Assembly (NCBI GenBank): GCA_016213785.1
Contig: JACQZQ010000065.1
Coordinates: forward strand, 1 to 60,754
DNA length: 60,754 nt
Direction: 5' to 3'
Source of the DNA: Acidobacteriota bacterium
GTDB lineage: Bacteria; Acidobacteriota; Blastocatellia; Chloracidobacteriales; JADJPF01
Shown here: one piece after another, positions 1 to 60,754 of the stretch
Position numbering within the stretch: position 1 is the first letter of the stretch
Layout: every line of letters starts with the position of its first letter
Made by a program: the position numbers and the translations under genes
The notes under the pieces: model-generated
What the model saw: the letters and a program-made list of their open reading frames with translations, nothing else
Database searches by the model: none
What the model was told of the DNA's origin: nothing

Positions 1-77
1 ACCTGCTTGACGCTCTCTGGCGTTCTTGCCCATTCTTCTTCTGTTATTTGTGCCAATGTTTGCAGTGTTTGGTTCAT
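1..77 (-). CDS. Probable IS66-type transposase, N-terminal fragment cut by the window edge
   Basis: Reading leftwards from an ATG at 75-77, 25 codons are open to the edge and begin MNQTLQTLAQITEEEW, followed by ARTPESVKQ. A short helical start with the pattern 'T-x-E-E-W-x-x-T-P-x-S-V' resembles the N-terminus of many IS66-family transposases. This is recognition from memory on 25 residues only, so the family call is tentative. The ATG overlaps the TGA of the upstream lipoprotein gene (ATGA). No inverted repeat could be confirmed because the rest of the element is outside the window. Confidence 0.4.
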   Translation of the reverse strand, partial: MNQTLQTLAQITEEEWARTPESVKQ

Positions 78-880
78 CTCTGTTTTATTACCATGCTATT
101 CTTTTTTTTCAAAGACAGCTTACCCCTCTGAACGATTACCAAATCATAATACTCAGACCCTTGTTTAGGTATAAAAGCATATTTTGAGTCATAGCTATAC
201 AACTTTCTTGTTCTACCATCTGCCTCACCTTCATTATTACTTGATTTATCTAGTTCTAAAACCTTTTTCAATTCATTATTGACCTGTGTTATTAAAATTA
301 GGTTCTTATAGTTAAACCCAGAACCAGAATAAGCTGGATAAAGTAATATACCATAATGCATATCTCCTATCTTGACTAACTCATACTCCTCATTAATATG
401 CCCAAACTCACCATCTATTGTAATGTATCTTTGATCAATATCTAATTTCCATTCGTTATTAGCCTTAGAAAATAACATTCCACCAATAACAACACCACAA
501 GCATGACAATCTTCAAAATCTGAATAAGGTGATGAAATTGTAATAATTATTTTTTTATCAATATTGTTTTCCTTAAATGATTCTATTGCTAGTGGTTTTA
601 CATATAGTAATGAATCTTCATCTATTGCTAATGGGGTTTCCTCTATATCATATTTGTCTAAGAACTCTTTATTAGCTTTCCACTCTGACATATTTTTTAC
701 ATTATTATAACTACCAAAAACCATACGAAAAGCAGCATTTATATCTAGTTCACCAGTTATATTTTTTGCATTTGAAGTAGAGGTTTGTGATTTTTGTCCA
801 GAAGAATGTAGTTTATCGATATTATTTTGGGAACAGCTTGTAATTACTAATAGAATTACTATTAATAAATATTTACTCAT
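74..880 (-). CDS. Hypothetical lipoprotein
   Basis: The product has 268 residues from the ATG at 880. That start follows a GGAG ribosome-binding site at 887-890; the upstream in-frame TTG at 892 is less likely. The N-terminus is a lipoprotein signal (MSKYLLIVILLVITSCSQ) with Cys in a TSC lipobox, so the protein should be exported and lipidated. The rest is soluble and mixed alpha/beta, with one CHAC pair near the middle. I do not recognise a family. The gene lies downstream of an attC-like palindrome and its stop codon overlaps the start of a putative transposase, so its extreme C-terminus could have been altered by insertion. Its function is unknown. Confidence 0.7.
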   Translation of the reverse strand: MSKYLLIVILLVITSCSQNNIDKLHSSGQKSQTSTSNAKNITGELDINAAFRMVFGSYNNVKNMSEWKANKEFLDKYDIEETPLAIDEDSLLYVKPLAIESFKENNIDKKIIITISSPYSDFEDCHACGVVIGGMLFSKANNEWKLDIDQRYITIDGEFGHINEEYELVKIGDMHYGILLYPAYSGSGFNYKNLILITQVNNELKKVLELDKSSNNEGEADGRTRKLYSYDSKYAFIPKQGSEYYDLVIVQRGKLSLKKKNSMVIKQR

Positions 881-960
881 TTTACACTCCAAACTTATTG
901 CTTATTAAATGCAAAAACTAGCAGGCACACTACTAGCAAATAGTACTAACACATAAACTT

Positions 961-1078
961 ACCTAACAATCTTACTACTAGTACTTACTTTTACGCTAGC
1001 GCTAAGTTCAGTGGCGAGGAAAATCGGCGAGTGTTAACGGGCTGACTTTCCGAGTCCGCTGCAACGTTTGTTATCTGC
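961..1078 (-). repeat. attC-like imperfect palindrome (possible integron recombination site relic)
   Basis: This stretch is more GC-rich than its surroundings and folds into a long imperfect hairpin. On the + strand TTCAGTGG (1007-1014) pairs with CCGCTGCAA (1056-1064) with one G-T pair and one bulged base. GCTAGC (995-1000) pairs with GTTATC (1070-1075) with one mismatch and one wobble. GGAAA (1018-1022) pairs with TTTCC (1047-1051). An outer pair TAACAA (964-969)/TTGTTA (1069-1074) is an alternative, and ACCTAAC at 961-967 fits the attC core RYYYAAC. Paired R-type and L-type boxes with an extrahelical base are the layout of attC sites. The second core box is degenerate. No integrase gene is visible. 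Confidence 0.4.
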
Positions 1079-1142
1079 TTCTGGTCTTTCTTTGAGTTTT
1101 ACGCTGGATTGGGTGATCTTTCTTTTCATTCATCTCTAACAT

Positions 1143-1661
1143 CTAAGAACTCATAATAATCGTTAATAAATAAACTATTAAAATTAACTCAAGAAATGAA
1201 ATTGAACAGGATAAAATAAAAGATGCTTTTGGTTTCATATTATATGTTATTAACCCATATAAATATAAAAATATTAACCCTGGTATTAAACCAATCAAAG
1301 TTAAAATAAATCTTGGATATCTTCCAGGTGGTAATAATGAAAAACTAATTAACATAATAATAAACATTGTTGTAATTGTTGTTATTATTAAGCCTATTCC
1401 TCTTTTACCATCATGAATTGGGTCATTTCTTAATTTTTCAAGCCATTTATGATATTTATAAAAACTAAATTTTTTTGATTTATTACCTTTATCATTTTCT
1501 GATTCAATAGGCTTATAACTGTTCACTTCAATATTTAAGTCATATGGTTTATCCGAATATATATTTTCACACCTTTTGCAAATAAATGTAATTGGATCTA
1601 ATAAATCTGTTTGATGACAAATTCTACATTTATCTTGATTTTGCTCTTTATTTATTTTCAT
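1143..1661 (-). CDS. Hypothetical zinc-ribbon membrane protein
   Basis: The product has 172 residues. Two CxxC pairs near the N-terminus (CRIC and CKRC, about residues 12-31) form a probable zinc ribbon. A basic, hydrophilic stretch follows to about residue 85. Three hydrophobic segments fill the C-terminal half (about 89-111, 116-138 and 147-170), so it is probably an inner-membrane protein with a cytoplasmic zinc ribbon. An AAAGGAAAA ribosome-binding sequence precedes the ATG. Just 3' of the gene is the attC-like palindrome, and 5' of it (1711-1731) is a shorter sequence like one arm of that palindrome. It could therefore be a captured gene cassette. No functional family is recognised. Confidence 0.6.
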   Translation of the reverse strand: MKINKEQNQDKCRICHQTDLLDPITFICKRCENIYSDKPYDLNIEVNSYKPIESENDKGNKSKKFSFYKYHKWLEKLRNDPIHDGKRGIGLIITTITTMFIIMLISFSLLPPGRYPRFILTLIGLIPGLIFLYLYGLITYNMKPKASFILSCSISFLELILIVYLLTIIMSS

Positions 1662-1784
1662 TTTACATTATTTTCCTTTAGCTCTACGTAGTTCTATAGT
1701 ATTACCACAACTTACTTAGTCAGTGGCCGAACTAATATGTATGTCTATGAGCAAACCTACACTTTGAAAAAATTTACTTTTTAA

Positions 1785-4700
1785 TTATCCTAATCTTACA
1801 GAGATTAGTTTAGAAACTCCTGGTTCTTGCATTGTTACTCCATAAATGGATGAGGCGACTTCCATAGTACGCTTACTATGAGTAATTACTAAAAATTGTG
1901 TCATCTCACTCATTTGCTTTATTTTATAAGTAAATCGCCCTATGTTAATATCGTCTAATGGGGCATCAACTTCGTCTAATACACAAAATGGGCTAGGGCG
2001 AAAACGAAAGATCCCAAGAACTAAGGCTAGAGCAGTCATAGCTTTTTCACCTCCTGAGAGAAGTAAAATATTTTGCAGTTTTTTGCCTGGAGGTTGAGCA
2101 ATTATATCAATACCGCTTTCTAAAACATCATCTTCATTAATAAGAAACATTTCTCCTCGACCGCCACCAAAGAGTTCTTGAAACATTTCTGAGAAATTAA
2201 TATTAATTTTTTCAAAGGCTTCTCTAAACTTAATTCGTGAACGAATTTTAATCTCACGCAAGGCTTCTTCTGTAGCATTTATAGATTCTAAAATATCTGT
2301 ATATTGTTGCTGCAAAAAGCTTTGTCGCTGCTCTGTTTCTGTAAGCTCATCTAATGCCATCATGTTGACGGGGCCTAGGTCTGAGAGTTTATTTCGAGTT
2401 TCTAATAGTAATTGTTGAGCGTTAGCAACATCAGTTATTATAATTTCATTCTCTAATTCGCTACTAATTGAAGGTTTATTTTCAACTAAATTTATAATAT
2501 TTTCTGAAAGTTCATTTAAACAGTTTTGTGCTAGGTTATCTAACTGACTTTCTAGTTTGGCTTTTTCAACCTGAGCACTAGATTTATTTTCTTTGATTTC
2601 AGCTATTTGTTTTCTTAGTTTGCTAATTACTTCTTCTTGGTCTGACGCAATTTCTCTTGCTTTAGCTAGTTTGCTTTCGGCAATTTCTACATTCTTTTTT
2701 GCTAATACTATTTCTTTTTCTAAATTGCTAGCTACGTTTTCAGCAATAATAAGACTATCTTTTAACTCTTCTTTACGTTCTTTTAACTGAATAACAGTAG
2801 AAGAAACTTCTTCACTATGTTTTTTTAGTTGTTCTCTTTCATCCTCTAGTTTTTTTAGAGATAGAAGAAAAGCTTTTTTGCGTTCCTGTTGAGTTGCATT
2901 AAGTGTACGGAGTTCAGAAAATTTTTGACTAGCTAGTTCTACATTTGGCTTTAGTTTAGCTATTTCTATTTTCTTTTTTTCAAGTTTTTCTTGAATTTCT
3001 TGACGATAATTTTCTGCCTTGATTACATCCTCAGTAGTTAGCTTAAGTTTTTCCTCTAGGTTTACTATTTCTTTCTCTGTTTGCTCAAGTTGCAAAGTTA
3101 TTGATTTAATCTGTTGTTGATTTCGCTCTAAATCTTTAGAACCTTGTGATAGTTCAACACGACGAGCCGCTAAGGTCTTTTCCTCAGAGCGCAGTAGAGA
3201 ATCTATTTCTTTTTTCTTTTCTTCTAAAGAGAGTTCTTTTTCTTTTTGTTTAGTTAATTGAGCTATAGCTTTATCTTTTTCTGTCTCTAAATCAATTAAA
3301 CTATCACTAAGCTGTTTTATTTCTCGCTTAAGTTGAAGTACGTTAGCTGTACTAGTAGTACTTCCTTTTGTAACTAGTAGTTTACCACCTCTTACTTGCT
3401 CGCCTTGAAGAGTAAAAACTAGGATGTCTTGGTTATTTATAGAAAACTCTAATGCATTTGCTAAGTCATTTATAATTAATGCTTTACTTAGCTCAGGAAA
3501 TACTTGTCTAAATAACACTTGATGTTTATCACTTAAACCTAATAAATCTAACAGGTTTAATAAATTTTGGTTATCAGTCGCAGTATCATTTATTTTTCCA
3601 TTAAACTTTTTATTATCAATAAGTAAAAAACCAACTTTATTTGCTTTTTGTTTAGCTAACCAATCCATTGCGTTAACTGCGTCATTTATATTATTTACCA
3701 AAATTGTTTGTAAAATATCACCTAAGAGTTGTTCCACTAGCATTTCATTCCTAGGTAAAACATTTAATATATCAGCTAATGTGCCGACTAAATTAAACTG
3801 AGCTTGTATTTTTTTATTACCAAGTAATTTTTGTACAGACTCGCTAAAATAGGCTTGTTTTTCATTAAGTTGATTTAGGGAGTTTAAGCGATCTTCTGTT
3901 CTAGAATGCTCTCGTGTTAACTCATTAAGTGTTTTTTGGCGTTCTAAAGTTTTTTGTTTTGCTATTTGAAGTTCATCATTAACACTATCAAGTTCAGCTA
4001 AAAAACTTTCTACTCGATCTTCAGAATTAGATAAATTTTTACGTAGTTGTTCATAATCTGACTTAGAAGATAAAACTTGCTCTTGAGCTTTTTTTAAGTC
4101 GTTATTTAAGTATTCTTTATGTCTTTCTGTACGTTTTTGATTATCTAGGAGTTGTTGTTTTAGGTTTTTTAATTTTTCAGTTTTACTTACTTCTATAAGC
4201 AATTGATTTTGGAGTTGTTCTAGCTCTTTTTCTAAACCTAGTAACTCTGTTTGAGAACTTCTATAAACAGTTTCCTGGCTACTTAACTTGGTAGAAAGTT
4301 CATTTATTTGAATATTTACCTTTTCTAGCTCTTCGCTGGAGTTTAGAATTTCATCTTTATTTATATTAATTTTTTGAAAAGTATTTTCTATATCTTTTTC
4401 AGATTGAAAAATTCTAATTTCTACATCTTTTTCTTGTTCTTTTTGGTGAGTTAAACGGCTAATGGTTCTTTCTGACTCAATTTGTAAATCTTTAGAATGA
4501 GTTTTAGCCTGTTCTAAGGTTTCTGTAATTTTATCTATTTCTAGTTGGCTATTGCGATAGTTAATTTCTTGATTATTAAACTCAATTGATAGTTTTTCTT
4601 CTGTTTCTAGCAAAGTTTTTAAGTTTATTTCAATATTAGATAAAAGCTCTTTTAAGCGATAAAACTCATTAATAAAAATATATTTTAAGTAATGTCTTAT

Positions 4701-5546
4701 ATGTTCACGTAAACGTCGGTAACGTCTAGCTTTAGCAGCTTGTTTTTTAAGTATTGCTATTTGGCGTTCAACCTCGGCCAAAATATCATTTAAGCGAGAT
4801 AGATTTTGTTTAGTAGCTTCAAGTTTAACTTCGGCTAAGTGTTTTTTTGCTTTAAATTTAGTAATTCCTGCTGCTTCTTCGATTAACGCTCTTCTATCTT
4901 GTGGTTTAGAAGAAAGGATTTGTCCTATATGGCCTTGCTCAATAATTGCATATTGTGCACCTCCAAGCCCAGTACCAGCAAAAAAATCATGAATATCTCT
5001 TAATCTACAGCTATGACCATTCATTAAGTAATCGCTATCACCTGAGCGGTAAAGCCTGCGACTAACTGTAATTTTTTCTCCAGCCGCAACATTAGGAATC
5101 TTTTTTTTATTTGTACTTTTATTTGTATTATTAGTTATTTTCTGACTAGTTACAAAGTCATTTTTAGCATCATTTTCTATATTGGCATTTGTATCTTTTA
5201 TATTACTAAAAGCCTCTATTTCAAGATTACTTTCTTTAATCTCAATATCATCGATTTCTAAATTGCGAGCAGAAATATCTTGAGTAGCAATTAAAGTAAG
5301 GGTTACTTCTGCTAAACTAAGAGCTTTACGAGTTGAGGTTCCATTAAAAATCACATCTTCCATTTTACTACCACGAAGTGATTTAGCTGATTGTTCTCCT
5401 AAAACCCAGGCAATAGAGTCTAAAATATTACTTTTTCCACAACCATTTGGCCCAACAACTGCTGTAATACCTTCATGAAACTTAATTTCTGTAGTATCAA
5501 AAAAGGACTTAAATCCTCTTACTTCTAATTTTTCTAGTTTTAACAT
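1785..5546 (-). CDS. smc: Chromosome partition/condensin ATPase SMC
   Basis: The product has 1253 residues from the ATG at 5546 (an in-frame TTG lies two codons upstream). It is the core ATPase of the SMC-ScpAB condensin that compacts and separates chromosomes. Visible parts in order are the N-terminal head with Walker A GPNGCGKSN near residue 33, a long coiled coil, a hinge at about 585-710, the second coiled coil, then the C-terminal head with signature LLSGGEKA near 1162 and Walker B with CVLDEVDAPLDD near 1188. The conserved QGHIGQILSSKPQDRR segment is present. It is somewhat longer than the usual 1170-1200 residues because of an approximately 65-residue Asn/Lys/Glu-rich insert in the N-terminal head, against about a dozen residues in Bacillus SMC. 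No scpA or scpB is nearby. Confidence 0.97.
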   Translation of the reverse strand: MLKLEKLEVRGFKSFFDTTEIKFHEGITAVVGPNGCGKSNILDSIAWVLGEQSAKSLRGSKMEDVIFNGTSTRKALSLAEVTLTLIATQDISARNLEIDDIEIKESNLEIEAFSNIKDTNANIENDAKNDFVTSQKITNNTNKSTNKKKIPNVAAGEKITVSRRLYRSGDSDYLMNGHSCRLRDIHDFFAGTGLGGAQYAIIEQGHIGQILSSKPQDRRALIEEAAGITKFKAKKHLAEVKLEATKQNLSRLNDILAEVERQIAILKKQAAKARRYRRLREHIRHYLKYIFINEFYRLKELLSNIEINLKTLLETEEKLSIEFNNQEINYRNSQLEIDKITETLEQAKTHSKDLQIESERTISRLTHQKEQEKDVEIRIFQSEKDIENTFQKININKDEILNSSEELEKVNIQINELSTKLSSQETVYRSSQTELLGLEKELEQLQNQLLIEVSKTEKLKNLKQQLLDNQKRTERHKEYLNNDLKKAQEQVLSSKSDYEQLRKNLSNSEDRVESFLAELDSVNDELQIAKQKTLERQKTLNELTREHSRTEDRLNSLNQLNEKQAYFSESVQKLLGNKKIQAQFNLVGTLADILNVLPRNEMLVEQLLGDILQTILVNNINDAVNAMDWLAKQKANKVGFLLIDNKKFNGKINDTATDNQNLLNLLDLLGLSDKHQVLFRQVFPELSKALIINDLANALEFSINNQDILVFTLQGEQVRGGKLLVTKGSTTSTANVLQLKREIKQLSDSLIDLETEKDKAIAQLTKQKEKELSLEEKKKEIDSLLRSEEKTLAARRVELSQGSKDLERNQQQIKSITLQLEQTEKEIVNLEEKLKLTTEDVIKAENYRQEIQEKLEKKKIEIAKLKPNVELASQKFSELRTLNATQQERKKAFLLSLKKLEDEREQLKKHSEEVSSTVIQLKERKEELKDSLIIAENVASNLEKEIVLAKKNVEIAESKLAKAREIASDQEEVISKLRKQIAEIKENKSSAQVEKAKLESQLDNLAQNCLNELSENIINLVENKPSISSELENEIIITDVANAQQLLLETRNKLSDLGPVNMMALDELTETEQRQSFLQQQYTDILESINATEEALREIKIRSRIKFREAFEKININFSEMFQELFGGGRGEMFLINEDDVLESGIDIIAQPPGKKLQNILLLSGGEKAMTALALVLGIFRFRPSPFCVLDEVDAPLDDINIGRFTYKIKQMSEMTQFLVITHSKRTMEVASSIYGVTMQEPGVSKLISVRLG

Positions 5547-6009
5547 ATTCAAAACAGGTTACTTATCGTGTTACTTATATAGAATGTAGTAATTATCTTT
5601 CTTAACTTTGCTTTATTTTTGCCCCAAAATATAGATTAGCTTTTATAGTTTTGTCAAAATTATTGCCCTAACTAGTAGAAATTATCTATTTTTTACAAAT
5701 GTACATATCTCTAGACTATAAGACCTTTACTTATAAAAGATAGTGATAGTAGTGAGAAAATTTTTGGTAGGTTTTAGCGTCAAAGGCTTGAAAATAAAAG
5801 AAAAAACCGGAAAAATAATCCTATTAGAGATAATATTATTTTGCGAAGAAGAAACATTCTAGATAAAATAAAAACATAACTCTCTAAATAGTTATATCAA
5901 TAGCAAAAATAATAGTTAAATCCATAATACAAATTCTTATATTTAGAAAGGAGATGGTGTCTTTCTAAGAATCTAAGAAATAAATTCTTAGTTTGAACAC
6001 CCAAACATT
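5547..6009. other. Divergent intergenic region between smc and the TonB receptor
   Basis: These 460 AT-rich bases separate two divergently transcribed genes and must hold promoters for both. I see no gene and no tRNA. The only clear structure is at the right end. TAGAAAG (5944-5950) pairs perfectly with CTTTCTA (5961-5967) around a loop holding GGAGATGG, and CTAAGAA (5973-5979) pairs with TTCTTAG (5985-5991). Both hairpins would lie in the 5' leader of the receptor mRNA. Confidence 0.5.
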
Positions 6010-9000
6010 ATGAAGACTAATGAAAGCCTGACACACTCTTGCTTTAAGGTTTTTATGGCAAAGTGTTTAATAATGTGTGGTCTTATGCTTTCTGGAAGCG
6101 CTGTTCCTGGAAATGCAGCATTTGCACAGACTACTAATGGCCGTTTAGTTATTACAGTCAAAGATCAAACAGGTGCTGTAATTGCAGGAGCTAACGTAAA
6201 AATCGTCAATGATGGAACAAACCAAGAGTTTGACGCAACTACTAATGAGGCAGGCAGTTTAGTATCACCTCTACTTCCAATTGGTACATACACCATAAGC
6301 GTAGAAGCTGCTGACTTTAAAAAAGCTATTTCTGAAGGTGTAAAACTAGATATAGGTCAAGAATATAGTCTTACAATTTCTATGGAAGCTGGCGGAGCTA
6401 CTGAAGTGGTTGTAGTTAGCGCTGGTGAAGAACTAGTTCAAACTACTAATGCTGAAGTTAAGACTGTCGTTACACAAAAGCAAATTCAAGAACTTCCTCT
6501 TGATGGCCGTAGCCCTCTTAGATTAATTCAATTACAAGCAGGGGTTAATGGAGACTTAGCTCGTACTAATACTGTAATTAATGGTCAAAGATCCTCTAGC
6601 TCAAACGTTACTCAAGACGGTATTAACATTCAAGATCTCTTTATTCGTGCTAATGCTCTAGATTTTTCTCCTAATCGCCCAACAATTGCTCAAGTTTCTG
6701 AGTTTAGCGTAACAACACTAAACCCAGGTGCTGAAAGCTCAGGTTCTTCAATAATCAAGTTTGCTACTCCTTCTGGTACAAATGAGTACCATGGCTCGGT
6801 TTTTGAATTTCACCGTAATAGTGCTTTAGGTGCAAATGACTTTTTTAGTAATCAATTTGGCTTAGAAAAATCCCAGCTTATCCGTAATCAATATGGATAT
6901 ACATTATCTGGCCCAGTTACAATTCCTGGTGTAATTAATGGTAAAGATAAATTATTTTTCTTTACCTATTTTGAAGGGTTCCGTCAAAGATCTTCAGCAC
7001 CTACAATAGGAACTGTTTTAACCCCTAATGCACGCCAAGGAATTTTCACCTATCGTGATAATAGTGGTCAAACACGTACTTTAGATATTTTAAGACTTAA
7101 AAGTCTTGGTATAGACCCTGCGGTTGCTAATATTTTAAGCCGAGTTCCTAACCAAATTAATACACAAACTGGCGATGGAAGAAATACTGGTGGGTTTGCA
7201 TTTAATAAATCTTCGCCAAATGATCGCGATGTTGCAGGTTTTAGACTCGATTATAACTATAATTCTAGACATCATTTTGAAGGTGTTTACCAACATGCAT
7301 CAGAAAATGTTTCTCGTCCTGATATAGATACTTCATTTAATCAAAATCCTTTGGTTAGTAATGTAGGAACAACCAATTTCTTTGTAGTAGCTTGGAACTT
7401 TGCTGCTTCACCAACATTTAATAATGAAGTTAGAGTAGGTCGTAATGTTACAGAACCAGAGTTTGTTACTAGAGAAGATTTAAGTAGTAATATCTTTATT
7501 AATACTCCTTTAGTCACTAACCCAGTAGTAACATTCTTAGGTCAAGGGCGTAAAACAGAAATTACTTCTTTTATTGATGGCGCTTCACTACAACTTGGTA
7601 ATCACTTTGTCCGCTTTGGCGGTCAAGCTGATATAACCCGTGTTCGTTCATTTAATAATGGTGGAACAATACCAACATTTAATCTTGGTATTAGTACTAG
7701 TGCTCCAGCAGGCTTTGGTTTAGTAGCAAGAGATTTCCCTGGTGGTATTGATGCAACACAACTAAATACAGCTAATGCACTACTTACATTACTTAGCGGT
7801 ACAGTCACTAGTGCAGCAGCTACCTTTAATGCTACTTCTCAAACCTCTGGTTATGTAAAAGGTGCAGGACAAGTTAGCAGACTTCAACTTGAGCAATATT
7901 CAGGCTATATTACAGATTCTTGGCGTATTCGCCCTAATGTTACAATTAACGTAGGCTTACGCTATGATTTTGTTACTCCATTACACGAAGCCAATGATTT
8001 TGCTCTACAACCTGTTCTAAGTGCTCGTGCTGATGGTAAATCTGATCCAAGATCAGTAGTACTTGATCCACAAGGTAGAGTTGATTTTGTTGATGGGTTT
8101 TTCTTTAACTCTGATAGAAATAACTTTGCACCAAATATCAGCGTGGCTTGGGATATTCCAGGCTTAGGTCGTCAAACTGTTCTTCGCGGTGGCTATTCAA
8201 TTCAATATGTTAATGATGAAGCTTTCCGCTCTCCTGATAATGCAACCGCCGCTAACTCAGGTCTTCAAACTACAGTTAATAGAACTGCTCTTTTTGGAAC
8301 AATTAGCGGTAATGCTCAAGCGTTTGCTGGTGCTTTAGCTGCTCCACCATTTAGAGTACCTATTACCTTTGCTCAAAATCTAGCTATTAACCCAGGTTCA
8401 GCAGCTTTTATTGTTGATCCTAACTTTAAGACTCCTTATTACCAACAATATAACATTAGCCTTGAAAGAGAAGTCTTTAAGGATACTGTAGTAACAGTCC
8501 GTTACGTTGGTAATCGTAGTACAAATCTAGCTCGTGGCGTTGACTTTAACCAAGTAGAAATTCGCAAGAATGGTTTTTTACAAGACTTCCTACGCGCTCG
8601 TCAAAATGGTTTCCTTGCTTTAGCAAGAAATGGCGTATTTGACCCAAGATTTAATGCTGCAATTCCAGGTAGCCAACAATTAACCGTATTCCCAACATTA
8701 GCTGGGGGTGGATTACTTACTAATGCTACTGTTCGTGGCTTAATCTCAAGTGGTGAGCCAGGAACACTTGCTCAAGTTTATTTCCAAAATAGACTTAGCG
8801 GAGCAGTTCAATTTGTTCCTAATCAAAGCACATTTGTTGCTGACGTACTTCTAAATGGCGCAAGTTCTGATTACAACTCACTTCAAATAGAAGGCCGTCG
8901 TCGTTTCTCAAGCGGTTTATTCTTCCAAGCTAACTATACCTTTAGTAAGACATTAACCGATGCTCAAGGTACAGGCCAAACCCGTTTTGAACCATTACTT

Positions 9001-9678
9001 GATAATGATCAACCTAGACTTGAACGCTCCCGCGCTATATTTGACGTAACTCACTCATTTAAGACTAATGTTTTATATGAGTTACCTTTTGGCGCAGGCC
9101 CAGGAAAATTGTTTAATCCTTCAAACAAGATCCTTCAAAAGTTAGTTTCAGGCTTCCAAATAGGAACAATTATTGGAGTTCAATCAGGGCCTCCTATCTC
9201 TGTCTTTTCTGGTCGTGGTACATTAAACCGTGTTGGACGTTCAGGGGTTAATACTGTTGATACAAATTTATCTGTAGATCAAATTAAAAATCTATTTGGC
9301 AGATTTGTATTACCAGATGGAAGAATCTTCTTTATTGATCCTAAAGTCATTGGCCCAGATGGACGCGGAGTTGCTCCAGATGGTCAAGCTCCTTTTGCAG
9401 GACAAGTCTTCTTTAATCCTCAACCAGGAACAGTTGGTAGCTTAGGTCGTTTTGAATTTAATGGCCCAACTGCCTATAACATAGACTTTAGCATTGCCAA
9501 ACATACAAAATTCTCTGAAAAAGTAGATTTTGAGTTCCGTGCTGAGTTCTTTAATGTATTTAATAACACTGTTTTCTTTGTTGGTGATCTAAATGTTAAT
9601 AGCACCACTTTTGGTAGAATTAACTCAACCTTAACTAGCCCTCGTGTTATCCAACTAGGCGCTAAGATTAACTTCTAA
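6010..9678 (+). CDS. Oar-type TonB-dependent receptor with carboxypeptidase-regulatory-like domain
   Basis: The product has 1222 residues and is an outer-membrane beta-barrel of the large Acidobacteriota/Myxococcus Oar-like class, expected to import a bulky ligand or glycan using TonB energy. The signal sequence probably starts near Met16 and is cleaved after AFA (about residue 39). An immunoglobulin-like carboxypeptidase-regulatory domain follows (about 44-125, with VTVKDQTGAVIAGANV-type spacing). Then comes a plug-like region with QIQELPLDGRSPLRLIQLQAGV, and a long barrel rich in alternating aromatic strands. The chain ends in Phe (LGAKINF), as expected for BAM-dependent insertion. No substrate-specific neighbour (SusD, hydrolase) is present, so the ligand is unknown. 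Two small hairpins precede the start and a strong hairpin follows the stop. Confidence 0.9.
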   Translation: MKTNESLTHSCFKVFMAKCLIMCGLMLSGSAVPGNAAFAQTTNGRLVITVKDQTGAVIAGANVKIVNDGTNQEFDATTNEAGSLVSPLLPIGTYTISVEAADFKKAISEGVKLDIGQEYSLTISMEAGGATEVVVVSAGEELVQTTNAEVKTVVTQKQIQELPLDGRSPLRLIQLQAGVNGDLARTNTVINGQRSSSSNVTQDGINIQDLFIRANALDFSPNRPTIAQVSEFSVTTLNPGAESSGSSIIKFATPSGTNEYHGSVFEFHRNSALGANDFFSNQFGLEKSQLIRNQYGYTLSGPVTIPGVINGKDKLFFFTYFEGFRQRSSAPTIGTVLTPNARQGIFTYRDNSGQTRTLDILRLKSLGIDPAVANILSRVPNQINTQTGDGRNTGGFAFNKSSPNDRDVAGFRLDYNYNSRHHFEGVYQHASENVSRPDIDTSFNQNPLVSNVGTTNFFVVAWNFAASPTFNNEVRVGRNVTEPEFVTREDLSSNIFINTPLVTNPVVTFLGQGRKTEITSFIDGASLQLGNHFVRFGGQADITRVRSFNNGGTIPTFNLGISTSAPAGFGLVARDFPGGIDATQLNTANALLTLLSGTVTSAAATFNATSQTSGYVKGAGQVSRLQLEQYSGYITDSWRIRPNVTINVGLRYDFVTPLHEANDFALQPVLSARADGKSDPRSVVLDPQGRVDFVDGFFFNSDRNNFAPNISVAWDIPGLGRQTVLRGGYSIQYVNDEAFRSPDNATAANSGLQTTVNRTALFGTISGNAQAFAGALAAPPFRVPITFAQNLAINPGSAAFIVDPNFKTPYYQQYNISLEREVFKDTVVTVRYVGNRSTNLARGVDFNQVEIRKNGFLQDFLRARQNGFLALARNGVFDPRFNAAIPGSQQLTVFPTLAGGGLLTNATVRGLISSGEPGTLAQVYFQNRLSGAVQFVPNQSTFVADVLLNGASSDYNSLQIEGRRRFSSGLFFQANYTFSKTLTDAQGTGQTRFEPLLDNDQPRLERSRAIFDVTHSFKTNVLYELPFGAGPGKLFNPSNKILQKLVSGFQIGTIIGVQSGPPISVFSGRGTLNRVGRSGVNTVDTNLSVDQIKNLFGRFVLPDGRIFFIDPKVIGPDGRGVAPDGQAPFAGQVFFNPQPGTVGSLGRFEFNGPTAYNIDFSIAKHTKFSEKVDFEFRAEFFNVFNNTVFFVGDLNVNSTTFGRINSTLTSPRVIQLGAKINF

Positions 9679-9715
9679 GATCTTTTGTATCTAGAAAAAA
9701 TTAACTTTCTACTTA

Positions 9716-9740
9716 TAGCCCAGGAAAATTTCCTGGGCTA
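9716..9740. terminator. Bidirectional terminator hairpin
   Basis: TAGCCCAGGA pairs perfectly with TCCTGGGCTA around an AAATT loop, followed by TTTTCTTT. It lies between the convergent receptor and UPF0016 genes, so it can end both transcripts. Confidence 0.85.
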
Positions 9741-9757
9741 TTTTCTTTAATAATAAA

Positions 9758-10051
9758 TTACTCTTTATTTGCTAAATAGAAAACCTTTATAAGAGTCCAC
9801 ACCCCTACAGCAATAAATCCTACACCAGCAACTATTGATAGATGTTTTTCACTTAAGTATTTAGAAATTATCCCTCCAGCTAAAACGCCTAAAGCTGAAG
9901 TAGTTATTAAAGCTAGTGCTGAACCCCAAAAAACACTCCAGCGACTAACATTTTGCCCTGAAGCAAAAAGCATTGTTGCAAGCTGGGTTTTATCACCTAA
10001 TTCCGCAATAAACACTGTTATAAATACTGTAAATAAAATTTTATAGTCCAT
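9758..10051 (-). CDS. UPF0016/GDT1-family cation transporter, single-repeat form
   Basis: The product has 97 residues and belongs to the UPF0016 (TMEM165/GDT1/MneA) family of Mn2+/Ca2+ transporters. The hallmark ExGDKT motif is at residues 17-22 (ELGDKTQLAT). Three hydrophobic segments are visible. It contains only one of the two repeats found in full-length members, so it would have to act as a homo-oligomer or with another short paralogue elsewhere. It is convergent with the TonB receptor gene and shares its terminator. Manganese homeostasis or export is the likely role by family. Confidence 0.85.
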   Translation of the reverse strand: MDYKILFTVFITVFIAELGDKTQLATMLFASGQNVSRWSVFWGSALALITTSALGVLAGGIISKYLSEKHLSIVAGVGFIAVGVWTLIKVFYLANKE

Positions 10052-10230
10052 CTATTTTCCTTAAATATTAATTGACTAAATTAACACTATAACCCTATAA
10101 TATTACGTAAGTTTTTAACTTAGCTTAATATAATTTCAATTATTTCAACTTTTACTATTGTTGCAATTAATCAACTAGCAAAGTATTATCAAATTAATCT
10201 AATTTTAATAAGATCTTTCAGGCTAAATAT

Positions 10231-11994
10231 ATGCAAGGCTCACTTTCCCTAGTCCCACTCCCAGAAGTACTTCGTGTAATTTACAATGAGCGTCGCAACG
10301 GCGAATTAATAGTAAGACGTTCTACAGAAAATGGAAATATTGAAAAGCACGTATATTTTGAGCGTGGACAAGTAGCTTTTGCTTCTAGTAGTCAACCAGA
10401 AGACCGCATAGGGGAAACTTTAGTACGCTATAACAAACTAAGTAGAGAGCAACTTAATCAAATTTTTACCCAACTTCCTCCAGGACAAAGATTAGGGAAA
10501 GCTTTAGTTGATTCTAGTATATTAACCGAAAGAGAACTTGTTAATTATGTAACACTTCAGTTTATTGATATTATCTATTCATTATTTACTTGGAAAGATG
10601 GAACTTATCAGTTTAATAGCGGGGAAAATAATGCTCCCGAAGAATTAAAACTAAAATTTTCTACACCAACAATTATACTAGAAGGAATGCGTAGGGTTAA
10701 TGATTTTGAGTTGGTTAGAAAAGGGATTGGGTCAGCAGCAAAACTACTACATACTACTACAGCAGGACGCTCTAAAATCCAAGCTATAGCATTTAACCCC
10801 TTAGAATTAAACTTAATGAATATGGCTAAAGAGCCTGTTGATCTATTAAAAATACTAGTAAATTGTAAAGAAAGACCTGAAAAAGTACTACAATCTATTT
10901 ATAGTTTGCTAGTTATAGGAATGTTAGAACAATTAGATGATCCTCAAACAACTCTTGAAACCCCACAACAAGTTGCTGTTCTTTTCCCTGGCTCAGATAT
11001 AACAACAGCCGAAGTAGAAGCTATAAGAAATAGAATAATCTCCCGCGATCCTAGAACTATTTTAGGAGTACACCCCCAAAATAACATTAATGAAGTTTAT
11101 GATGCATATTTAGCACTAGCAACAAAGTTTCATCCAGATAAATTTGTTAACGCTCCAAAGCAAATAAAATCAGAACTTGAGCTAATTTTTAATGCCATTA
11201 ATGAAAGCTATAATTTTATTCGAACTGCACCAATTGCACCTGCACCTGTTGTTATGGCACCTCCAAGCCCTCAAATGCCTAATTATCCTGCACCAAATCC
11301 TTATATGGCTCAACAGCCCTTACAACCCTTACAACCCTTACAACCCTTACAGCCCTTGCAACCTACACAACCTATGCCCAATACTAGGTTACAAACAGGT
11401 GGAATTAGAAACCCTTGGCAAACAGGAGCAGTTCAACAAGTCCAAGTTCCTCCAACAGGCGGCTACGCTACACCTCAACAGGGAGGTTATTACCCCCAAC
11501 AATCTAATCCAGCAATAAATCCTTTAGCTCAGCTACAATCAACTAAACGTAGCTCTATTACTCGTGCTGTATCTGATGAAATAGAATATAAAGGAGAAAA
11601 GGAAAGAAATCCTTTTTCAGCACTACAGAAAAAAAATCTTGATGTAAATCAAGCTATTAGCGAGCTTTTGGATTACTTTGACGATCGACGTGCCCCACTT
11701 TTTACTTCTGATGCCCTATCAAAATTATTACGTACTAAACCCCCTATGCATATCACACAAAAAGAATTAGTAGAAACTGTAATAAATTGGGCACGTAATA
11801 AATCAGCCGTTATGGGTTGGCCTATTGCAATTATTTTATTACGAGTAATTACTTTAATTAAACAGGCAGAAACGTCTCAACTAATAGAAGATTTTGATGG
11901 TGCGGTCTTTTATCCTAGCTTTATACAAGAATTAACAAATTATTGTACCCAACCTGAGGTAGAAGAATTTATGCGTGGGTTGAGTAGTTTGTAA
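10231..11994 (+). CDS. PATAN (DUF4388) domain protein with internal J-domain
   Basis: The product has 587 residues. The N-terminal 130 or so residues form a PATAN/DUF4388 domain (MQGSLSLVPLPEVLRVIY, then VYFERGQVAFASS and GQRLGKALV). Around 280-335 is a J-domain-like segment with HPD at 301-303, the motif that stimulates DnaK ATPase. A low-complexity Pro/Gln linker with five QPL units (about 361-378) comes next, then a helical C-terminal domain of about 130 residues without recognised motifs. There is no signal peptide, so it should be cytoplasmic. PATAN domains occur in two-component and gliding/pilus signalling proteins. A paralogue with the same PATAN-J order lies at 16972-19236. Adapter or chaperone-recruiting signalling is inferred. 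Confidence 0.8.
   Translation: MQGSLSLVPLPEVLRVIYNERRNGELIVRRSTENGNIEKHVYFERGQVAFASSSQPEDRIGETLVRYNKLSREQLNQIFTQLPPGQRLGKALVDSSILTERELVNYVTLQFIDIIYSLFTWKDGTYQFNSGENNAPEELKLKFSTPTIILEGMRRVNDFELVRKGIGSAAKLLHTTTAGRSKIQAIAFNPLELNLMNMAKEPVDLLKILVNCKERPEKVLQSIYSLLVIGMLEQLDDPQTTLETPQQVAVLFPGSDITTAEVEAIRNRIISRDPRTILGVHPQNNINEVYDAYLALATKFHPDKFVNAPKQIKSELELIFNAINESYNFIRTAPIAPAPVVMAPPSPQMPNYPAPNPYMAQQPLQPLQPLQPLQPLQPTQPMPNTRLQTGGIRNPWQTGAVQQVQVPPTGGYATPQQGGYYPQQSNPAINPLAQLQSTKRSSITRAVSDEIEYKGEKERNPFSALQKKNLDVNQAISELLDYFDDRRAPLFTSDALSKLLRTKPPMHITQKELVETVINWARNKSAVMGWPIAIILLRVITLIKQAETSQLIEDFDGAVFYPSFIQELTNYCTQPEVEEFMRGLSSL
11312..11364 (+). repeat. 9-bp tandem repeat coding QPL
   Basis: Five near-identical copies of a CAACCCTTA-type 9-mer encode Gln-Pro-Leu units in the linker of the PATAN/J protein. 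Copy-number change would keep the reading frame and alter only linker length. Confidence 0.85.
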
Positions 11995-12061
11995 AATCAA
12001 GTATAAATACTTATAAATAAATCATTTTATTAAATGCCAGAAACAGATAATAGCTTAAACT

Positions 12062-12763
12062 ATGCAAGAAGAAACACCTAAACCTATAAAGAAATCTCGT
12101 AAAGTGCAAATCTTAAAAGTTATCTTAACTTTATTTCTTTTACTAACTACTTGGGTTTTAGTAGATTTGTTTGGCCCCTGGTCTACTAACTTACGTAAGT
12201 TTGATCCTATTGTAATTGGTAAATTAGAAACAAAAATGTGGCGAGCTTATTATGACAAAAAGGCTTTACAGCTCTATTGGCTACTAGTTGAGATGTTAAG
12301 AACACAGAATAATTTACCTTTTTGGCAAGCTAACTTAAATGCTTATCGTGCAGCTAAAGCGGCGTTTGTTTTTAAAAAAGGTCAAAAACGTTCTGATTAT
12401 GAGCAAGCCATTCCTTATTTAATAGATTATTTTAATGCTCTTAATAAAATAGGTAACTTAAAAAATGATGCAACCCTTACAGCAAAACTAGAGCTAGAAT
12501 GGTGGATTGTACATCGTGAACGTAAGACTTATGGAGAAGAAGCTTTAGTAAACGCTATAGCAGCAACCACAGGCCAATTCTATAAGGTTGAGCCTAATTT
12601 ACTAAAAGACTATGCTAGCGCTCGTACTATAGCAATGTTACAAAGAGATGTTAAACAGGAAGCAGGTAAGGTTACAGAAGAAGATTGGAAATATATTGAG
12701 CAAAAACTGATTGAGGCTTACAGTTCTTTAGCTAAAGAACTTAATAAAGAAGAAATCAAGTAA
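12062..12763 (+). CDS. Hypothetical membrane-anchored protein
   Basis: The product has 233 residues. A short basic N-terminus is followed by one transmembrane helix (about residues 19-40, VILTLFLLLTTWVLVDLF), then a soluble alpha-helical domain rich in Trp, Lys and Leu that probably faces the periplasm. No recognised motif is present. It follows the PATAN/J gene by 67 bases on the same strand and could be co-transcribed. A convergent aldolase gene begins eight bases past its stop. The function is unknown. Confidence 0.65.
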   Translation: MQEETPKPIKKSRKVQILKVILTLFLLLTTWVLVDLFGPWSTNLRKFDPIVIGKLETKMWRAYYDKKALQLYWLLVEMLRTQNNLPFWQANLNAYRAAKAAFVFKKGQKRSDYEQAIPYLIDYFNALNKIGNLKNDATLTAKLELEWWIVHRERKTYGEEALVNAIAATTGQFYKVEPNLLKDYASARTIAMLQRDVKQEAGKVTEEDWKYIEQKLIEAYSSLAKELNKEEIK

Positions 12764-12770
12764 TTATATT

Positions 12771-13415
12771 CTATTTAATCTCTATAACAGATTTTATTAG
12801 TAATCTAGCTCTTTCAGCAATACTTGCATAATTATCATTACTAATATCGCCTGCTCTAAAGATGCTACCTCCAATGCCTATAGCAAAAGATCCTGCTTGT
12901 AGAAAATCTGCTACATTATTAACAGTAACACCACTAGCTGGAAGTAGTCTAACTTCTGGCATAGAATCTTTTAATGAGCGAATATAGGGAGCGCCGCCAA
13001 AAGCATATGCTGGAAAGACTTTAATTAAAGGAACTCCAAAATCCCAAGCTGACATAATTTCTGTTGGAGTAGCTGCACCAGCAATTGGAAAAATCTTTTT
13101 ACTAATAGAAAACTCTATAATGCTTGCACTAGTATGAGGAGAGGAAATAAATTGCGCTCCTCCCTTAATAGCTCTATCTGCACCATCTATTGAAATTACA
13201 CTTCCTGCTCCAACACGAATAGCATCTCCATATTTACGCCGTAGGTCAGAAATAACTCTTACTGCTCCTGGAGTTCCAAGTGAGACTTCTATAAGCTTAA
13301 TGCCTCCAACAATAGCGGCTTCTGCTGATTTAAGAGCAGTTTCTGCTGAGTCCGTTCTAACTAAAGCAAAAATTTTATGATGCTCAATAATACTTAATAT
13401 CGAAAAATCTATCAT
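12771..13415 (-). CDS. eda: KDPG/KHG aldolase family protein
   Basis: The product has 214 residues, the normal size for class I 2-keto-3-deoxy-6-phosphogluconate / 4-hydroxy-2-oxoglutarate aldolase, which splits KDPG to pyruvate and glyceraldehyde 3-phosphate. The (beta/alpha)8 landmarks are visible: LIEVSLGTP with the catalytic Glu, RVGAGSV, AGAATPTEIMSAWDFG, the Schiff-base Lys in LIKVFPA, and ASGVTVNNVADFLQAG. Where E. coli Eda has Arg49 (EVTLRT) this protein has Gly (EVSLGT), and Thr73 is Ser, so the substrate may differ. No edd or glucokinase is nearby. The divergence makes the exact substrate uncertain although the family is clear. Confidence 0.82.
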   Translation of the reverse strand: MIDFSILSIIEHHKIFALVRTDSAETALKSAEAAIVGGIKLIEVSLGTPGAVRVISDLRRKYGDAIRVGAGSVISIDGADRAIKGGAQFISSPHTSASIIEFSISKKIFPIAGAATPTEIMSAWDFGVPLIKVFPAYAFGGAPYIRSLKDSMPEVRLLPASGVTVNNVADFLQAGSFAIGIGGSIFRAGDISNDNYASIAERARLLIKSVIEIK

Positions 13416-13478
13416 AATGTTTAAATAGAAATTTTGTTATTTGCTTAAACCCTTAAATTTGTTTTGATTATGTAAATC

Positions 13479-14099
13479 TTAGCCACGTAAAATTACTCTA
13501 GCTGGTGCACCATCTGCATCTTTTATTTTTAATGGTAAGCATATCATTTCATAATCCCCTGGCTCAACTTCAGCTAAATTTAACCCTTCAACAATAACAA
13601 CTCCATTACCTAACAATGTTTTATGGGTTTGATAGGTAGTAGAACCATATTGTTCTATAGAAAGATAATCTATCCCTACTAGCTTTATGCCTGCTTCTAC
13701 TAAAATTTCCGCAGCATCAGGAGTAAGATAAACATAGTCTTCTACAAATTTATTAGCACTCCAAAGATAAGAATTACGAGTCTTAAAAATAAGCCTCATA
13801 GGGTCATTTAAGTTTATTTCCTTAAGTACAGACTTATCAATACGACTAGATGTAGTTTCTACAACATAAGTTCTTCCAATCAATAAGTTTAGTGGAATTT
13901 GATCTACTTTAATACCAGATTCAATAAAATGATAAGGTGGGTCAATATGTGTGCCAGTATGAGAACCAAGAGAAATAGAGCTTACATTACAAGGAGAACC
14001 CTTTGCAATACTTTCTCTTAGCTCAATTTTAATATTAGGGTCGCCTGGATAGACTGGCATTTCAGAGCAAATTGGCACTGAAACGTCATAGATTTTCAT
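13479..14099 (-). CDS. Cyclase-family metal-dependent hydrolase (kynurenine formamidase-like)
   Basis: The product has 206 residues and belongs to the PF04199 'putative cyclase' family, which includes KynB arylformamidase and isatin hydrolase. The metal motif is complete: SHTGTHIDPPYH gives His47, His51, Asp53 and His57. The N-terminal YDVSVPICSEMPVYPGDP is typical of KynB. No kynureninase or tryptophan dioxygenase is nearby, so kynurenine formamidase activity cannot be assumed; hydrolysis of another N-formyl or cyclic amide is possible. It lies 63 bases upstream of the aldolase gene on the same strand and may be co-transcribed. Confidence 0.8.
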   Translation of the reverse strand: MKIYDVSVPICSEMPVYPGDPNIKIELRESIAKGSPCNVSSISLGSHTGTHIDPPYHFIESGIKVDQIPLNLLIGRTYVVETTSSRIDKSVLKEINLNDPMRLIFKTRNSYLWSANKFVEDYVYLTPDAAEILVEAGIKLVGIDYLSIEQYGSTTYQTHKTLLGNGVVIVEGLNLAEVEPGDYEMICLPLKIKDADGAPARVILRG

Positions 14100-14599
14100 T
14101 AGTATACCATCCTAGTCTTATATTATTTATATTAGTTTATTAGCAATTGTTTAGGTTAATTTTACTGTTTTAACTATGAAGAATAAATTTAAATATATTT
14201 TAGAATATATTTTTTAAGCTATTTTAATTTTTAATAATTGAGAAAGCAGTTTACCAGCCTTTGCCATTAAAAAACCAGCAATAGTTGTATAAAATTTGAA
14301 AATTTATAGCTTAAATTATTGTTAAAATAGAGGTTAAAGAAGATTTGAATAGATTTTATTGATTTTAAATTAACTATTGAACGTAAGGAAGGAAGGGTAC
14401 TTAAGCCAATTCAAGCCCTATTTCAGCTTCTAGATTATTAGCTTTAATAATAAAAAAATGATTAAAATAAATTATTAAGAGTAGTTTTACTTTTAATTAC
14501 AAGAGGGTTTTAGACAAAACTACTCTATAGATCCTATAAGTTCTATAAATAGTTTTATCTAAGAGTTGTTTTAAGTTCTACCCTTTGCTTCTAGTAAGT
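14100..14599. other. Intergenic region, 500 bp
   Basis: This AT-rich stretch lies between two minus-strand genes. It should hold the carD terminator and the promoter of the cyclase gene. I see no coding frame with a ribosome-binding site and no tRNA. The one clear structure is an 11-bp perfect inverted repeat, AGAGTAGTTTT (14478-14488) with AAAACTACTCT (14516-14526), enclosing 27 bases; it may be part of the carD 3' end. Confidence 0.5.
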
Positions 14600-15127
14600 T
14601 TAAGCATGTGCATGCATATGCTTATGCCCGTGTTTAACACAGGCTTTACTTAAGGAAAGGTCTACTTTCTCATTTATTTCTTTTTCTGAAGACATAGAAG
14701 CAATAGCTAATTCGCTAACTACTAAAAAGCGTGCCCTCTCTAACATTCGCTTTTCACGAAATGAAAGAGGTTTTGCTTTACTTAAATAAGTTAAAATTTT
14801 AAGGATTTCTGCAACAGAAAAAATATCACCTGTACGCATTTTGTCAGAAAAATCCTTAAATCGATCTTTCCAATCTGAAGGAGGTTCAGAGAAATTATCA
14901 CCCAACATTTTAATTAAATTTTCGCACTCACTCTTAGCAATAGGTTCACGCAGTCCTACTTGTTTAGCATTTTTTATTGGCACCATTACAACAGAATTAC
15001 TAGCAGAAAGGCGTAAGTTATAAAAATAACTATCAATACCTTCAATATGTTTAGCAGTAATTTCTTCAATAGTAGCAACCCCATGATTAGGATAAACTAC
15101 TTTTTCACCAACTTTAAAAAATGACAC
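14600..15127 (-). CDS. carD: CarD-family transcriptional regulator
   Basis: The product has 175 residues. It starts at GTG (15125-15127) preceded by GGAGG. The N-terminal RNA-polymerase-interacting Tudor-like domain is plain (FKVGEKVVYPNHGVATIEEI, then a strand-rich segment), followed by a helical DNA-binding half with MLERARFLVVSEL. CarD binds the RNA polymerase beta lobe and stabilises open promoter complexes. The last 11 residues (KHGHKHMHAHA) carry five His, an unusual possible metal-binding tail. The gene is divergent from the M20 amidohydrolase gene. Confidence 0.93.
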   Translation of the reverse strand: MSFFKVGEKVVYPNHGVATIEEITAKHIEGIDSYFYNLRLSASNSVVMVPIKNAKQVGLREPIAKSECENLIKMLGDNFSEPPSDWKDRFKDFSDKMRTGDIFSVAEILKILTYLSKAKPLSFREKRMLERARFLVVSELAIASMSSEKEINEKVDLSLSKACVKHGHKHMHAHA

Positions 15128-15520
15128 AAAACACCTCCTCTAAAAAGTTAGTATTGTCAGAAAAATATTTTTTCAAATTGGAATTCATATTTTCAAGCTT
15201 TAGAGTTTCTTCGCAGGATCTTTAACCATTAGAAATCTATTTAAGATTATGATGAAAAGAATTGCTTACTTAAAATGAAATCTTACAGAGGCATTTTATC
15301 ACTCTAATTAACATAGCGTCAAGAATTTACTGAGATCTTCACTTCTCCTATTAAAAGAAAAACATACTCTTTACACCTATAAATGCTACTAAACTCTATC
15401 CATATACTTAAGTATTATTTATAGTTAAATTTTCTTCTGTTCTACTAAGCTTGTTAAGTCCTATTAAGTTAGCTAATATGGCTTAAAGGAATTTCTAATC
15501 TTTTTCTAAGGAATAATAAA
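15128..15520. other. Divergent promoter region between carD and the M20 gene
   Basis: These 393 AT-rich bases must contain promoters in both directions. I see no RNA gene and no strong palindrome. AGGAATAATAAAATG provides the M20 ribosome-binding site at its right end. Confidence 0.4.
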
Positions 15521-16711
15521 ATGTCCATAGCCTTAGATATTTCACCTTTAGATAAGAGTGAATTAATTGCTAATCGTCGTTGGTTACATCAAAACCCAGA
15601 ATTAAAATTTCAAGAGCATAAAAGTTCTTGTTTTATTGCAGAAAAACTTACAGAGTTTGGTTATAAAATTCAAACTAATATTGCTAAAACAGGTGTAGTT
15701 GCTTTAGCTGATACAATGCGTCCTGGCCCTACGCTAATGCTAAGAGCCGATATGGATGCCCTACCAGTAAAAGAAGAAAACTCACTTGATTATGTTTCAA
15801 CTAATAATGGAGTAATGCATGCTTGTGGACATGATGGACATATGGCAATGCTACTTAGTGCAGCTAAACAGCTTTCTAAAATAACTCCAGAACTCTCTGG
15901 TAAACTTAAACTAGTTTTTCAACCAGGCGAAGAAGGAGGTAATGGCGCTTTAAGAATGATTGAGGAAGGAGTTTTAGAATCTCCTAAAGTAGATGCAGCC
16001 TTTGGAATACACCTGTGGAATGGTCTACCTGTAGGTACAGTTGGAGTTATAAATGGCCCAGTAATGGCTTCTGTAGATGAATTTAATATTGTAGTAAAAG
16101 GGCGTGGGGGACACGGCGCAATGCCCCATCAAACCATAGATGCTATTTTAGCCGCTTGCCAAATTGTTACATCACTTCAAACAGTTGTCTCACGTAATGT
16201 TAATCCTTTAGATTCTGCTGTAGTAACAGTTGGAAGCATTCGTGCAGGAGAAGCATTTAATGTAATTGCTGAAGAGGCTTTCCTGCGGGGTACTGTAAGG
16301 ACTTTTAGCAATGAGCTTTATAAGGAAATCCCTGATATTTTTAATAGGGTAGTTACTCATACAGCAGCAGCTCTTGGGGCTGAATGTACTATCAAATATG
16401 AAAGACTTGGGCCACCTACAATAAATAATCTAACTATGGCTGATTTTGTACGCCAAATTGCTTCTGAGGTTGTAGGAAAAGAAAATGTTATTTCTGATGA
16501 TCGTGCTCGGACTATGGCGGGTGAAGATATGGCTTATTTTTTAGCTAGGGTTCCAGGATGCTTCTTTTTTGTTGGTTCTCAAAATGAGTCTAAAGGCTTA
16601 ACTCATCCACACCATAGCCCATTTTTTAATTTTGATGAAGAAGCCTTACCTATTGGAGTAGAAATCCTTAAACGCATCACTACTAACTTCCTAAAACATG
16701 GAGAAAAATAA
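15521..16711 (+). CDS. M20 family metal-dependent amidohydrolase
   Basis: The product has 396 residues and belongs to the M20D (hippurate hydrolase / N-acyl-amino-acid amidohydrolase) group. Zinc and catalytic residues are visible: ADMDALPV with Asp near 77-79, MHACGHDGH (His100, Cys102, His104), the GEEGG glutamates at 137-138, and FGIHLWNGLPVG. The dimerisation domain lies at about 185-295. The late His of THPHHSPFFNFDEEAL is also present. There is no signal peptide, so it is cytoplasmic. It probably removes acyl groups from amino acids or related metabolites; the substrate is not readable from sequence. It is coupled to a small downstream membrane protein. Confidence 0.92.
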   Translation: MSIALDISPLDKSELIANRRWLHQNPELKFQEHKSSCFIAEKLTEFGYKIQTNIAKTGVVALADTMRPGPTLMLRADMDALPVKEENSLDYVSTNNGVMHACGHDGHMAMLLSAAKQLSKITPELSGKLKLVFQPGEEGGNGALRMIEEGVLESPKVDAAFGIHLWNGLPVGTVGVINGPVMASVDEFNIVVKGRGGHGAMPHQTIDAILAACQIVTSLQTVVSRNVNPLDSAVVTVGSIRAGEAFNVIAEEAFLRGTVRTFSNELYKEIPDIFNRVVTHTAAALGAECTIKYERLGPPTINNLTMADFVRQIASEVVGKENVISDDRARTMAGEDMAYFLARVPGCFFFVGSQNESKGLTHPHHSPFFNFDEEALPIGVEILKRITTNFLKHGEK

Positions 16712-16713
16712 GC

Positions 16714-16896
16714 ATGAAAACTAAAGCCCCTGGTATTATCGCAATAGTCATTGCATTAGGATTAATAGCTACAGGTATTTTTGTTAAGCGACAATTAGAT
16801 ATGCCTCAATATTTAATTATTTTCCATATCCTAGGCGGGTTATTACTTGTAACAGGAATTAGCCTTCTTTTTCTTGGCCGACAAAGTAAAGAATAA
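16714..16896 (+). CDS. Small two-helix membrane protein
   Basis: The product has 60 residues. Two hydrophobic segments (about 6-24 and 32-53) are separated by a short charged turn. It begins two bases after the amidohydrolase stop, with GGAG just upstream, so it is probably translated from the same mRNA. No family is recognised. The compact hairpin topology and its own ribosome-binding site support a real gene. Confidence 0.6.
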   Translation: MKTKAPGIIAIVIALGLIATGIFVKRQLDMPQYLIIFHILGGLLLVTGISLLFLGRQSKE

Positions 16897-16971
16897 GCAA
16901 TCAAAGCTAAGATCAATAAAGCAAATAACTCTAGTCTTAGTTGACTAGGGTTATTTAATAGAAATAAAGAA

Positions 16972-19236
16972 TTAATTTTCTTTCTCAATTAGTTTACTTA
17001 AGAAACTTGGAATACCTGCTGTTTCTTCTCCAAGAATTGCTTTTAGACCCCTTTTAGCAACAGGGTTTTGTGGCTCAATCTTTAAGGCTTCGCGAAACTC
17101 ACTTACAGCACGGCGAACCAAACCTACTTTAGTATAGAGTTGGGCTAAACCTAAATGTGCCATTACATTTATAGGTTCAATATCAAGTACTTGTCTAAAT
17201 TGTTCTTCTGCTTCTCTTTGCCAGCGTTGGTTATTAGAGAGTACATGTCCAAGCAACAAACGGTAACGGGTTTGTCTAGGAGAAAGCCTTACTGCTTCAC
17301 GCAAAGCTCTTATTGCTCCTCCAATATCTTTACGTTGGAAATAATTACGCCCATCAACAAAAAGTTTCTCTGCCTGTTCTTGCTCATCCATAACAGGAGT
17401 TACAAGTAAAGGCGTTGTTGTCATATTTTCATCTAATTCTTCTAAATTGCTTAGCACTTCTTGAGTGGATAAATCTACTAGGTCTGTAGTAGAAAGGGCT
17501 TCAACAACTACGCGAGTATGTTCTGCCATTACAGCAGTTCTTGATACTTCTGGATAATTTTCTTCATTATTTGTTAATTCACCCTCTGATACTAATAATG
17601 GTTCTGTTGTCCCACTTTGACTTATGTTTTCAAAATTTGATGAAGTAGAGAATTTAGACATTTCTTCTAAAGCATCTAGCGCTTCCATTAAGGCTTCTGC
17701 CTCAGATGTATCTACTAAAGCCTCTGTAGGAGCACTAGCATCAATATTTTCTAAAGACTGAGTAATTGCAGGCGCATCTAAGATAGTTTGTTTTAATTTA
17801 TTGTCTAGTTGTGAAATAGCCAATTTAGGGCCAGTTTTTGGCAAACTAATTTCATTAGAAGACTGAGAAACCATTTGAGAAATATCTCTGTCCTCTAAAG
17901 CAGCATCTTCCATAGTATCTGTTTTTAGAATTTGTTCAAAACTTGGTAGTATTTCAGTAGCTTCAACAACTTCAGAAACTATTTCAGGGACTACAATAGA
18001 AGGCCTTTGAGGTAAAATATTTGGCGGAGGTGGTGGCGGAATAGTAACTTTACTTGTGCTTTGTCTTGGAATTGGAGGAGTTAAAGGCATCCCTTCTATA
18101 GGGTGAGGTGCAGTATTACGAGCAATTGATCCTGTAATGCCTGTAGGAATTGGCATCGGTAAAGGTTTAGAAACCAACATACCTTTAGCATTATCATATA
18201 AACCTGTTAGTTGTGTAAAAACTTCATCTATTTCTGCTCTCATTTCTTTACTAGCAGTTAAGTGTCTATCTGGGTGAAATTCTCTAGCTAGTTTATAGTA
18301 AGAATTTTGTAACTCCTCTAATTGACTATTGGGAGAAAAATTAAATAACTCATATACAGTTCCACTGTTCATACGCTCTTTAACAAGATCAATTTTTCTT
18401 CTTAGAGCCATCTCATCAACTTTATGTGCTCCAGTTTGTCTAGCTAAGACAACAGGAACAGATTCACCAAGCCCAAGAGTCTGTCTAACAACTTTTTCTG
18501 GAACCTCCATTTTTCCGCTTTCTCGTGAGAGTTCTGCTGGAGCAAAACGCTCTAAAACTCCTGATGAAAGCAGACCATATAAAGAACGCAAGACTGTTTC
18601 AGCAGGAGATTTTATTTTTATCAATAGTTTAATTAAGCTCATTGGCTCTTTAATAACTTCTATGATTTGGCGCTCTAGAGGTCTTAAAGAAAGGGTTTGC
18701 AGTCTTAGTAGCGGGTTAGTACAAGGGCCTATTAATCTGTTTAAGTCACCTAAACCTCGCTCAATTACATCCATATCGCTAATTCTACGAACACCTTCTA
18801 ATATAATACTTGCAGTAGAAAGCTCTAATTTTAAGTCTTCAGAAATAGTTCTTTCTACTTCATAAAATTCATAATGTCCTGTTGTCCAATTAAATATCGA
18901 ATAAATAATGTCTAAAATCTGAAAAGTTACATTAGCTACTAGGTCGCGTTCTGAAATTATTTTTAAGTCAGCCAAAATTTTACCAAATCGCTTACCTCGA
19001 CCCATTTGAGATTGAGCTTGATCAAATTGTTCTTGAGTAATAGTACCATGTCTAAGCATACTTTCCCCTATGCGGTCTTCTCGTCGATTACTAGAGGCAA
19101 AGATCATAACTCCTAACTCAAAAAATACTTCTTTGCGAGTATGGTCTTGTGTTAGTCGTAAACACCCAGATCTACGCTCTAAATAGAGTTGTCGTAATAC
19201 ATCAGGTAAGCATTCTTGGCTTAGTTCTCCTCGCAT
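16972..19236 (-). CDS. PATAN (DUF4388) protein with J-domain and C-terminal TPRs
   Basis: The product has 754 residues. The N-terminal PATAN domain (MRGELSQECLPDVLRQLY, then VFFELGVMIFASS and GKRFGKILADL) is followed by a J-domain segment with HPD at 321-323. Next is a long Pro/Ala/Glu/Ser-rich disordered region (about 360-640), then at least two TPR units (about 655-740, with AEKLFVDGRNYFQRKDIGGA and AHLGLAQLYTKVGLVRRA). It is clearly paralogous to the protein at 10231-11994 but has TPRs in place of that protein's C-terminal domain. It should be cytoplasmic. A scaffold that links a PATAN signal to DnaK or TPR partners is inferred. Confidence 0.82.
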   Translation of the reverse strand: MRGELSQECLPDVLRQLYLERRSGCLRLTQDHTRKEVFFELGVMIFASSNRREDRIGESMLRHGTITQEQFDQAQSQMGRGKRFGKILADLKIISERDLVANVTFQILDIIYSIFNWTTGHYEFYEVERTISEDLKLELSTASIILEGVRRISDMDVIERGLGDLNRLIGPCTNPLLRLQTLSLRPLERQIIEVIKEPMSLIKLLIKIKSPAETVLRSLYGLLSSGVLERFAPAELSRESGKMEVPEKVVRQTLGLGESVPVVLARQTGAHKVDEMALRRKIDLVKERMNSGTVYELFNFSPNSQLEELQNSYYKLAREFHPDRHLTASKEMRAEIDEVFTQLTGLYDNAKGMLVSKPLPMPIPTGITGSIARNTAPHPIEGMPLTPPIPRQSTSKVTIPPPPPPNILPQRPSIVVPEIVSEVVEATEILPSFEQILKTDTMEDAALEDRDISQMVSQSSNEISLPKTGPKLAISQLDNKLKQTILDAPAITQSLENIDASAPTEALVDTSEAEALMEALDALEEMSKFSTSSNFENISQSGTTEPLLVSEGELTNNEENYPEVSRTAVMAEHTRVVVEALSTTDLVDLSTQEVLSNLEELDENMTTTPLLVTPVMDEQEQAEKLFVDGRNYFQRKDIGGAIRALREAVRLSPRQTRYRLLLGHVLSNNQRWQREAEEQFRQVLDIEPINVMAHLGLAQLYTKVGLVRRAVSEFREALKIEPQNPVAKRGLKAILGEETAGIPSFLSKLIEKEN

Positions 19237-19389
19237 AAGTTAAATTTTCTCCCTTAAGATTTAAATGGCTGGTGTTCGGCAAATAGGCTTTTGTGCGCGA
19301 GTCACTCACAGATATACTAAGCCAGCATTCTAAATTTTCTACTCTAAATAAAGCAAGTATTTAGTAACTCTTTTTTAAGGCACAGTTTA

Positions 19390-19632
19390 ATGAAAGTAGT
19401 TATTGATCGTATCGAAGGAGATTTAGCTGTAATGCTAATCTCTGATTATGAAGAAATCAGTCTAGATATTCCTCTAAAATACTTACCTCAAGGAGCAAAA
19501 GCTGGAGATTATTTTGATGTAACTTTTACTCCCGACCTTCAAAGCCGTATTTCTGCTCAAGATCGCTCTAAGGAACTCTTAAAAGAGCTTACTAAGGATA
19601 ATGATCCTAATCAAACAGACTTTAAGTTATAA
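19390..19632 (+). CDS. DUF3006 domain protein
   Basis: The product has 80 residues. It begins KVVIDRIEGDLAVMLI and continues with DIPLKYLPQGAKAGDYFDV, the usual strand pattern of DUF3006 (small all-beta proteins of unknown role). There is no signal peptide. The gene ends seven bases before purM on the same strand and is probably co-transcribed with it, which by itself does not indicate a purine role. Confidence 0.8.
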   Translation: MKVVIDRIEGDLAVMLISDYEEISLDIPLKYLPQGAKAGDYFDVTFTPDLQSRISAQDRSKELLKELTKDNDPNQTDFKL

Positions 19633-19639
19633 ATAAACT

Positions 19640-20683
19640 ATGAAAAAAATTACTTATAAAGAAGCAGGGGTAAATATTGATGCTGCTAATGAAGCTAAAC
19701 ATCGTATAAAGAACCTCGCACGTAAAACATTTAATTCTCAAGTACTTACAGAAATTGGTAGTTTTGGTGCTCTTTTTCGTACTAACTTTTCTGCAATGAA
19801 AGACCCAGTACTGGTTGCAAGTACTGATGGAGTCGGGACTAAACTAAAAATAGCCTTTATGACAGGAATTCATAACACCATTGGGTATGATTTAGTAGCT
19901 CATTGTATTGATGATATTGCTGTTCAAGGCGCTAAACCACTCTTTTTTATGGACTATATTGCTACAGGAGAACTTTCTCCAAATATTGTAGCCGAAATTA
20001 TTGAGGGTATTGCTCGTGCCTGTAGCGAAGCTAATTGTCCATTAATTGGCGGGGAAACGGCTGAAATGCCAGGCTTTTATGCTGCTGGTGAATATGATGT
20101 CGCTGGTTTTATAGTAGGTATAGTTGATAGAGAAAAAATCATTGATGGAACTAAGATAAAACCTGGAGATCAATTAATTGGACTTCCATCACTAGGACTG
20201 CATACTAATGGTTATAGCCTAGCTCGTAAGCTATTTTTTGAGGTTGCGAACTTAACACCAAATGACTATTTAGATGAGCTAGGAAATACAGTAGCAGAAA
20301 GTTTACTTAAGCCGCATAAAAATTATTTCCCTGTTTTATCAGAACTTTTTGATCAAGATTTAATTAATGGCCTTGCTCATATTACAGGAGGAGGCTTTTT
20401 AGAAAATATTCCTCGTGTGTTGCCTGAAAATTGTCAAGTAGAAATAAAGCTTGGTTCTTGGCCTGTTCTACCTGTTTTTAATGTAATGCAAAAAATAGGA
20501 AATATTGAAAAAGAAGAAATGTATAGAGTCTTCAATATGGGAATAGGAATGATTGTGGTAGTTAGCAACTCTAATTTTGAAAAAGTAATGTCTCATTTCC
20601 AAAACTCAAATGAGCCTTGCTATCATATTGGTCAAGTAGTAACAGGGGAAAATAAAGTAAATCTATTACCAGCAAAATCCTAA
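19640..20683 (+). CDS. purM: Phosphoribosylformylglycinamidine cyclo-ligase (AIR synthetase)
   Basis: The product has 347 residues. It closes the imidazole ring in step five of purine synthesis (FGAM + ATP to AIR). Family landmarks are TYKEAGVNID at the start, STDGVGTKLKIA (ATP/substrate loop), HCIDDIAVQGAKPLFFMDYIA, GGETAEMPGFY, LGLHTNGYSLAR and HITGGGFLENIPR. Length and motif order are standard. The remaining purine genes are elsewhere. Confidence 0.97.
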   Translation: MKKITYKEAGVNIDAANEAKHRIKNLARKTFNSQVLTEIGSFGALFRTNFSAMKDPVLVASTDGVGTKLKIAFMTGIHNTIGYDLVAHCIDDIAVQGAKPLFFMDYIATGELSPNIVAEIIEGIARACSEANCPLIGGETAEMPGFYAAGEYDVAGFIVGIVDREKIIDGTKIKPGDQLIGLPSLGLHTNGYSLARKLFFEVANLTPNDYLDELGNTVAESLLKPHKNYFPVLSELFDQDLINGLAHITGGGFLENIPRVLPENCQVEIKLGSWPVLPVFNVMQKIGNIEKEEMYRVFNMGIGMIVVVSNSNFEKVMSHFQNSNEPCYHIGQVVTGENKVNLLPAKS

Positions 20684-20770
20684 AATATATTCTAATTTAA
20701 TAGAGTCTTAATTCTTAGGATCTAAATAAAGTGATATTTTAATTGATTTTTTTAAGCCAGAAATTTATCC

Positions 20771-20818
20771 TAGGCTAGTTTTGGTTTCTTTATCTATAAT
20801 TAAAACCAAACTAACCTA
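20771..20818 (+). terminator. Hairpin after purM
   Basis: TAGGCTAGTTTTGGTTT (20771-20787) pairs with AAACCAAACTAACCTA (20803-20818), with one wobble or mismatch and one bulge. It lies about 90 bases past purM. The T-run is weak (CTTTTT at 20825-20830), so it may be a terminator or a processing structure. Confidence 0.5.
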
Positions 20819-20961
20819 ATTAGGCTTTTTAGGTCTTAAGATTCAAATAAATACCTTATTTTTTGTTACTCTAGTAATTAATAAATAATGTTTCAATAGC
20901 TTCTTATCTTTATAAGGTTTTACAATTCCTATAACTGTTATAAATATGGTGGTTTAGTCTA

Positions 20962-21735
20962 ATGAAGGCTGTTATTTTAGCTGGTGGCTATGGTACACGA
21001 ATAAGCGAAGAAACTGACTTAAAACCTAAGCCTTTGATTGAGATTGGAGGCAAACCTATTTTATGGCACATTATGAAAATTTACTCTAGTTATGGAGTAA
21101 CAGAATTTATTATATGTTTAGGATACAAAGGGTATTTAATTAAAGAATTTTTTGCAAACTATTATTTACATACCTCAGATGTTACATTTGATATTGCTAA
21201 GAATCAAACAGAGTTTCTAAATAGTTCTGCTGAACCCTGGCGAGTCACTTTAATTGACACAGGACAACAATCAATGACTGGTGGGCGCTTAAAACGTGTA
21301 GCTACTTATATTAAAGATGAAGAAAGTTTTTGCTTTACATATGGCGATGGTGTAGGAAACATTGATATTAAACAACTTATAGAATTCCACCATAGCAAAG
21401 GCGTTTTAGCTACTATGACAGCAGTTGCACCTTCAGGGCGTTTTGGCGCTACAGAAATTAACACCCAAGACTTAATTACTTCGTTTCAAGAAAAACCGCA
21501 TAATGGTGGATGGATTAATGGAGGTTTTTTTGTATGTTCTCCAGCAGTACTAGACTATATCTCTGGTGATGATTGTGTTTGGGAGCGAGAACCACTAGAA
21601 AATTTAGCTAAAGACCTACAAATTGCTGCATATAAACATTATGGATTTTGGCAACCTATGGATACTTTACGAGAAAAAAACTTACTTGAATCGTTGTGGC
21701 AACAGGGAAAAGCACCATGGAAAACTTGGGACTAA
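20962..21735 (+). CDS. rfbF: Glucose-1-phosphate cytidylyltransferase
   Basis: The product has 257 residues. It makes CDP-glucose from CTP and glucose 1-phosphate, the first step to CDP-dideoxyhexoses. The nucleotidyltransferase start KAVILAGGYGTRISEET is followed by KPLIEIGGKPILWHIMK, TYGDGVGNIDI and FQEKPHNGGWINGGFFV, all close to RfbF/DdhA. The length is standard. It is the first gene of a six-gene operon and its end overlaps the next gene by 19 bases. Confidence 0.95.
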   Translation: MKAVILAGGYGTRISEETDLKPKPLIEIGGKPILWHIMKIYSSYGVTEFIICLGYKGYLIKEFFANYYLHTSDVTFDIAKNQTEFLNSSAEPWRVTLIDTGQQSMTGGRLKRVATYIKDEESFCFTYGDGVGNIDIKQLIEFHHSKGVLATMTAVAPSGRFGATEINTQDLITSFQEKPHNGGWINGGFFVCSPAVLDYISGDDCVWEREPLENLAKDLQIAAYKHYGFWQPMDTLREKNLLESLWQQGKAPWKTWD

Positions 21736-22799
21736 CACAAAACATAGATTTTTGGCGTGGAAAAAATGTTCTTGTAACAGGCCATACAGGATTTAAAGGA
21801 AGTTGGTTAGCGCTTTGCTTACAACATCTTGGAAGTAATGTAGTAGGTTATAGTAAGTTGGCACCAACTGAAATTAATCATTACTCACTAATTGGGTTAG
21901 AAAATAATATACACTCAGTAATTGATGATATTAGAAATTTAGAGCATCTTAAGCAAGTTATCTTAGACTATAAGCCTGAAATTGTATTTCATCTAGCGGC
22001 ACAATCACTAGTAAGACCTTCTTATTTTGATCCCATAGAAACTTATTCTACAAATATATTAGGCACAGTTAATTTATTTGAAGCAATCCGTGCTACTAAT
22101 ATAACTAAGGTAATTATTAATGTTACCTCTGATAAATGCTATGAAAATAAAGAATGGATTTGGGGTTATAGAGAAAATGAACCAATGGGGGGAACAGATC
22201 CTTATAGTAGCAGTAAAGGCTGTGTAGAATTAATAACGCGCTGTTACCAACAATCATATTTTACACATCAAATCTTTTTAGCATCCGCACGTGCTGGTAA
22301 TGTAATAGGGGGTGGCGATTGGGCAGAGGAACGCCTAGTGCCCGATATAATACGTGCTTTTATATCAAAACAATCTGTTGCTATTCGTAACCCCTATTCA
22401 GTGCGACCCTGGCAACATGTCTTAGATCCTTTGTCAGGTTATCTAAAATTAGCTCAAGCCCTCTATGAAAAAGGAGATAAATTTGTTGGTGGTTGGAATT
22501 TTGGCCCTAAGAACAATGAAGCTAAAAACGTAACCTATATTGTAGAAAAACTTGCTAATTTGTGGGGCCAATCTGCAAAATGGAAAATTCAACCTGATGA
22601 AAAAAACTTAAAAGAGACTAATTTTTTACGCCTAGACTGTAGCAAAGCTAAAACAGAATTAGGTTGGCAGGCTAAATGGGATCTAAATACCGCTCTAGCT
22701 AAAACTGTAGAATGGTATAAAGCCTATAGCTTAGGGCAATCTATGTATGAACATAGTCTAAAACAAATCAATGAATATATGAATGTAGAAAAATTATGA
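21717..22799 (+). CDS. rfbG: CDP-glucose 4,6-dehydratase
   Basis: The product has 360 residues from the ATG at 21717, which has AGGGA about eight bases upstream; a GTG at 21696 is in frame but lacks this support. It is an extended short-chain dehydrogenase that forms CDP-4-keto-6-deoxyglucose. NAD site VTGHTGFKGSWL, catalytic Thr/Asp in NVTSDKCYENKEW, YxxxK-type motif within YSSSKGC, and ARAGNVIGGGDWAEERLVPD are all characteristic of RfbG/DdhB. The stop overlaps the next start (ATGA). Confidence 0.95.
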   Translation: MENLGLTQNIDFWRGKNVLVTGHTGFKGSWLALCLQHLGSNVVGYSKLAPTEINHYSLIGLENNIHSVIDDIRNLEHLKQVILDYKPEIVFHLAAQSLVRPSYFDPIETYSTNILGTVNLFEAIRATNITKVIINVTSDKCYENKEWIWGYRENEPMGGTDPYSSSKGCVELITRCYQQSYFTHQIFLASARAGNVIGGGDWAEERLVPDIIRAFISKQSVAIRNPYSVRPWQHVLDPLSGYLKLAQALYEKGDKFVGGWNFGPKNNEAKNVTYIVEKLANLWGQSAKWKIQPDEKNLKETNFLRLDCSKAKTELGWQAKWDLNTALAKTVEWYKAYSLGQSMYEHSLKQINEYMNVEKL

Positions 22800-23998
22800 C
22801 TAAAGATTACTTATCTGTTCCATATGGAAAATCAGTGCATGGTGAAGAAGAAATTGCTGCTGTAGTTGAAGTATTAAGAACATCAACCCTAATGGGAAAA
22901 AATGTTCGTGAAATGGAAACAAAGGTAGCTGCTCTTTTTGCAAAAAAATGGGGAATTATGGTTAATTCTGGGACTTCTGCAAATTATCTTGCAGTTGAAC
23001 TATTAAATTTAGACCCAGGTACAGAAGTGATAACTCCTGTACTTACATTCTCTACTACTGTTGCTCCTTTAGTTCGTAATAAATTAATCCCTATATTTAT
23101 TGATGTTGAAGAAGGTACTTATAATATTGATATCAATAAAATAGAGACAATGATCACACCTAAAACTAAAATGATGATGATTCCTAATTTAATTGGCAAT
23201 CTATCTGATTGGGATGTATTAAGAAAAATTGCTGATAAACATCAACTAATTTTAGTCGAAGACTCTGCTGATACTCTAGGGGCATTGCTACGTAATCAAA
23301 GTACTGGAACTCGTTCTGATATTAGTACAACTAGTTTCTATGGTTCGCATGTAATTAATTGTGGCGGTAATGGTGGTATGTTATGTGTTAATGATTCTAG
23401 TTATGAACAAAGAGCTAGACTGCTGCGCAGTTGGGGACGTAGTTCATCACTATTTGTTGAGTCCGAAAAAATTGAGAATCGATTTAACGTAAACCTAGAT
23501 GGAGTTGAGTATGATGCTAAATTTGTATTTGAAGAAGCAGGCTATAACCTAGAACCATCAGAAATGGGAGCAGCTTTTGGTTTAGTACAATTAAGTAAAC
23601 TTGCCTTAAATATCACACTACGCGAACAACATTTTCAACAACATTTAGACTTTTTTAAAGACTATGAAGAATGGTTTATATTACCTAAACAACTACCTGA
23701 TAGCGTTACTGGATGGCTAGCAATGGCTCTAACAGTAAGAGAACAAGCACCTTTTACTCGTAAAGAATTACAAATTTATTTTGAGCGTCATGGTATACAA
23801 ACTCGCCCTGTATTTACTGGTAACATATTGCGTCAGCCTGGATTTCAACACCTAGCTTGTATAAGGCAAAAAGAGGGCTACCCAATAGCAGATAGAGTTA
23901 TGCAAGGAGGTATTTTAATAGGTTGTCACCACGGTTTAACACAAGAAATGATCTTACATATTCATGATGTATTTAAAAAATTTGTTAAAAGCTTATGA
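22796..23998 (+). CDS. rfbH: RfbH/ColD-like PMP-dependent sugar 3-dehydratase lacking Fe-S cysteines
   Basis: The product has 400 residues with the fold-type I aminotransferase (DegT/DnrJ/EryC1) pattern. It should remove the C3 hydroxyl of CDP-4-keto-6-deoxyglucose. The internal-aldimine Lys is replaced by His185 (FYGSHVINCGG), the mark of 3-dehydratases (E1/RfbH and ColD). Classical E1/RfbH carries a Cys-rich loop after RxWGR that binds a [2Fe-2S] cluster; here the same place reads RSWGRSSSLFVESEK with no Cys. That is ColD-like, and no E3 reductase gene is in the operon. Start and stop both overlap neighbours by four bases (ATGA). Confidence 0.88.
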   Translation: MTKDYLSVPYGKSVHGEEEIAAVVEVLRTSTLMGKNVREMETKVAALFAKKWGIMVNSGTSANYLAVELLNLDPGTEVITPVLTFSTTVAPLVRNKLIPIFIDVEEGTYNIDINKIETMITPKTKMMMIPNLIGNLSDWDVLRKIADKHQLILVEDSADTLGALLRNQSTGTRSDISTTSFYGSHVINCGGNGGMLCVNDSSYEQRARLLRSWGRSSSLFVESEKIENRFNVNLDGVEYDAKFVFEEAGYNLEPSEMGAAFGLVQLSKLALNITLREQHFQQHLDFFKDYEEWFILPKQLPDSVTGWLAMALTVREQAPFTRKELQIYFERHGIQTRPVFTGNILRQPGFQHLACIRQKEGYPIADRVMQGGILIGCHHGLTQEMILHIHDVFKKFVKSL

Positions 23999-24900
23999 AG
24001 ACCTATTTAGTGACAGGAGCTAACGGTTATGTTGGCTCAAACTTAGTAGAGCGCTTAATTGAACAAGGCAATCAAGCAATTTGTTTAGTAAGAAAATCTT
24101 CTAGACTTAATTTGCTTGACCCATCAAATCCTAAAGTAAAACTCTACTATTATGATGAAAGGGTTGAAAGCCTTTATAAAATATTTCAGTCACATAAGAT
24201 TGATGCTGTTTTTCATTTAGCAGCAATAAGTCAATATAAAATTAATCCTAATCAAATTAATGACTTAATAGTAGCTAATATTACCCTAGGAACACAATTA
24301 TTAGAGCTAATGGCTGATAGTGGGGTAAAAACCTTTATTAATACTGGTAGCTATTGGCAGCATCTAAATGATGCTAAAGATTATGAGCCAGTTTGTTTAT
24401 ATGCTGCGACCAAACAAGCCTTTGAAGCAATAATTGATTATTATGTACAAATTAAAAAAATCGAGGCTATTACCTTAAAACTCTTTGATGTATATGGCCC
24501 AAAAGACTCCCGTAATAAAATATTACAGCTTTTATATAGTGCAGCAATTTCAGAAAAAGCAGTTAGTTTATCACCAGGAGAGCAGTTATTAGACTTAGTT
24601 TATATAGACGATGTAATTGATGCTTATTGTCAGGCACTTAATATAGCAACTAAAGAACAACACTTAAAATATTTTATTGGTAGTTTTATTTACCACACAT
24701 TACAAGAGATTGTTAAAATCTACCAAACTATATTAGGGAAAAATATTCCAGTTATTTGGGGTAGCTTAGCTTATAGATTACGTGAAGTTATGGCTCCATG
24801 TAAGGGTGAGCCTTTACCTAATTGGCAAGCTAAAACCACTTTAGAAAAAGGGCTAGGCAAAGTGGTGGCATATCAACTTCAAAATCAAGTTCTTAAGTAA
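23995..24900 (+). CDS. NAD(P)-dependent sugar reductase/epimerase, candidate CDP-abequose/paratose synthase
   Basis: The product has 301 residues, an extended SDR. The dinucleotide site is VTGANGYVGSNL, catalytic Tyr/Lys are in YAATK, and Thr/Ser in NTGSYWQH. By position after the 3-dehydratase, it is expected to reduce the 4-keto group to give CDP-abequose or CDP-paratose, as RfbJ/RfbS do, or to epimerise. The sequence does not tell which stereoisomer. Four-base overlap with the upstream gene indicates translational coupling. Confidence 0.8.
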   Translation: MKTYLVTGANGYVGSNLVERLIEQGNQAICLVRKSSRLNLLDPSNPKVKLYYYDERVESLYKIFQSHKIDAVFHLAAISQYKINPNQINDLIVANITLGTQLLELMADSGVKTFINTGSYWQHLNDAKDYEPVCLYAATKQAFEAIIDYYVQIKKIEAITLKLFDVYGPKDSRNKILQLLYSAAISEKAVSLSPGEQLLDLVYIDDVIDAYCQALNIATKEQHLKYFIGSFIYHTLQEIVKIYQTILGKNIPVIWGSLAYRLREVMAPCKGEPLPNWQAKTTLEKGLGKVVAYQLQNQVLK

Positions 24901-24927
24901 ATTCTAGGATAAAATATAAGTAGCGCC

Positions 24928-25914
24928 ATGAGTATAGTTTCAAAACCACTAATCTCAATTGTTGTCCCTGTTTATAATGAAGAAGCTAATATAGACCTAT
25001 TCTATAGCGCCGTTAACAAAGAGCTAGAAGCTTTGAGTGAGCGTTTTCGTTTTGAAATTATATTCACCGATAATCATAGTACCGATAATACTTTTGCAAA
25101 ACTACAAGCAATTGCTCTAGAAGATTCTAGGCTTCGTATTATTCGTTTTTCTAGAAATTTTGGCTATCAGCGCTCAATACTAACAGGTTACTTATCTGCT
25201 ACAGGTCAAGCAGCTATTCAGCTTGATTGTGATCTTCAAGACCCTCCACAAATGATTGTAGAGTTTTTAGAAAAATGGCAACAAGGCTATAAAGTAGTTT
25301 ATGGCATTCGCTCTAAGCGTAAAGAAGGGTTTTTGATTAATGCTACTCGTAAAATTTTTTATCGTTTAATTGATTTACTTAGCGATACAAAACTACCTCA
25401 CGATGCAGGAGATTTTAGACTAATTGACCGATGTATAATAGAAGTCTTAATGAACTTAAATGATAACCAGCCTTATCTTAGAGGCACTATTGCTAGAATT
25501 GGCTTTAAGCAAATTGGAATAGTTTATAGTAGAGATGAAAGAAAACATGGTGAGAGCAAATTTTCTCTTAGTGAGATGCTTCGCCTAGCAATTGACGGTA
25601 TTACAAACCAGTCAATTATTCCTCTACGCCTAGCTACTTATACAGGCATAGGGGTATTTTTGTTAATGATCTTTGGAACTATTTTCTCTATCATTGCAAA
25701 ATATACTAGCGGCTCACAATGGCCTGCTGGATTTGCTACTATTATTGTTTTAATTTTGTTCTCTATAGGATTAAATGCTTTGTTTCTCGGGATTATAGGC
25801 GAATACTTAGGACGAATCTATAAACAGGTAAAACCAGAACCTATTACTATTGTTGAGAAAAAAATTGCGCCAGATATTGCACCAAATAAAGAAATTTCTG
25901 AACAAGGACAATAA
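24928..25914 (+). CDS. GT2 glycosyltransferase, GtrB/DPM1-like with two C-terminal membrane helices
   Basis: The product has 328 residues. It starts with the GT-A fold (ISIVVPVYNEEANI, then FTDNHSTDNT and a QLDCDLQDPP metal site). The acceptor region holds DAGDFRLIDR and RDERKHGESKFSLSEMLRLA. Two transmembrane helices lie at about 233-258 and 270-295. This layout is that of GtrB/ArnC/DPM1-type enzymes, which move a sugar from a nucleotide to polyprenyl phosphate on the cytoplasmic face. Its place after the dideoxyhexose genes suggests it loads that sugar or glucose on the lipid. The next gene starts on its last base. Confidence 0.88.
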   Translation: MSIVSKPLISIVVPVYNEEANIDLFYSAVNKELEALSERFRFEIIFTDNHSTDNTFAKLQAIALEDSRLRIIRFSRNFGYQRSILTGYLSATGQAAIQLDCDLQDPPQMIVEFLEKWQQGYKVVYGIRSKRKEGFLINATRKIFYRLIDLLSDTKLPHDAGDFRLIDRCIIEVLMNLNDNQPYLRGTIARIGFKQIGIVYSRDERKHGESKFSLSEMLRLAIDGITNQSIIPLRLATYTGIGVFLLMIFGTIFSIIAKYTSGSQWPAGFATIIVLILFSIGLNALFLGIIGEYLGRIYKQVKPEPITIVEKKIAPDIAPNKEISEQGQ

Positions 25915-28157
25915 TGAATAAATGGTTATCAAAAAAAACTATTTTTTTAGTTATTCCAAGTTTTTTAGCTATTTTTATACTAACTCAAATTAGTAGCTAT
26001 TTTATTATCTTTAGTAAATTTGCTCCTCACGATGATGAAGGCTTCTTATTAATATCAATTAAAGAGTTTATTAGCGGTAATCCTCTTTATGACTCAACTT
26101 TTACACAATATGGGCCTTTCTATTACTTTATTCAACAAATACTCTATGACATTCTTAAAATTCCTCTTAATCATAACCATACAAGACTTGTAACTATCGG
26201 TTTATGGGCAATCTCAACAACGTTAATAACTATTTATAGTTATAAAATGACTAAGAGCTATTGTTTAGCTTTTTTAACTTATATCGTTACTTGGAATCAC
26301 CTCCAAGTCTTAGGTCAAGAACCAAGCCATCCACAAGAACTAACCGTTACTTTAACATCACTAATACTTCTACTTGCTTTAATTAAAAATGAAAACTGGC
26401 GTAATATTGCTATTGCTATTATTGCCACTGCACTACTTTTTACAAAAATAAATTTAGGGATATTTCTTTTTGCTGCAATTTTTGTTGTAATTTACTCTTT
26501 GCCTGCCGAAACAAAATTTCTATCAATAAGTAAAAAACTTCTCTACTTAAGCATCTGCCTTTTACCTGTTATTTTAATGCGCCAAAAATTAAATGATAGT
26601 TTGATACAAAACTTTTGCTTTATAATCACACTAGGCCTTGTTCCTATACTACATTATTTATACTATAAACCTATTCAATGGAGTAATCGCTCAACTATCT
26701 CTCATCTTATTTATTTAACAGCAACTAGTATATTATCAGCACTATTAATCTTAGCTTATGTAATCTTAAATGGCTCAACCTTAAAAGCTCTTTTTAATGG
26801 TGTTATAGTACAACCAATGAAATTTCCAGAAGCATTTTCTATGCTTCTTAATTCTCAACCAGCCTCAATTCTTGTAGCTGGATTAGGCGTAATTCTTTAT
26901 TTTTATTATATAAAATCTTCTGAAACAGAAAAATACCCAAAATGGATCGATTACGCAAAAACCCTACTCGCAATATTATTATTTATTTGGTCTTTTTTTA
27001 ACTTAACAGGAGTGTTTTATCAAAATCAAATAGAAAAAATTCTTAACTATACTCCAGCTTTTCTATGGCTAACACTTATTACTGAGAAAAATGAAGAGAG
27101 TGAAAAAACAGATCAAAACGTTTATTTTTCCAGATTGTTATTAGTAGTTGTAGGATATTTACAATTACTAGTTGTATTTCCTGTTGCAGGTAGCCAAAGG
27201 TCTATTGCAACACTCCTTTTAGTTCCAGCAATAGCTATTAATATTTCAGACAGTTTACCAACATTATGCGACGATTTTTTAATGCTTTGGCAGAAAAAGA
27301 TTTTTAAGCTAACAACCATAATCTTTTTAATCAGTATTTTTTTATACATAACAGCACAATTACCAAAAATTACTTTCCCTTGGACAACATACTATTCAAA
27401 TTTTTCTATAAACTTCTCTGGAGCAGACCGTATAAGGTTATCAGAAGAACAAAATGCTATTTATCAATGGATAATTAGAAACCTTAGTAATAACTCTGAT
27501 ACTTTTATTGCTTCTCCTGGTTTTCCTAGTTTTTATTTTTGGGCACAAAAAGATACTCCATCAACAATTACCCAAAACTGCTGGCCTGCTTTTTTAGACA
27601 CTAATCAACAACAACAAATTATTGATAAGCTTTATTCATATAATTCTGTTTGTGCAATTAAAAATGACTATTGGAGAAATTTCTGGTTACAAAATAAACC
27701 CCCTGTTGGTCAACCTTTAGTGGATTATATTGATAATGAATTTAAAGTGCTGGGACAATTAGAAACCTATCAGTTTTGTGTAAAAAAAGAACGCCAAGTA
27801 GAACTTACTTTTACAGCTAAAGTACAACAAAATATAGAGCCTTCTGCTAAAAACAAATATTTAGTTAAAATATTTCTTAATCTACCAAACTTAAATAAAA
27901 TACTATATAACGTTGTTTTTGTTGATCTAAGAGGTAATAAAGTTTTTTTTGACACAAGAAAAGACTCAGTAATATTCGAAGCAGAAGAAAAAAATTTACT
28001 ATTTCCTAATCAATCATTTTCTGGCTTACTTCTAGATAAGCCTATAAAATTGCAATTACAAACAACCCTTCCACAGTCTTTATACAATAGTTTTTTTGTT
28101 GTTCGTTTATTAGATAAAGATGGTAACAATTTTGCTTCAATCCCTGTAGAAAAATAA
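25914..28157 (+). CDS. GT-C (ArnT/PMT-like) integral membrane glycosyltransferase
   Basis: The product has 747 residues with about 12 hydrophobic segments in its first 485 residues and a soluble C-terminal domain. Just after the first helix is FAPHDDEGFLL, the acidic DDE motif in the first periplasmic loop that marks GT-C transferases using polyprenyl-phosphate sugars (ArnT, PMT, PglF-like). Its start shares one base with the stop of the GtrB-like gene. The pair suggests that one loads a sugar on lipid phosphate and this one transfers it outside the membrane to a glycan, lipid or protein. The acceptor is unknown. Confidence 0.78.
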   Translation: MNKWLSKKTIFLVIPSFLAIFILTQISSYFIIFSKFAPHDDEGFLLISIKEFISGNPLYDSTFTQYGPFYYFIQQILYDILKIPLNHNHTRLVTIGLWAISTTLITIYSYKMTKSYCLAFLTYIVTWNHLQVLGQEPSHPQELTVTLTSLILLLALIKNENWRNIAIAIIATALLFTKINLGIFLFAAIFVVIYSLPAETKFLSISKKLLYLSICLLPVILMRQKLNDSLIQNFCFIITLGLVPILHYLYYKPIQWSNRSTISHLIYLTATSILSALLILAYVILNGSTLKALFNGVIVQPMKFPEAFSMLLNSQPASILVAGLGVILYFYYIKSSETEKYPKWIDYAKTLLAILLFIWSFFNLTGVFYQNQIEKILNYTPAFLWLTLITEKNEESEKTDQNVYFSRLLLVVVGYLQLLVVFPVAGSQRSIATLLLVPAIAINISDSLPTLCDDFLMLWQKKIFKLTTIIFLISIFLYITAQLPKITFPWTTYYSNFSINFSGADRIRLSEEQNAIYQWIIRNLSNNSDTFIASPGFPSFYFWAQKDTPSTITQNCWPAFLDTNQQQQIIDKLYSYNSVCAIKNDYWRNFWLQNKPPVGQPLVDYIDNEFKVLGQLETYQFCVKKERQVELTFTAKVQQNIEPSAKNKYLVKIFLNLPNLNKILYNVVFVDLRGNKVFFDTRKDSVIFEAEEKNLLFPNQSFSGLLLDKPIKLQLQTTLPQSLYNSFFVVRLLDKDGNNFASIPVEK

Positions 28158-28196
28158 CGTAATTTTATATCAGGGTTTATTTTCTTGGAGGAAAAA

Positions 28197-28514
28197 ATGT
28201 TTGATGTTTCAGTACAAGAACTAAAACAAAAAATAGACACAAAAGAAGATTTTTTGCTTTTAGATATTCGAGAACCTTTTGAATATGATATTTGTCGATT
28301 ACCTGGGGCTAAGTTAATTCCTATGGGTGAAATCCCAAGGCGCTTAAATGAGCTTGATGATAAGCGTGAAATGATTATTTATTGTCATGCAGGTGTTCGT
28401 AGTGCAAGAGTTGTTTATTGGTTAAAACAAAATGGCTTTGATAATGCAAAAAACTTATCGGGTGGGATAGATGCATGGTCTTGTTTGATTGACCCTAGCG
28501 TGCCAAGATATTAA
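28197..28514 (+). CDS. Single-domain rhodanese-like sulfurtransferase
   Basis: The product has 105 residues from the ATG at 28197, preceded by GGAGG at 28187. It is a complete single rhodanese domain with LLDIREPFEYDICRLPGA and active-site loop YCHAGVRSAR, where Cys would carry the persulfide. The C-terminus NLSGGIDAW...PSVPRY resembles the rhodanese domains attached to ThiF/MoeB. It directly precedes molybdenum hydroxylase genes, so sulfur delivery to the cofactor is possible but unproven. A close paralogue is at 49155-49478. Confidence 0.9.
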   Translation: MFDVSVQELKQKIDTKEDFLLLDIREPFEYDICRLPGAKLIPMGEIPRRLNELDDKREMIIYCHAGVRSARVVYWLKQNGFDNAKNLSGGIDAWSCLIDPSVPRY

Positions 28515-28562
28515 ATTAGATATTTTATTTTGCACACCAAATTTTAAACAAGGTCTAATTTA

Positions 28563-29081
28563 ATGGAAAAGCAATTAATAAAACTAAATATCAATGGCGA
28601 AGTCCATCAAGTCGCAGTTGCGTCTAACCGTAGCTTGATGGATGCAATACGCGAGGACTTAGGCTTAATTGGTACAAAGCATGGTTGTGATGATGGTGAT
28701 TGTGGTGCTTGTACAATCTTAGTTGATGGCTCTCCAATGCTTTCTTGTATGATGCTTGCTGTTTGTCATCAAAAAGAAGAGATTACGACAATAGAAGGTA
28801 TATCTAATAACAACCAACTTAACCGAGTTCAAGCAGCTTTTTGCAGCGAAGGCGGAATGCAATGTGGCTATTGTACTCCAGGAATGATAATGAGTGTAAA
28901 AGCCTTGCTAGATAAAAACTCTAACCCAAACGAAGTAGAAATCCGCGAAGCTATTTCAAATAATCTTTGTCGTTGCACAGGATATACAAAAATTGTTAAA
29001 GCGGTACAAAAAGCTGCTACATTTCCAGAATTTATTGCCGCTTCAACTAAAATTGAACCTCCAGATGCATTCTTTTCATAA
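28563..29081 (+). CDS. hcrC: Molybdenum hydroxylase [2Fe-2S] subunit (4-hydroxybenzoyl-CoA reductase gamma-like)
   Basis: The product has 172 residues and binds two [2Fe-2S] clusters. The plant-type ferredoxin motif [17 protein letters not shown] is followed by the helical domain [15 protein letters not shown] and [12 protein letters not shown]. It is the electron-transfer subunit of a xanthine-oxidase-family enzyme. The order small Fe-S, Mo, FAD with 12-base and overlapping spacing shows an operon. The HCR assignment rests on the flavin subunit. Confidence 0.9.
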
Positions 29082-29093
29082 AGGTAGGCACAT

Positions 29094-31421
29094 ATGAGTC
29101 AAGAATATCAAAAAACTAATAACACAGATTTTTCTGTAATTGGCAAATCTGCCCAAATGATTGACGGTACTGCTAAAGTAATGGGCACAGCTATTTATGC
29201 AGATGATATAAAATTACCAGGAATGCTCTATGGCAAAATCCTTCGTAGCCCTCATGCCCATGCAAGGATTGTAAGAATTGATACAAGCCGCGCTATGGCT
29301 CTACTAGGCGTTAAAGCAATTATTACTGGTAAAGATACTCCTGTAAAATATGGCATTCTTCCAATCGGACAAGATGAAACCGCTTTAGCCGTAGATAAAG
29401 TAATTTATGTAGGCCAAGAAATTGCCGCTGTAGCTGCTATAACAGAAGAAATTGCCGAACAAGCACTTGATTTAATTGATGTTGAGTATGAACTTTTACC
29501 TGCCTATCTAAATGCTGATGCTGCAATGGCTGCAACCGATATTTTTATCCATAATGATAGACCTAAAAACATTGAAAAAGAGTATCACCATAACTTTGGC
29601 GATATAGAAAAAGGCTTTGCCCAATCAGATTTAGTCCTAGAAGACAAATTTAGCTTTCCTCGCATTACTCATGCAGCAATGGAGCCTCATTCAGCAGTAG
29701 CAAACTATGATGCAAGCGGTAAATTAACTGTCTGGACATCCACACAAACACCACATTATGTGCATCGTGGGCTTGCAAAAGCGTTGCAAATGCATCCTAG
29801 CAAAGTTAGAGTCATTAAACCCTTTGTTGGTGGCGGTTTTGGAGGTAAAAGCGAGACATTTTCTTGTGATGTTTGCTCTTCACTTCTTTCAAAATTAACA
29901 GGAAAACCTGTCAAAATCACATTTACCCGGGAAGAAGTTTTTTATGCTCATCGTGGTCGCCCTGATCAATCTGTTCATATCAAATTAGGAATGAGAAAAG
30001 ACGGTAAAATTACCTCTGTTTATGTTAAAACAATTCAAGATGGTGGGGCTTTTTGTAGCTATGGCGTAGTAACAATTCTCTACTCGGGTGCATTAATTGC
30101 AGCACTCTATGATATTGACAATATTAAGTTTGATGGTTATAGGGTAGTAACTAATAAACCTGCTTGTGGCCCAATGCGCGGACATGGAACGGTTAATGTT
30201 CGCTACTCTTTTGAGGTGATGTTAGACCGTTTAGCTATTGGTTTAGGGCTAGATCCAGCAGAAGTAAGACTTAAAAATATGCTTAAACCCAATACTCGTA
30301 CAGTTAACGACCTACGTGTAACTTCTTATGGTTATAAAGAATGTGTAGAAAAAGCTACGGAGCATTCTGGATGGGCAGAAAAACGCGATAAACTCCCATT
30401 TGGACGTGGAATTGGCATAGGTGGAAGCCACTATGTTTCAGGAGCAGCTAACTCAATTGTTCGTGGGAGAATGCCTCATTCTAATGTAAGTATTAAGATT
30501 GATATAGATGGCGGAGTCTCTGTTTTCACTGGAACAGCCGAAATTGGTCAAGGAACTGAGACGGTACAAGCTCAAATTGTCGCAGAAGAACTAGGTCTAC
30601 CATTAGAGCGCATAAGAGTAATAGCAGCAGATAGCGATATTACCCCTGTAGATTTAGGTAGCTATTCTAGCCGCGTAACTTTTATGGCTGGTAATGCAGC
30701 ACTTTTTGCTGCAAGAGATGTTAAAAATCAGCTTTTAAGACATGCTGCTGAAGTTTTAGGAGAGTCTCCAGAACATCTAATTTGTAAAAATGAAAGAATT
30801 TATGTTGAGTATGACCGTGAAAGATCAATAACTTTTCGTGAAGCCTTAATTAGTGCTCTTGAGCATAGCGGTACAGTGATTGGTAAGGGTGCTTATACCC
30901 CTCCTTCTGAGTCTCAGGGAGGTCGTTTTAAGGGTGCAGGTGTGGGGCCAGGTGTAGCTTATAGTTATAGCGCAAGTGTTGCAGATGTTAGTGTTAACCC
31001 AGAAACAGGTCAAGTAAGAGTCAATAAAATTTGGGTTGCACACGATTGTGGTCGTGCACTTAATCCATTAGCTGTAGAAGGTCAGGTAGAAGGCTCTGTT
31101 TGGATGGGTTTAGGACAAGCTTTACAAGAAGAACAAATTTTTACGCCTGAAGGTTTAACTCTTAATCCCTCATTACTTGAGTATAAAAGCCCTGGTGCAA
31201 TTGAATCTCCAGATATTGAGACAATTATTGTTGAGAGTATTGACCCAGAAGGCCCATTTGGTGCAAAAGAAGCAGGCGAAGGTTCTTTAGCTGGTGTAAT
31301 ACCAGCTATTGCTAATGCCGTTTATGATGCTGTAGGGGTTTGGATTACTTCTTTACCTATAACTCCTGAAAAAATACTTAAAGAATTAAATAAACAAAAA
31401 GCGGAGCAGAAGAAAAAATGA
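29094..31421 (+). CDS. hcrA: Molybdenum hydroxylase catalytic subunit (4-hydroxybenzoyl-CoA reductase alpha-like)
   Basis: The product has 775 residues and is the molybdopterin-binding subunit of the xanthine oxidase family. Visible motifs are GGGFGGKSE, GPMRGHG (the cofactor loop), EIGQGTETVQAQI, and GAKEAGEG with the catalytic Glu near the C-terminus. Length and order match family members such as 4-hydroxybenzoyl-CoA reductase, aldehyde oxidase and carbon monoxide dehydrogenase. It lacks the VAYRxxxR active-site loop of Mo/Cu CO dehydrogenase, so CO oxidation is unlikely. The physiological substrate is uncertain, with an aromatic CoA thioester suggested by the partner subunit. Confidence 0.9.
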   Translation: MSQEYQKTNNTDFSVIGKSAQMIDGTAKVMGTAIYADDIKLPGMLYGKILRSPHAHARIVRIDTSRAMALLGVKAIITGKDTPVKYGILPIGQDETALAVDKVIYVGQEIAAVAAITEEIAEQALDLIDVEYELLPAYLNADAAMAATDIFIHNDRPKNIEKEYHHNFGDIEKGFAQSDLVLEDKFSFPRITHAAMEPHSAVANYDASGKLTVWTSTQTPHYVHRGLAKALQMHPSKVRVIKPFVGGGFGGKSETFSCDVCSSLLSKLTGKPVKITFTREEVFYAHRGRPDQSVHIKLGMRKDGKITSVYVKTIQDGGAFCSYGVVTILYSGALIAALYDIDNIKFDGYRVVTNKPACGPMRGHGTVNVRYSFEVMLDRLAIGLGLDPAEVRLKNMLKPNTRTVNDLRVTSYGYKECVEKATEHSGWAEKRDKLPFGRGIGIGGSHYVSGAANSIVRGRMPHSNVSIKIDIDGGVSVFTGTAEIGQGTETVQAQIVAEELGLPLERIRVIAADSDITPVDLGSYSSRVTFMAGNAALFAARDVKNQLLRHAAEVLGESPEHLICKNERIYVEYDRERSITFREALISALEHSGTVIGKGAYTPPSESQGGRFKGAGVGPGVAYSYSASVADVSVNPETGQVRVNKIWVAHDCGRALNPLAVEGQVEGSVWMGLGQALQEEQIFTPEGLTLNPSLLEYKSPGAIESPDIETIIVESIDPEGPFGAKEAGEGSLAGVIPAIANAVYDAVGVWITSLPITPEKILKELNKQKAEQKKK

Positions 31422-32398
31422 TTACAATGCCGCAATTTAGAGTACTACAGCCAGAAAATGTTTCCCAAGCTGTAGAGTTTTTGGCTAAACATAAAAACTT
31501 ACGAGTTTTAGCTGGAGGTAGTGACTTAGTTGTTAACTTACGTAATAAGCTTTTCACACCTGAGTATGTCCTAGATATTAAAGGAATTAAAGACCTACAA
31601 GGTATTAAAGAAAACCAAGATCACTTTTCTATTGGAACTTTGACTACTTTAACAGAAATTTCACAAAACCCTTTTATTAAAGAAATTTACCCTGTGCTAG
31701 CAAAAGCGGCGGGTTTAGTTGCTGGGCCAAATATTCGCAATATGGGAACAATTGGCGGCAATATTTGTTTAGATACCCGTTGTTATTGGTATAACCAGTC
31801 TTATTTCTGGCGCAAATCCTGTAATTTTTGCTTAAAGAAAGACGGGGATATTTGCCATGTTGCACCTGGAGGAAAATATTGTTGGGCGGCTTATTCTGGA
31901 GACACTGCCCCAGCTTTATTGACTCTTGATGCAAGTATCAAAATTGCTAATCCAAAGGGTGAAAAAACTCTAGCTCTAAAAGATTTCTTTGTAATGGATG
32001 GGATTAAGAAATATAATCTAGAAAGCAATGAAATTATTACAGAGATCTTAATTCCAAAAGCAAGTGCAGGTCTTCAAGGAGTTTACAAAAAGTTTCGTAT
32101 CCGTGATTCAGTAGATTATCCTTTAGCAGGAGTTGCCATAGCAGGAAAAGTTGATAAAGAGGGTAACTGCCAAAAAATTTCTGTAGCGCTTACAGCAGTA
32201 AATCCTGCTCCTGTTTTAGTAACAGAAATTACAGATCTATTAGTTGGAAAAAAACTAACAGATGATTTAGTAGAAAAAAGCGTTGAACTAGCGCGTAAAA
32301 CCGCTAAACCAATGAAAACTACTTTGTCTACAATGCCTTACCGTCGTCATATGATAGGGGTATTTGTAAAACAAGGTCTAGAAGAAATACTTAAATAA
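31418..32398 (+). CDS. hcrB: FAD subunit with extra [4Fe-4S] loop (4-hydroxybenzoyl-CoA reductase beta-like)
   Basis: The product has 326 residues. FAD motifs are AGGSDLVV near residue 32 and GTIGGNICLDTR near 110. In the middle is an inserted Cys-rich loop with Cys122, Cys135, Cys138, Cys146 and Cys155, including FWRKSCNFC and GDICHVAPGGKYCWAAYSGD. Most family members lack this loop; 4-hydroxybenzoyl-CoA reductase uses it to hold a [4Fe-4S] cluster that lets electrons run in the reducing direction. The start overlaps the Mo-subunit stop (ATGA). No benzoyl-CoA pathway genes are in the window. Confidence 0.88.
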   Translation: MITMPQFRVLQPENVSQAVEFLAKHKNLRVLAGGSDLVVNLRNKLFTPEYVLDIKGIKDLQGIKENQDHFSIGTLTTLTEISQNPFIKEIYPVLAKAAGLVAGPNIRNMGTIGGNICLDTRCYWYNQSYFWRKSCNFCLKKDGDICHVAPGGKYCWAAYSGDTAPALLTLDASIKIANPKGEKTLALKDFFVMDGIKKYNLESNEIITEILIPKASAGLQGVYKKFRIRDSVDYPLAGVAIAGKVDKEGNCQKISVALTAVNPAPVLVTEITDLLVGKKLTDDLVEKSVELARKTAKPMKTTLSTMPYRRHMIGVFVKQGLEEILK

Positions 32399-32456
32399 CC
32401 ATATAGCCATTAAGTTTTAGGCTTAAAAACTTTTTTGGGTGTTGTATGAGGCGAAT

Positions 32457-33134
32457 ATGTCACAGCCATTATTAGAAATAAGTATAGACAATTTAGTCAT
32501 AGAGGATGATGAACCAGTGGACAATATTCTTTCTGAGAAAAACCAGCGGCTATTAACAGAACCGCTTTATGCAAGTTGGGCGGGGCCAGGCGAGAGTAGA
32601 TCTTATTTAGCTGCTGCAAATGTAGGTGTATTTTCTAGTGTTCATCAAAGTCCAATTGTGCCAGATATGTTTTTAAGTCTAGATGTTGAGCTTCCTGAAA
32701 ATTGGACTGAAAAACGCTATCAATCCTATTTTGTTTGGGAATATGACAAGCCACCTGATTTAGCCATTGAAATAGTCTCTAATAAAGATGGCAAGGAAAA
32801 TACTAGCAAAATGCAGCGCTATGCTAGGATTGGAATAACTTATTATGTAATTTTTGATCCCCATAAATATCTTAGTAATGAAGTATTAACAATTTATGGT
32901 TTGCAATTAGGGCGCTATGTTAGGCTAAATCAAACCTTTTTTCCTGATATTGGCTTAGGGCTTTGTTTATGGACTGGAGTTTTTGAAGGAACAGAATCAA
33001 CATGGCTTCGTTGGTGTGATAGACAAGAAAGGATTATTCCTACAGGAAAAGAAGCGGCTGAGACTGAAAAACAACGCGCTGAAAAATTAGCTGCTAAGTT
33101 ACGCGAATTAGGCATTGATCCAGAATCGCTTTAA
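32457..33134 (+). CDS. Uma2-family (DUF820) PD-(D/E)XK nuclease-fold protein
   Basis: The product has 225 residues from the ATG at 32457, six bases after GAGG; an upstream in-frame GTG is less likely. The fold core is visible as VPDMFLSLDVELPE, then PPDLAIEIVSNKDG with the E-x-V metal pair, followed by KMQRYARIGITYYVIFDP. These are the Asp/Glu-x-Val and Tyr-x-x-x-Gly-Val-type signatures of Uma2 proteins. A coiled-coil C-terminus is rich in Glu/Lys/Ala. Biological role in any host is unclear. It is a single copy here, 58 bases beyond hcrB. Confidence 0.85.
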   Translation: MSQPLLEISIDNLVIEDDEPVDNILSEKNQRLLTEPLYASWAGPGESRSYLAAANVGVFSSVHQSPIVPDMFLSLDVELPENWTEKRYQSYFVWEYDKPPDLAIEIVSNKDGKENTSKMQRYARIGITYYVIFDPHKYLSNEVLTIYGLQLGRYVRLNQTFFPDIGLGLCLWTGVFEGTESTWLRWCDRQERIIPTGKEAAETEKQRAEKLAAKLRELGIDPESL

Positions 33135-33193
33135 AAACTAATATTTCATCAACAACAATCTTTAAAAGCCTAGTCATTTATGGCTAGGCTATC

Positions 33194-34606
33194 TTATTTA
33201 GAAAATCTGTTTTTTAACATACTTAATAATTTTTCATGGATTGAATCAAACCCACCATTAGACATGACCATAATTACATCCCCTTCTTTCACAATAGTTT
33301 CTAGATGTGAAACAATTTCATTTGCTGTAGGGATTGACCAACCTTGTTTTCCTTGTTCAATCATTTTATTAGCAATTTCTGTTGGGGATAGCTGGTTTTC
33401 AGGCTCAACTCTATGGGGTTCAAAAAGCGCTGCGATTATGGCTATATCTGCTACTAGAAAAGCTTCTTCATAGGCTGCTTGAAATTGCTTTCGTCGCGCA
33501 GATAAAGAGCGAGGTTCAAATATTGCGATAAGTCTTTGCCCTTTATAGCGCTCATAAGCACCTAAAAGTGTTTCTTTTACTGCTGTAGGGTGATGGGCAA
33601 AATCATCAATTACTGTTATACCTGCTATAACACCTCGAACTTCCATTCTACGTTTTACACTGCGAAAACTTGCAATAGCTTCTTTAATTTTTTCTTTCTC
33701 AATACCTAGTTTTTCTGCTGTTGCAATTACTGCTAAAGAGTTACGAATATTAAAGTTACCAACTAGTGAAGTATTAAATTTTCCATACTCTTTTCCGTCA
33801 TAAAAGATGGTAAAGTGAGTTTTTCCATCTAAATAATTTATATCTTTAGCTTGCCAACGTGCAGGTGCATCAATTGCAAAACTTTCTACAGGACAAAATG
33901 CCCTAGGGATAAGCTCTTGGACTACTTCGCTATCAACCCCTGCTATTAAATGACCATTACTAGGAATTAGATTAATAAAACGACGAAAAGCAAGTTTATA
34001 TAGGTTAAAGTCAAAATAAATATCTACGTGATCATACTCTATGTTGTTAACAATAGCTGTAGTAGGTAAATAATGCATAAACTTAGGGCCTTTATCAAAA
34101 TAGGCTGTATCATACTCATCGCCCTCAATAACAAAGTAATTACTATCTGTCACACGAAAACTTACACCAAAATTTTCTGCAATCCCTCCAATTAAAAAAG
34201 AAGGGTTAAGACCGCCTACATCCATTACCCAAGCCATTAAAGATGTTGTTGTAGTTTTACCATGAGTCCCTGCTACCACTACAGAATGACGGTTACGTAT
34301 AAATTGCTCTTTTAATACTTCAGCCATAGAAACATAACGAAGTTTATTATTAAGAGTGTACTCTACTTCTACATTACCACGAGGTATTGCATTACCAATT
34401 ACTACGTAATCTGGCGCAGGATCTAGATTGTTTGGGTTAAACCCCTGGCTAACAGGGATTTTTAGTTGTTCTAGTAAAATAGACATAGGTGGGTAGACAT
34501 TAACATCTGAGCCTGTAACACAAAAACCCTTGGCTTTTAACATTCCTGCTAGTGAAGCCATTGCAGTGCCGCAAATCCCAATTAAATGATAGTGAGGTGT
34601 AGACAT
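33194..34606 (-). CDS. mpl: UDP-MurNAc:L-Ala-gamma-D-Glu-meso-Dap ligase (murein recycling)
   Basis: The product has 470 residues. It joins recycled tripeptide to UDP-MurNAc. The start YHLIGICGTAMASLAGMLK and GSDVNVYPPMS are typical of Mpl, which differs from MurC in this region. The ATP loop is VVAGTHGKTTTTSLMAW, followed by IEGDEYDTAYFDKGPKF, a Mpl hallmark, and YDHVDIY. The C-terminal domain has DDFAHHPTAVKETL and FEPRSLSARR. There is no other murein recycling gene adjacent. Confidence 0.95.
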   Translation of the reverse strand: MSTPHYHLIGICGTAMASLAGMLKAKGFCVTGSDVNVYPPMSILLEQLKIPVSQGFNPNNLDPAPDYVVIGNAIPRGNVEVEYTLNNKLRYVSMAEVLKEQFIRNRHSVVVAGTHGKTTTTSLMAWVMDVGGLNPSFLIGGIAENFGVSFRVTDSNYFVIEGDEYDTAYFDKGPKFMHYLPTTAIVNNIEYDHVDIYFDFNLYKLAFRRFINLIPSNGHLIAGVDSEVVQELIPRAFCPVESFAIDAPARWQAKDINYLDGKTHFTIFYDGKEYGKFNTSLVGNFNIRNSLAVIATAEKLGIEKEKIKEAIASFRSVKRRMEVRGVIAGITVIDDFAHHPTAVKETLLGAYERYKGQRLIAIFEPRSLSARRKQFQAAYEEAFLVADIAIIAALFEPHRVEPENQLSPTEIANKMIEQGKQGWSIPTANEIVSHLETIVKEGDVIMVMSNGGFDSIHEKLLSMLKNRFSK

Positions 34607-34840
34607 GTAAATTTTCCTAAAAATTAAAAATTATATACCTATGAAAAACTAGGGATTTTAGCATTCCAAGAAAAGCTTTTTAAGTCAAATTAGTGTTTAT
34701 AAAATTTGCTCATTAAACACACTTAATTTGATTGCTAGGTAGGCTAAGAAAATAGTATTTTGTAGGCTATTGCAATCTCAGGCAATTTCCTAGGGGTGTT
34801 TTATCCCATCCTATTCATCCTACTTGGAGGCAAACAAAAA

Positions 34841-36355
34841 ATGTTTGACAAACTTTTTCGTACAAAAAAACTTGACGATATCATGGCACAAGCACAAGAC
34901 TCTGAAAAAGGCTTGAAAAAAAGTTTAGGAGCTTTTGATTTAGTATTATTAGGCATAGGTGCAATTATTGGTACTGGAATTTTTGCTACTGTAGGAACAG
35001 CGGCACTTGGAGACGCAGAAAGACCTGGAGCTGGGCCTGCAATGATGCTTTCCTTTGTCATTACTTCTATTGCTTGTGCTTTTACAGCTCTTTGCTATGC
35101 GGAGTTTGCTGCAATGGTGCCTATTTCCGGTAGTGCTTATACTTACTCCTACGCTACACTAGGTGAAATGATAGCATGGATTATTGGATGGGATTTAATT
35201 ATTGAGTATGCAGTAGGAAATGTTGCTGTAGCAATTAGTTGGGCAGGCTATTTTAACCAGCTTATTTCAGGGTTTGGGGTACAAATTCCTATTTGGCTTT
35301 CAACTAATTACACTTCTGTTTTTCTTTTACCTGATCCAAGCAGTGTAGAAAAATATCAAGCAGCCTTAGCTTTTAAGCAGCAAGTTGTTGCTGCGGCTCC
35401 TAATATTGGCGGAATACCAATTATTTTTAATCTTCCAGCAGTTTTTATTGTTCTAGCTATCACAGCCATTTTGGTAGTAGGAATAAAAGAAAGCGCCTGG
35501 TTTAATACAGTAATGGTAGCAATTAAGATTGTTATCTTAATGTTTTTTGTGGTTGTTGGTGCTTTTTATGTTAAACCTGAAAATTGGCAGCCATTTGCTC
35601 CTAATGGAGTAAGTGGAATTTTAGCAGGTGCTTCGGTTATCTTCTTTGCTTACATAGGTTTTGATGCTGTTTCAACAGTAGCAGAAGAAACAAAAAACCC
35701 TAAACGGGATATGCCTATAGGAATTATTGGATCGCTTGTAATTTGTACTTTCTTTTATATTATAGTTGCTGCTGTACTTACAGGAATGATTCCCTATCAA
35801 AAACTAGCCGAAGGGGCGGCTGAACCTCTTGCAATTGCACTTAAATATAATGGACTAAACGTTGCAGCAGGAGTTGTTGCTTTTGGTGCAGTAGTTGCAA
35901 ACACCGCAGTATTACTTGTTTTTCAATTAGGACAACCTAGAATTTTCTTCTCTATGGGTAGAGATGGGTTATTACCTCCTTTTTTCTCTAAAGTTCATCC
36001 CAAGTTTAAGACTCCGCACGTGACAACAATACTTACAGGTATTGCTGTAGCAGCAACAGCAGCAGTCTCTAGTATTGAAATGATGGTTGACCTTACAAAT
36101 ATTGGGACTCTATTTGCATTTATATTAGTTTGTGTAGGAATAATTATTTTACGTGTAAAAGATCCTAATAGAAAACGACCATTTAAAGCACCTTTTGGTC
36201 TACTTTTCCCTATTTTAGGTATTCTTTCTTGTGTGTTACTTATTTCTTACCTACCACTAAGCTCGGTAAAACGTTTTATTATTTGGCTAGCTGTTGGGTT
36301 AATGGTCTATTTGCTCTATGGAATAAGACACTCTAAACTTAATCAACAAAAATAA
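34841..36355 (+). CDS. APC-superfamily amino acid permease
   Basis: The product has 504 residues from the ATG at 34841, which has GGAGG ten bases upstream; the in-frame upstream start at 34796 lacks this. About 12-14 transmembrane helices are present. The first helix motif LGIGAIIGTGIFATVG is the substrate-binding 'GIG' signature of cationic amino acid transporter (CAT/YfnA-like) permeases, and FFAYIGFDAVSTVAEETKNPKRDMPIGI is the equally typical later motif. Likely a proton-coupled amino acid importer; the exact amino acid cannot be read. Confidence 0.92.
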   Translation: MFDKLFRTKKLDDIMAQAQDSEKGLKKSLGAFDLVLLGIGAIIGTGIFATVGTAALGDAERPGAGPAMMLSFVITSIACAFTALCYAEFAAMVPISGSAYTYSYATLGEMIAWIIGWDLIIEYAVGNVAVAISWAGYFNQLISGFGVQIPIWLSTNYTSVFLLPDPSSVEKYQAALAFKQQVVAAAPNIGGIPIIFNLPAVFIVLAITAILVVGIKESAWFNTVMVAIKIVILMFFVVVGAFYVKPENWQPFAPNGVSGILAGASVIFFAYIGFDAVSTVAEETKNPKRDMPIGIIGSLVICTFFYIIVAAVLTGMIPYQKLAEGAAEPLAIALKYNGLNVAAGVVAFGAVVANTAVLLVFQLGQPRIFFSMGRDGLLPPFFSKVHPKFKTPHVTTILTGIAVAATAAVSSIEMMVDLTNIGTLFAFILVCVGIIILRVKDPNRKRPFKAPFGLLFPILGILSCVLLISYLPLSSVKRFIIWLAVGLMVYLLYGIRHSKLNQQK

Positions 36356-36423
36356 TGTGATTTTTGTTAATAGGTATTTATTCTAGAGCATTCATATTAT
36401 TAAAAATTTTTTGAAAAACTTTT

Positions 36424-36571
36424 TGATCATTGCGCAACTTTTTATTTATTATGCCGATGATTATGACTGAATAGTCATTCAGTTGGCTATTTCGGTTATG
36501 GATAATGGATTAGACACATAAGTGTCGTTAGTGCGGCCCGGAAAAAGGTTTTCAGGGCCTTTTCTTTTTTA
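36424..36571 (+). ncRNA. Candidate small RNA transcription unit with TetR-like palindrome
   Basis: A promoter-like TTGATC (36424-36429) and TATTAT (36448-36453) are 18 bases apart. Just downstream, at the expected start site, is TGACTGAATAGTCATTCA (36465-36482), which resembles TetR-family operators and also forms a 7-bp hairpin (ACTGAAT/ATTCAGT). Next come a GACAC/GTGTC hairpin (36514-36527) and a strong terminator. The unit would give an RNA of roughly 110 bases. It could equally be the 3' untranslated end of the permease mRNA. Confidence 0.3.
36536..36571 (+). terminator. Rho-independent terminator
   Basis: GGCCC-G-GAAAA (36536-36546) pairs with TTTTC-A-GGGCC (36550-36560) with one internal mismatch and an AGG loop, followed by TTTTCTTTTTT. 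The T-run lies on the + side, so it ends plus-strand transcripts (the permease mRNA or the candidate small RNA). Confidence 0.85.
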
Positions 36572-36592
36572 AAGAGAAAATAATTTAATTAT

Positions 36593-36889
36593 TTAGTCTT
36601 CAAAATCAACTGAAGCTACATGAAGAGAAATCGAGCGTCCAAATTTAGCAACTTCTTGGTGATCAGGATGATCTGTATAAGCTTCTAAGGCAGCGCGATC
36701 TTGATAAACACCAACTAAGCCTGTATGGTATGAGCGTTCAAGACGAAGTATATCAGCACCAACCTGAAAGGTTTTTATTTGAACTTCAGGCATTAGGCTA
36801 GGCAAGCGGCGTAGTTTATTTCTATGTTCTTCGCGAGTTGTTTCTGTAACATCATCATGGTATTTCCAAATTACAATATGAGTAAGCAT
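36593..36889 (-). CDS. Dabb (stress-responsive A/B barrel) domain protein
   Basis: The product has 98 residues. The start MLTHIVIWKYHDDVTETTREEH and the end with YTDHPDHQEVAKFGRSI match the Dabb dimeric alpha+beta barrel family, whose members range from plant stress proteins to polyketide cyclases. There is no signal peptide. It starts five bases after the stop of the CPBP protease gene on the same strand and is probably co-transcribed. No function can be assigned. Confidence 0.85.
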   Translation of the reverse strand: MLTHIVIWKYHDDVTETTREEHRNKLRRLPSLMPEVQIKTFQVGADILRLERSYHTGLVGVYQDRAALEAYTDHPDHQEVAKFGRSISLHVASVDFED

Positions 36890-36894
36890 AAAAT

Positions 36895-37851
36895 TTAATC
36901 CTTAGGTAAATAGACTTTTTCAGGGAAGCATTGTGCCATTTCTGGGCTAATTTTTAATATAGGCAATTTTATCAAAAGAATGATGCCTAAAAGTAGTACT
37001 AACGTAGTGGTTGCACCACCTTCAGGGCCATAGCTTGAGCCAGTAAGCCAAGCTTTTCCTAAGTCTTGTGAGTTTAAGAAAGAAAACTCCTTAAGCTCAG
37101 TAATTCCGCTAACAGGCAGGCCATAGATTGTTCCCATAGAAAAATTCCAGCTTAGATGTAGCCCTGTTGCAAGGGAGAGGCTACGGGTTTTAAAGTAGGC
37201 TACACATAGCCAAACACCTGCTAATATTGTATTTGTAGTTGAAAAAAAAGTGGCACTAGGATTATTTATATGTACTAAACCAAAGAAAGTCGATGTTATA
37301 ATTGTTGCTGATAAAGGGGATAAATTAAAAGCTAAGGTTTGCAGGGGATAGCCACGAAATATAACTTCTTCTTCAAATGCAGCAATAAATATAACAATAA
37401 AAGTTATGGTTAATCCAAGAAGGGAAATTTTCCTATCAGAAAGTGCCCAGAAAAACTGTGTTCCTCCTAATAGCCATTGAAATAAAGCAATAATAGAAAC
37501 CATTAACAAACTTATTAAACAACCAACAAAAAAATCTCTTAAAAACCATTTATGCGGTAAATAGCCTAATGAGTAAGTTGTTCTTTGAGTAAAGCGTTTA
37601 ATGCATAAAATGGAAACAGTTATAGTAGCTATTAAAGAAATAGAGCTAGAAAAAAATCGGTTAACTAACCAAGTTAAAGCTTCAGAGTCTTCTATTTTTA
37701 TAGAAGAAAAATTAGGAATTAAAGCAAATATAAGTATAGAAATAAATGCACTAGAAATAAAAAAAGCTAAGATCTGTAAAACTACATTAGTTTCTTTTTT
37801 ATTTATGTTTTTATCAAAATTATTAGTATCTAAAGATTCATTGTTTGTCAT
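36895..37851 (-). CDS. CPBP-family intramembrane glutamic endopeptidase
   Basis: The product has 318 residues with about eight hydrophobic helices. The CPBP/Abi (Rce1-like) active-site signature is AAFEEEVIFRGYPLQTL followed by FGLVHINNP, giving the Glu-Glu-x3-Arg and His ligands. A third His occurs in GLHLSWNF. Members process prenylated or membrane substrates or protect against bacteriocins; the substrate here is not known. It is divergent from the polyprenyl synthase gene across a 113-base gap. Confidence 0.88.
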   Translation of the reverse strand: MTNNESLDTNNFDKNINKKETNVVLQILAFFISSAFISILIFALIPNFSSIKIEDSEALTWLVNRFFSSSISLIATITVSILCIKRFTQRTTYSLGYLPHKWFLRDFFVGCLISLLMVSIIALFQWLLGGTQFFWALSDRKISLLGLTITFIVIFIAAFEEEVIFRGYPLQTLAFNLSPLSATIITSTFFGLVHINNPSATFFSTTNTILAGVWLCVAYFKTRSLSLATGLHLSWNFSMGTIYGLPVSGITELKEFSFLNSQDLGKAWLTGSSYGPEGGATTTLVLLLGIILLIKLPILKISPEMAQCFPEKVYLPKD

Positions 37852-37964
37852 AATATATCTATTTAGAGTGATTTCTTTATTTAGTCAAGAATTATCCTCC
37901 AGGCTAATTCTTAGCTTCGTAGACAGTCAAGAAAACAGATGATACAATCTGTGCAAAATCAACT

Positions 37965-38975
37965 ATGTTAATAAGTACAGAACCGCCAACACCACAGCTA
38001 TCAAGCTTAGAGGTTTATGCCCTCATTAAAAACGATCTAGATCGTGTCGAAGAGATGTTTACGCGACATATTAATTCTGATGTTCAATTGATGTCGCATA
38101 TTGGGAAATATTTACAAAAAACAGGCGGTAAACGTGTAAGACCAGCCCTACTTTTACTCTCTTCTCAAGCTATAGGTAGTAAAGCCACAGAAAATATTAT
38201 AAGAATGGCTACTGTAATGGAGTTTCTCCATACAGCTACTTTAGTCCATGATGATATTATTGATGATGCAGATATTAGACGGGGTAGCCCTTCAGTAAAA
38301 GCTGAATGGGGTAATGATATTGCAGTACTTGCAGGCGATTGGCTTTATATGTCAGCTTTTGAGATTACTTTGCAAGAACGCTGTTTTGAAATTCTAGATA
38401 TCCTTACCAGAGTCACCCGCCAAATGACTGAAGGGGAATTAATTCAATTAACCCAATGTGGACGAGTGGAAATTACTGAGAGAGAATATTTAGATATTGT
38501 ACATCGTAAAACAGCTTATTTAATAAGCGCTTGCTGTGAAATAGGCGCAATTTTAGCAGGGGCTTCTCCTACACAACAAGAAATAATGCGTAATTTTGGC
38601 CTAAAAATAGGTATAGCTTTTCAACTAGCAGATGATCTCTTGGATTTTACATCTACAAATGAAAAGTTAGGAAAACCTGCTGCTAGCGACCTACGAGAAG
38701 GCAAATTAACTTTACCTGTTATTTATCTTTGTGAAAGCTCTAATGAAGATGTAACAGAAAAAATTCGTAAGGTAATAAAAGAAGGTGAATATTTATCTGT
38801 AGCTCGTGATGAAATTGTTTCACTTGTAGAAAGTAGCGGGGCATTGTCTCGCTCTCGTAAAGAATTGCTACGCTATGCTAGTGAGGCACAAGCTTTAGTA
38901 ATGGATTTACCAGAAAATATCTATAGACAAGCTTTAGTTAGTATTTCTAGCTTTATTATTAATCGAGAAAATTAA
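37965..38975 (+). CDS. ispB: Trans-polyprenyl diphosphate synthase
   Basis: The product has 336 residues and extends isoprenoid chains by trans condensation, probably for quinone side chains. The first Asp-rich motif is LVHDDIIDDADIRRG and the second is LADDLLDF. GGKRVRPALLLL and KTAYLISACCEIGA are also typical. Small residues before the first Asp motif (FLHTATLVHDD) favour a long (C35-C40) product as in IspB/HepT. The gene is the first of a likely pair with the nucleotidyltransferase 64 bases downstream. Confidence 0.92.
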   Translation: MLISTEPPTPQLSSLEVYALIKNDLDRVEEMFTRHINSDVQLMSHIGKYLQKTGGKRVRPALLLLSSQAIGSKATENIIRMATVMEFLHTATLVHDDIIDDADIRRGSPSVKAEWGNDIAVLAGDWLYMSAFEITLQERCFEILDILTRVTRQMTEGELIQLTQCGRVEITEREYLDIVHRKTAYLISACCEIGAILAGASPTQQEIMRNFGLKIGIAFQLADDLLDFTSTNEKLGKPAASDLREGKLTLPVIYLCESSNEDVTEKIRKVIKEGEYLSVARDEIVSLVESSGALSRSRKELLRYASEAQALVMDLPENIYRQALVSISSFIINREN

Positions 38976-39039
38976 CTAATTATTCTAAGTTAATCGCTTA
39001 CCATAAAAATATCCACGCTAAAAAATAGGTTAAAACATT

Positions 39040-39996
39040 ATGCGAGCCATGATTTTAGCAGCAGGTTTTGGGACACGTTTGTGGCCTTTAACTATAGATC
39101 GTACTAAACCTGCAATCCCTTTTCTTAATAAACCATTAATTTGTTACTCTGTTGAATATTTAAGTAAATTTTCTATAAAAGAAATAGTTGTTAACCTACA
39201 CCATAGAGGAGAGTCTGTAACCCAAGCACTAGGTGATGGGAAAGATTTTGGCGTAAAAATTTTTTATAGTGAAGAAAAAGAAATACTTGGTACTTCTGGA
39301 GCTATGGATTATGCAAAGGATTGGCTAAAAGATGATAGATTTTTGGTAATCAATGGTAAAGTAATAACAGATATAGACTTAAATGCCGCTCTAGAAACTC
39401 ACTGTAAACGCAAGGCTTTAGCTACTCTTATATTAAAAGAAAATCCTCAAAGAGAAAGATTTTCTAAGGTCTTATTAGATAGCCAAGGAAATATTGAAAA
39501 ATTTGGAGACTTTCCTGACCCAAATGCTATAGAAGATTGTCCTTTGATGTTTACTGGTATACAAATTCTTGAACCAGAGATATTTAATTATATTCCACCT
39601 AATCAATTTTCTCATTCAACTACAGACGTTTATCCTAAAGCTATTGCTGATGGAAAGATTATTGCAGCACATATTACTAAAGGAAGATGGTATGAACTAA
39701 GTACTTTAGCTAGATATTTAGATATAAGTTTAAGGTTCTTAAAAGAGCAAGGAAAAGATAGTATTTATGGATTAGGAACAGAAATAGCCCCAAGTGCAAG
39801 TATCAAAGAATCAATACTTTGGCAAAGAGTTAAAGTTGAAGAAGGAGCAAAACTTTATCAAGTAATAATTGGAGATGATGTTAGGGTACCTGCTAATACT
39901 AAATTAGAACGAGTTGTAGTAGTTCGCAGGGATAAATGTTTAGAAATAGAGCAAGGTGAAATTATTGGAGAAAATATAGTAGTTTCTCTTAAATAA
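39040..39996 (+). CDS. Sugar-nucleotide (mannose-1-phosphate guanylyl-type) nucleotidyltransferase
   Basis: The product has 318 residues. The N-terminal nucleotidyltransferase begins [25 protein letters not shown], and the metal-site Asp is in [12 protein letters not shown]. The C-terminal 75 residues form a short left-handed beta-helix ([21 protein letters not shown]). The GxGTRLxPLT and RTKP residues fit NDP-hexose pyrophosphorylases of the mannose-1-phosphate guanylyltransferase / glucose-1-phosphate class. The usual 'GD' pair in the metal loop reads NGK, so specificity is open. A strong hairpin follows the stop. Confidence 0.85.
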   Translation: [318 protein letters not shown]

Positions 39997-39998
39997 AT

Positions 39999-40032
39999 AA
40001 CTGCCTAGCTAGTTTAAACTAGTTAGGCAGTT
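39999..40032. terminator. Bidirectional terminator hairpin
   Basis: AACTGCCTAGCTAGTT pairs with AACTAGTTAGGCAGTT with one mismatch and almost no loop, followed by ATTTATT. It lies between convergent genes and can serve both. Confidence 0.8.
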
Positions 40033-40053
40033 ATTTATTGGGTTCTTAAAAAA

Positions 40054-40596
40054 TTATTTTATTAACTTAAAACTACGGGCAATAGCATCAGATTCATGTC
40101 TTAATGGTGAAAAAACATCACGATTTCCTGTAAAACGTAGCACCCAAAGACTTCCATCAGCTTTTAAGTAATAATTACGACCTTTTTTAGGTTGTCCCCC
40201 AGTAGTAAAGTCAAATTGAAGCAATTGACCTATTAAGCCACTTCCAACAAATTTTTCAGCATTATTATAAACATATCCTGGGCGAAACCGCAGATTTTGA
40301 TCAATATCACTTTGAATAAAAGCCTCTAAAGTTGAACCTGAGAGCGATTCTTGAGTAACTTTAAGTAGGCCAAATGCTCTATCCCGATAAATTATATCTA
40401 CACGATCCCTCCCAGCACCGTCTTGATAAGAGACTGCCTTCCAATTAGGAGGTAATTCTAGAGTATATTTGCCTTCAGGATCTTGAAAAGTGAGAGTATT
40501 TTGTCCTATAACGGATTTTGGTAAAGATGTAAGTAGTAAAGATGATGTAAGTAGTAAAGAGTTACGTAAAAAAAGTCTTTTACTAAAAGAAAACAT
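40054..40596 (-). CDS. Exported hypothetical protein, PsbP-like
   Basis: The product has 180 residues. A signal peptide (about residues 1-31, basic then two Leu/Ser-rich stretches ending SVIGQ) should export it. The mature part TFQDPEGKYTLELPPNWKAV resembles the opening of PsbP/MOG1-like domains (PsbP-related or DUF1795). The closing helix with HESDAIARSFKLIK also fits. There is no known partner nearby. The family match is from pattern recognition and is moderate. Confidence 0.65.
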   Translation of the reverse strand: MFSFSKRLFLRNSLLLTSSLLLTSLPKSVIGQNTLTFQDPEGKYTLELPPNWKAVSYQDGAGRDRVDIIYRDRAFGLLKVTQESLSGSTLEAFIQSDIDQNLRFRPGYVYNNAEKFVGSGLIGQLLQFDFTTGGQPKKGRNYYLKADGSLWVLRFTGNRDVFSPLRHESDAIARSFKLIK

Positions 40597-40633
40597 AGAC
40601 TAAAATCCCTTTAAGATATAGAGTAATAAGGGG

Positions 40634-41377
40634 TTAACGTAAATTTCCCAAAATTTGTTTTTGTGCTGTAATTAATTGCTCTATTCCTTGGCTAGCAAGT
40701 TTTACCATATCGTTCATTTGTTCTTGAGTAAAAGGGTTAGTTTCTGCTGTCCCTTGAATTTCAATAAAACGACCAGAGCCAGTACGTACAATATTCATAT
40801 CTACTTCAGCACGAGAATCTTCCTGGTAATCTAAATCTAGTAATACTTTTCCCCATACTATACCAACACTAATAGCAGCAACAAAGTCTCTTACAGGAAC
40901 TACATCGATTTTTTTTTGTTCTTTAAGTTTACGTAGTGCGCTAACAAGTGAAACAAAGCCGCCAGTAATAGAAGCTGTACGAGTTCCACCATCGGCTTGG
41001 ATGACATCACAGTCAATATAGATGGTTCTCTCGCCTAATTTTTCCATATCAACAACCGTTCTTAAGCTACGACCTATTAGGCGTTGAATTTCATGAGTGC
41101 GGCCTGAGGGGCCACTACGAACTTCACGAGAAGTTCTTGTTTCTGTTGACCTAGGTAGCATACCGTATTCTGCTGTTACCCAGCCTACACCTTTATTTTT
41201 TAAGTGAGGAGGTACGCGGTCTTCTATGCTTGCTGTACATAGAACTTTAGTATCTCCAAATTCTACTAAAGTAGATCCTTCAGCATGCTTAGTATAATTA
41301 GTAATAAGTTTTACTTGTCTTAGTGAAGAATGGGCGCGGTTATAAGCGCGAACATAACTAATATTATTTTTGTCCAT
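40634..41377 (-). CDS. rph: Ribonuclease PH
   Basis: The product has 247 residues, a phosphorolytic 3'-to-5' exonuclease that trims tRNA precursors. Landmarks are [52 protein letters not shown] and [20 protein letters not shown]. Length and motifs are standard, including the phosphate-binding Arg of GRSLR. It starts 31 bases after the murI stop on the same strand; the murI-rph pairing is common in bacteria. Confidence 0.96.
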
Positions 41378-41407
41378 TGGTTAAAAATGTTCCGTCTTTC
41401 AAAAATT

Positions 41408-42274
41408 CTATAAATTATTTAAAGATAGTTTACTTAAGTTTATATCTATATTGGATTTAAATTTAGCATTTTCATCCCAAATATCTACCGCTATAAGATT
41501 TTCAATTGGTTGACCTAAGAAAAGTTCTGCTATTCTAGAAAAGCGTTTTCCTGAATCTGTTACATAAAAGCTATCTAAACAGGTATTTTTATTAGAAGTT
41601 ACTGTGTCAGAACTTTTAATTAGACCTTCTACTTCTTCTGCTACACAAGCCCCTGAATCAATTAGAGTTACTTTACTTCCAACTACTGACTGAATAACTT
41701 CTTTAAGTAATGGGTAGTGAGTACAACCAAGTACTAAAGTGTCAATTTCTTGTGATTGAAGATATGAAAGATATTCAATAGCAATAAGTTTTGTTGCTTT
41801 ATGATTATGCCAGCCTTCCTCTGCAAGTGCAACAAATAGGGGGCAAGCTTGTGTGTAAACTTCTACACTAGAGTTAAGTGTTTTAATTGCTTTTACATAA
41901 GCGTTACTTTCTACTGTAGCTTCTGTTGCAATTACACCAATACGGCCATTCTTTGTAGTTTGAATAGCTTTTTTAGCACCAGGTTCAATTACTCCTAGAA
42001 TTGGAACAGGAAAATTTTCTGTTAAAAGGTCTAAAGCAACCGAAGAAATTGTATTACAAGCAATTACTAGTAGTTTAACATTTTGTTTATATAGAAAGGA
42101 TGCATCTTGATAAGCATAACGACGTACAGTAGCAGCAGAGCGTGTTCCATAAGGAATTCTAGCTGTATCTCCAAGATAGATAATTTTTTCCTCTGGAAGT
42201 CGTTCACGTATTGCTCGGTAAACTGTTAAGCCTCCAACACCTGAATCAAATATCCCTATTGATGAATTAAGCAT
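41408..42274 (-). CDS. murI: Glutamate racemase
   Basis: The product has 288 residues and makes D-glutamate for peptidoglycan. The start SIGIFDSGVGGLTVYRAI is diagnostic, followed by YLGDTARIPYGTRS, the first catalytic Cys in VIACNTISSVAL, and the second in LVLGCTHYPLLK. The C-terminus is about 20 residues longer than the shortest family members. It forms a pair with rph. Confidence 0.96.
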   Translation of the reverse strand: MLNSSIGIFDSGVGGLTVYRAIRERLPEEKIIYLGDTARIPYGTRSAATVRRYAYQDASFLYKQNVKLLVIACNTISSVALDLLTENFPVPILGVIEPGAKKAIQTTKNGRIGVIATEATVESNAYVKAIKTLNSSVEVYTQACPLFVALAEEGWHNHKATKLIAIEYLSYLQSQEIDTLVLGCTHYPLLKEVIQSVVGSKVTLIDSGACVAEEVEGLIKSSDTVTSNKNTCLDSFYVTDSGKRFSRIAELFLGQPIENLIAVDIWDENAKFKSNIDINLSKLSLNNL

Positions 42275-42350
42275 TAATATTGCCTCAATATTTATTGATT
42301 TTTAATAATAAAACTAACGATAAAGTTAAAAATTTATTTCTTAAAATATT

Positions 42351-42382
42351 AAGCGCGGTAGGAAATTTTCCTATCGCGCTTT
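42351..42382 (-). terminator. Hairpin between the PP2C gene and murI
   Basis: AAGCGCG-G-TAGGA (42351-42363) pairs with TCCTA-T-CGCGCTT (42369-42381) through a G-T pair. It sits downstream of the PP2C stop and upstream of murI on the minus strand, so it most likely ends the PP2C transcript. Confidence 0.65.
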
Positions 42383-42433
42383 TAAGAACTTAAGATAGCG
42401 TATTTACTTTTAAGAACTTAACCAAACTCTATT

Positions 42434-43780
42434 TTACTGTCCTCTAAAGAAGAAAACCGCAGCTGTTATTAATATAGCTAAAGCAACAATAACAATGATA
42501 AGAGTAATAGCTCTACTATTATTTCCCTTATATTCTTCTACTGTTTCTCTAGTTTCTTCACTATGACTAAGGGTAGAACTAGAGTTAGAGTTAGAATTAG
42601 AGTTAGAGTTACTAGCACTTAAAGCAGTAGGTGTTTCTACAGAAGATGTAGCAGGTGGGGCGGCAGTAGCAACAGGTTCAGCCGCATTTTCAACAGACAT
42701 TTGAGCTAACATTTGTGGAGTTATTGCTTGCATATTAAGCATAGTTGCTTGGACTTCTTGAGTTTCTACTACTTCTCCAGCCCTTTCTCTATCTTTAACT
42801 TTTGATATTATATCATCGTCAGGGCGCAAGGTTTGTTCATCGCCAAAAATTAATAGAGATGCATCAACTTCATCTGGAAGAGCAGGATCGCGAGAAACAA
42901 ATTCACCTTTTGAAGGATCCTCTGTGCTACGTTCTTCTAAACCCTCTCCATCAAAACGTGCTATTACAACAGTTATATTATCTTCTCCGCCACGTTCATT
43001 AGCTAATTTAATTAAAGCACTACAAGAAGCTTTAAGATCCCAGTTTAGCTCCTGCATAAGGCTAAACATTTCCACACCTTTGACTTTACCAGAAAGACCA
43101 TCAGAACAAAGCAATAAAATATCATTACGTTTTAGACGAATACGATCAACTATAACATTGACACGAGGTTGAGCGCCTAGGGCTTGTAAAATTACATTCT
43201 TATAAGTATGTGATTCCGCTTCTTCTTCTGTAATATGACCTGCTTCTACTAGTTGACTTACTAAAGATTGATCTTTAGTTGCTTGAGCAATTTTACCATT
43301 ACGAATTAGATAACAGCGAGAGTCACCAACTTGGGCAAAATATGCTGTAGAGCCATCTATTCCTGCTCCTGTAAATGTTGCGCCCATACCAGTATATTCA
43401 ACATTATTTTGACTTTCACTATGAATAACATAGTTAGCTTGTTCAACAGATAAACGCAGTCTTTCATGAAAAGGAAAATGGGAATAAGAAGGTGTAGCCT
43501 GGAACTGTAACATTCTATCACGCACAATAGTAACAGCTAATTGGCTAGCTACTTCACCTGCTAAAGCCCCTCCCATACCGTCAGAAACCGCAATTACAGC
43601 ACCATAATGCCCTTGATTGTAGGAAAGTAATTTGCTCGAAGGAGCTTCAGCATTTTCCACTGTCCAAGTATCAGATGTGCTTAAGTCCACCACCAAAAAA
43701 TTATCTTCATTCCCATGGCGAACCATACCAATATTGGTTTCAGCATACAAAGTTATATTAATATTGGAGTTTTGTGTCAT
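42434..43780 (-). CDS. PP2C-family serine/threonine phosphatase with C-terminal membrane anchor
   Basis: The product has 448 residues. The catalytic domain (about 8-275) has GMVRHGNEDNFLV, SDGMGGALAGEVAS, QVGDSRCYLIRNG, LCSDGLSGKV and GGEDNITVVIA, including the metal-binding Asp residues. An acidic, Ala/Pro-rich linker follows, including an Asn-Ser run (about 392-402) encoded by 6-bp repeats at 42575-42618. One transmembrane helix lies at about 424-445, so the enzyme is tethered to the inner membrane with its catalytic domain in the cytoplasm. No cognate kinase gene is in the window. Confidence 0.92.
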   Translation of the reverse strand: MTQNSNINITLYAETNIGMVRHGNEDNFLVVDLSTSDTWTVENAEAPSSKLLSYNQGHYGAVIAVSDGMGGALAGEVASQLAVTIVRDRMLQFQATPSYSHFPFHERLRLSVEQANYVIHSESQNNVEYTGMGATFTGAGIDGSTAYFAQVGDSRCYLIRNGKIAQATKDQSLVSQLVEAGHITEEEAESHTYKNVILQALGAQPRVNVIVDRIRLKRNDILLLCSDGLSGKVKGVEMFSLMQELNWDLKASCSALIKLANERGGEDNITVVIARFDGEGLEERSTEDPSKGEFVSRDPALPDEVDASLLIFGDEQTLRPDDDIISKVKDRERAGEVVETQEVQATMLNMQAITPQMLAQMSVENAAEPVATAAPPATSSVETPTALSASNSNSNSNSNSSSTLSHSEETRETVEEYKGNNSRAITLIIVIVALAILITAAVFFFRGQ

Positions 43781-43952
43781 AAAGTCAAAGTTATGAGTTT
43801 AATTTAATTTAGAATTGAAAAACTTTGTCTAAAACGCTACGGATTGACCATTTGCCGGATTATATTAAAAATAAAGAACTCTTACCAGTATAAAAACAGT
43901 CAACCATAGATAAAATTGCGACTAAAATCTTAAAGAGTAGATTTTAATAGAG

Positions 43953-45092
43953 TTACATTATGCTTAAGGCTTGTTCAAGATCTGCAATAATGTCCTCTAC
44001 ATCCTCAATACCTACAGAAATTCGCACTAGCCCATCTGTGATTCCTAATCGATCTCTTTCTGTTGCTGGAACACTAGCGTGAGTCATTTTGGCTGGATGA
44101 CAAACTAATGTTTCTACCCCACCTAAAGATTCTGCTAATAAACACAATTTAAGACTTTCTAGAAAACGAGTAGCTTTTTCATAGCTACCTGTTTCAAAAG
44201 AAATCATTGCACCAAAACCAGACATTTGTTGACATGCTAATTTATGTTGGGGGTGATCAGCTAAACCTGGATAGAATACTTTCTTTACTTTAGGATTTTC
44301 AACTAAAAAATTAGCTACTCTACGACCATTTTCTTCATGCTGACGCATTCTTACAGCCAAAGTCTTTGTACCACGCAAAATTAGCCAAGAATCAAAAGGG
44401 CTTAATATTGCACCTGCGGCATTTTGTAAAAATGCAATACGCTCAGCTATTATGGGATCATTTAAGACTACTATTCCACCAACACTATCACTATGCCCAT
44501 TAAGAAACTTAGTAGTAGAATGAACAACTATATCTGCACCTAAAGCAATGGGTTGTTGAAGATAAGGACTCATAAAAGTATTATCAACAACTAATTTTAC
44601 TCCCTTTTCCTGAGCAATATTTGCTACTGCCCTAATATCGGTTAAAGCCATTGTTGGATTAGTTGGAGTCTCTATAAAAACCATTTTAGTATTAGGCTTT
44701 ACTGCTTTAACAATGGCATCTAAGTTTGAGGTGTTTACATAACTAAATTCTAAACCAAAATTTTTTAATACTTTATCAAATAAACGAAATGTCCCACCAT
44801 AAGTAGTATCAGAAACTACACAATGATCTCCTGCGGCAAAAAGAGATGCAACAACATTAATTGCTGCCATACCCGAAGCAAATGCATAAGCAAATTTTCC
44901 ACCCTCTAATGCTGCTAGATTTGCTTCTAAAGCTGAGCGGGTAGGGTTTTGTGTACGTGCGTACTCATAGCCTTTATGTATTCCAACCCCTTCTTGTACA
45001 TAAGTAGATGTTTGATAAATAGGGGTAATAACTGCTCCTGTACTAGGATCAGGTTTTTGTCCTGCATGGATTGCAATAGTGGCAAATCCCAT
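43953..45092 (-). CDS. Cystathionine gamma-lyase/synthase family PLP enzyme
   Basis: The product has 379 residues, Cys/Met metabolism PLP family. It has the usual PLP signature with Lys in HSTTKFLNGHSDSVGG, preceded by VVDNTFMSPYLQQP. YEYARTQNPTR near the start and GGVETLVCHPAKMTHAS near the end are typical of MetB/MccB. The upstream gene is a cysteine synthase/cystathionine beta-synthase homologue on the same strand. Together they may interconvert homocysteine, cystathionine and cysteine. Gamma-lyase (MccB) versus gamma-synthase (MetB) cannot be settled from sequence alone. Confidence 0.9.
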   Translation of the reverse strand: MGFATIAIHAGQKPDPSTGAVITPIYQTSTYVQEGVGIHKGYEYARTQNPTRSALEANLAALEGGKFAYAFASGMAAINVVASLFAAGDHCVVSDTTYGGTFRLFDKVLKNFGLEFSYVNTSNLDAIVKAVKPNTKMVFIETPTNPTMALTDIRAVANIAQEKGVKLVVDNTFMSPYLQQPIALGADIVVHSTTKFLNGHSDSVGGIVVLNDPIIAERIAFLQNAAGAILSPFDSWLILRGTKTLAVRMRQHEENGRRVANFLVENPKVKKVFYPGLADHPQHKLACQQMSGFGAMISFETGSYEKATRFLESLKLCLLAESLGGVETLVCHPAKMTHASVPATERDRLGITDGLVRISVGIEDVEDIIADLEQALSIM

Positions 45093-45253
45093 TATTTACT
45101 CCAAAGAAATGATTTAGATTTTATATTTAATAGTTTTATAGATATCAATAAACGACTAATTTTTTAATAAGATTATGAAATGAGCTAAGAGAGAATATCA
45201 AAAATTACTAATTAAGAATACAAAATTTAACTATTTTTATTTTTTAAATTGTT

Positions 45254-46174
45254 TTAGTCAAAAATACCCTTGCTCATATAACGCTCAGCACCATCAGCAA
45301 AAACCGTTACAACATTTGCATTAGAACCAAATCTACGTGCAATTTCAAAAGCAGCAAAAGCATTTGCTCCTGAAGAACTTCCACAAAGTACACCTTGCTC
45401 AGATGCTAATTTCTTAATCATCATAAAAGCTTCTGTATCCATAACCTTAAATACTTCATCACAAATTTCACGATCAAAATTACCAGGTATAAAACTTGCT
45501 CCTATCCCCTCTACTCTATGTGGGCCAGGTGCGCCTCCTCCTAAAACAGACCCTTCTGTTTCTACTGCTACACAATAGGTTTTAGGTGATTTTTCTTTGA
45601 AATATCTAGCAACACCACTAAAAGTTCCAGCAGATCCACAACCTATTACCACAGCATCAACACACCCATTTAGTTGCTCATCTATTTCTCGTGCAGTAGT
45701 TTTATAGTGAAAATTAGGATTAGCTGAGTTTTCAAATTGTTGGGGAGCAAAAGAGTTAGGAATTTCTTTAGTAAGCTCTCGCGCCTTTTCAATAGCGGCT
45801 TTCATACCTGCTTCTCTAGGAGTATAAATTATCTCTCCTCCTAAAGCCTGCATAAGAATCATTTTTTCACGGCTATAACCCTCTGGTACACACAAAATAA
45901 CTCTATAGCCTCTTGCTCTTCCAATAAGAGCTAAACCTATCCCTGTATTACCAGCAGTTGGTTCAATAATTGTTGAACCAGGCGAAATTAAACCTCGCTC
46001 CTCAGCATCCAAAATTAAGCCTAAAGCAGCACGGTCTTTTATACTTCCACCAGGATTTAAGTACTCTAACTTAGCATATACATTGGCGGTTTCTGGGGTT
46101 TGTAAATTTTTTAAGTGTAAAAGAGGTGTGTTACCAATTATGTCTAAAATACTTTCTACAGCCTTCAAACCCAT
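45254..46174 (-). CDS. Cysteine synthase / cystathionine beta-synthase family enzyme
   Basis: The product has 306 residues, beta-family PLP fold. The internal aldimine Lys46 is in PGGSIKDRAAL, then PTAGNTGIGLAL, GCGSAGTFSGVARY (phosphate loop) and CGSSSGANAFAA. It is the size of CysK/MccA and lacks heme or CBS regulatory domains. Motif EPTAGNTGIGLA rather than EPTSGNTGIGLA is frequent in cystathionine beta-synthase-type (MccA) members. Its pairing with the gamma-lyase/synthase gene 161 bases downstream fits a reverse transsulfuration unit. Confidence 0.88.
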   Translation of the reverse strand: MGLKAVESILDIIGNTPLLHLKNLQTPETANVYAKLEYLNPGGSIKDRAALGLILDAEERGLISPGSTIIEPTAGNTGIGLALIGRARGYRVILCVPEGYSREKMILMQALGGEIIYTPREAGMKAAIEKARELTKEIPNSFAPQQFENSANPNFHYKTTAREIDEQLNGCVDAVVIGCGSAGTFSGVARYFKEKSPKTYCVAVETEGSVLGGGAPGPHRVEGIGASFIPGNFDREICDEVFKVMDTEAFMMIKKLASEQGVLCGSSSGANAFAAFEIARRFGSNANVVTVFADGAERYMSKGIFD

Positions 46175-46320
46175 TATTTTTCCCCTAAAAAGTTAAGGCC
46201 AGAAACGGCCTTACTCATCCGATAATATAACATTGGTCTTTAAAGTGTCAATTTGCTAGTACTGCTAGGAGTTAGTAAAAAATATGTTGGGAAAGATTAT
46301 GTTAAATAAAGATTTTAAGC

Positions 46321-47256
46321 TTACTTTTCTTGCACTGGAGATAAAATTTCTTCTAAGCTTAAACGAAAATTATTTTGAAAGTCTATTTGCCATAGTTCCT
46401 TAAATAATAATAAATTTGCCTCCCGCTTTTGCTTAAAATAATTTCCTAGATCCTTTAGCCCTAAGAAAAGTTCTTGCTGATTTTTACGATCTATCTTCTT
46501 ACGATATTCCTTGAGTAACTCTACCATTACATCACAATCATGCAAATCGCCTAAAAGCTCTTGAATTTGCCTTAAAGACTTTAATTGCTCACCAAGAGAC
46601 TTATTAAAACACATTTCAAAAAACTCTAAGCTATAGCGTAATTTTTTTGCAGCAATACGAAACTCATGTAGTACTTCACTATGAAAATTACCTTTAGGAT
46701 CCTGTTCATAAAAATTTTTGACACTATTAAGAAAAATCAGGTGATTTTTCTTATGTTTAACCCTAGGTTTTTCTAAGTTAACACTGTCAAAAAAAGCTAA
46801 AAACTTTCTTTCAAACTCTTTTTGAGATAATTTCTCCATATAATCAAAAAGCTTTGCTCTATGCTGGAGCCTCTTTGTTTGAGAGTTAGAAGTTATATAG
46901 TTAATAGCTAAAACCACAAGGGGCTGGTCTTTTGCTTCTTCTAAACGTTTTTCTAGAAGTTCTATTAACACATCTAAATCTCTAACACTTCCTAATTTAC
47001 GTGCTAGTTTACGAGTATGGGTTGAGAGATGAGAAAATTTTTTATTATGAACAAAATAATGTGCAAAACTAGTCATAGCAGCCCATAAACGCCTTAGTGA
47101 TACTCTCATATCATGTATTACTTCAATATCCTCACTAGTTTTTACTAAACTTTGATAAGAAAAGGCTTCCCTAAATTTAGTAGTAATAATTAATCTGGCA
47201 CTTTCATAAATAGGTAACTCAGGCTTTAGTCCTTCTATCTCCCAACCCTTAGCCAT
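46321..47256 (-). CDS. CHAD domain protein
   Basis: The product has 311 residues, almost wholly alpha-helical and strongly basic. CHAD domains bind polyphosphate through conserved His and basic residues; here VIHDMRVSLRRLWAAM and VLHEFRIAAKKLRYSLEFF are the two repeats' signature helices, and LLGDLHDCDVMVELL matches the rest of the family pattern. There is no signal peptide. The CYTH domain often fused to CHAD is absent. Location on polyphosphate granules is plausible by family. Confidence 0.92.
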   Translation of the reverse strand: MAKGWEIEGLKPELPIYESARLIITTKFREAFSYQSLVKTSEDIEVIHDMRVSLRRLWAAMTSFAHYFVHNKKFSHLSTHTRKLARKLGSVRDLDVLIELLEKRLEEAKDQPLVVLAINYITSNSQTKRLQHRAKLFDYMEKLSQKEFERKFLAFFDSVNLEKPRVKHKKNHLIFLNSVKNFYEQDPKGNFHSEVLHEFRIAAKKLRYSLEFFEMCFNKSLGEQLKSLRQIQELLGDLHDCDVMVELLKEYRKKIDRKNQQELFLGLKDLGNYFKQKREANLLLFKELWQIDFQNNFRLSLEEILSPVQEK

Positions 47257-47587
47257 TAACTTTGCTCCTTATAGAGAACTATTAGAGAACTATTTTCCGC
47301 GCCATCAGTGTAGTTACATTAAAAACAATGTCAACTCTAGGCTACTTTTATCAAGAGAAATTTTATGTTTTTTATATTTTTTTTATTTTTTTTATCCTTT
47401 ATATTCTTTAATATTCTTTAATATTCTTTGTTAATAAGAACAAGTTTGACAGTTCTTTTATTACTATGCTAAATTCCATCAAATAACTAAAAGCAAATAA
47501 TTAAAGCAACTTCCGCCATTTGCTTTTATAAAAATTTTATAAAAATAGCCTGCGTAATTTCTACTATTTGTAGCTTTTTACAGTGTT
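47257..47587. other. Divergent regulatory region upstream of the HtrA protease
   Basis: The region holds three exact 10-bp direct repeats, ATATTCTTTA twice and ATATTCTTTG (47401-47430), right after a T-rich run. They are spaced one helical turn apart. A 10-bp inverted repeat TAAAAGCAAA (47488-47497) and TTTGCTTTTA (47519-47528) lies in the likely 5' leader. I see no gene and no tRNA. Confidence 0.55.
47446..47475 (+). promoter_or_regulatory. Probable sigma70-type promoter of the HtrA gene
   Basis: TTGACA at 47446-47451 is a perfect -35 box. TAAATT at 47470-47475 follows an extended -10 TG at 47467-47468, giving an 18-base spacer. The predicted start site is about 105 bases before the HtrA ATG. 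Confidence 0.55.
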
Positions 47588-49054
47588 ATGAAACAAATCC
47601 TTAAACTAACATTTGTGATGACACTAATTGCAGTCATCAGCATTATTACACTAGTAAGCCTATTTAAGATGCTCTACCCAAAAAAAGTAGCGCAAATTGC
47701 TTCATTACCAACATTAAACTTTTCTGGCGCTTATAGCCCTCTTCTACAAGAAAAAAGTAATATTAGCGTAGTTTATGAACGTGCTAACCCTGCAGTAGTA
47801 AGGGTTACAGCCACTAGACTTGTTCATGAAAAAGAAGATGGCGATATGGATTTACCTGAAGGACATCCCGATGTTGATAAACGTAGTAGAGGTGTAGGAA
47901 CTGGATGTATAGTTGATAAATCTGGCTATATCGTTACTAATCAACATGTTATAGATAATGCTGAACAAATTAAAATTCGCCTTATAGATAATACTGAAGT
48001 ATCTGCTGAACTTATAGGAGCAGATAAAGCCACTGATATTGCCCTACTAAAAATACCTGCCAAAAATAATCTTAGTGTAATGCCTTTAGGAGATTCTAAT
48101 AGGCTACGTATTGGTGAAACTGTAGTGGCTATAGGTAATCCCTATTCTTATGATCGTAGTGTTACTACGGGTGTTGTTAGTGCTACAGGAAGAAAAGTTT
48201 TTAATACCCTTTATGAAGACTATATACAAACTGATGCAGCAATAAATGTTGGTAACTCAGGTGGGCCACTTCTTAATTTAGCAGGGGAGTTAATAGGAAT
48301 TAATACTGTTATTCGTGCTGATGCTAATGGAATTAGTTTTGCTATCCCTATAAATCAAATTAAACAAATTATTGCTCAATTAAAAACTCATCGTAGGGTA
48401 ATAAGAGGTTTTTTAGGGGTCCAGCCAGATAATATCTCTGATGAACTTAAAGATGGATTAAAACTTAATAACAATAATGGAGCACTGGTAACTCATATTA
48501 CTAACGATTCTGCGGCGGCAAAAGCTGGCCTACAAGTCTATGATGTAATTACCAAATTTGGTGGTAAACCTGTTTTTAATAAAGATACCCTTTATAAATA
48601 TATTGCAGAAACTCCTCCAGGAAAAGATGTTGATATAGAAGTAATTAGAGATAATGAATATAAATACTTAGTAGCTCAATTAACCGAAAGACAAGATCAA
48701 ATAGTTAAACCTCCTACACCAAAAAATACTCTTAAAAAAGCAAGTTTTGGACGGGTAGGTTTTGCTGTCCAAGATAAAACCCCACAAAATGAAAAAATGC
48801 TTCAAGCTACTGGTAACAAAAAGGTTTTAGGCATAGTTATTACTGAAGTTGATCCTCTTAGTGCTGCTGCTGATGCAGGATTAGAAAGAGGATTTATTAT
48901 CAACGAGGCTAATCGTATTCCTGTTAAATCAAAAGCCGATTTTGACCATGTTATTGAAACCTTAGAAAAAGGCCAAGTATTGCTACTGAAAGTTACAGGC
49001 GATCGCGGTATTGCTACCCCATATTTTATAGCTGCCATTCGCTTAAGCGAATAG
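47588..49054 (+). CDS. HtrA/DegP-like serine protease with two PDZ domains
   Basis: The product has 488 residues. One N-terminal transmembrane or uncleaved signal helix (about 7-29) anchors it, placing the protease in the periplasm. The trypsin-like domain has the triad His120 (TNQHVIDN), Asp150 (ATDIALLKI) and Ser224 (NVGNSGGPLL). The first PDZ domain is at about 275-365 and the second at about 380-480. This DegS/DegP-type enzyme degrades or senses misfolded envelope proteins. The divergent CHAD gene is unlikely to be functionally linked. Confidence 0.95.
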   Translation: MKQILKLTFVMTLIAVISIITLVSLFKMLYPKKVAQIASLPTLNFSGAYSPLLQEKSNISVVYERANPAVVRVTATRLVHEKEDGDMDLPEGHPDVDKRSRGVGTGCIVDKSGYIVTNQHVIDNAEQIKIRLIDNTEVSAELIGADKATDIALLKIPAKNNLSVMPLGDSNRLRIGETVVAIGNPYSYDRSVTTGVVSATGRKVFNTLYEDYIQTDAAINVGNSGGPLLNLAGELIGINTVIRADANGISFAIPINQIKQIIAQLKTHRRVIRGFLGVQPDNISDELKDGLKLNNNNGALVTHITNDSAAAKAGLQVYDVITKFGGKPVFNKDTLYKYIAETPPGKDVDIEVIRDNEYKYLVAQLTERQDQIVKPPTPKNTLKKASFGRVGFAVQDKTPQNEKMLQATGNKKVLGIVITEVDPLSAAADAGLERGFIINEANRIPVKSKADFDHVIETLEKGQVLLLKVTGDRGIATPYFIAAIRLSE

Positions 49055-49073
49055 TAAAGATATATTTTAATAA

Positions 49074-49106
49074 AAAACGGCCTAGTTATTAGAACTAGGC
49101 CGTTTT
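49074..49106 (+). terminator. Strong rho-independent terminator
   Basis: AAAACGGCCTAGTT pairs perfectly with AACTAGGCCGTTTT around an ATTAG loop, followed by GTTT. It ends the HtrA transcript and, being symmetrical with A and T flanks, can also serve the convergent rhodanese gene. Confidence 0.9.
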
Positions 49107-49154
49107 GTTTAAGTTTAAAAAATTACTTATCAAATTACTAAAACATACCTTGAT

Positions 49155-49478
49155 TTAGTAACGAGGCATTTTAGGGTCAATTCTTTGCGCCCAAGCATCT
49201 ATCCCACCAAGCAAGTTTTTAACCTTTTGAAAACCAGCACTCTTAAGAAATTCTACTGCTTTAGCGCTCCGTCCTCCTAATTTGCAGTGCACAACTATTT
49301 CACGCGATGAATCAAGTTCAGTTATACGCTTAGGTATATCACCTAGAGGTATTAAAGTTGATCCTTCCAGTTTACAAATTTGGTGTTCATGGATTTCACG
49401 AACATCTAAAATAAATAAATCATCACCTTTATCTAAACGGCTTTTAAGTTCCTCTGGTGTAATTTCAAACTCTTTCAC
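49155..49478 (-). CDS. Single-domain rhodanese-like sulfurtransferase (second copy)
   Basis: The product has 107 residues. The start is GTG at 49476-49478 with AGGAGG eight bases upstream. It has LFILDVREIHEHQICKLEGS and the active loop VHCKLGGRSAK with the persulfide Cys. The C-terminal NLLGGIDAWAQRIDPKMPRY is nearly the same as in the protein at 28197-28514, so they are paralogues. It differs from that copy in the active loop (CKLGGRS against CHAGVRS), which suggests a different partner. Next upstream on the strand is the polyacidic LysM-like gene. Confidence 0.9.
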   Translation of the reverse strand: MKEFEITPEELKSRLDKGDDLFILDVREIHEHQICKLEGSTLIPLGDIPKRITELDSSREIVVHCKLGGRSAKAVEFLKSAGFQKVKNLLGGIDAWAQRIDPKMPRY

Positions 49479-49558
49479 AAATCCTCCTTAGCCCTCTTAC
49501 TGGCTTTCTTTTAACCTAGTTGTCCTAGGCTAAAGGTTTTAAGCTAAAATTTTCAAAG

Positions 49559-51256
49559 TCATCTCTTTTTCTTTTTATCTTTCTTATTTTCATCTTCATC
49601 ATCATCATCTTCATCATCTTCATCTTCACCATCATCTTCGTCATCTTCACCATCATCTTCATCATCGCCGTCATCATCTTCTTCTTCATCTTCTTCTTCA
49701 TCTTCTTCTTCATCTTCTTCTTCATCTTCTTCTTCATCGCCATCATCGTCGTCTCCATCGTCATCATCGCCATCATCATCTTCTTCATCATCATCATCTT
49801 CATCTTCATATTCTTCTTCATCGCCATCATCGTCATCATCGCCATCATCATCTTCATCATCTTCATCGCCATCATCGCCATCATCATCTTCATCATCTTC
49901 ATATTCTTCTTCTTCTTCTTCTTCTTCATCTTCTTCTTCATCGCCATCATCGTCGTCTCCATCATCTTCATCGCCATCATCGTCATCATACTCATAGTCG
50001 CCGTCATCATCGCCGTCATCATCTTCATATTCTTCATCATCTTCATATTCTTCTTTATCTTTTTTATCTTTTTTAGCAGAACTTGCAGTAGATGAGGCTT
50101 CTTCTATCAGTATTTCAGGAGCTATTCCTGACTCCTGAACTAATAATTTAACTTTTTCTGTTAATGTTTGGGCAGTAGCTTCTGAATTATCATTTGCTAC
50201 CATAGCTGAAGTTATTTCTTCTGCTAAAGAAGCTGCTTTTTGTGCAATAACAGATGGACTTACACTCTCTTCACTTATATTAGCTGGTTCTGCTGGTTTT
50301 GAGGGTGAAGTTCCTAGTGGCGCTGGCTTTGTTTCTTCTGCTGGTTTAAGCGTTGGTTTAACCTCTTCTGTTGATTTTGATGTTGATGTTGGCGCGGGTG
50401 TTGGCTTTACTTCTTCTACTGGTTTAGGCTCTGGCTCAGGCGTTGGTTTTACTTCCTCTACTAGTTTAGGCTCTGGCACGGGTGTTGGCTTTACTTCCTC
50501 TACTAGTTTAGGCGCTGGCTCAGGTGTTGGCTTTACTTCCTCTACTGGTTTAGGCTCTGGCGTGGGTGTTGGCTTTACTTCTTCGGTTGGGACAGAGGCT
50601 GGAGTCGGTTTTGTCTCTTCTACTGATTTCTTAGCTTTTGGTTTTTCCTCTTTAGCGGCAGATCCATCCCAATTAGGAATTTTTACAACGGTTTTTGGTG
50701 GTAAAACTTTAATATCTGTTAAAACATCTTTGTTAGCTTCAAAAAGCTGTTCTGGAGTAACCCTACTTTTAGTTATTTTTTTAGAAATAGTCTCAAGCGT
50801 ATCATCTGTCTTAGATTTATATTCTCCATAAATATCTGTACGCTGTATTTTAAGGTCTAAGACAAGGGTCTTTTGCCAATCTGCATCAGCCTTTTTAGCC
50901 TTATCTTTTACTCTATCAGCATTATATTGCGTTGGACAATTGGCAGTAATAGTTAAAACTCCGTTTTCTTCTTTTAATACTACTTCTTCACAACCTAAAC
51001 TATAAGCTTGCTCATAGACTGAACCATACTTAGTAGTTAATTCTGAAGACATTTCCGCTTTTAGATTTAGGGCTAAATCTTTATGTTCAGCGTCTATTTC
51101 CTTAGCTTTTGCCACAATGACATCTAATAAATATTGTGTTTGGCAAGTACCATTAACAACAAGCTGACCATTTTCCTCTGCGGTTTTCATTTTTTTACTG
51201 CCAAGAGTTTTGGCTAGTTTTAACATAGGTAAATACTTATCTTTTACTTCTGCCAT
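49559..51256 (-). CDS. BON/LysM-like protein with Pro-rich repeats and long polyacidic tail
   Basis: The product has 565 residues from the ATG at 51256, which has GGAG seven bases upstream. Two BON-like repeats (about 5-120, with NGQLVVNGTCQTQY and NGVLTITANCPTQY) are followed by a LysM-like segment (about 133-185, DDTLETISKKI...LPPKTVVKIPNW). Then comes a Glu-Val-Lys-Pro-Thr-Pro repeat region of about 90 residues, and a stretch with SVSPSVIAQKAAS. The last 170 residues are almost all Asp, Glu and Gly, closing with a short basic end. No signal peptide is evident. The acidic part may bind Ca2+ or other cations. The BON and LysM calls are moderate. Confidence 0.7.
   Translation of the reverse strand: MAEVKDKYLPMLKLAKTLGSKKMKTAEENGQLVVNGTCQTQYLLDVIVAKAKEIDAEHKDLALNLKAEMSSELTTKYGSVYEQAYSLGCEEVVLKEENGVLTITANCPTQYNADRVKDKAKKADADWQKTLVLDLKIQRTDIYGEYKSKTDDTLETISKKITKSRVTPEQLFEANKDVLTDIKVLPPKTVVKIPNWDGSAAKEEKPKAKKSVEETKPTPASVPTEEVKPTPTPEPKPVEEVKPTPEPAPKLVEEVKPTPVPEPKLVEEVKPTPEPEPKPVEEVKPTPAPTSTSKSTEEVKPTLKPAEETKPAPLGTSPSKPAEPANISEESVSPSVIAQKAASLAEEITSAMVANDNSEATAQTLTEKVKLLVQESGIAPEILIEEASSTASSAKKDKKDKEEYEDDEEYEDDDGDDDGDYEYDDDDGDEDDGDDDDGDEEEDEEEEEEEEYEDDEDDDGDDGDEDDEDDDGDDDDDGDEEEYEDEDDDDEEDDDGDDDDGDDDDGDEEEDEEEDEEEDEEEDEEEDDDGDDEDDGEDDEDDGEDEDDEDDDDEDENKKDKKKKR
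49590..50070 (-). repeat. Degenerate 3-6 bp tandem repeats coding Asp/Glu/Gly
   Basis: On the plus strand this is a run of CATCAT, CTTCTT and CGCCAT units arranged in longer imperfect periods (blocks of CATCTTCTTCTT recur). It encodes the polyacidic tail of the LysM-like protein and is likely to vary in length between strains. Confidence 0.85.
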
Positions 51257-51476
51257 TTTATTTCTCCAAGCGTGATTAAAATTTATGTTACTTAATGCAT
51301 CGCTAGAAATAAGACAATTTTCTGCTTTAAGCAACTTCAACTCACGGAAAAAATTCTTGCTAAAAAAATACTATTTTTCTGCTAATTTTTAAGGAATTTT
51401 TCACCTTTACCATTGAACCTTTTTTTCAATTCTTAGATTAAATTTAATGACATTTTTTCTTATAGAAAGGTAACGC

Positions 51477-52517
51477 ATGAAAAAATTTATTTTAATTATT
51501 TTGTTAGTATGTTCTTTATCAGTCATTAGTTATGGACAAATTCAAACAAATGAAAATTCTGAACATACTAAAGTCTTAGGGTTAAGTAAAAAAAGTGATT
51601 GGTGGTTTTTCTTAAGCACTAATGGAGAGATAGATTTTATTTCTTTTTTCGAGACAGTAAATAGCTTTTCTGAAGAACGAGCAGCCTTTTCTACAAAAGA
51701 TGGAAAATGGGGATTTATTGATGAAAAAGGTGATATAGTAATAGAACCTATTTTTACTAATGTCTATCCTTTTTTATCAGGGCTTGCTAGTGTAGAAATC
51801 AATGGAAAATGGGGATTTATCGATAAAAAAGGTGATTTTGTAATAGCGCCTATTTATGACCATGCTTATAGTTTTCAAGAAGACGCTGCATTTGTAAAAC
51901 TAACTGGAAAATGGGCAATTATTGATAAAAAAGGGAAATTTTTAGCCGCGCCTCAATTTGAGCAATCCATAGATTTTCGTGAAAATGTAGCTGGTGCTCT
52001 AATCAATGGAAAATGGTATTTTATTGATAGAGAAGGAAAACCTTTTATTAAACAAGGTTTTGAGACTATTTATTATTTTTCTGAAGATTTAGCTGCTGTA
52101 AAAATTAATGGAAAATTTGGCTTTATTGATAAAAAAGGTAATTTAGTAATAAAACCTCAATTTAAGGATGTTGCCTACTTTAAGAATGGTATAGTAGCAG
52201 TCCTACTTAAAGGCCAATGGGGATATATTAATACTAAAGGAACTCTGGTTATTAAACCTCAATTTGATAAAGCTTGGCCTTTTAATAAAGGTGTAGCAAA
52301 AGTAAAAGTTAATGGAAAAATAGGCTTTATTGATACTAAAGGGGATTTTGTTATAGAGCCTCAATTTGATGATGCCTACCATTTTTCCTATGGTCTTTGT
52401 GGTGTAAAAATCAATGGGAAATGGGGTTATATAAACGAAAAAGGCCAACAAGTAGTATCTCCTGAATTTGATAAAACATTTCCTTTCAGTAAAATAACAG
52501 ACTCTTCTATCAAATAG
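51477..52517 (+). CDS. Secreted WG-repeat protein
   Basis: The product has 346 residues. A signal peptide (about 1-20, MKKFILIILLVCSLSVISYG) precedes about nine repeats of 30-35 residues with the motif GKWGFIDxKGDxVIxPxFD (for example near residues 74, 109 and 300). These WG repeats form beta-rich scaffolds of unknown binding partner. No catalytic motif is visible. The gene is divergent from the polyacidic protein gene. Confidence 0.93.
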   Translation: MKKFILIILLVCSLSVISYGQIQTNENSEHTKVLGLSKKSDWWFFLSTNGEIDFISFFETVNSFSEERAAFSTKDGKWGFIDEKGDIVIEPIFTNVYPFLSGLASVEINGKWGFIDKKGDFVIAPIYDHAYSFQEDAAFVKLTGKWAIIDKKGKFLAAPQFEQSIDFRENVAGALINGKWYFIDREGKPFIKQGFETIYYFSEDLAAVKINGKFGFIDKKGNLVIKPQFKDVAYFKNGIVAVLLKGQWGYINTKGTLVIKPQFDKAWPFNKGVAKVKVNGKIGFIDTKGDFVIEPQFDDAYHFSYGLCGVKINGKWGYINEKGQQVVSPEFDKTFPFSKITDSSIK

Positions 52518-52805
52518 CCCTCTTTTTGCTCTCTTTCTAAAATTTTAGCTTAACTTCACAAACTCAAAGCTAAATTATGGTATGTTACAGACTTGTTTTG
52601 TTTTAATATACTGTAGTTTAGCTTATTTTATTTTCCGACATATAATTTAACGAAGATAAATAATTACTAATACTCTCCGTAGGTGAAAATTTTTCTTAAC
52701 AAATCTGTGCCCCGTAGCTAGGATATTGCCTAAAATAGTCTTCAATAGCAAAATTTCCAAAATAAATCACAAAAAATTAAGAAGTACACAGGGAAAAGTC
52801 TACTT

Positions 52806-53396
52806 ATGATAACTAAAGCAAATACTCAAACTCTTGTAGTAACAATTTCTGAAGAAGTAACTCCTAATACACCAAGTAACCCACACATTAATAAGCAGGT
52901 AAAATATAAAGGAATTAGTCGAGTAGATAGTAAAAAGTCTCGCACTTATGGTTGGTATGTTAGAGTTTTTTTTAATGGTGAAAAAAAAGTTCGTTTCTTT
53001 AGCGATGGGCGTTATGGCGGAATAGAAAAAGCATTGCAAAAGGCATTACAATTTCGTAATAAAGCTGAAAAAGAATTAGGTAAGCCTAGAACTGATCGGG
53101 TAGTTGTAACTAAAACAACAAATAAGACTACTGGAATTATTGGGCTACATCGCAAAAGAGAAAAAATCATTACTAAAAAAGGGGAGATCCGCTACCGTAA
53201 TGTTTATGAAATTACTTGGTGCCCTGCCCCTAATCAAATGTCAAGAACTAGGGTGTCAATAGATAAATATGGAGAAGAAAAAGCACTACTTAAAGCTTAT
53301 AAAATCCGTCGATCTAAAGAACGTTTAATTTATGGTAAAGCACTTAGTCCAGCTGTTATTAGTAAAACTAAGTCTACAAATAGCCTTCAAAAATAA
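52806..53396 (+). CDS. AP2-domain-like DNA-binding protein
   Basis: The product has 196 residues. Two related segments, about 36-95 and 105-180, share the pattern of AP2/ERF DNA-binding domains: a three-strand start with GWYVRVFFNGEKKVRFFSDG-like spacing, then a helix with KALQKALQFRNKAEKELGK. The second copy has GIIGLHRKRE...YEITWCPAP and SIDKYGEEKALLKAYKIRRS. Basic residues are abundant. Bacterial AP2 proteins are often linked to integrases or HNH nucleases; here there is none beside it, so a chromatin or regulatory role is possible. The tandem arrangement is inferred from sequence. Confidence 0.72.
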   Translation: MITKANTQTLVVTISEEVTPNTPSNPHINKQVKYKGISRVDSKKSRTYGWYVRVFFNGEKKVRFFSDGRYGGIEKALQKALQFRNKAEKELGKPRTDRVVVTKTTNKTTGIIGLHRKREKIITKKGEIRYRNVYEITWCPAPNQMSRTRVSIDKYGEEKALLKAYKIRRSKERLIYGKALSPAVISKTKSTNSLQK

Positions 53397-53646
53397 ACTA
53401 TCTTTTTTAAGGTAAAACTTTGGTTTATTTTCTATCATTTTCTAACAAGTTTGAATTTCTGGAAAAACTTATCCAAAACTTGTGAGGAAAAGATAAAAAG
53501 GTTTTCCTGATTTAAAAAAACAGTCTAAAATTCTTTTACCACTCTTTAGATTTAAAATAACTAAATGTTAGCTAGTAGTTAAGTCAGAAATAAAACCTTG
53601 TACTAAATTACAAGGTAGTTAAATTTTTCTCAGGGAGCATTTTTAT

Positions 53647-54693
53647 ATGAGCCAAAAAACCGATAAACCAGAACAACTTTCTGCCCAAGAACAAATAACA
53701 AAAATTAACCGTCGCCAACTTATAAAGGGCTTAGCAACAACAGGAATAGTTGCAACAGGTTCAGCCCTTGGGATGGCTTCACTTTGGGATAGAAAAGGTG
53801 ATGCTGGTCTACAAGGCCCTCCTCCACTTCTGCTTCCTAATTTTACAGTTGAGCCAGCTTCAGCTAGTAGCCCTAAAATGGCAATAGCTCATGGTAGTAG
53901 TCCTATGCAGCTAATAAAAGCGGCAGTTGGTGAATTAGGTGGATTTGAACATTTTATTAAAAAAGGTGATATTGTAGTAATTAAACCTAATGTTGCTTTT
54001 GATCGTGCTCCTATTTTAGGGGCAACGACTAATCCAGAAGTTGTTTATGCAGTAGTTAAATATTGTTTTGAAGCAGGAGCCAAAGAAGTAAGAGTAGCTG
54101 ATAACCCTATCAACGCCCCTGAAGGAGCCTTTTATAAAACAGGTATTCGAGATGCAACACTAAAAGCAGGAGCTAAGCTCTTCCTACCAGAAACAAACTC
54201 TTTTGAAGACCTAACAATCACAAGCGATCCTCAAAAACCCAGCTATGCAATAAAAAAACCTTGGCCTTTTTTCTATAAACCTTTTGCTAGAGCAACTAAA
54301 GTAATCGGTGTAGCCCCATTAAAAGACCATAATTTATGTCATGCCTCTATGACAATAAAAAACTGGTATGGACTCTTAGGAGGCCGTCGCAATCGTTTCC
54401 ATCAGGATATACACAATATTGTCTATGATTTAGCTTTAATGATGAAACCTACTTTAGTTATTTTAGATGCAACTAGAATACTTATGAGCAACGGCCCAAC
54501 AGGTGGTAGAATGAGTGATGTCGTAGATGGTAATACGGTTATAGCTGGTACTGACCCTGTTTGTGTAGACGCTTATGGGTATACTTTACTAGGCCGTGAT
54601 CCAGAGAAACTTACTTATCTACTCTATGCACACGAACGTGGTGCAGGTAATCGTAATTGGAAACAACAAAACTTCCGCGAAATAACAATTTAA
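53647..54693 (+). CDS. Tat-exported DUF362 protein
   Basis: The product has 348 residues. A twin-arginine signal (NRRQLIKG, residues 21-28) with a following small-residue hydrophobic stretch should export the folded protein. The DUF362 body has VVIKPNVAFDRAP, AGAKEVRVADNP, KVIGVAPLKDHNLCHASM, and ends DAYGYTLLGRDPEKLTYL. DUF362 proteins are unassigned; many pair with ferredoxin-type genes. It is the first gene of a conserved-looking three-gene redox unit with the two genes downstream. Confidence 0.9.
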   Translation: MSQKTDKPEQLSAQEQITKINRRQLIKGLATTGIVATGSALGMASLWDRKGDAGLQGPPPLLLPNFTVEPASASSPKMAIAHGSSPMQLIKAAVGELGGFEHFIKKGDIVVIKPNVAFDRAPILGATTNPEVVYAVVKYCFEAGAKEVRVADNPINAPEGAFYKTGIRDATLKAGAKLFLPETNSFEDLTITSDPQKPSYAIKKPWPFFYKPFARATKVIGVAPLKDHNLCHASMTIKNWYGLLGGRRNRFHQDIHNIVYDLALMMKPTLVILDATRILMSNGPTGGRMSDVVDGNTVIAGTDPVCVDAYGYTLLGRDPEKLTYLLYAHERGAGNRNWKQQNFREITI

Positions 54694-54766
54694 TTTAAGA
54701 CATAACCCCAAAGCTCTTAAATTCAACTTTTTATAAAAATAAATTTTTATTAGGAAGCATACATTT

Positions 54767-56905
54767 ATGAGAATCACTACGGTTCGTATCCTAGTGCAAA
54801 TTTTCTTCTTTAGCCTATTTCTATTTTTTTGTTTTGTAACAGAATTTAGTTATCTAAAGGGCTACCCCGTTTCTCTATTTTTAGAAGCAGATCCCTTAGT
54901 TGGTATTGCTACGGCAATAACCACTCATACACTCTATAAAGGCTTAATTTGGTCTTTAATTTTACTTGTTCCAACTCTTTTACTGGGAAGATTTTTCTGT
55001 AACTGGATTTGTCCCTATGGCATTCTCCATCAATTTGTTGGCTGGCTTTTTAATACCCGTGATGTACAACAAAAAATAAACTCCAATCGCTATAGACCTC
55101 TTTATCAATTTAAGTATTATTTCTTGATTTTTTGCATCGTTGCTGCTTTTTTTGGTAGCTTACAAATAGGAATACTTGATCCAATTTGTTTACTTTTCCG
55201 CTCTTTTACAGCTTCGGTACTACCCGCTGTAAATATGCCTACTAATTTAATTTATGTACAAGAAAAAGAACATCATGGAGCCTGGTTAATAGGATTAATT
55301 CTTGTATTTTTAGTAGGAATGAACCTAGTAATTCCTCGTTTCTTTTGCCGTGTTTTATGTCCACTGGGTGCTACCTTAGGAACACTTTCACGTTTTGCTC
55401 TTTGGCGTATTGATAGAGATCCTAAAAAATGTACTGATTGTGACCTTTGCCTAAAAAGCTGTGAAGGAGCAAGTGATCCTCATACACTTCTAAGAAAAAG
55501 CGAATGTTTTGTGTGTTTTAATTGTATTGAAGACTGCCCACATGATGCTCTTTCTTTTAAGTTTATGCCTAGAGAAGAAACAGGTGTAAAGTCTCCAGAA
55601 ATTCCTATCAGACGCGGCATCTTTGCTGGTCTTGCAGCAGTCTTTTTCTTTCCATTAACTAGACTGAGTGGAACTACAAATAATAAGACTTTTGATCGTG
55701 CTGTAATTCGTCCACCTGCTTCTGTAGAAGAAAAAGAATTTCTTAAACGATGTATTAAATGCGATCAATGCATTAGAGTTTGTCCTACAAACGTCCTTCA
55801 GCCTGCACTTTTCCAAAGCGGCGTAGAAGGCTTATGGACACCTATTATGGATATGCGTTTAGGTTATTGCGAACTAAATTGCACACTCTGTGGTCATGTT
55901 TGCCCAACGGGAGCAATTCAACAAATTAGTATAGAAGAAAAACTTGGCCTAGGTGATTTTAAAGAGCAAGGCCCTGTTAAAGTAGGAACAGCATTTTATG
56001 ATCGTGGACGTTGTTTACCTTGGGGAATGGAAACACCTTGTGTTGTGTGTGAAGAAGTTTGTCCTGTCTCTCCAAAAGCAATTGAAACCTATGATGAAGT
56101 AATTACTCGTCTTGATGGAAAAACTGTAACCCTTAATAAGCCTTTTATAGTTCCTGAACGTTGTATTGGCTGTGGGATTTGTGAAAAAGAATGTCCTGTT
56201 TTAGATGAACGTGCAGTTTATGTTACAGCCGTTGGCGAAACCCGTTTCCATAATCAATCTGACAGAAGACTATTACTTAATGATAAAGATAAGCAGGCAG
56301 CTATAGACCTACCAGGTGAAGAGAAAGTTAGTCTTAACCCTTCATTACTTGCAGGTGCTGGGCTATTAGCACAATCTTATACTAAACCCTCAGCTAAAAA
56401 AGGTGGTTGCAATAGTGGTAATTGTAGCACTAGTAAACCTGCTAGTACTCATAACTTACCTAAACAAAGTGGTTGTAGCAGCGGTGGTTGTAGTAGTGGA
56501 GGTTGCGGCACTAGTAAACCTGCTAAGCTTGTTCAACTCACACCAAAATCTAACAAAAATAAAGATTTAATTAATAATCAAAATCCAGCTAAAAATAATT
56601 TGGCTGAAAATAAACCTTCTAGTTTACGCCAATTTATTAGTAGTCTAGGCGCAGCGCTTCAAAGCGGTGGATGTGGTGGCGGATGTGGTTGTAGCTCAAG
56701 TGGTTGTAGTACTAACAAAACAACTCTAGTAGAAAAGACTCTACCTAAGTCTTTACCTGTTCCAATTCTACCAACAAATTTTGCACAATCTGGAGAAAAA
56801 TCTGTTAAACTACAAACCCAAAACACTCCAAAATCTCTTTCTATACACGAAGACTTTGATCTTGTAGCTTGGGTACGAGATCTAAATGAAAAAAATAAAC
56901 AATAA
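54767..56905 (+). CDS. NapH/NapG-like membrane polyferredoxin with Cys/Gly-rich tail
   Basis: The product has 712 residues. The first half is NapH/NosR-like: about four membrane helices with [11 protein letters not shown] and [10 protein letters not shown] loops. A ferredoxin pair follows ([23 protein letters not shown]). After a further helix (about 283-298) comes a NapG/MauM-like part with [30 protein letters not shown] and [12 protein letters not shown]. The final 170 residues hold nine Cys in GGC/SGGC-type clusters (about 548-650), which I have not seen in NapH or NapG. It should pass electrons from the membrane quinone pool to a periplasmic partner, here most simply the aldo/keto reductase downstream. 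Confidence 0.9.
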
Positions 56906-56927
56906 TATTTAAGGAGCCACATATTTT

Positions 56928-58184
56928 ATGAGTAATTGCAGTCGAAGAAATTTTTTAAAAAATTCCGTTTTATTAGGTGCTGCTGGTATGATTGGTTGTA
57001 GTAGCACCAGTAGCGATTCTAACAACACTAATTCATCTGTTGAGGTTAAAGATAATTCTGCTCCTACTGCCCTTGAACCACCTAATACGCTAGCAGGCAA
57101 GAAAGTTCCTACAGCAGTATTAGGTAAAACAGGTGTCACTGTTCCTATTTTAGTTCATGGTGGTGGCTATGAGTTAAATACTGTGATGGTGGCTCGTGCT
57201 CTTGAACTAGGAATAAACTATTTTGATGTGGCAGATTGCTATCTTGGAGGCCAAAGCGAAGTAGTCTTAGGTAAGACATTACAAAAATTAGGCAACCGTA
57301 AAGATGTTTTTATAGTATCCAAATATCATCCTAAAAACCCTGCTGATATGATAGAAGGTATTAATGGACGCTTAAATAGTTTACAAACTGATTATTTAGA
57401 TGCTTATTATCTTCACCAACTAGGAGATGGAGAATATCCTAAGGATTGTGCTAACTGGCTTAAAAGTAAAGAATGGAAAGAAGTTGGCGAAAGACTAAAG
57501 AAAGAAAAGAAAATTAAATTCTTTGGCTTCTCCTGCCATGCTGCAAACTTGCCAGAAGCCCTAGAAGCTGCGGCTGAAGGTGGTTTTATTGATTTAGTAA
57601 TGTTTAGATATAATTTCCGCTCAGTTAATAGTGATGCTCTTAATCGCGCAATTGACAAAGCTAAAAAAGCTAATATCGGTCTAGTAGCTATGAAAACTCA
57701 AGGTGGTAGAGTTTCTTTCCAAGCTAAAGCAGATGGCTTTAAGGAAAAAGGCTTTAACCAAGCCCAATCAACTCTTAAAGCTGTTTGGTCTGATGGTCGT
57801 ATTGATACAATATGCTCTAATATGCCTTCTTTGCAAATCGTCCAAGAAAATGCTATGGCTGCTCTAGAAAATCAAATTAGCGAAGTAGAGCGTAAACTCC
57901 TAGATGAATATGCTAGAGAAACTAACCATCTAGTATGTCATGGTTGCGATAATATTTGTTCTCCTCATGTTTCTACTCCTGTAAAAATCGGGGATACTCT
58001 ACGTTATTTAATGTATCATGATAATTATCAAGACCCTATTATGGCTAAGAGCCTTTATTCTAAAATGTCTGTTGATGCCCGTAATGCTATTTTAGCTACA
58101 GACTATCGCCAAGCTGAGCTAGCCTGCCCTCATAACTTAAATATTAGTAAAATGATGGCTGATGCTGCTAAAAAACTAGCTTAA
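56928..58184 (+). CDS. Tat lipoprotein aldo/keto reductase with C-terminal Fe-S motif
   Basis: The product has 418 residues. The N-terminus has a twin-arginine motif (SRRNFLK, 5-11) and a lipobox ending at Cys24 (MIGCSS), so it should be exported folded and lipidated. The AKR barrel has YFDVADCYLGG with Asp and Tyr, VSKYHPK with the catalytic Lys, and YYLHQLG with the His. After the barrel are CHGCDNICSPH and a later CPHN, a ferredoxin-like [4Fe-4S] set that would accept electrons directly. It starts 22 bases after the polyferredoxin stop, behind AAGGAG. The substrate is unknown. A strong terminator follows. Confidence 0.92.
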   Translation: MSNCSRRNFLKNSVLLGAAGMIGCSSTSSDSNNTNSSVEVKDNSAPTALEPPNTLAGKKVPTAVLGKTGVTVPILVHGGGYELNTVMVARALELGINYFDVADCYLGGQSEVVLGKTLQKLGNRKDVFIVSKYHPKNPADMIEGINGRLNSLQTDYLDAYYLHQLGDGEYPKDCANWLKSKEWKEVGERLKKEKKIKFFGFSCHAANLPEALEAAAEGGFIDLVMFRYNFRSVNSDALNRAIDKAKKANIGLVAMKTQGGRVSFQAKADGFKEKGFNQAQSTLKAVWSDGRIDTICSNMPSLQIVQENAMAALENQISEVERKLLDEYARETNHLVCHGCDNICSPHVSTPVKIGDTLRYLMYHDNYQDPIMAKSLYSKMSVDARNAILATDYRQAELACPHNLNISKMMADAAKKLA

Positions 58185-58210
58185 ACCCAATATTTTCTTC
58201 TAGGTATAAG

Positions 58211-58246
58211 AATTAAGCCCTGATCTACTTTTATCAGGGCTTAATT
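58211..58246 (+). terminator. Strong rho-independent terminator
   Basis: AATTAAGCCCTGAT pairs perfectly with ATCAGGGCTTAATT over 14 bp, followed by CTTTTTT. It ends the DUF362/polyferredoxin/aldo-keto reductase operon. Confidence 0.93.
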
Positions 58247-58488
58247 CTTTTTTGGCTAAATCTATAAACCCTCTCTTAATATACTAACCTCTTTTTTCAC
58301 AAATAATTATACACCTTAACAATTAATTAAACGAAATTTTAGCAAAATAATTTGTTTTTCTATTTTTAGATAGTATAATATAAGCGAATAGAAATAACTT
58401 AACTTTCCTTAAAGGAAAATCAATTAAAAAGCATCTATTCTTACTAAGTGAAACTAAAATAAAATCTAAATAAGTAGGTGGCAAAAAA
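58247..58488 (+). other. Leader region of the recT operon
   Basis: After the terminator this AT-rich segment holds a promoter (58352-58379) and a structured leader. The latter includes a perfect TTTCC/GGAAA hairpin around a TTAAA loop and an enclosing GAATAGA/TCTATTC pair. No gene is visible. Confidence 0.45.
58352..58379 (+). promoter_or_regulatory. Probable sigma70-type promoter
   Basis: TTGTTT (58352-58357) and a perfect TATAAT (58374-58379) are 16 bases apart. The predicted start site is about 100 bases before the 63-residue gene that precedes recT. Confidence 0.6.
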
Positions 58489-58680
58489 ATGGCAAAATTA
58501 TTAGATAAAGAAGGCATTGCTAGTTTTCAAAAAATCTACCAACTTAGTCAAGAAATTGCTGATGAACCTAACCCTAAATATGTTGATTTATCAACTCAAA
58601 ACAACCAAATAATACATTTTTGGGATTTTGAAGAAGAACAGCCCTATCAACTGTTAATTGAAACCAAACAAGTAGCTTAA
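58489..58680 (+). CDS. Small acidic protein upstream of recT
   Basis: The product has 63 residues, soluble and acidic, starting MAKLLDKEGIASFQ. No family is recognised. An AGGTGG sequence lies seven bases before the ATG, and a good promoter is about 110 bases upstream. It precedes recT by 71 bases on the same strand, so the two are probably one operon. Its acidic, Gln- and Glu-rich nature resembles phage accessory proteins but this is only a hint. Confidence 0.6.
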   Translation: MAKLLDKEGIASFQKIYQLSQEIADEPNPKYVDLSTQNNQIIHFWDFEEEQPYQLLIETKQVA

Positions 58681-58751
58681 ACATATTATATCAAGCTATT
58701 TTTCTTAATCACTATAGTATAGCTTACCTTACCTACAACAAAGGATTAATT

Positions 58752-59546
58752 ATGTCCACTTTAGTTGCGTCAAACAATGAAAAAACTTTAGTAAGATTAT
58801 CAGTAACACTAGGAAAATTTCGTGAGAAGTTAGTTCAGGCCCTACCTAAAAACCGTAATGTAGACCAAGAAATTAGCAGCGTTATTGCGACTGTTGCTAG
58901 TTCCCCTTCATTACAAAGATGTACTCCAGAATCTATAGCCCTAGCTGCCTACGATGCTGCTACTTTAGGTTTACCTGTTAACAAACTAGGGCTTGCTTGG
59001 CTTGTCCCTTTTGGAAACGAAGCAAAACTTCAAATAGGTTATCGTGGTTATATTCAATTAGTTATCGAAAGTGGTTATGTTTTAGATGTTAATGCAGAAT
59101 GTGTTTATGAAAATGACCGCTTTAAATATACCCTAGGCTCTAATCCTAATATAGAACATGAACCTGCTATTAAAGGGCAGCGGGGTAATTTTATAGCTGT
59201 TTATGCTATAGCAAGATTGCTAAATGGAATTTCAAAGCATGTGGTTATGAGTAAAGAACAAGTAGACCATATTCGTTCTAAATCACGTAGTGCCAGTAAT
59301 GGCCCTTGGATGACAGATTATGATGAAATGTCTAAAAAAACTGTAATTAAAAGGTTATGTAAACTTCTACCTTACAATTTACCTGGATTACAAAAAGTCG
59401 AGCTAGCTTCAGAACTGGAAACTCACTACCAAGAAACATTTGCTAAGCGTAGTAATAAAAATACAACCATTGATTTTTTATCAAATGACACAACTATAGA
59501 GATAATGGCTGAAGAACCTAATAACCATTCTCAAAACTCTAAATAA
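58752..59546 (+). CDS. recT: RecT-family single-strand annealing protein
   Basis: The product has 264 residues and matches phage RecT/Rac annealases, which pair complementary single strands. Visible landmarks are SLQRCTPESIALAAYDAATLG, then LPVNKLGLAWLVPFGNEAKL, LQIGYRGYIQLVIESG and AVYAIARLLNG, followed by WMTDYDEMSKKTVIKRLCKLLP. All key blocks are present and the length is normal. RecE exonuclease, SSB or other phage genes are not beside it, so it appears as an orphan behind a 63-residue companion. A hairpin at 59561-59594 follows. Confidence 0.93.
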   Translation: MSTLVASNNEKTLVRLSVTLGKFREKLVQALPKNRNVDQEISSVIATVASSPSLQRCTPESIALAAYDAATLGLPVNKLGLAWLVPFGNEAKLQIGYRGYIQLVIESGYVLDVNAECVYENDRFKYTLGSNPNIEHEPAIKGQRGNFIAVYAIARLLNGISKHVVMSKEQVDHIRSKSRSASNGPWMTDYDEMSKKTVIKRLCKLLPYNLPGLQKVELASELETHYQETFAKRSNKNTTIDFLSNDTTIEIMAEEPNNHSQNSK

Positions 59547-59560
59547 TTCTTAAGATAATT

Positions 59561-59594
59561 TAAGAGGGATAAAAGGTTCTATTTATTCCTCTTA
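59561..59594 (+). terminator. Terminator-like hairpin after recT
   Basis: TAAGAGGGATAAA (59561-59573) pairs with TTTATTCCTCTTA (59582-59594), 12 of 13 bp, around an eight-base loop. CTTTTTC follows 10 bases later, so termination is likely but not certain. Confidence 0.6.
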
Positions 59595-59920
59595 AGTAAA
59601 AACTCTTTTTCAAAAACCTAGCATATCTTTAAACATATCTCTTAAAACTCCTTATTTTTAAAACAAACATCTTGTTCTAAAAAAACAACTTGTCTAATTA
59701 ATTTTTAACAAATACTTGTATCTTTAACTATATAGCTGATACAAATATTTTTATTAAAACCTATTAAATTTTTTTTAAGTAAAATTTAGATATTGAGGCT
59801 TTTGTTTTTTAAAAAACTTGGTATTATAAATAGGCAAAATTAAAAGCATATCTATTTTTTTAAGGTCCAAACTTAGCAGAGCAAGCCATAACTAAAAATA
59901 AGAAAATTAAGGAGGAAAAG
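59595..59920. other. Intergenic region upstream of the collagen-like gene
   Basis: This AT-rich gap carries a promoter at 59802-59830 and the GGAGG ribosome-binding site at 59911-59915 but no gene that I can see. No tRNA or strong palindrome was found. Confidence 0.5.
59802..59830 (+). promoter_or_regulatory. Probable promoter of the collagen-like gene
   Basis: TTGTTT (59802-59807) and TATAAA (59825-59830) are 17 bases apart. The predicted start site is about 85 bases before the ATG. Confidence 0.5.

Positions 59921-60754
<834 letters not shown>

Follow-up and report, generated by a model that had tools for sequence, protein, structure and literature searches.

Near the left end of the window (the whole 60,754-nucleotide stretch of DNA that was analysed, which is the entire contig C46 of a draft Acidobacteriota genome of 6,395,054 bases in 132 contigs), a GC-rich palindrome separates two minus-strand genes, one encoding a zinc-ribbon protein and the other a lipoprotein-like protein. 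A first-pass annotation, made from the sequence without database searches, proposed that the palindrome is an attC recombination site and that its neighbours are captured gene cassettes. The question raised by this locus is whether the palindrome belongs to an integron and, if so, where the remainder of that integron lies.

The palindrome and its sister sites

A search of the genome with window positions 940–1100 returned at least 40 matches including the window itself (40 of 113 candidates scored), and at least 39 sister copies had thus been found by plain DNA similarity before any covariance model was applied. In the window and 13 contig stretches, BLAST located 86 site copies, for which the consensus in the attC sense (the minus strand of the window) is GCCGAAC-AAAC-GTTGCAGCGG-...-CCGCTGAAC-TTNGG-GTTCGGC. 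The boxes at the two ends form an inverted pair, with GCCGAAC (49 of 86), GCATAAC (17 of 86) and GTCGAAC (9 of 86) at R'', and GTTCGGC (45 of 86), GTTATGC (18 of 86), GTTCGGT (12 of 86) and GTTCGAC (8 of 86) at R', the dominant R' form departing from strict GTTRRRY at one base. This order of boxes is the attC layout. Seventy-nine copies entered the model alignment (A1), seven of the 86 having been dropped (six with a short terminal part and one with an indel at R'), and on this alignment RNAalifold predicts an attC-like structure of 24 pairs; at 11 of these, one or more sequences differ on both sides of the pair.

The corresponding covariance model (R1) has at least 106 matches across the genome at E 0.01, at least 100 of them reaching 61 bits; these counts are lower bounds, 150 of 710 first-look candidates having been scored. 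Six weak matches of 25–38 bits are among those listed. The first-pass annotation had named a dispersed repeat unlinked to cassettes as the finding that would count against an attC site, and such a distribution was looked for and not found: of the at least 100 matches of 61 bits or more, 96 lie in arrays, and the four strong matches outside arrays comprise the window, two that follow single cassette-like ORFs (C44:16851 and C75:5494) and one near a contig end (C122:121946). The matches on C130 and C120, like that on C75, each follow an ORF. Within the order, R1 at E 0.001 matched nothing in 11 of 14 genomes (the present genome counted among the 14); the matches outside the present genome are two in the same-genus genome G001 and two weak ones in G010. 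One degenerate attC match in G001 (L092:1501–1582, 39.5 bits) lies between ORFs that by eye resemble a ParE-like toxin and an RNase H-like protein.

Judged by these alignments, the palindrome is a genuine attC site of 83 nt, with limits at 994–1076 on the minus strand. It was aligned with 78 sister sites and scores 84.3 bits with R1 on the genome (E 2.6e-23), a score that is partly by construction, the training set including the window copy and R1 being built from the same genome; unfiltered scoring of window positions 1–2000 gave 84.3 bits at the site and only 8.3 bits for the runner-up. The inner boxes first described for the palindrome, TTCAGTGG (1007–1014) and CCGCTGCAA (1056–1064) with one bulged base, are present, and its GC richness is borne out by values of 0.53 within 994–1076 against 0.31 at 1–993 and 0.25 at 1077–1784. 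The 79-site alignment and RNAalifold place the L boxes, on the minus strand, at 1056–1065 (L'', GTTGCAGCGG, with one unpaired base) and 1006–1014 (L', CCACTGAAC); the two are paired, the unpaired base is present and the terminal stem is variable. The R boxes flanking them, for which the standard forms are RYYYAAC (R'') and GTTRRRY (R'), are AGATAAC at 1070–1076 (mostly GCCGAAC in the arrays) and GCTAGCG at 994–1000 (mostly GTTCGGC in the arrays), both on the minus strand and both decayed, and neither window form is found in any other of the 86 aligned sites. The GTT of the R' box is the point at which an attC site is cut; in the window site it has become GCT. In our reading, the site in the window is an attC that has decayed, both of its R boxes being mutated. 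Accordingly, 994–1076 folds no better than shuffled sequences (z 0.09 on the plus strand, 1.39 on the minus strand), while an intact array sister folds better than its shuffles (z -3.40 and -2.67).

Some details of the original proposal had to be given up. Its outer boxes, at 961–967 and 1069–1075, are not the R boxes, which the 79-site alignment puts directly outside the L boxes; ACCTAAC (961–967) is separated from the true site by 26 nt, and with 114 instances of RYYYAAC on the two strands of the window together it has no evidential weight. For the span first drawn, 961–1078, neither strand folds better than its shuffled versions (z 1.46 and 1.00). The 'shorter arm' at 1716–1728, which had been taken for half of an attC, is covered by no covariance-model match, a chance-level R1 match at 1686–1720 (3.7 bits, E 6.5) overlapping only its first bases; it is the beginning of the zinc-ribbon cassette, directly inside the GTTCGGC box at 1726–1732 (minus strand).

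Cassette arrays and the integrase

The array sites number 96 on 14 contigs, all on one strand within each contig, and delimit 82 complete cassettes (median 689.5 bp, range 402–2172); the arrangement is that of an integron array, with several attC-ended cassettes in one orientation. Pfam searches of 20 of the 40 array ORFs of at least 100 aa assigned a family to nine. Rfam searches of 13 array contigs found parts of a group II intron only, all in L029, where RF02001, RF01998 and RF00029 lie at L029:5429–6020 inside the array cassette L029_c7. Single ORFs with attC-like flanks were also seen elsewhere. On C44 (L024:16180–16934), an ORF at 16288–16836 is bracketed by a 35-nt miniature attC (16180) and a full attC (16851); it lies far from the array, as though a cassette had been integrated at a second site. 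On C21 (L085:5211–5862), a similar single ORF is flanked on one side by a 54-nt miniature attC and on the other by a weak attC match (13.9 bits). Scattered cassettes could be explained by attG sites, which are targets that are neither attC nor attI (PMC12444791).

The first-pass annotation had left the impression of a genome without an integrase, but one is encoded on another contig, C39. Its ORF (11839–12798, minus strand, 319 aa) is full-length and is the sole IntI above the family cut-off in the genome, scoring 469.1 bits against TIGR02249 (cut-off 265). Only matches above the cut-off were counted, as matches below it occur in all 14 control genomes. The best solved relative of the protein is V. 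cholerae IntI4 (2a3v; E 2.2e-95 over residues 7–319). The gene shares its strand with the cassettes. Some 9 kb separate it from the array, whose nearest attC is at C39:2325–2409; the array's proximal junction (C39:3001–3011), 8.8 kb from intI in this assembly, does not adjoin the gene as an attI would. The intervening stretch holds a group II intron (RF02012, L023:3846–5964) with reverse transcriptase and HNH ORFs, an IS1-type transposase, an ABC transporter and two further ORFs to which Pfam assigns no family. The separation could be explained by the draft assembly or by later insertions.

The closest named relative is the Blastocatellia MAG isolate nzgw73, which has an 84% identical IntI; there intI lies between a sulfate adenylyltransferase gene and a PilZ-like gene (both named by eye). 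Strong similarity between the two intI loci is limited to the gene and about 20 nt upstream of it, and R1 at E 1 found no match on the 7.7 kb intI contig of nzgw73 or at the three other Acidobacteria loci searched.

The two cassettes of the window

Reading along the minus strand, the window presents an SMC-like gene (5552–1785, named by eye), a junction, the zinc-ribbon ORF (1661–1143), the attC site (1076–994), the lipoprotein-like ORF (892–74) and the end of the contig. The proximal junction next to the SMC-like gene, ATTAGTTCGGC (1726–1736), contains the canonical R box GTTCGGC at 1726–1732; this 11-mer has its sole copy in the window here and is the same as that at the proximal end of the array (C39:3001–3011). 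The zinc-ribbon cassette extends from about 1731 to 1000, and at about 732 bp is of array-like size. Its gene (1143–1661, 172 aa) has relatives in three array cassettes at 36–44% identity (blastp against six-frame ORFs of 17 loci; E 6e-10, 6e-5 and 4e-4), of which phmmer backs two (E 2e-8 and 3e-4) and gives the third E 0.045; a comparison of the protein with plasmids gave no match. The lipoprotein-like ORF (74–892, 272 aa), the second cassette gene, has no relative among the same six-frame array ORFs. Pfam has no family for either protein, and the window has no Rfam match at gathering thresholds. Bases 1–139 are the end of a repeated IS-like element that recurs with 99–100% identity where contigs C7 and C40 end, and the 3' end of the lipoprotein-like ORF is therefore chimeric from base 139 down, with its own attC unseen. 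At the end of C40 (L102), the same 139-bp repeat end abuts an ORF that by eye resembles the start of Cas1 and adjoins a reverse-transcriptase-like ORF.

Given about 100 sister sites and an intact integrase in the same genome, the two genes are very probably captured cassettes, and the two-cassette cluster is probably frozen because the R boxes of its attC are decayed and an IS-like end cuts the lipoprotein cassette. The central proposal of the first-pass annotation, an attC site beside captured cassettes, has thus held up on the sister sites at cassette spacing, the integrase, the start box at 1726–1732 and the relatives of the zinc-ribbon protein. We propose that a very large chromosomal integron, hosted by a Blastocatellia-like Acidobacteriota, includes window positions 1–1736 as a short and probably frozen cluster of cassettes, and put the probability of this reading at about 0.93. 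It rests on the same-strand arrays at cassette spacing, the 24-pair structure, IntI, the junction box shared with the array, the relatives of the zinc-ribbon gene and, as a control, the 11 of 14 genomes of the order without an R1 match; counting against it are the decayed R boxes, the lack of excess folding, an R1 score owed in part to construction, the distance of about 9 kb to intI, the lipoprotein without an array relative or a visible attC of its own, and the draft state of the genome.

Our working hypothesis, in which recombination activity, the order of events and loss of mobility are what we infer, is that IntI, encoded elsewhere on the chromosome, would bind attC as a single folded strand, here the plus strand, and cut it at the R' box, thereby moving circular cassettes. 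Downstream of the SMC-like gene, the zinc-ribbon cassette would have joined at the GTTCGGC junction; the lipoprotein cassette would have arrived after it. Later, both R boxes of the site at 994–1076 would have mutated and the repeated IS-like element would have inserted into the lipoprotein gene, leaving the pair probably immobile.

Two other readings were weighed. Many copies in one genome, and a GC-rich palindrome in an AT-rich one, are what an ordinary dispersed repeat of the REP or MITE type would also give, but such a repeat would not account for arrays on one strand at cassette spacing, for variants of R'' and R' of attC type or for an IntI gene, and we hold this reading to be extremely improbable. 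That the palindrome is instead the transcription terminator of the zinc-ribbon gene is very improbable: it does lie 66 nt after the stop codon, but no T-run follows the stem on the strand of the gene, and conservation in 79 sites spans about 83 nt including the R boxes. A side role in termination is possible.

A further reading accepts the integron and makes the window cluster one broken end of its main array, not a separate insertion, cut by the assembly at the repeated element. The window is indeed a whole contig that ends in a repeat common to two other contig ends. However, C39 and the window each have a proximal junction from which cassettes read away from the flanking genes, and one array allows one such end; moreover, the window site ranks 85th by R1 score of the 106 matches listed, and nearly all array sites are less decayed. 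We therefore regard a broken array end as unlikely, and prefer the separate, probably frozen cluster of the same integron.

Gene-free cassettes and comparison with known integrons

Of particular interest are the cassettes without a gene. No ORF of 100 aa occurs on either strand in 42 of the 82 complete cassettes, and in most of these 42 the longest ORF is within the range of shuffled sequences. For Vibrio arrays, gene-free shares of 4–49% are cited (PMC4909258), and the 51% observed here is at or just beyond that known range. Many of the gene-free cassettes form families that are 67–92% alike. By a scripted search, 18 of the 82 cassettes contain a hairpin interrupted by an internal mismatch, and 17 of these (one unrelated hairpin was dropped) were aligned as A3. 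The hairpin has an outer stem, a C.C mismatch, a 5-bp inner stem and a loop of 3–4 nt, and is orientation-specific. Ten of its 12 pairs have double-sided changes, and it scores 0.583 for covariation, where shuffles reach 0.219 (a test inflated by the relatedness of the cassettes) and slid versions at most 0.124; the 91.7% of paired cells in A3 is by construction, the hairpins having been chosen for pairing.

At E 0.1, a model of the hairpin (R2) matches the genome at least 29 times, a lower bound (150 of 411 first-look candidates scored), and all those listed are on array contigs (L018–L030, L079 and L080), for example C12:1112–1157, C80:8496–8541 and C88:6154–6199. Among the matches listed, 25 are on the attC strand and four are reverse readings of the same places. 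Within complete cassettes lie 21 of the 25 places, which include the training hairpins, and these fall in 19 of the 42 gene-free cassettes against two of the 40 with an ORF of 100 aa (Fisher p 2.7e-5, the cassettes not being independent). These two ORF-bearing cassettes hold a transposase (L019_c3) and a group II intron (L029_c7). The exact 13-base core of one hairpin variant occurs six times in the genome, three per strand, always on array contigs or at the array end of C39. At E 0.001, R2 matched three of 98 genomes of the class, namely the present one and, with one match each, G353 and G405.

In the literature consulted, gene-free cassettes carry promoters or small RNAs (including PMC4909258, PMC12444791), and no such hairpin family is described there. 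It is tempting to speculate that what this integron multiplies, through an integrase apart from its array, is not genes but a family of non-coding cassettes, whether a small RNA or a terminator/insulator, a suggestion we offer tentatively and rate somewhat below even odds. The ORF-less cassettes of Vibrio, Treponema and Xanthomonas (sRNA-Xcc1) likewise have an attC and no gene; those described here differ in that many share a covarying hairpin, confined in this genome to array contigs among the matches listed.

Taken as a whole, the system resembles the sedentary chromosomal integrons of the Vibrio superintegron type in its approximately 100 near-identical attC sites, at most one gene per cassette, single-strand orientation and full-length IntI, for which V. 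cholerae IntI4 is the best relative of solved structure. It differs in its Acidobacteriota host, an array known in pieces, gene-free cassettes at 42 of 82, and an intI that shares the cassettes' strand but stands about 9 kb away from them. The window alone resembles a CALIN, a cluster of attC sites without an adjacent integrase, in having an attC and cassettes but no intI on the contig. It has one full attC, however, the junction at 1726 being a simple box, which is below the threshold of two attC sites given for IntegronFinder 2 (PMC9024848), and a related integrase is present in the genome.

Integrons in Acidobacteriota have already been published (PMC8352920, PMC8618304, PMC9176274), and among 396 Acidobacteriota genomes TIGR02249 matched 120 at E 1e-60 and 113 above the cut-off, with no such match in the 14 named control genomes. 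Integrons are known and common in the phylum, and that of the window is not new as a kind; in the integron and Acidobacteriota literature, judged largely by titles and the beginnings of abstracts, no paper on a large Blastocatellia integron was found. A chromosomal integron of about 100 sites can evidently be spread over small contigs while a single window shows one worn site. The hairpin-bearing, ORF-less cassettes provide a concrete and testable case for the role of gene-free cassettes, and the presence of IntI in 120 of 396 Acidobacteriota genomes means that cassette reservoirs may be common in the phylum.
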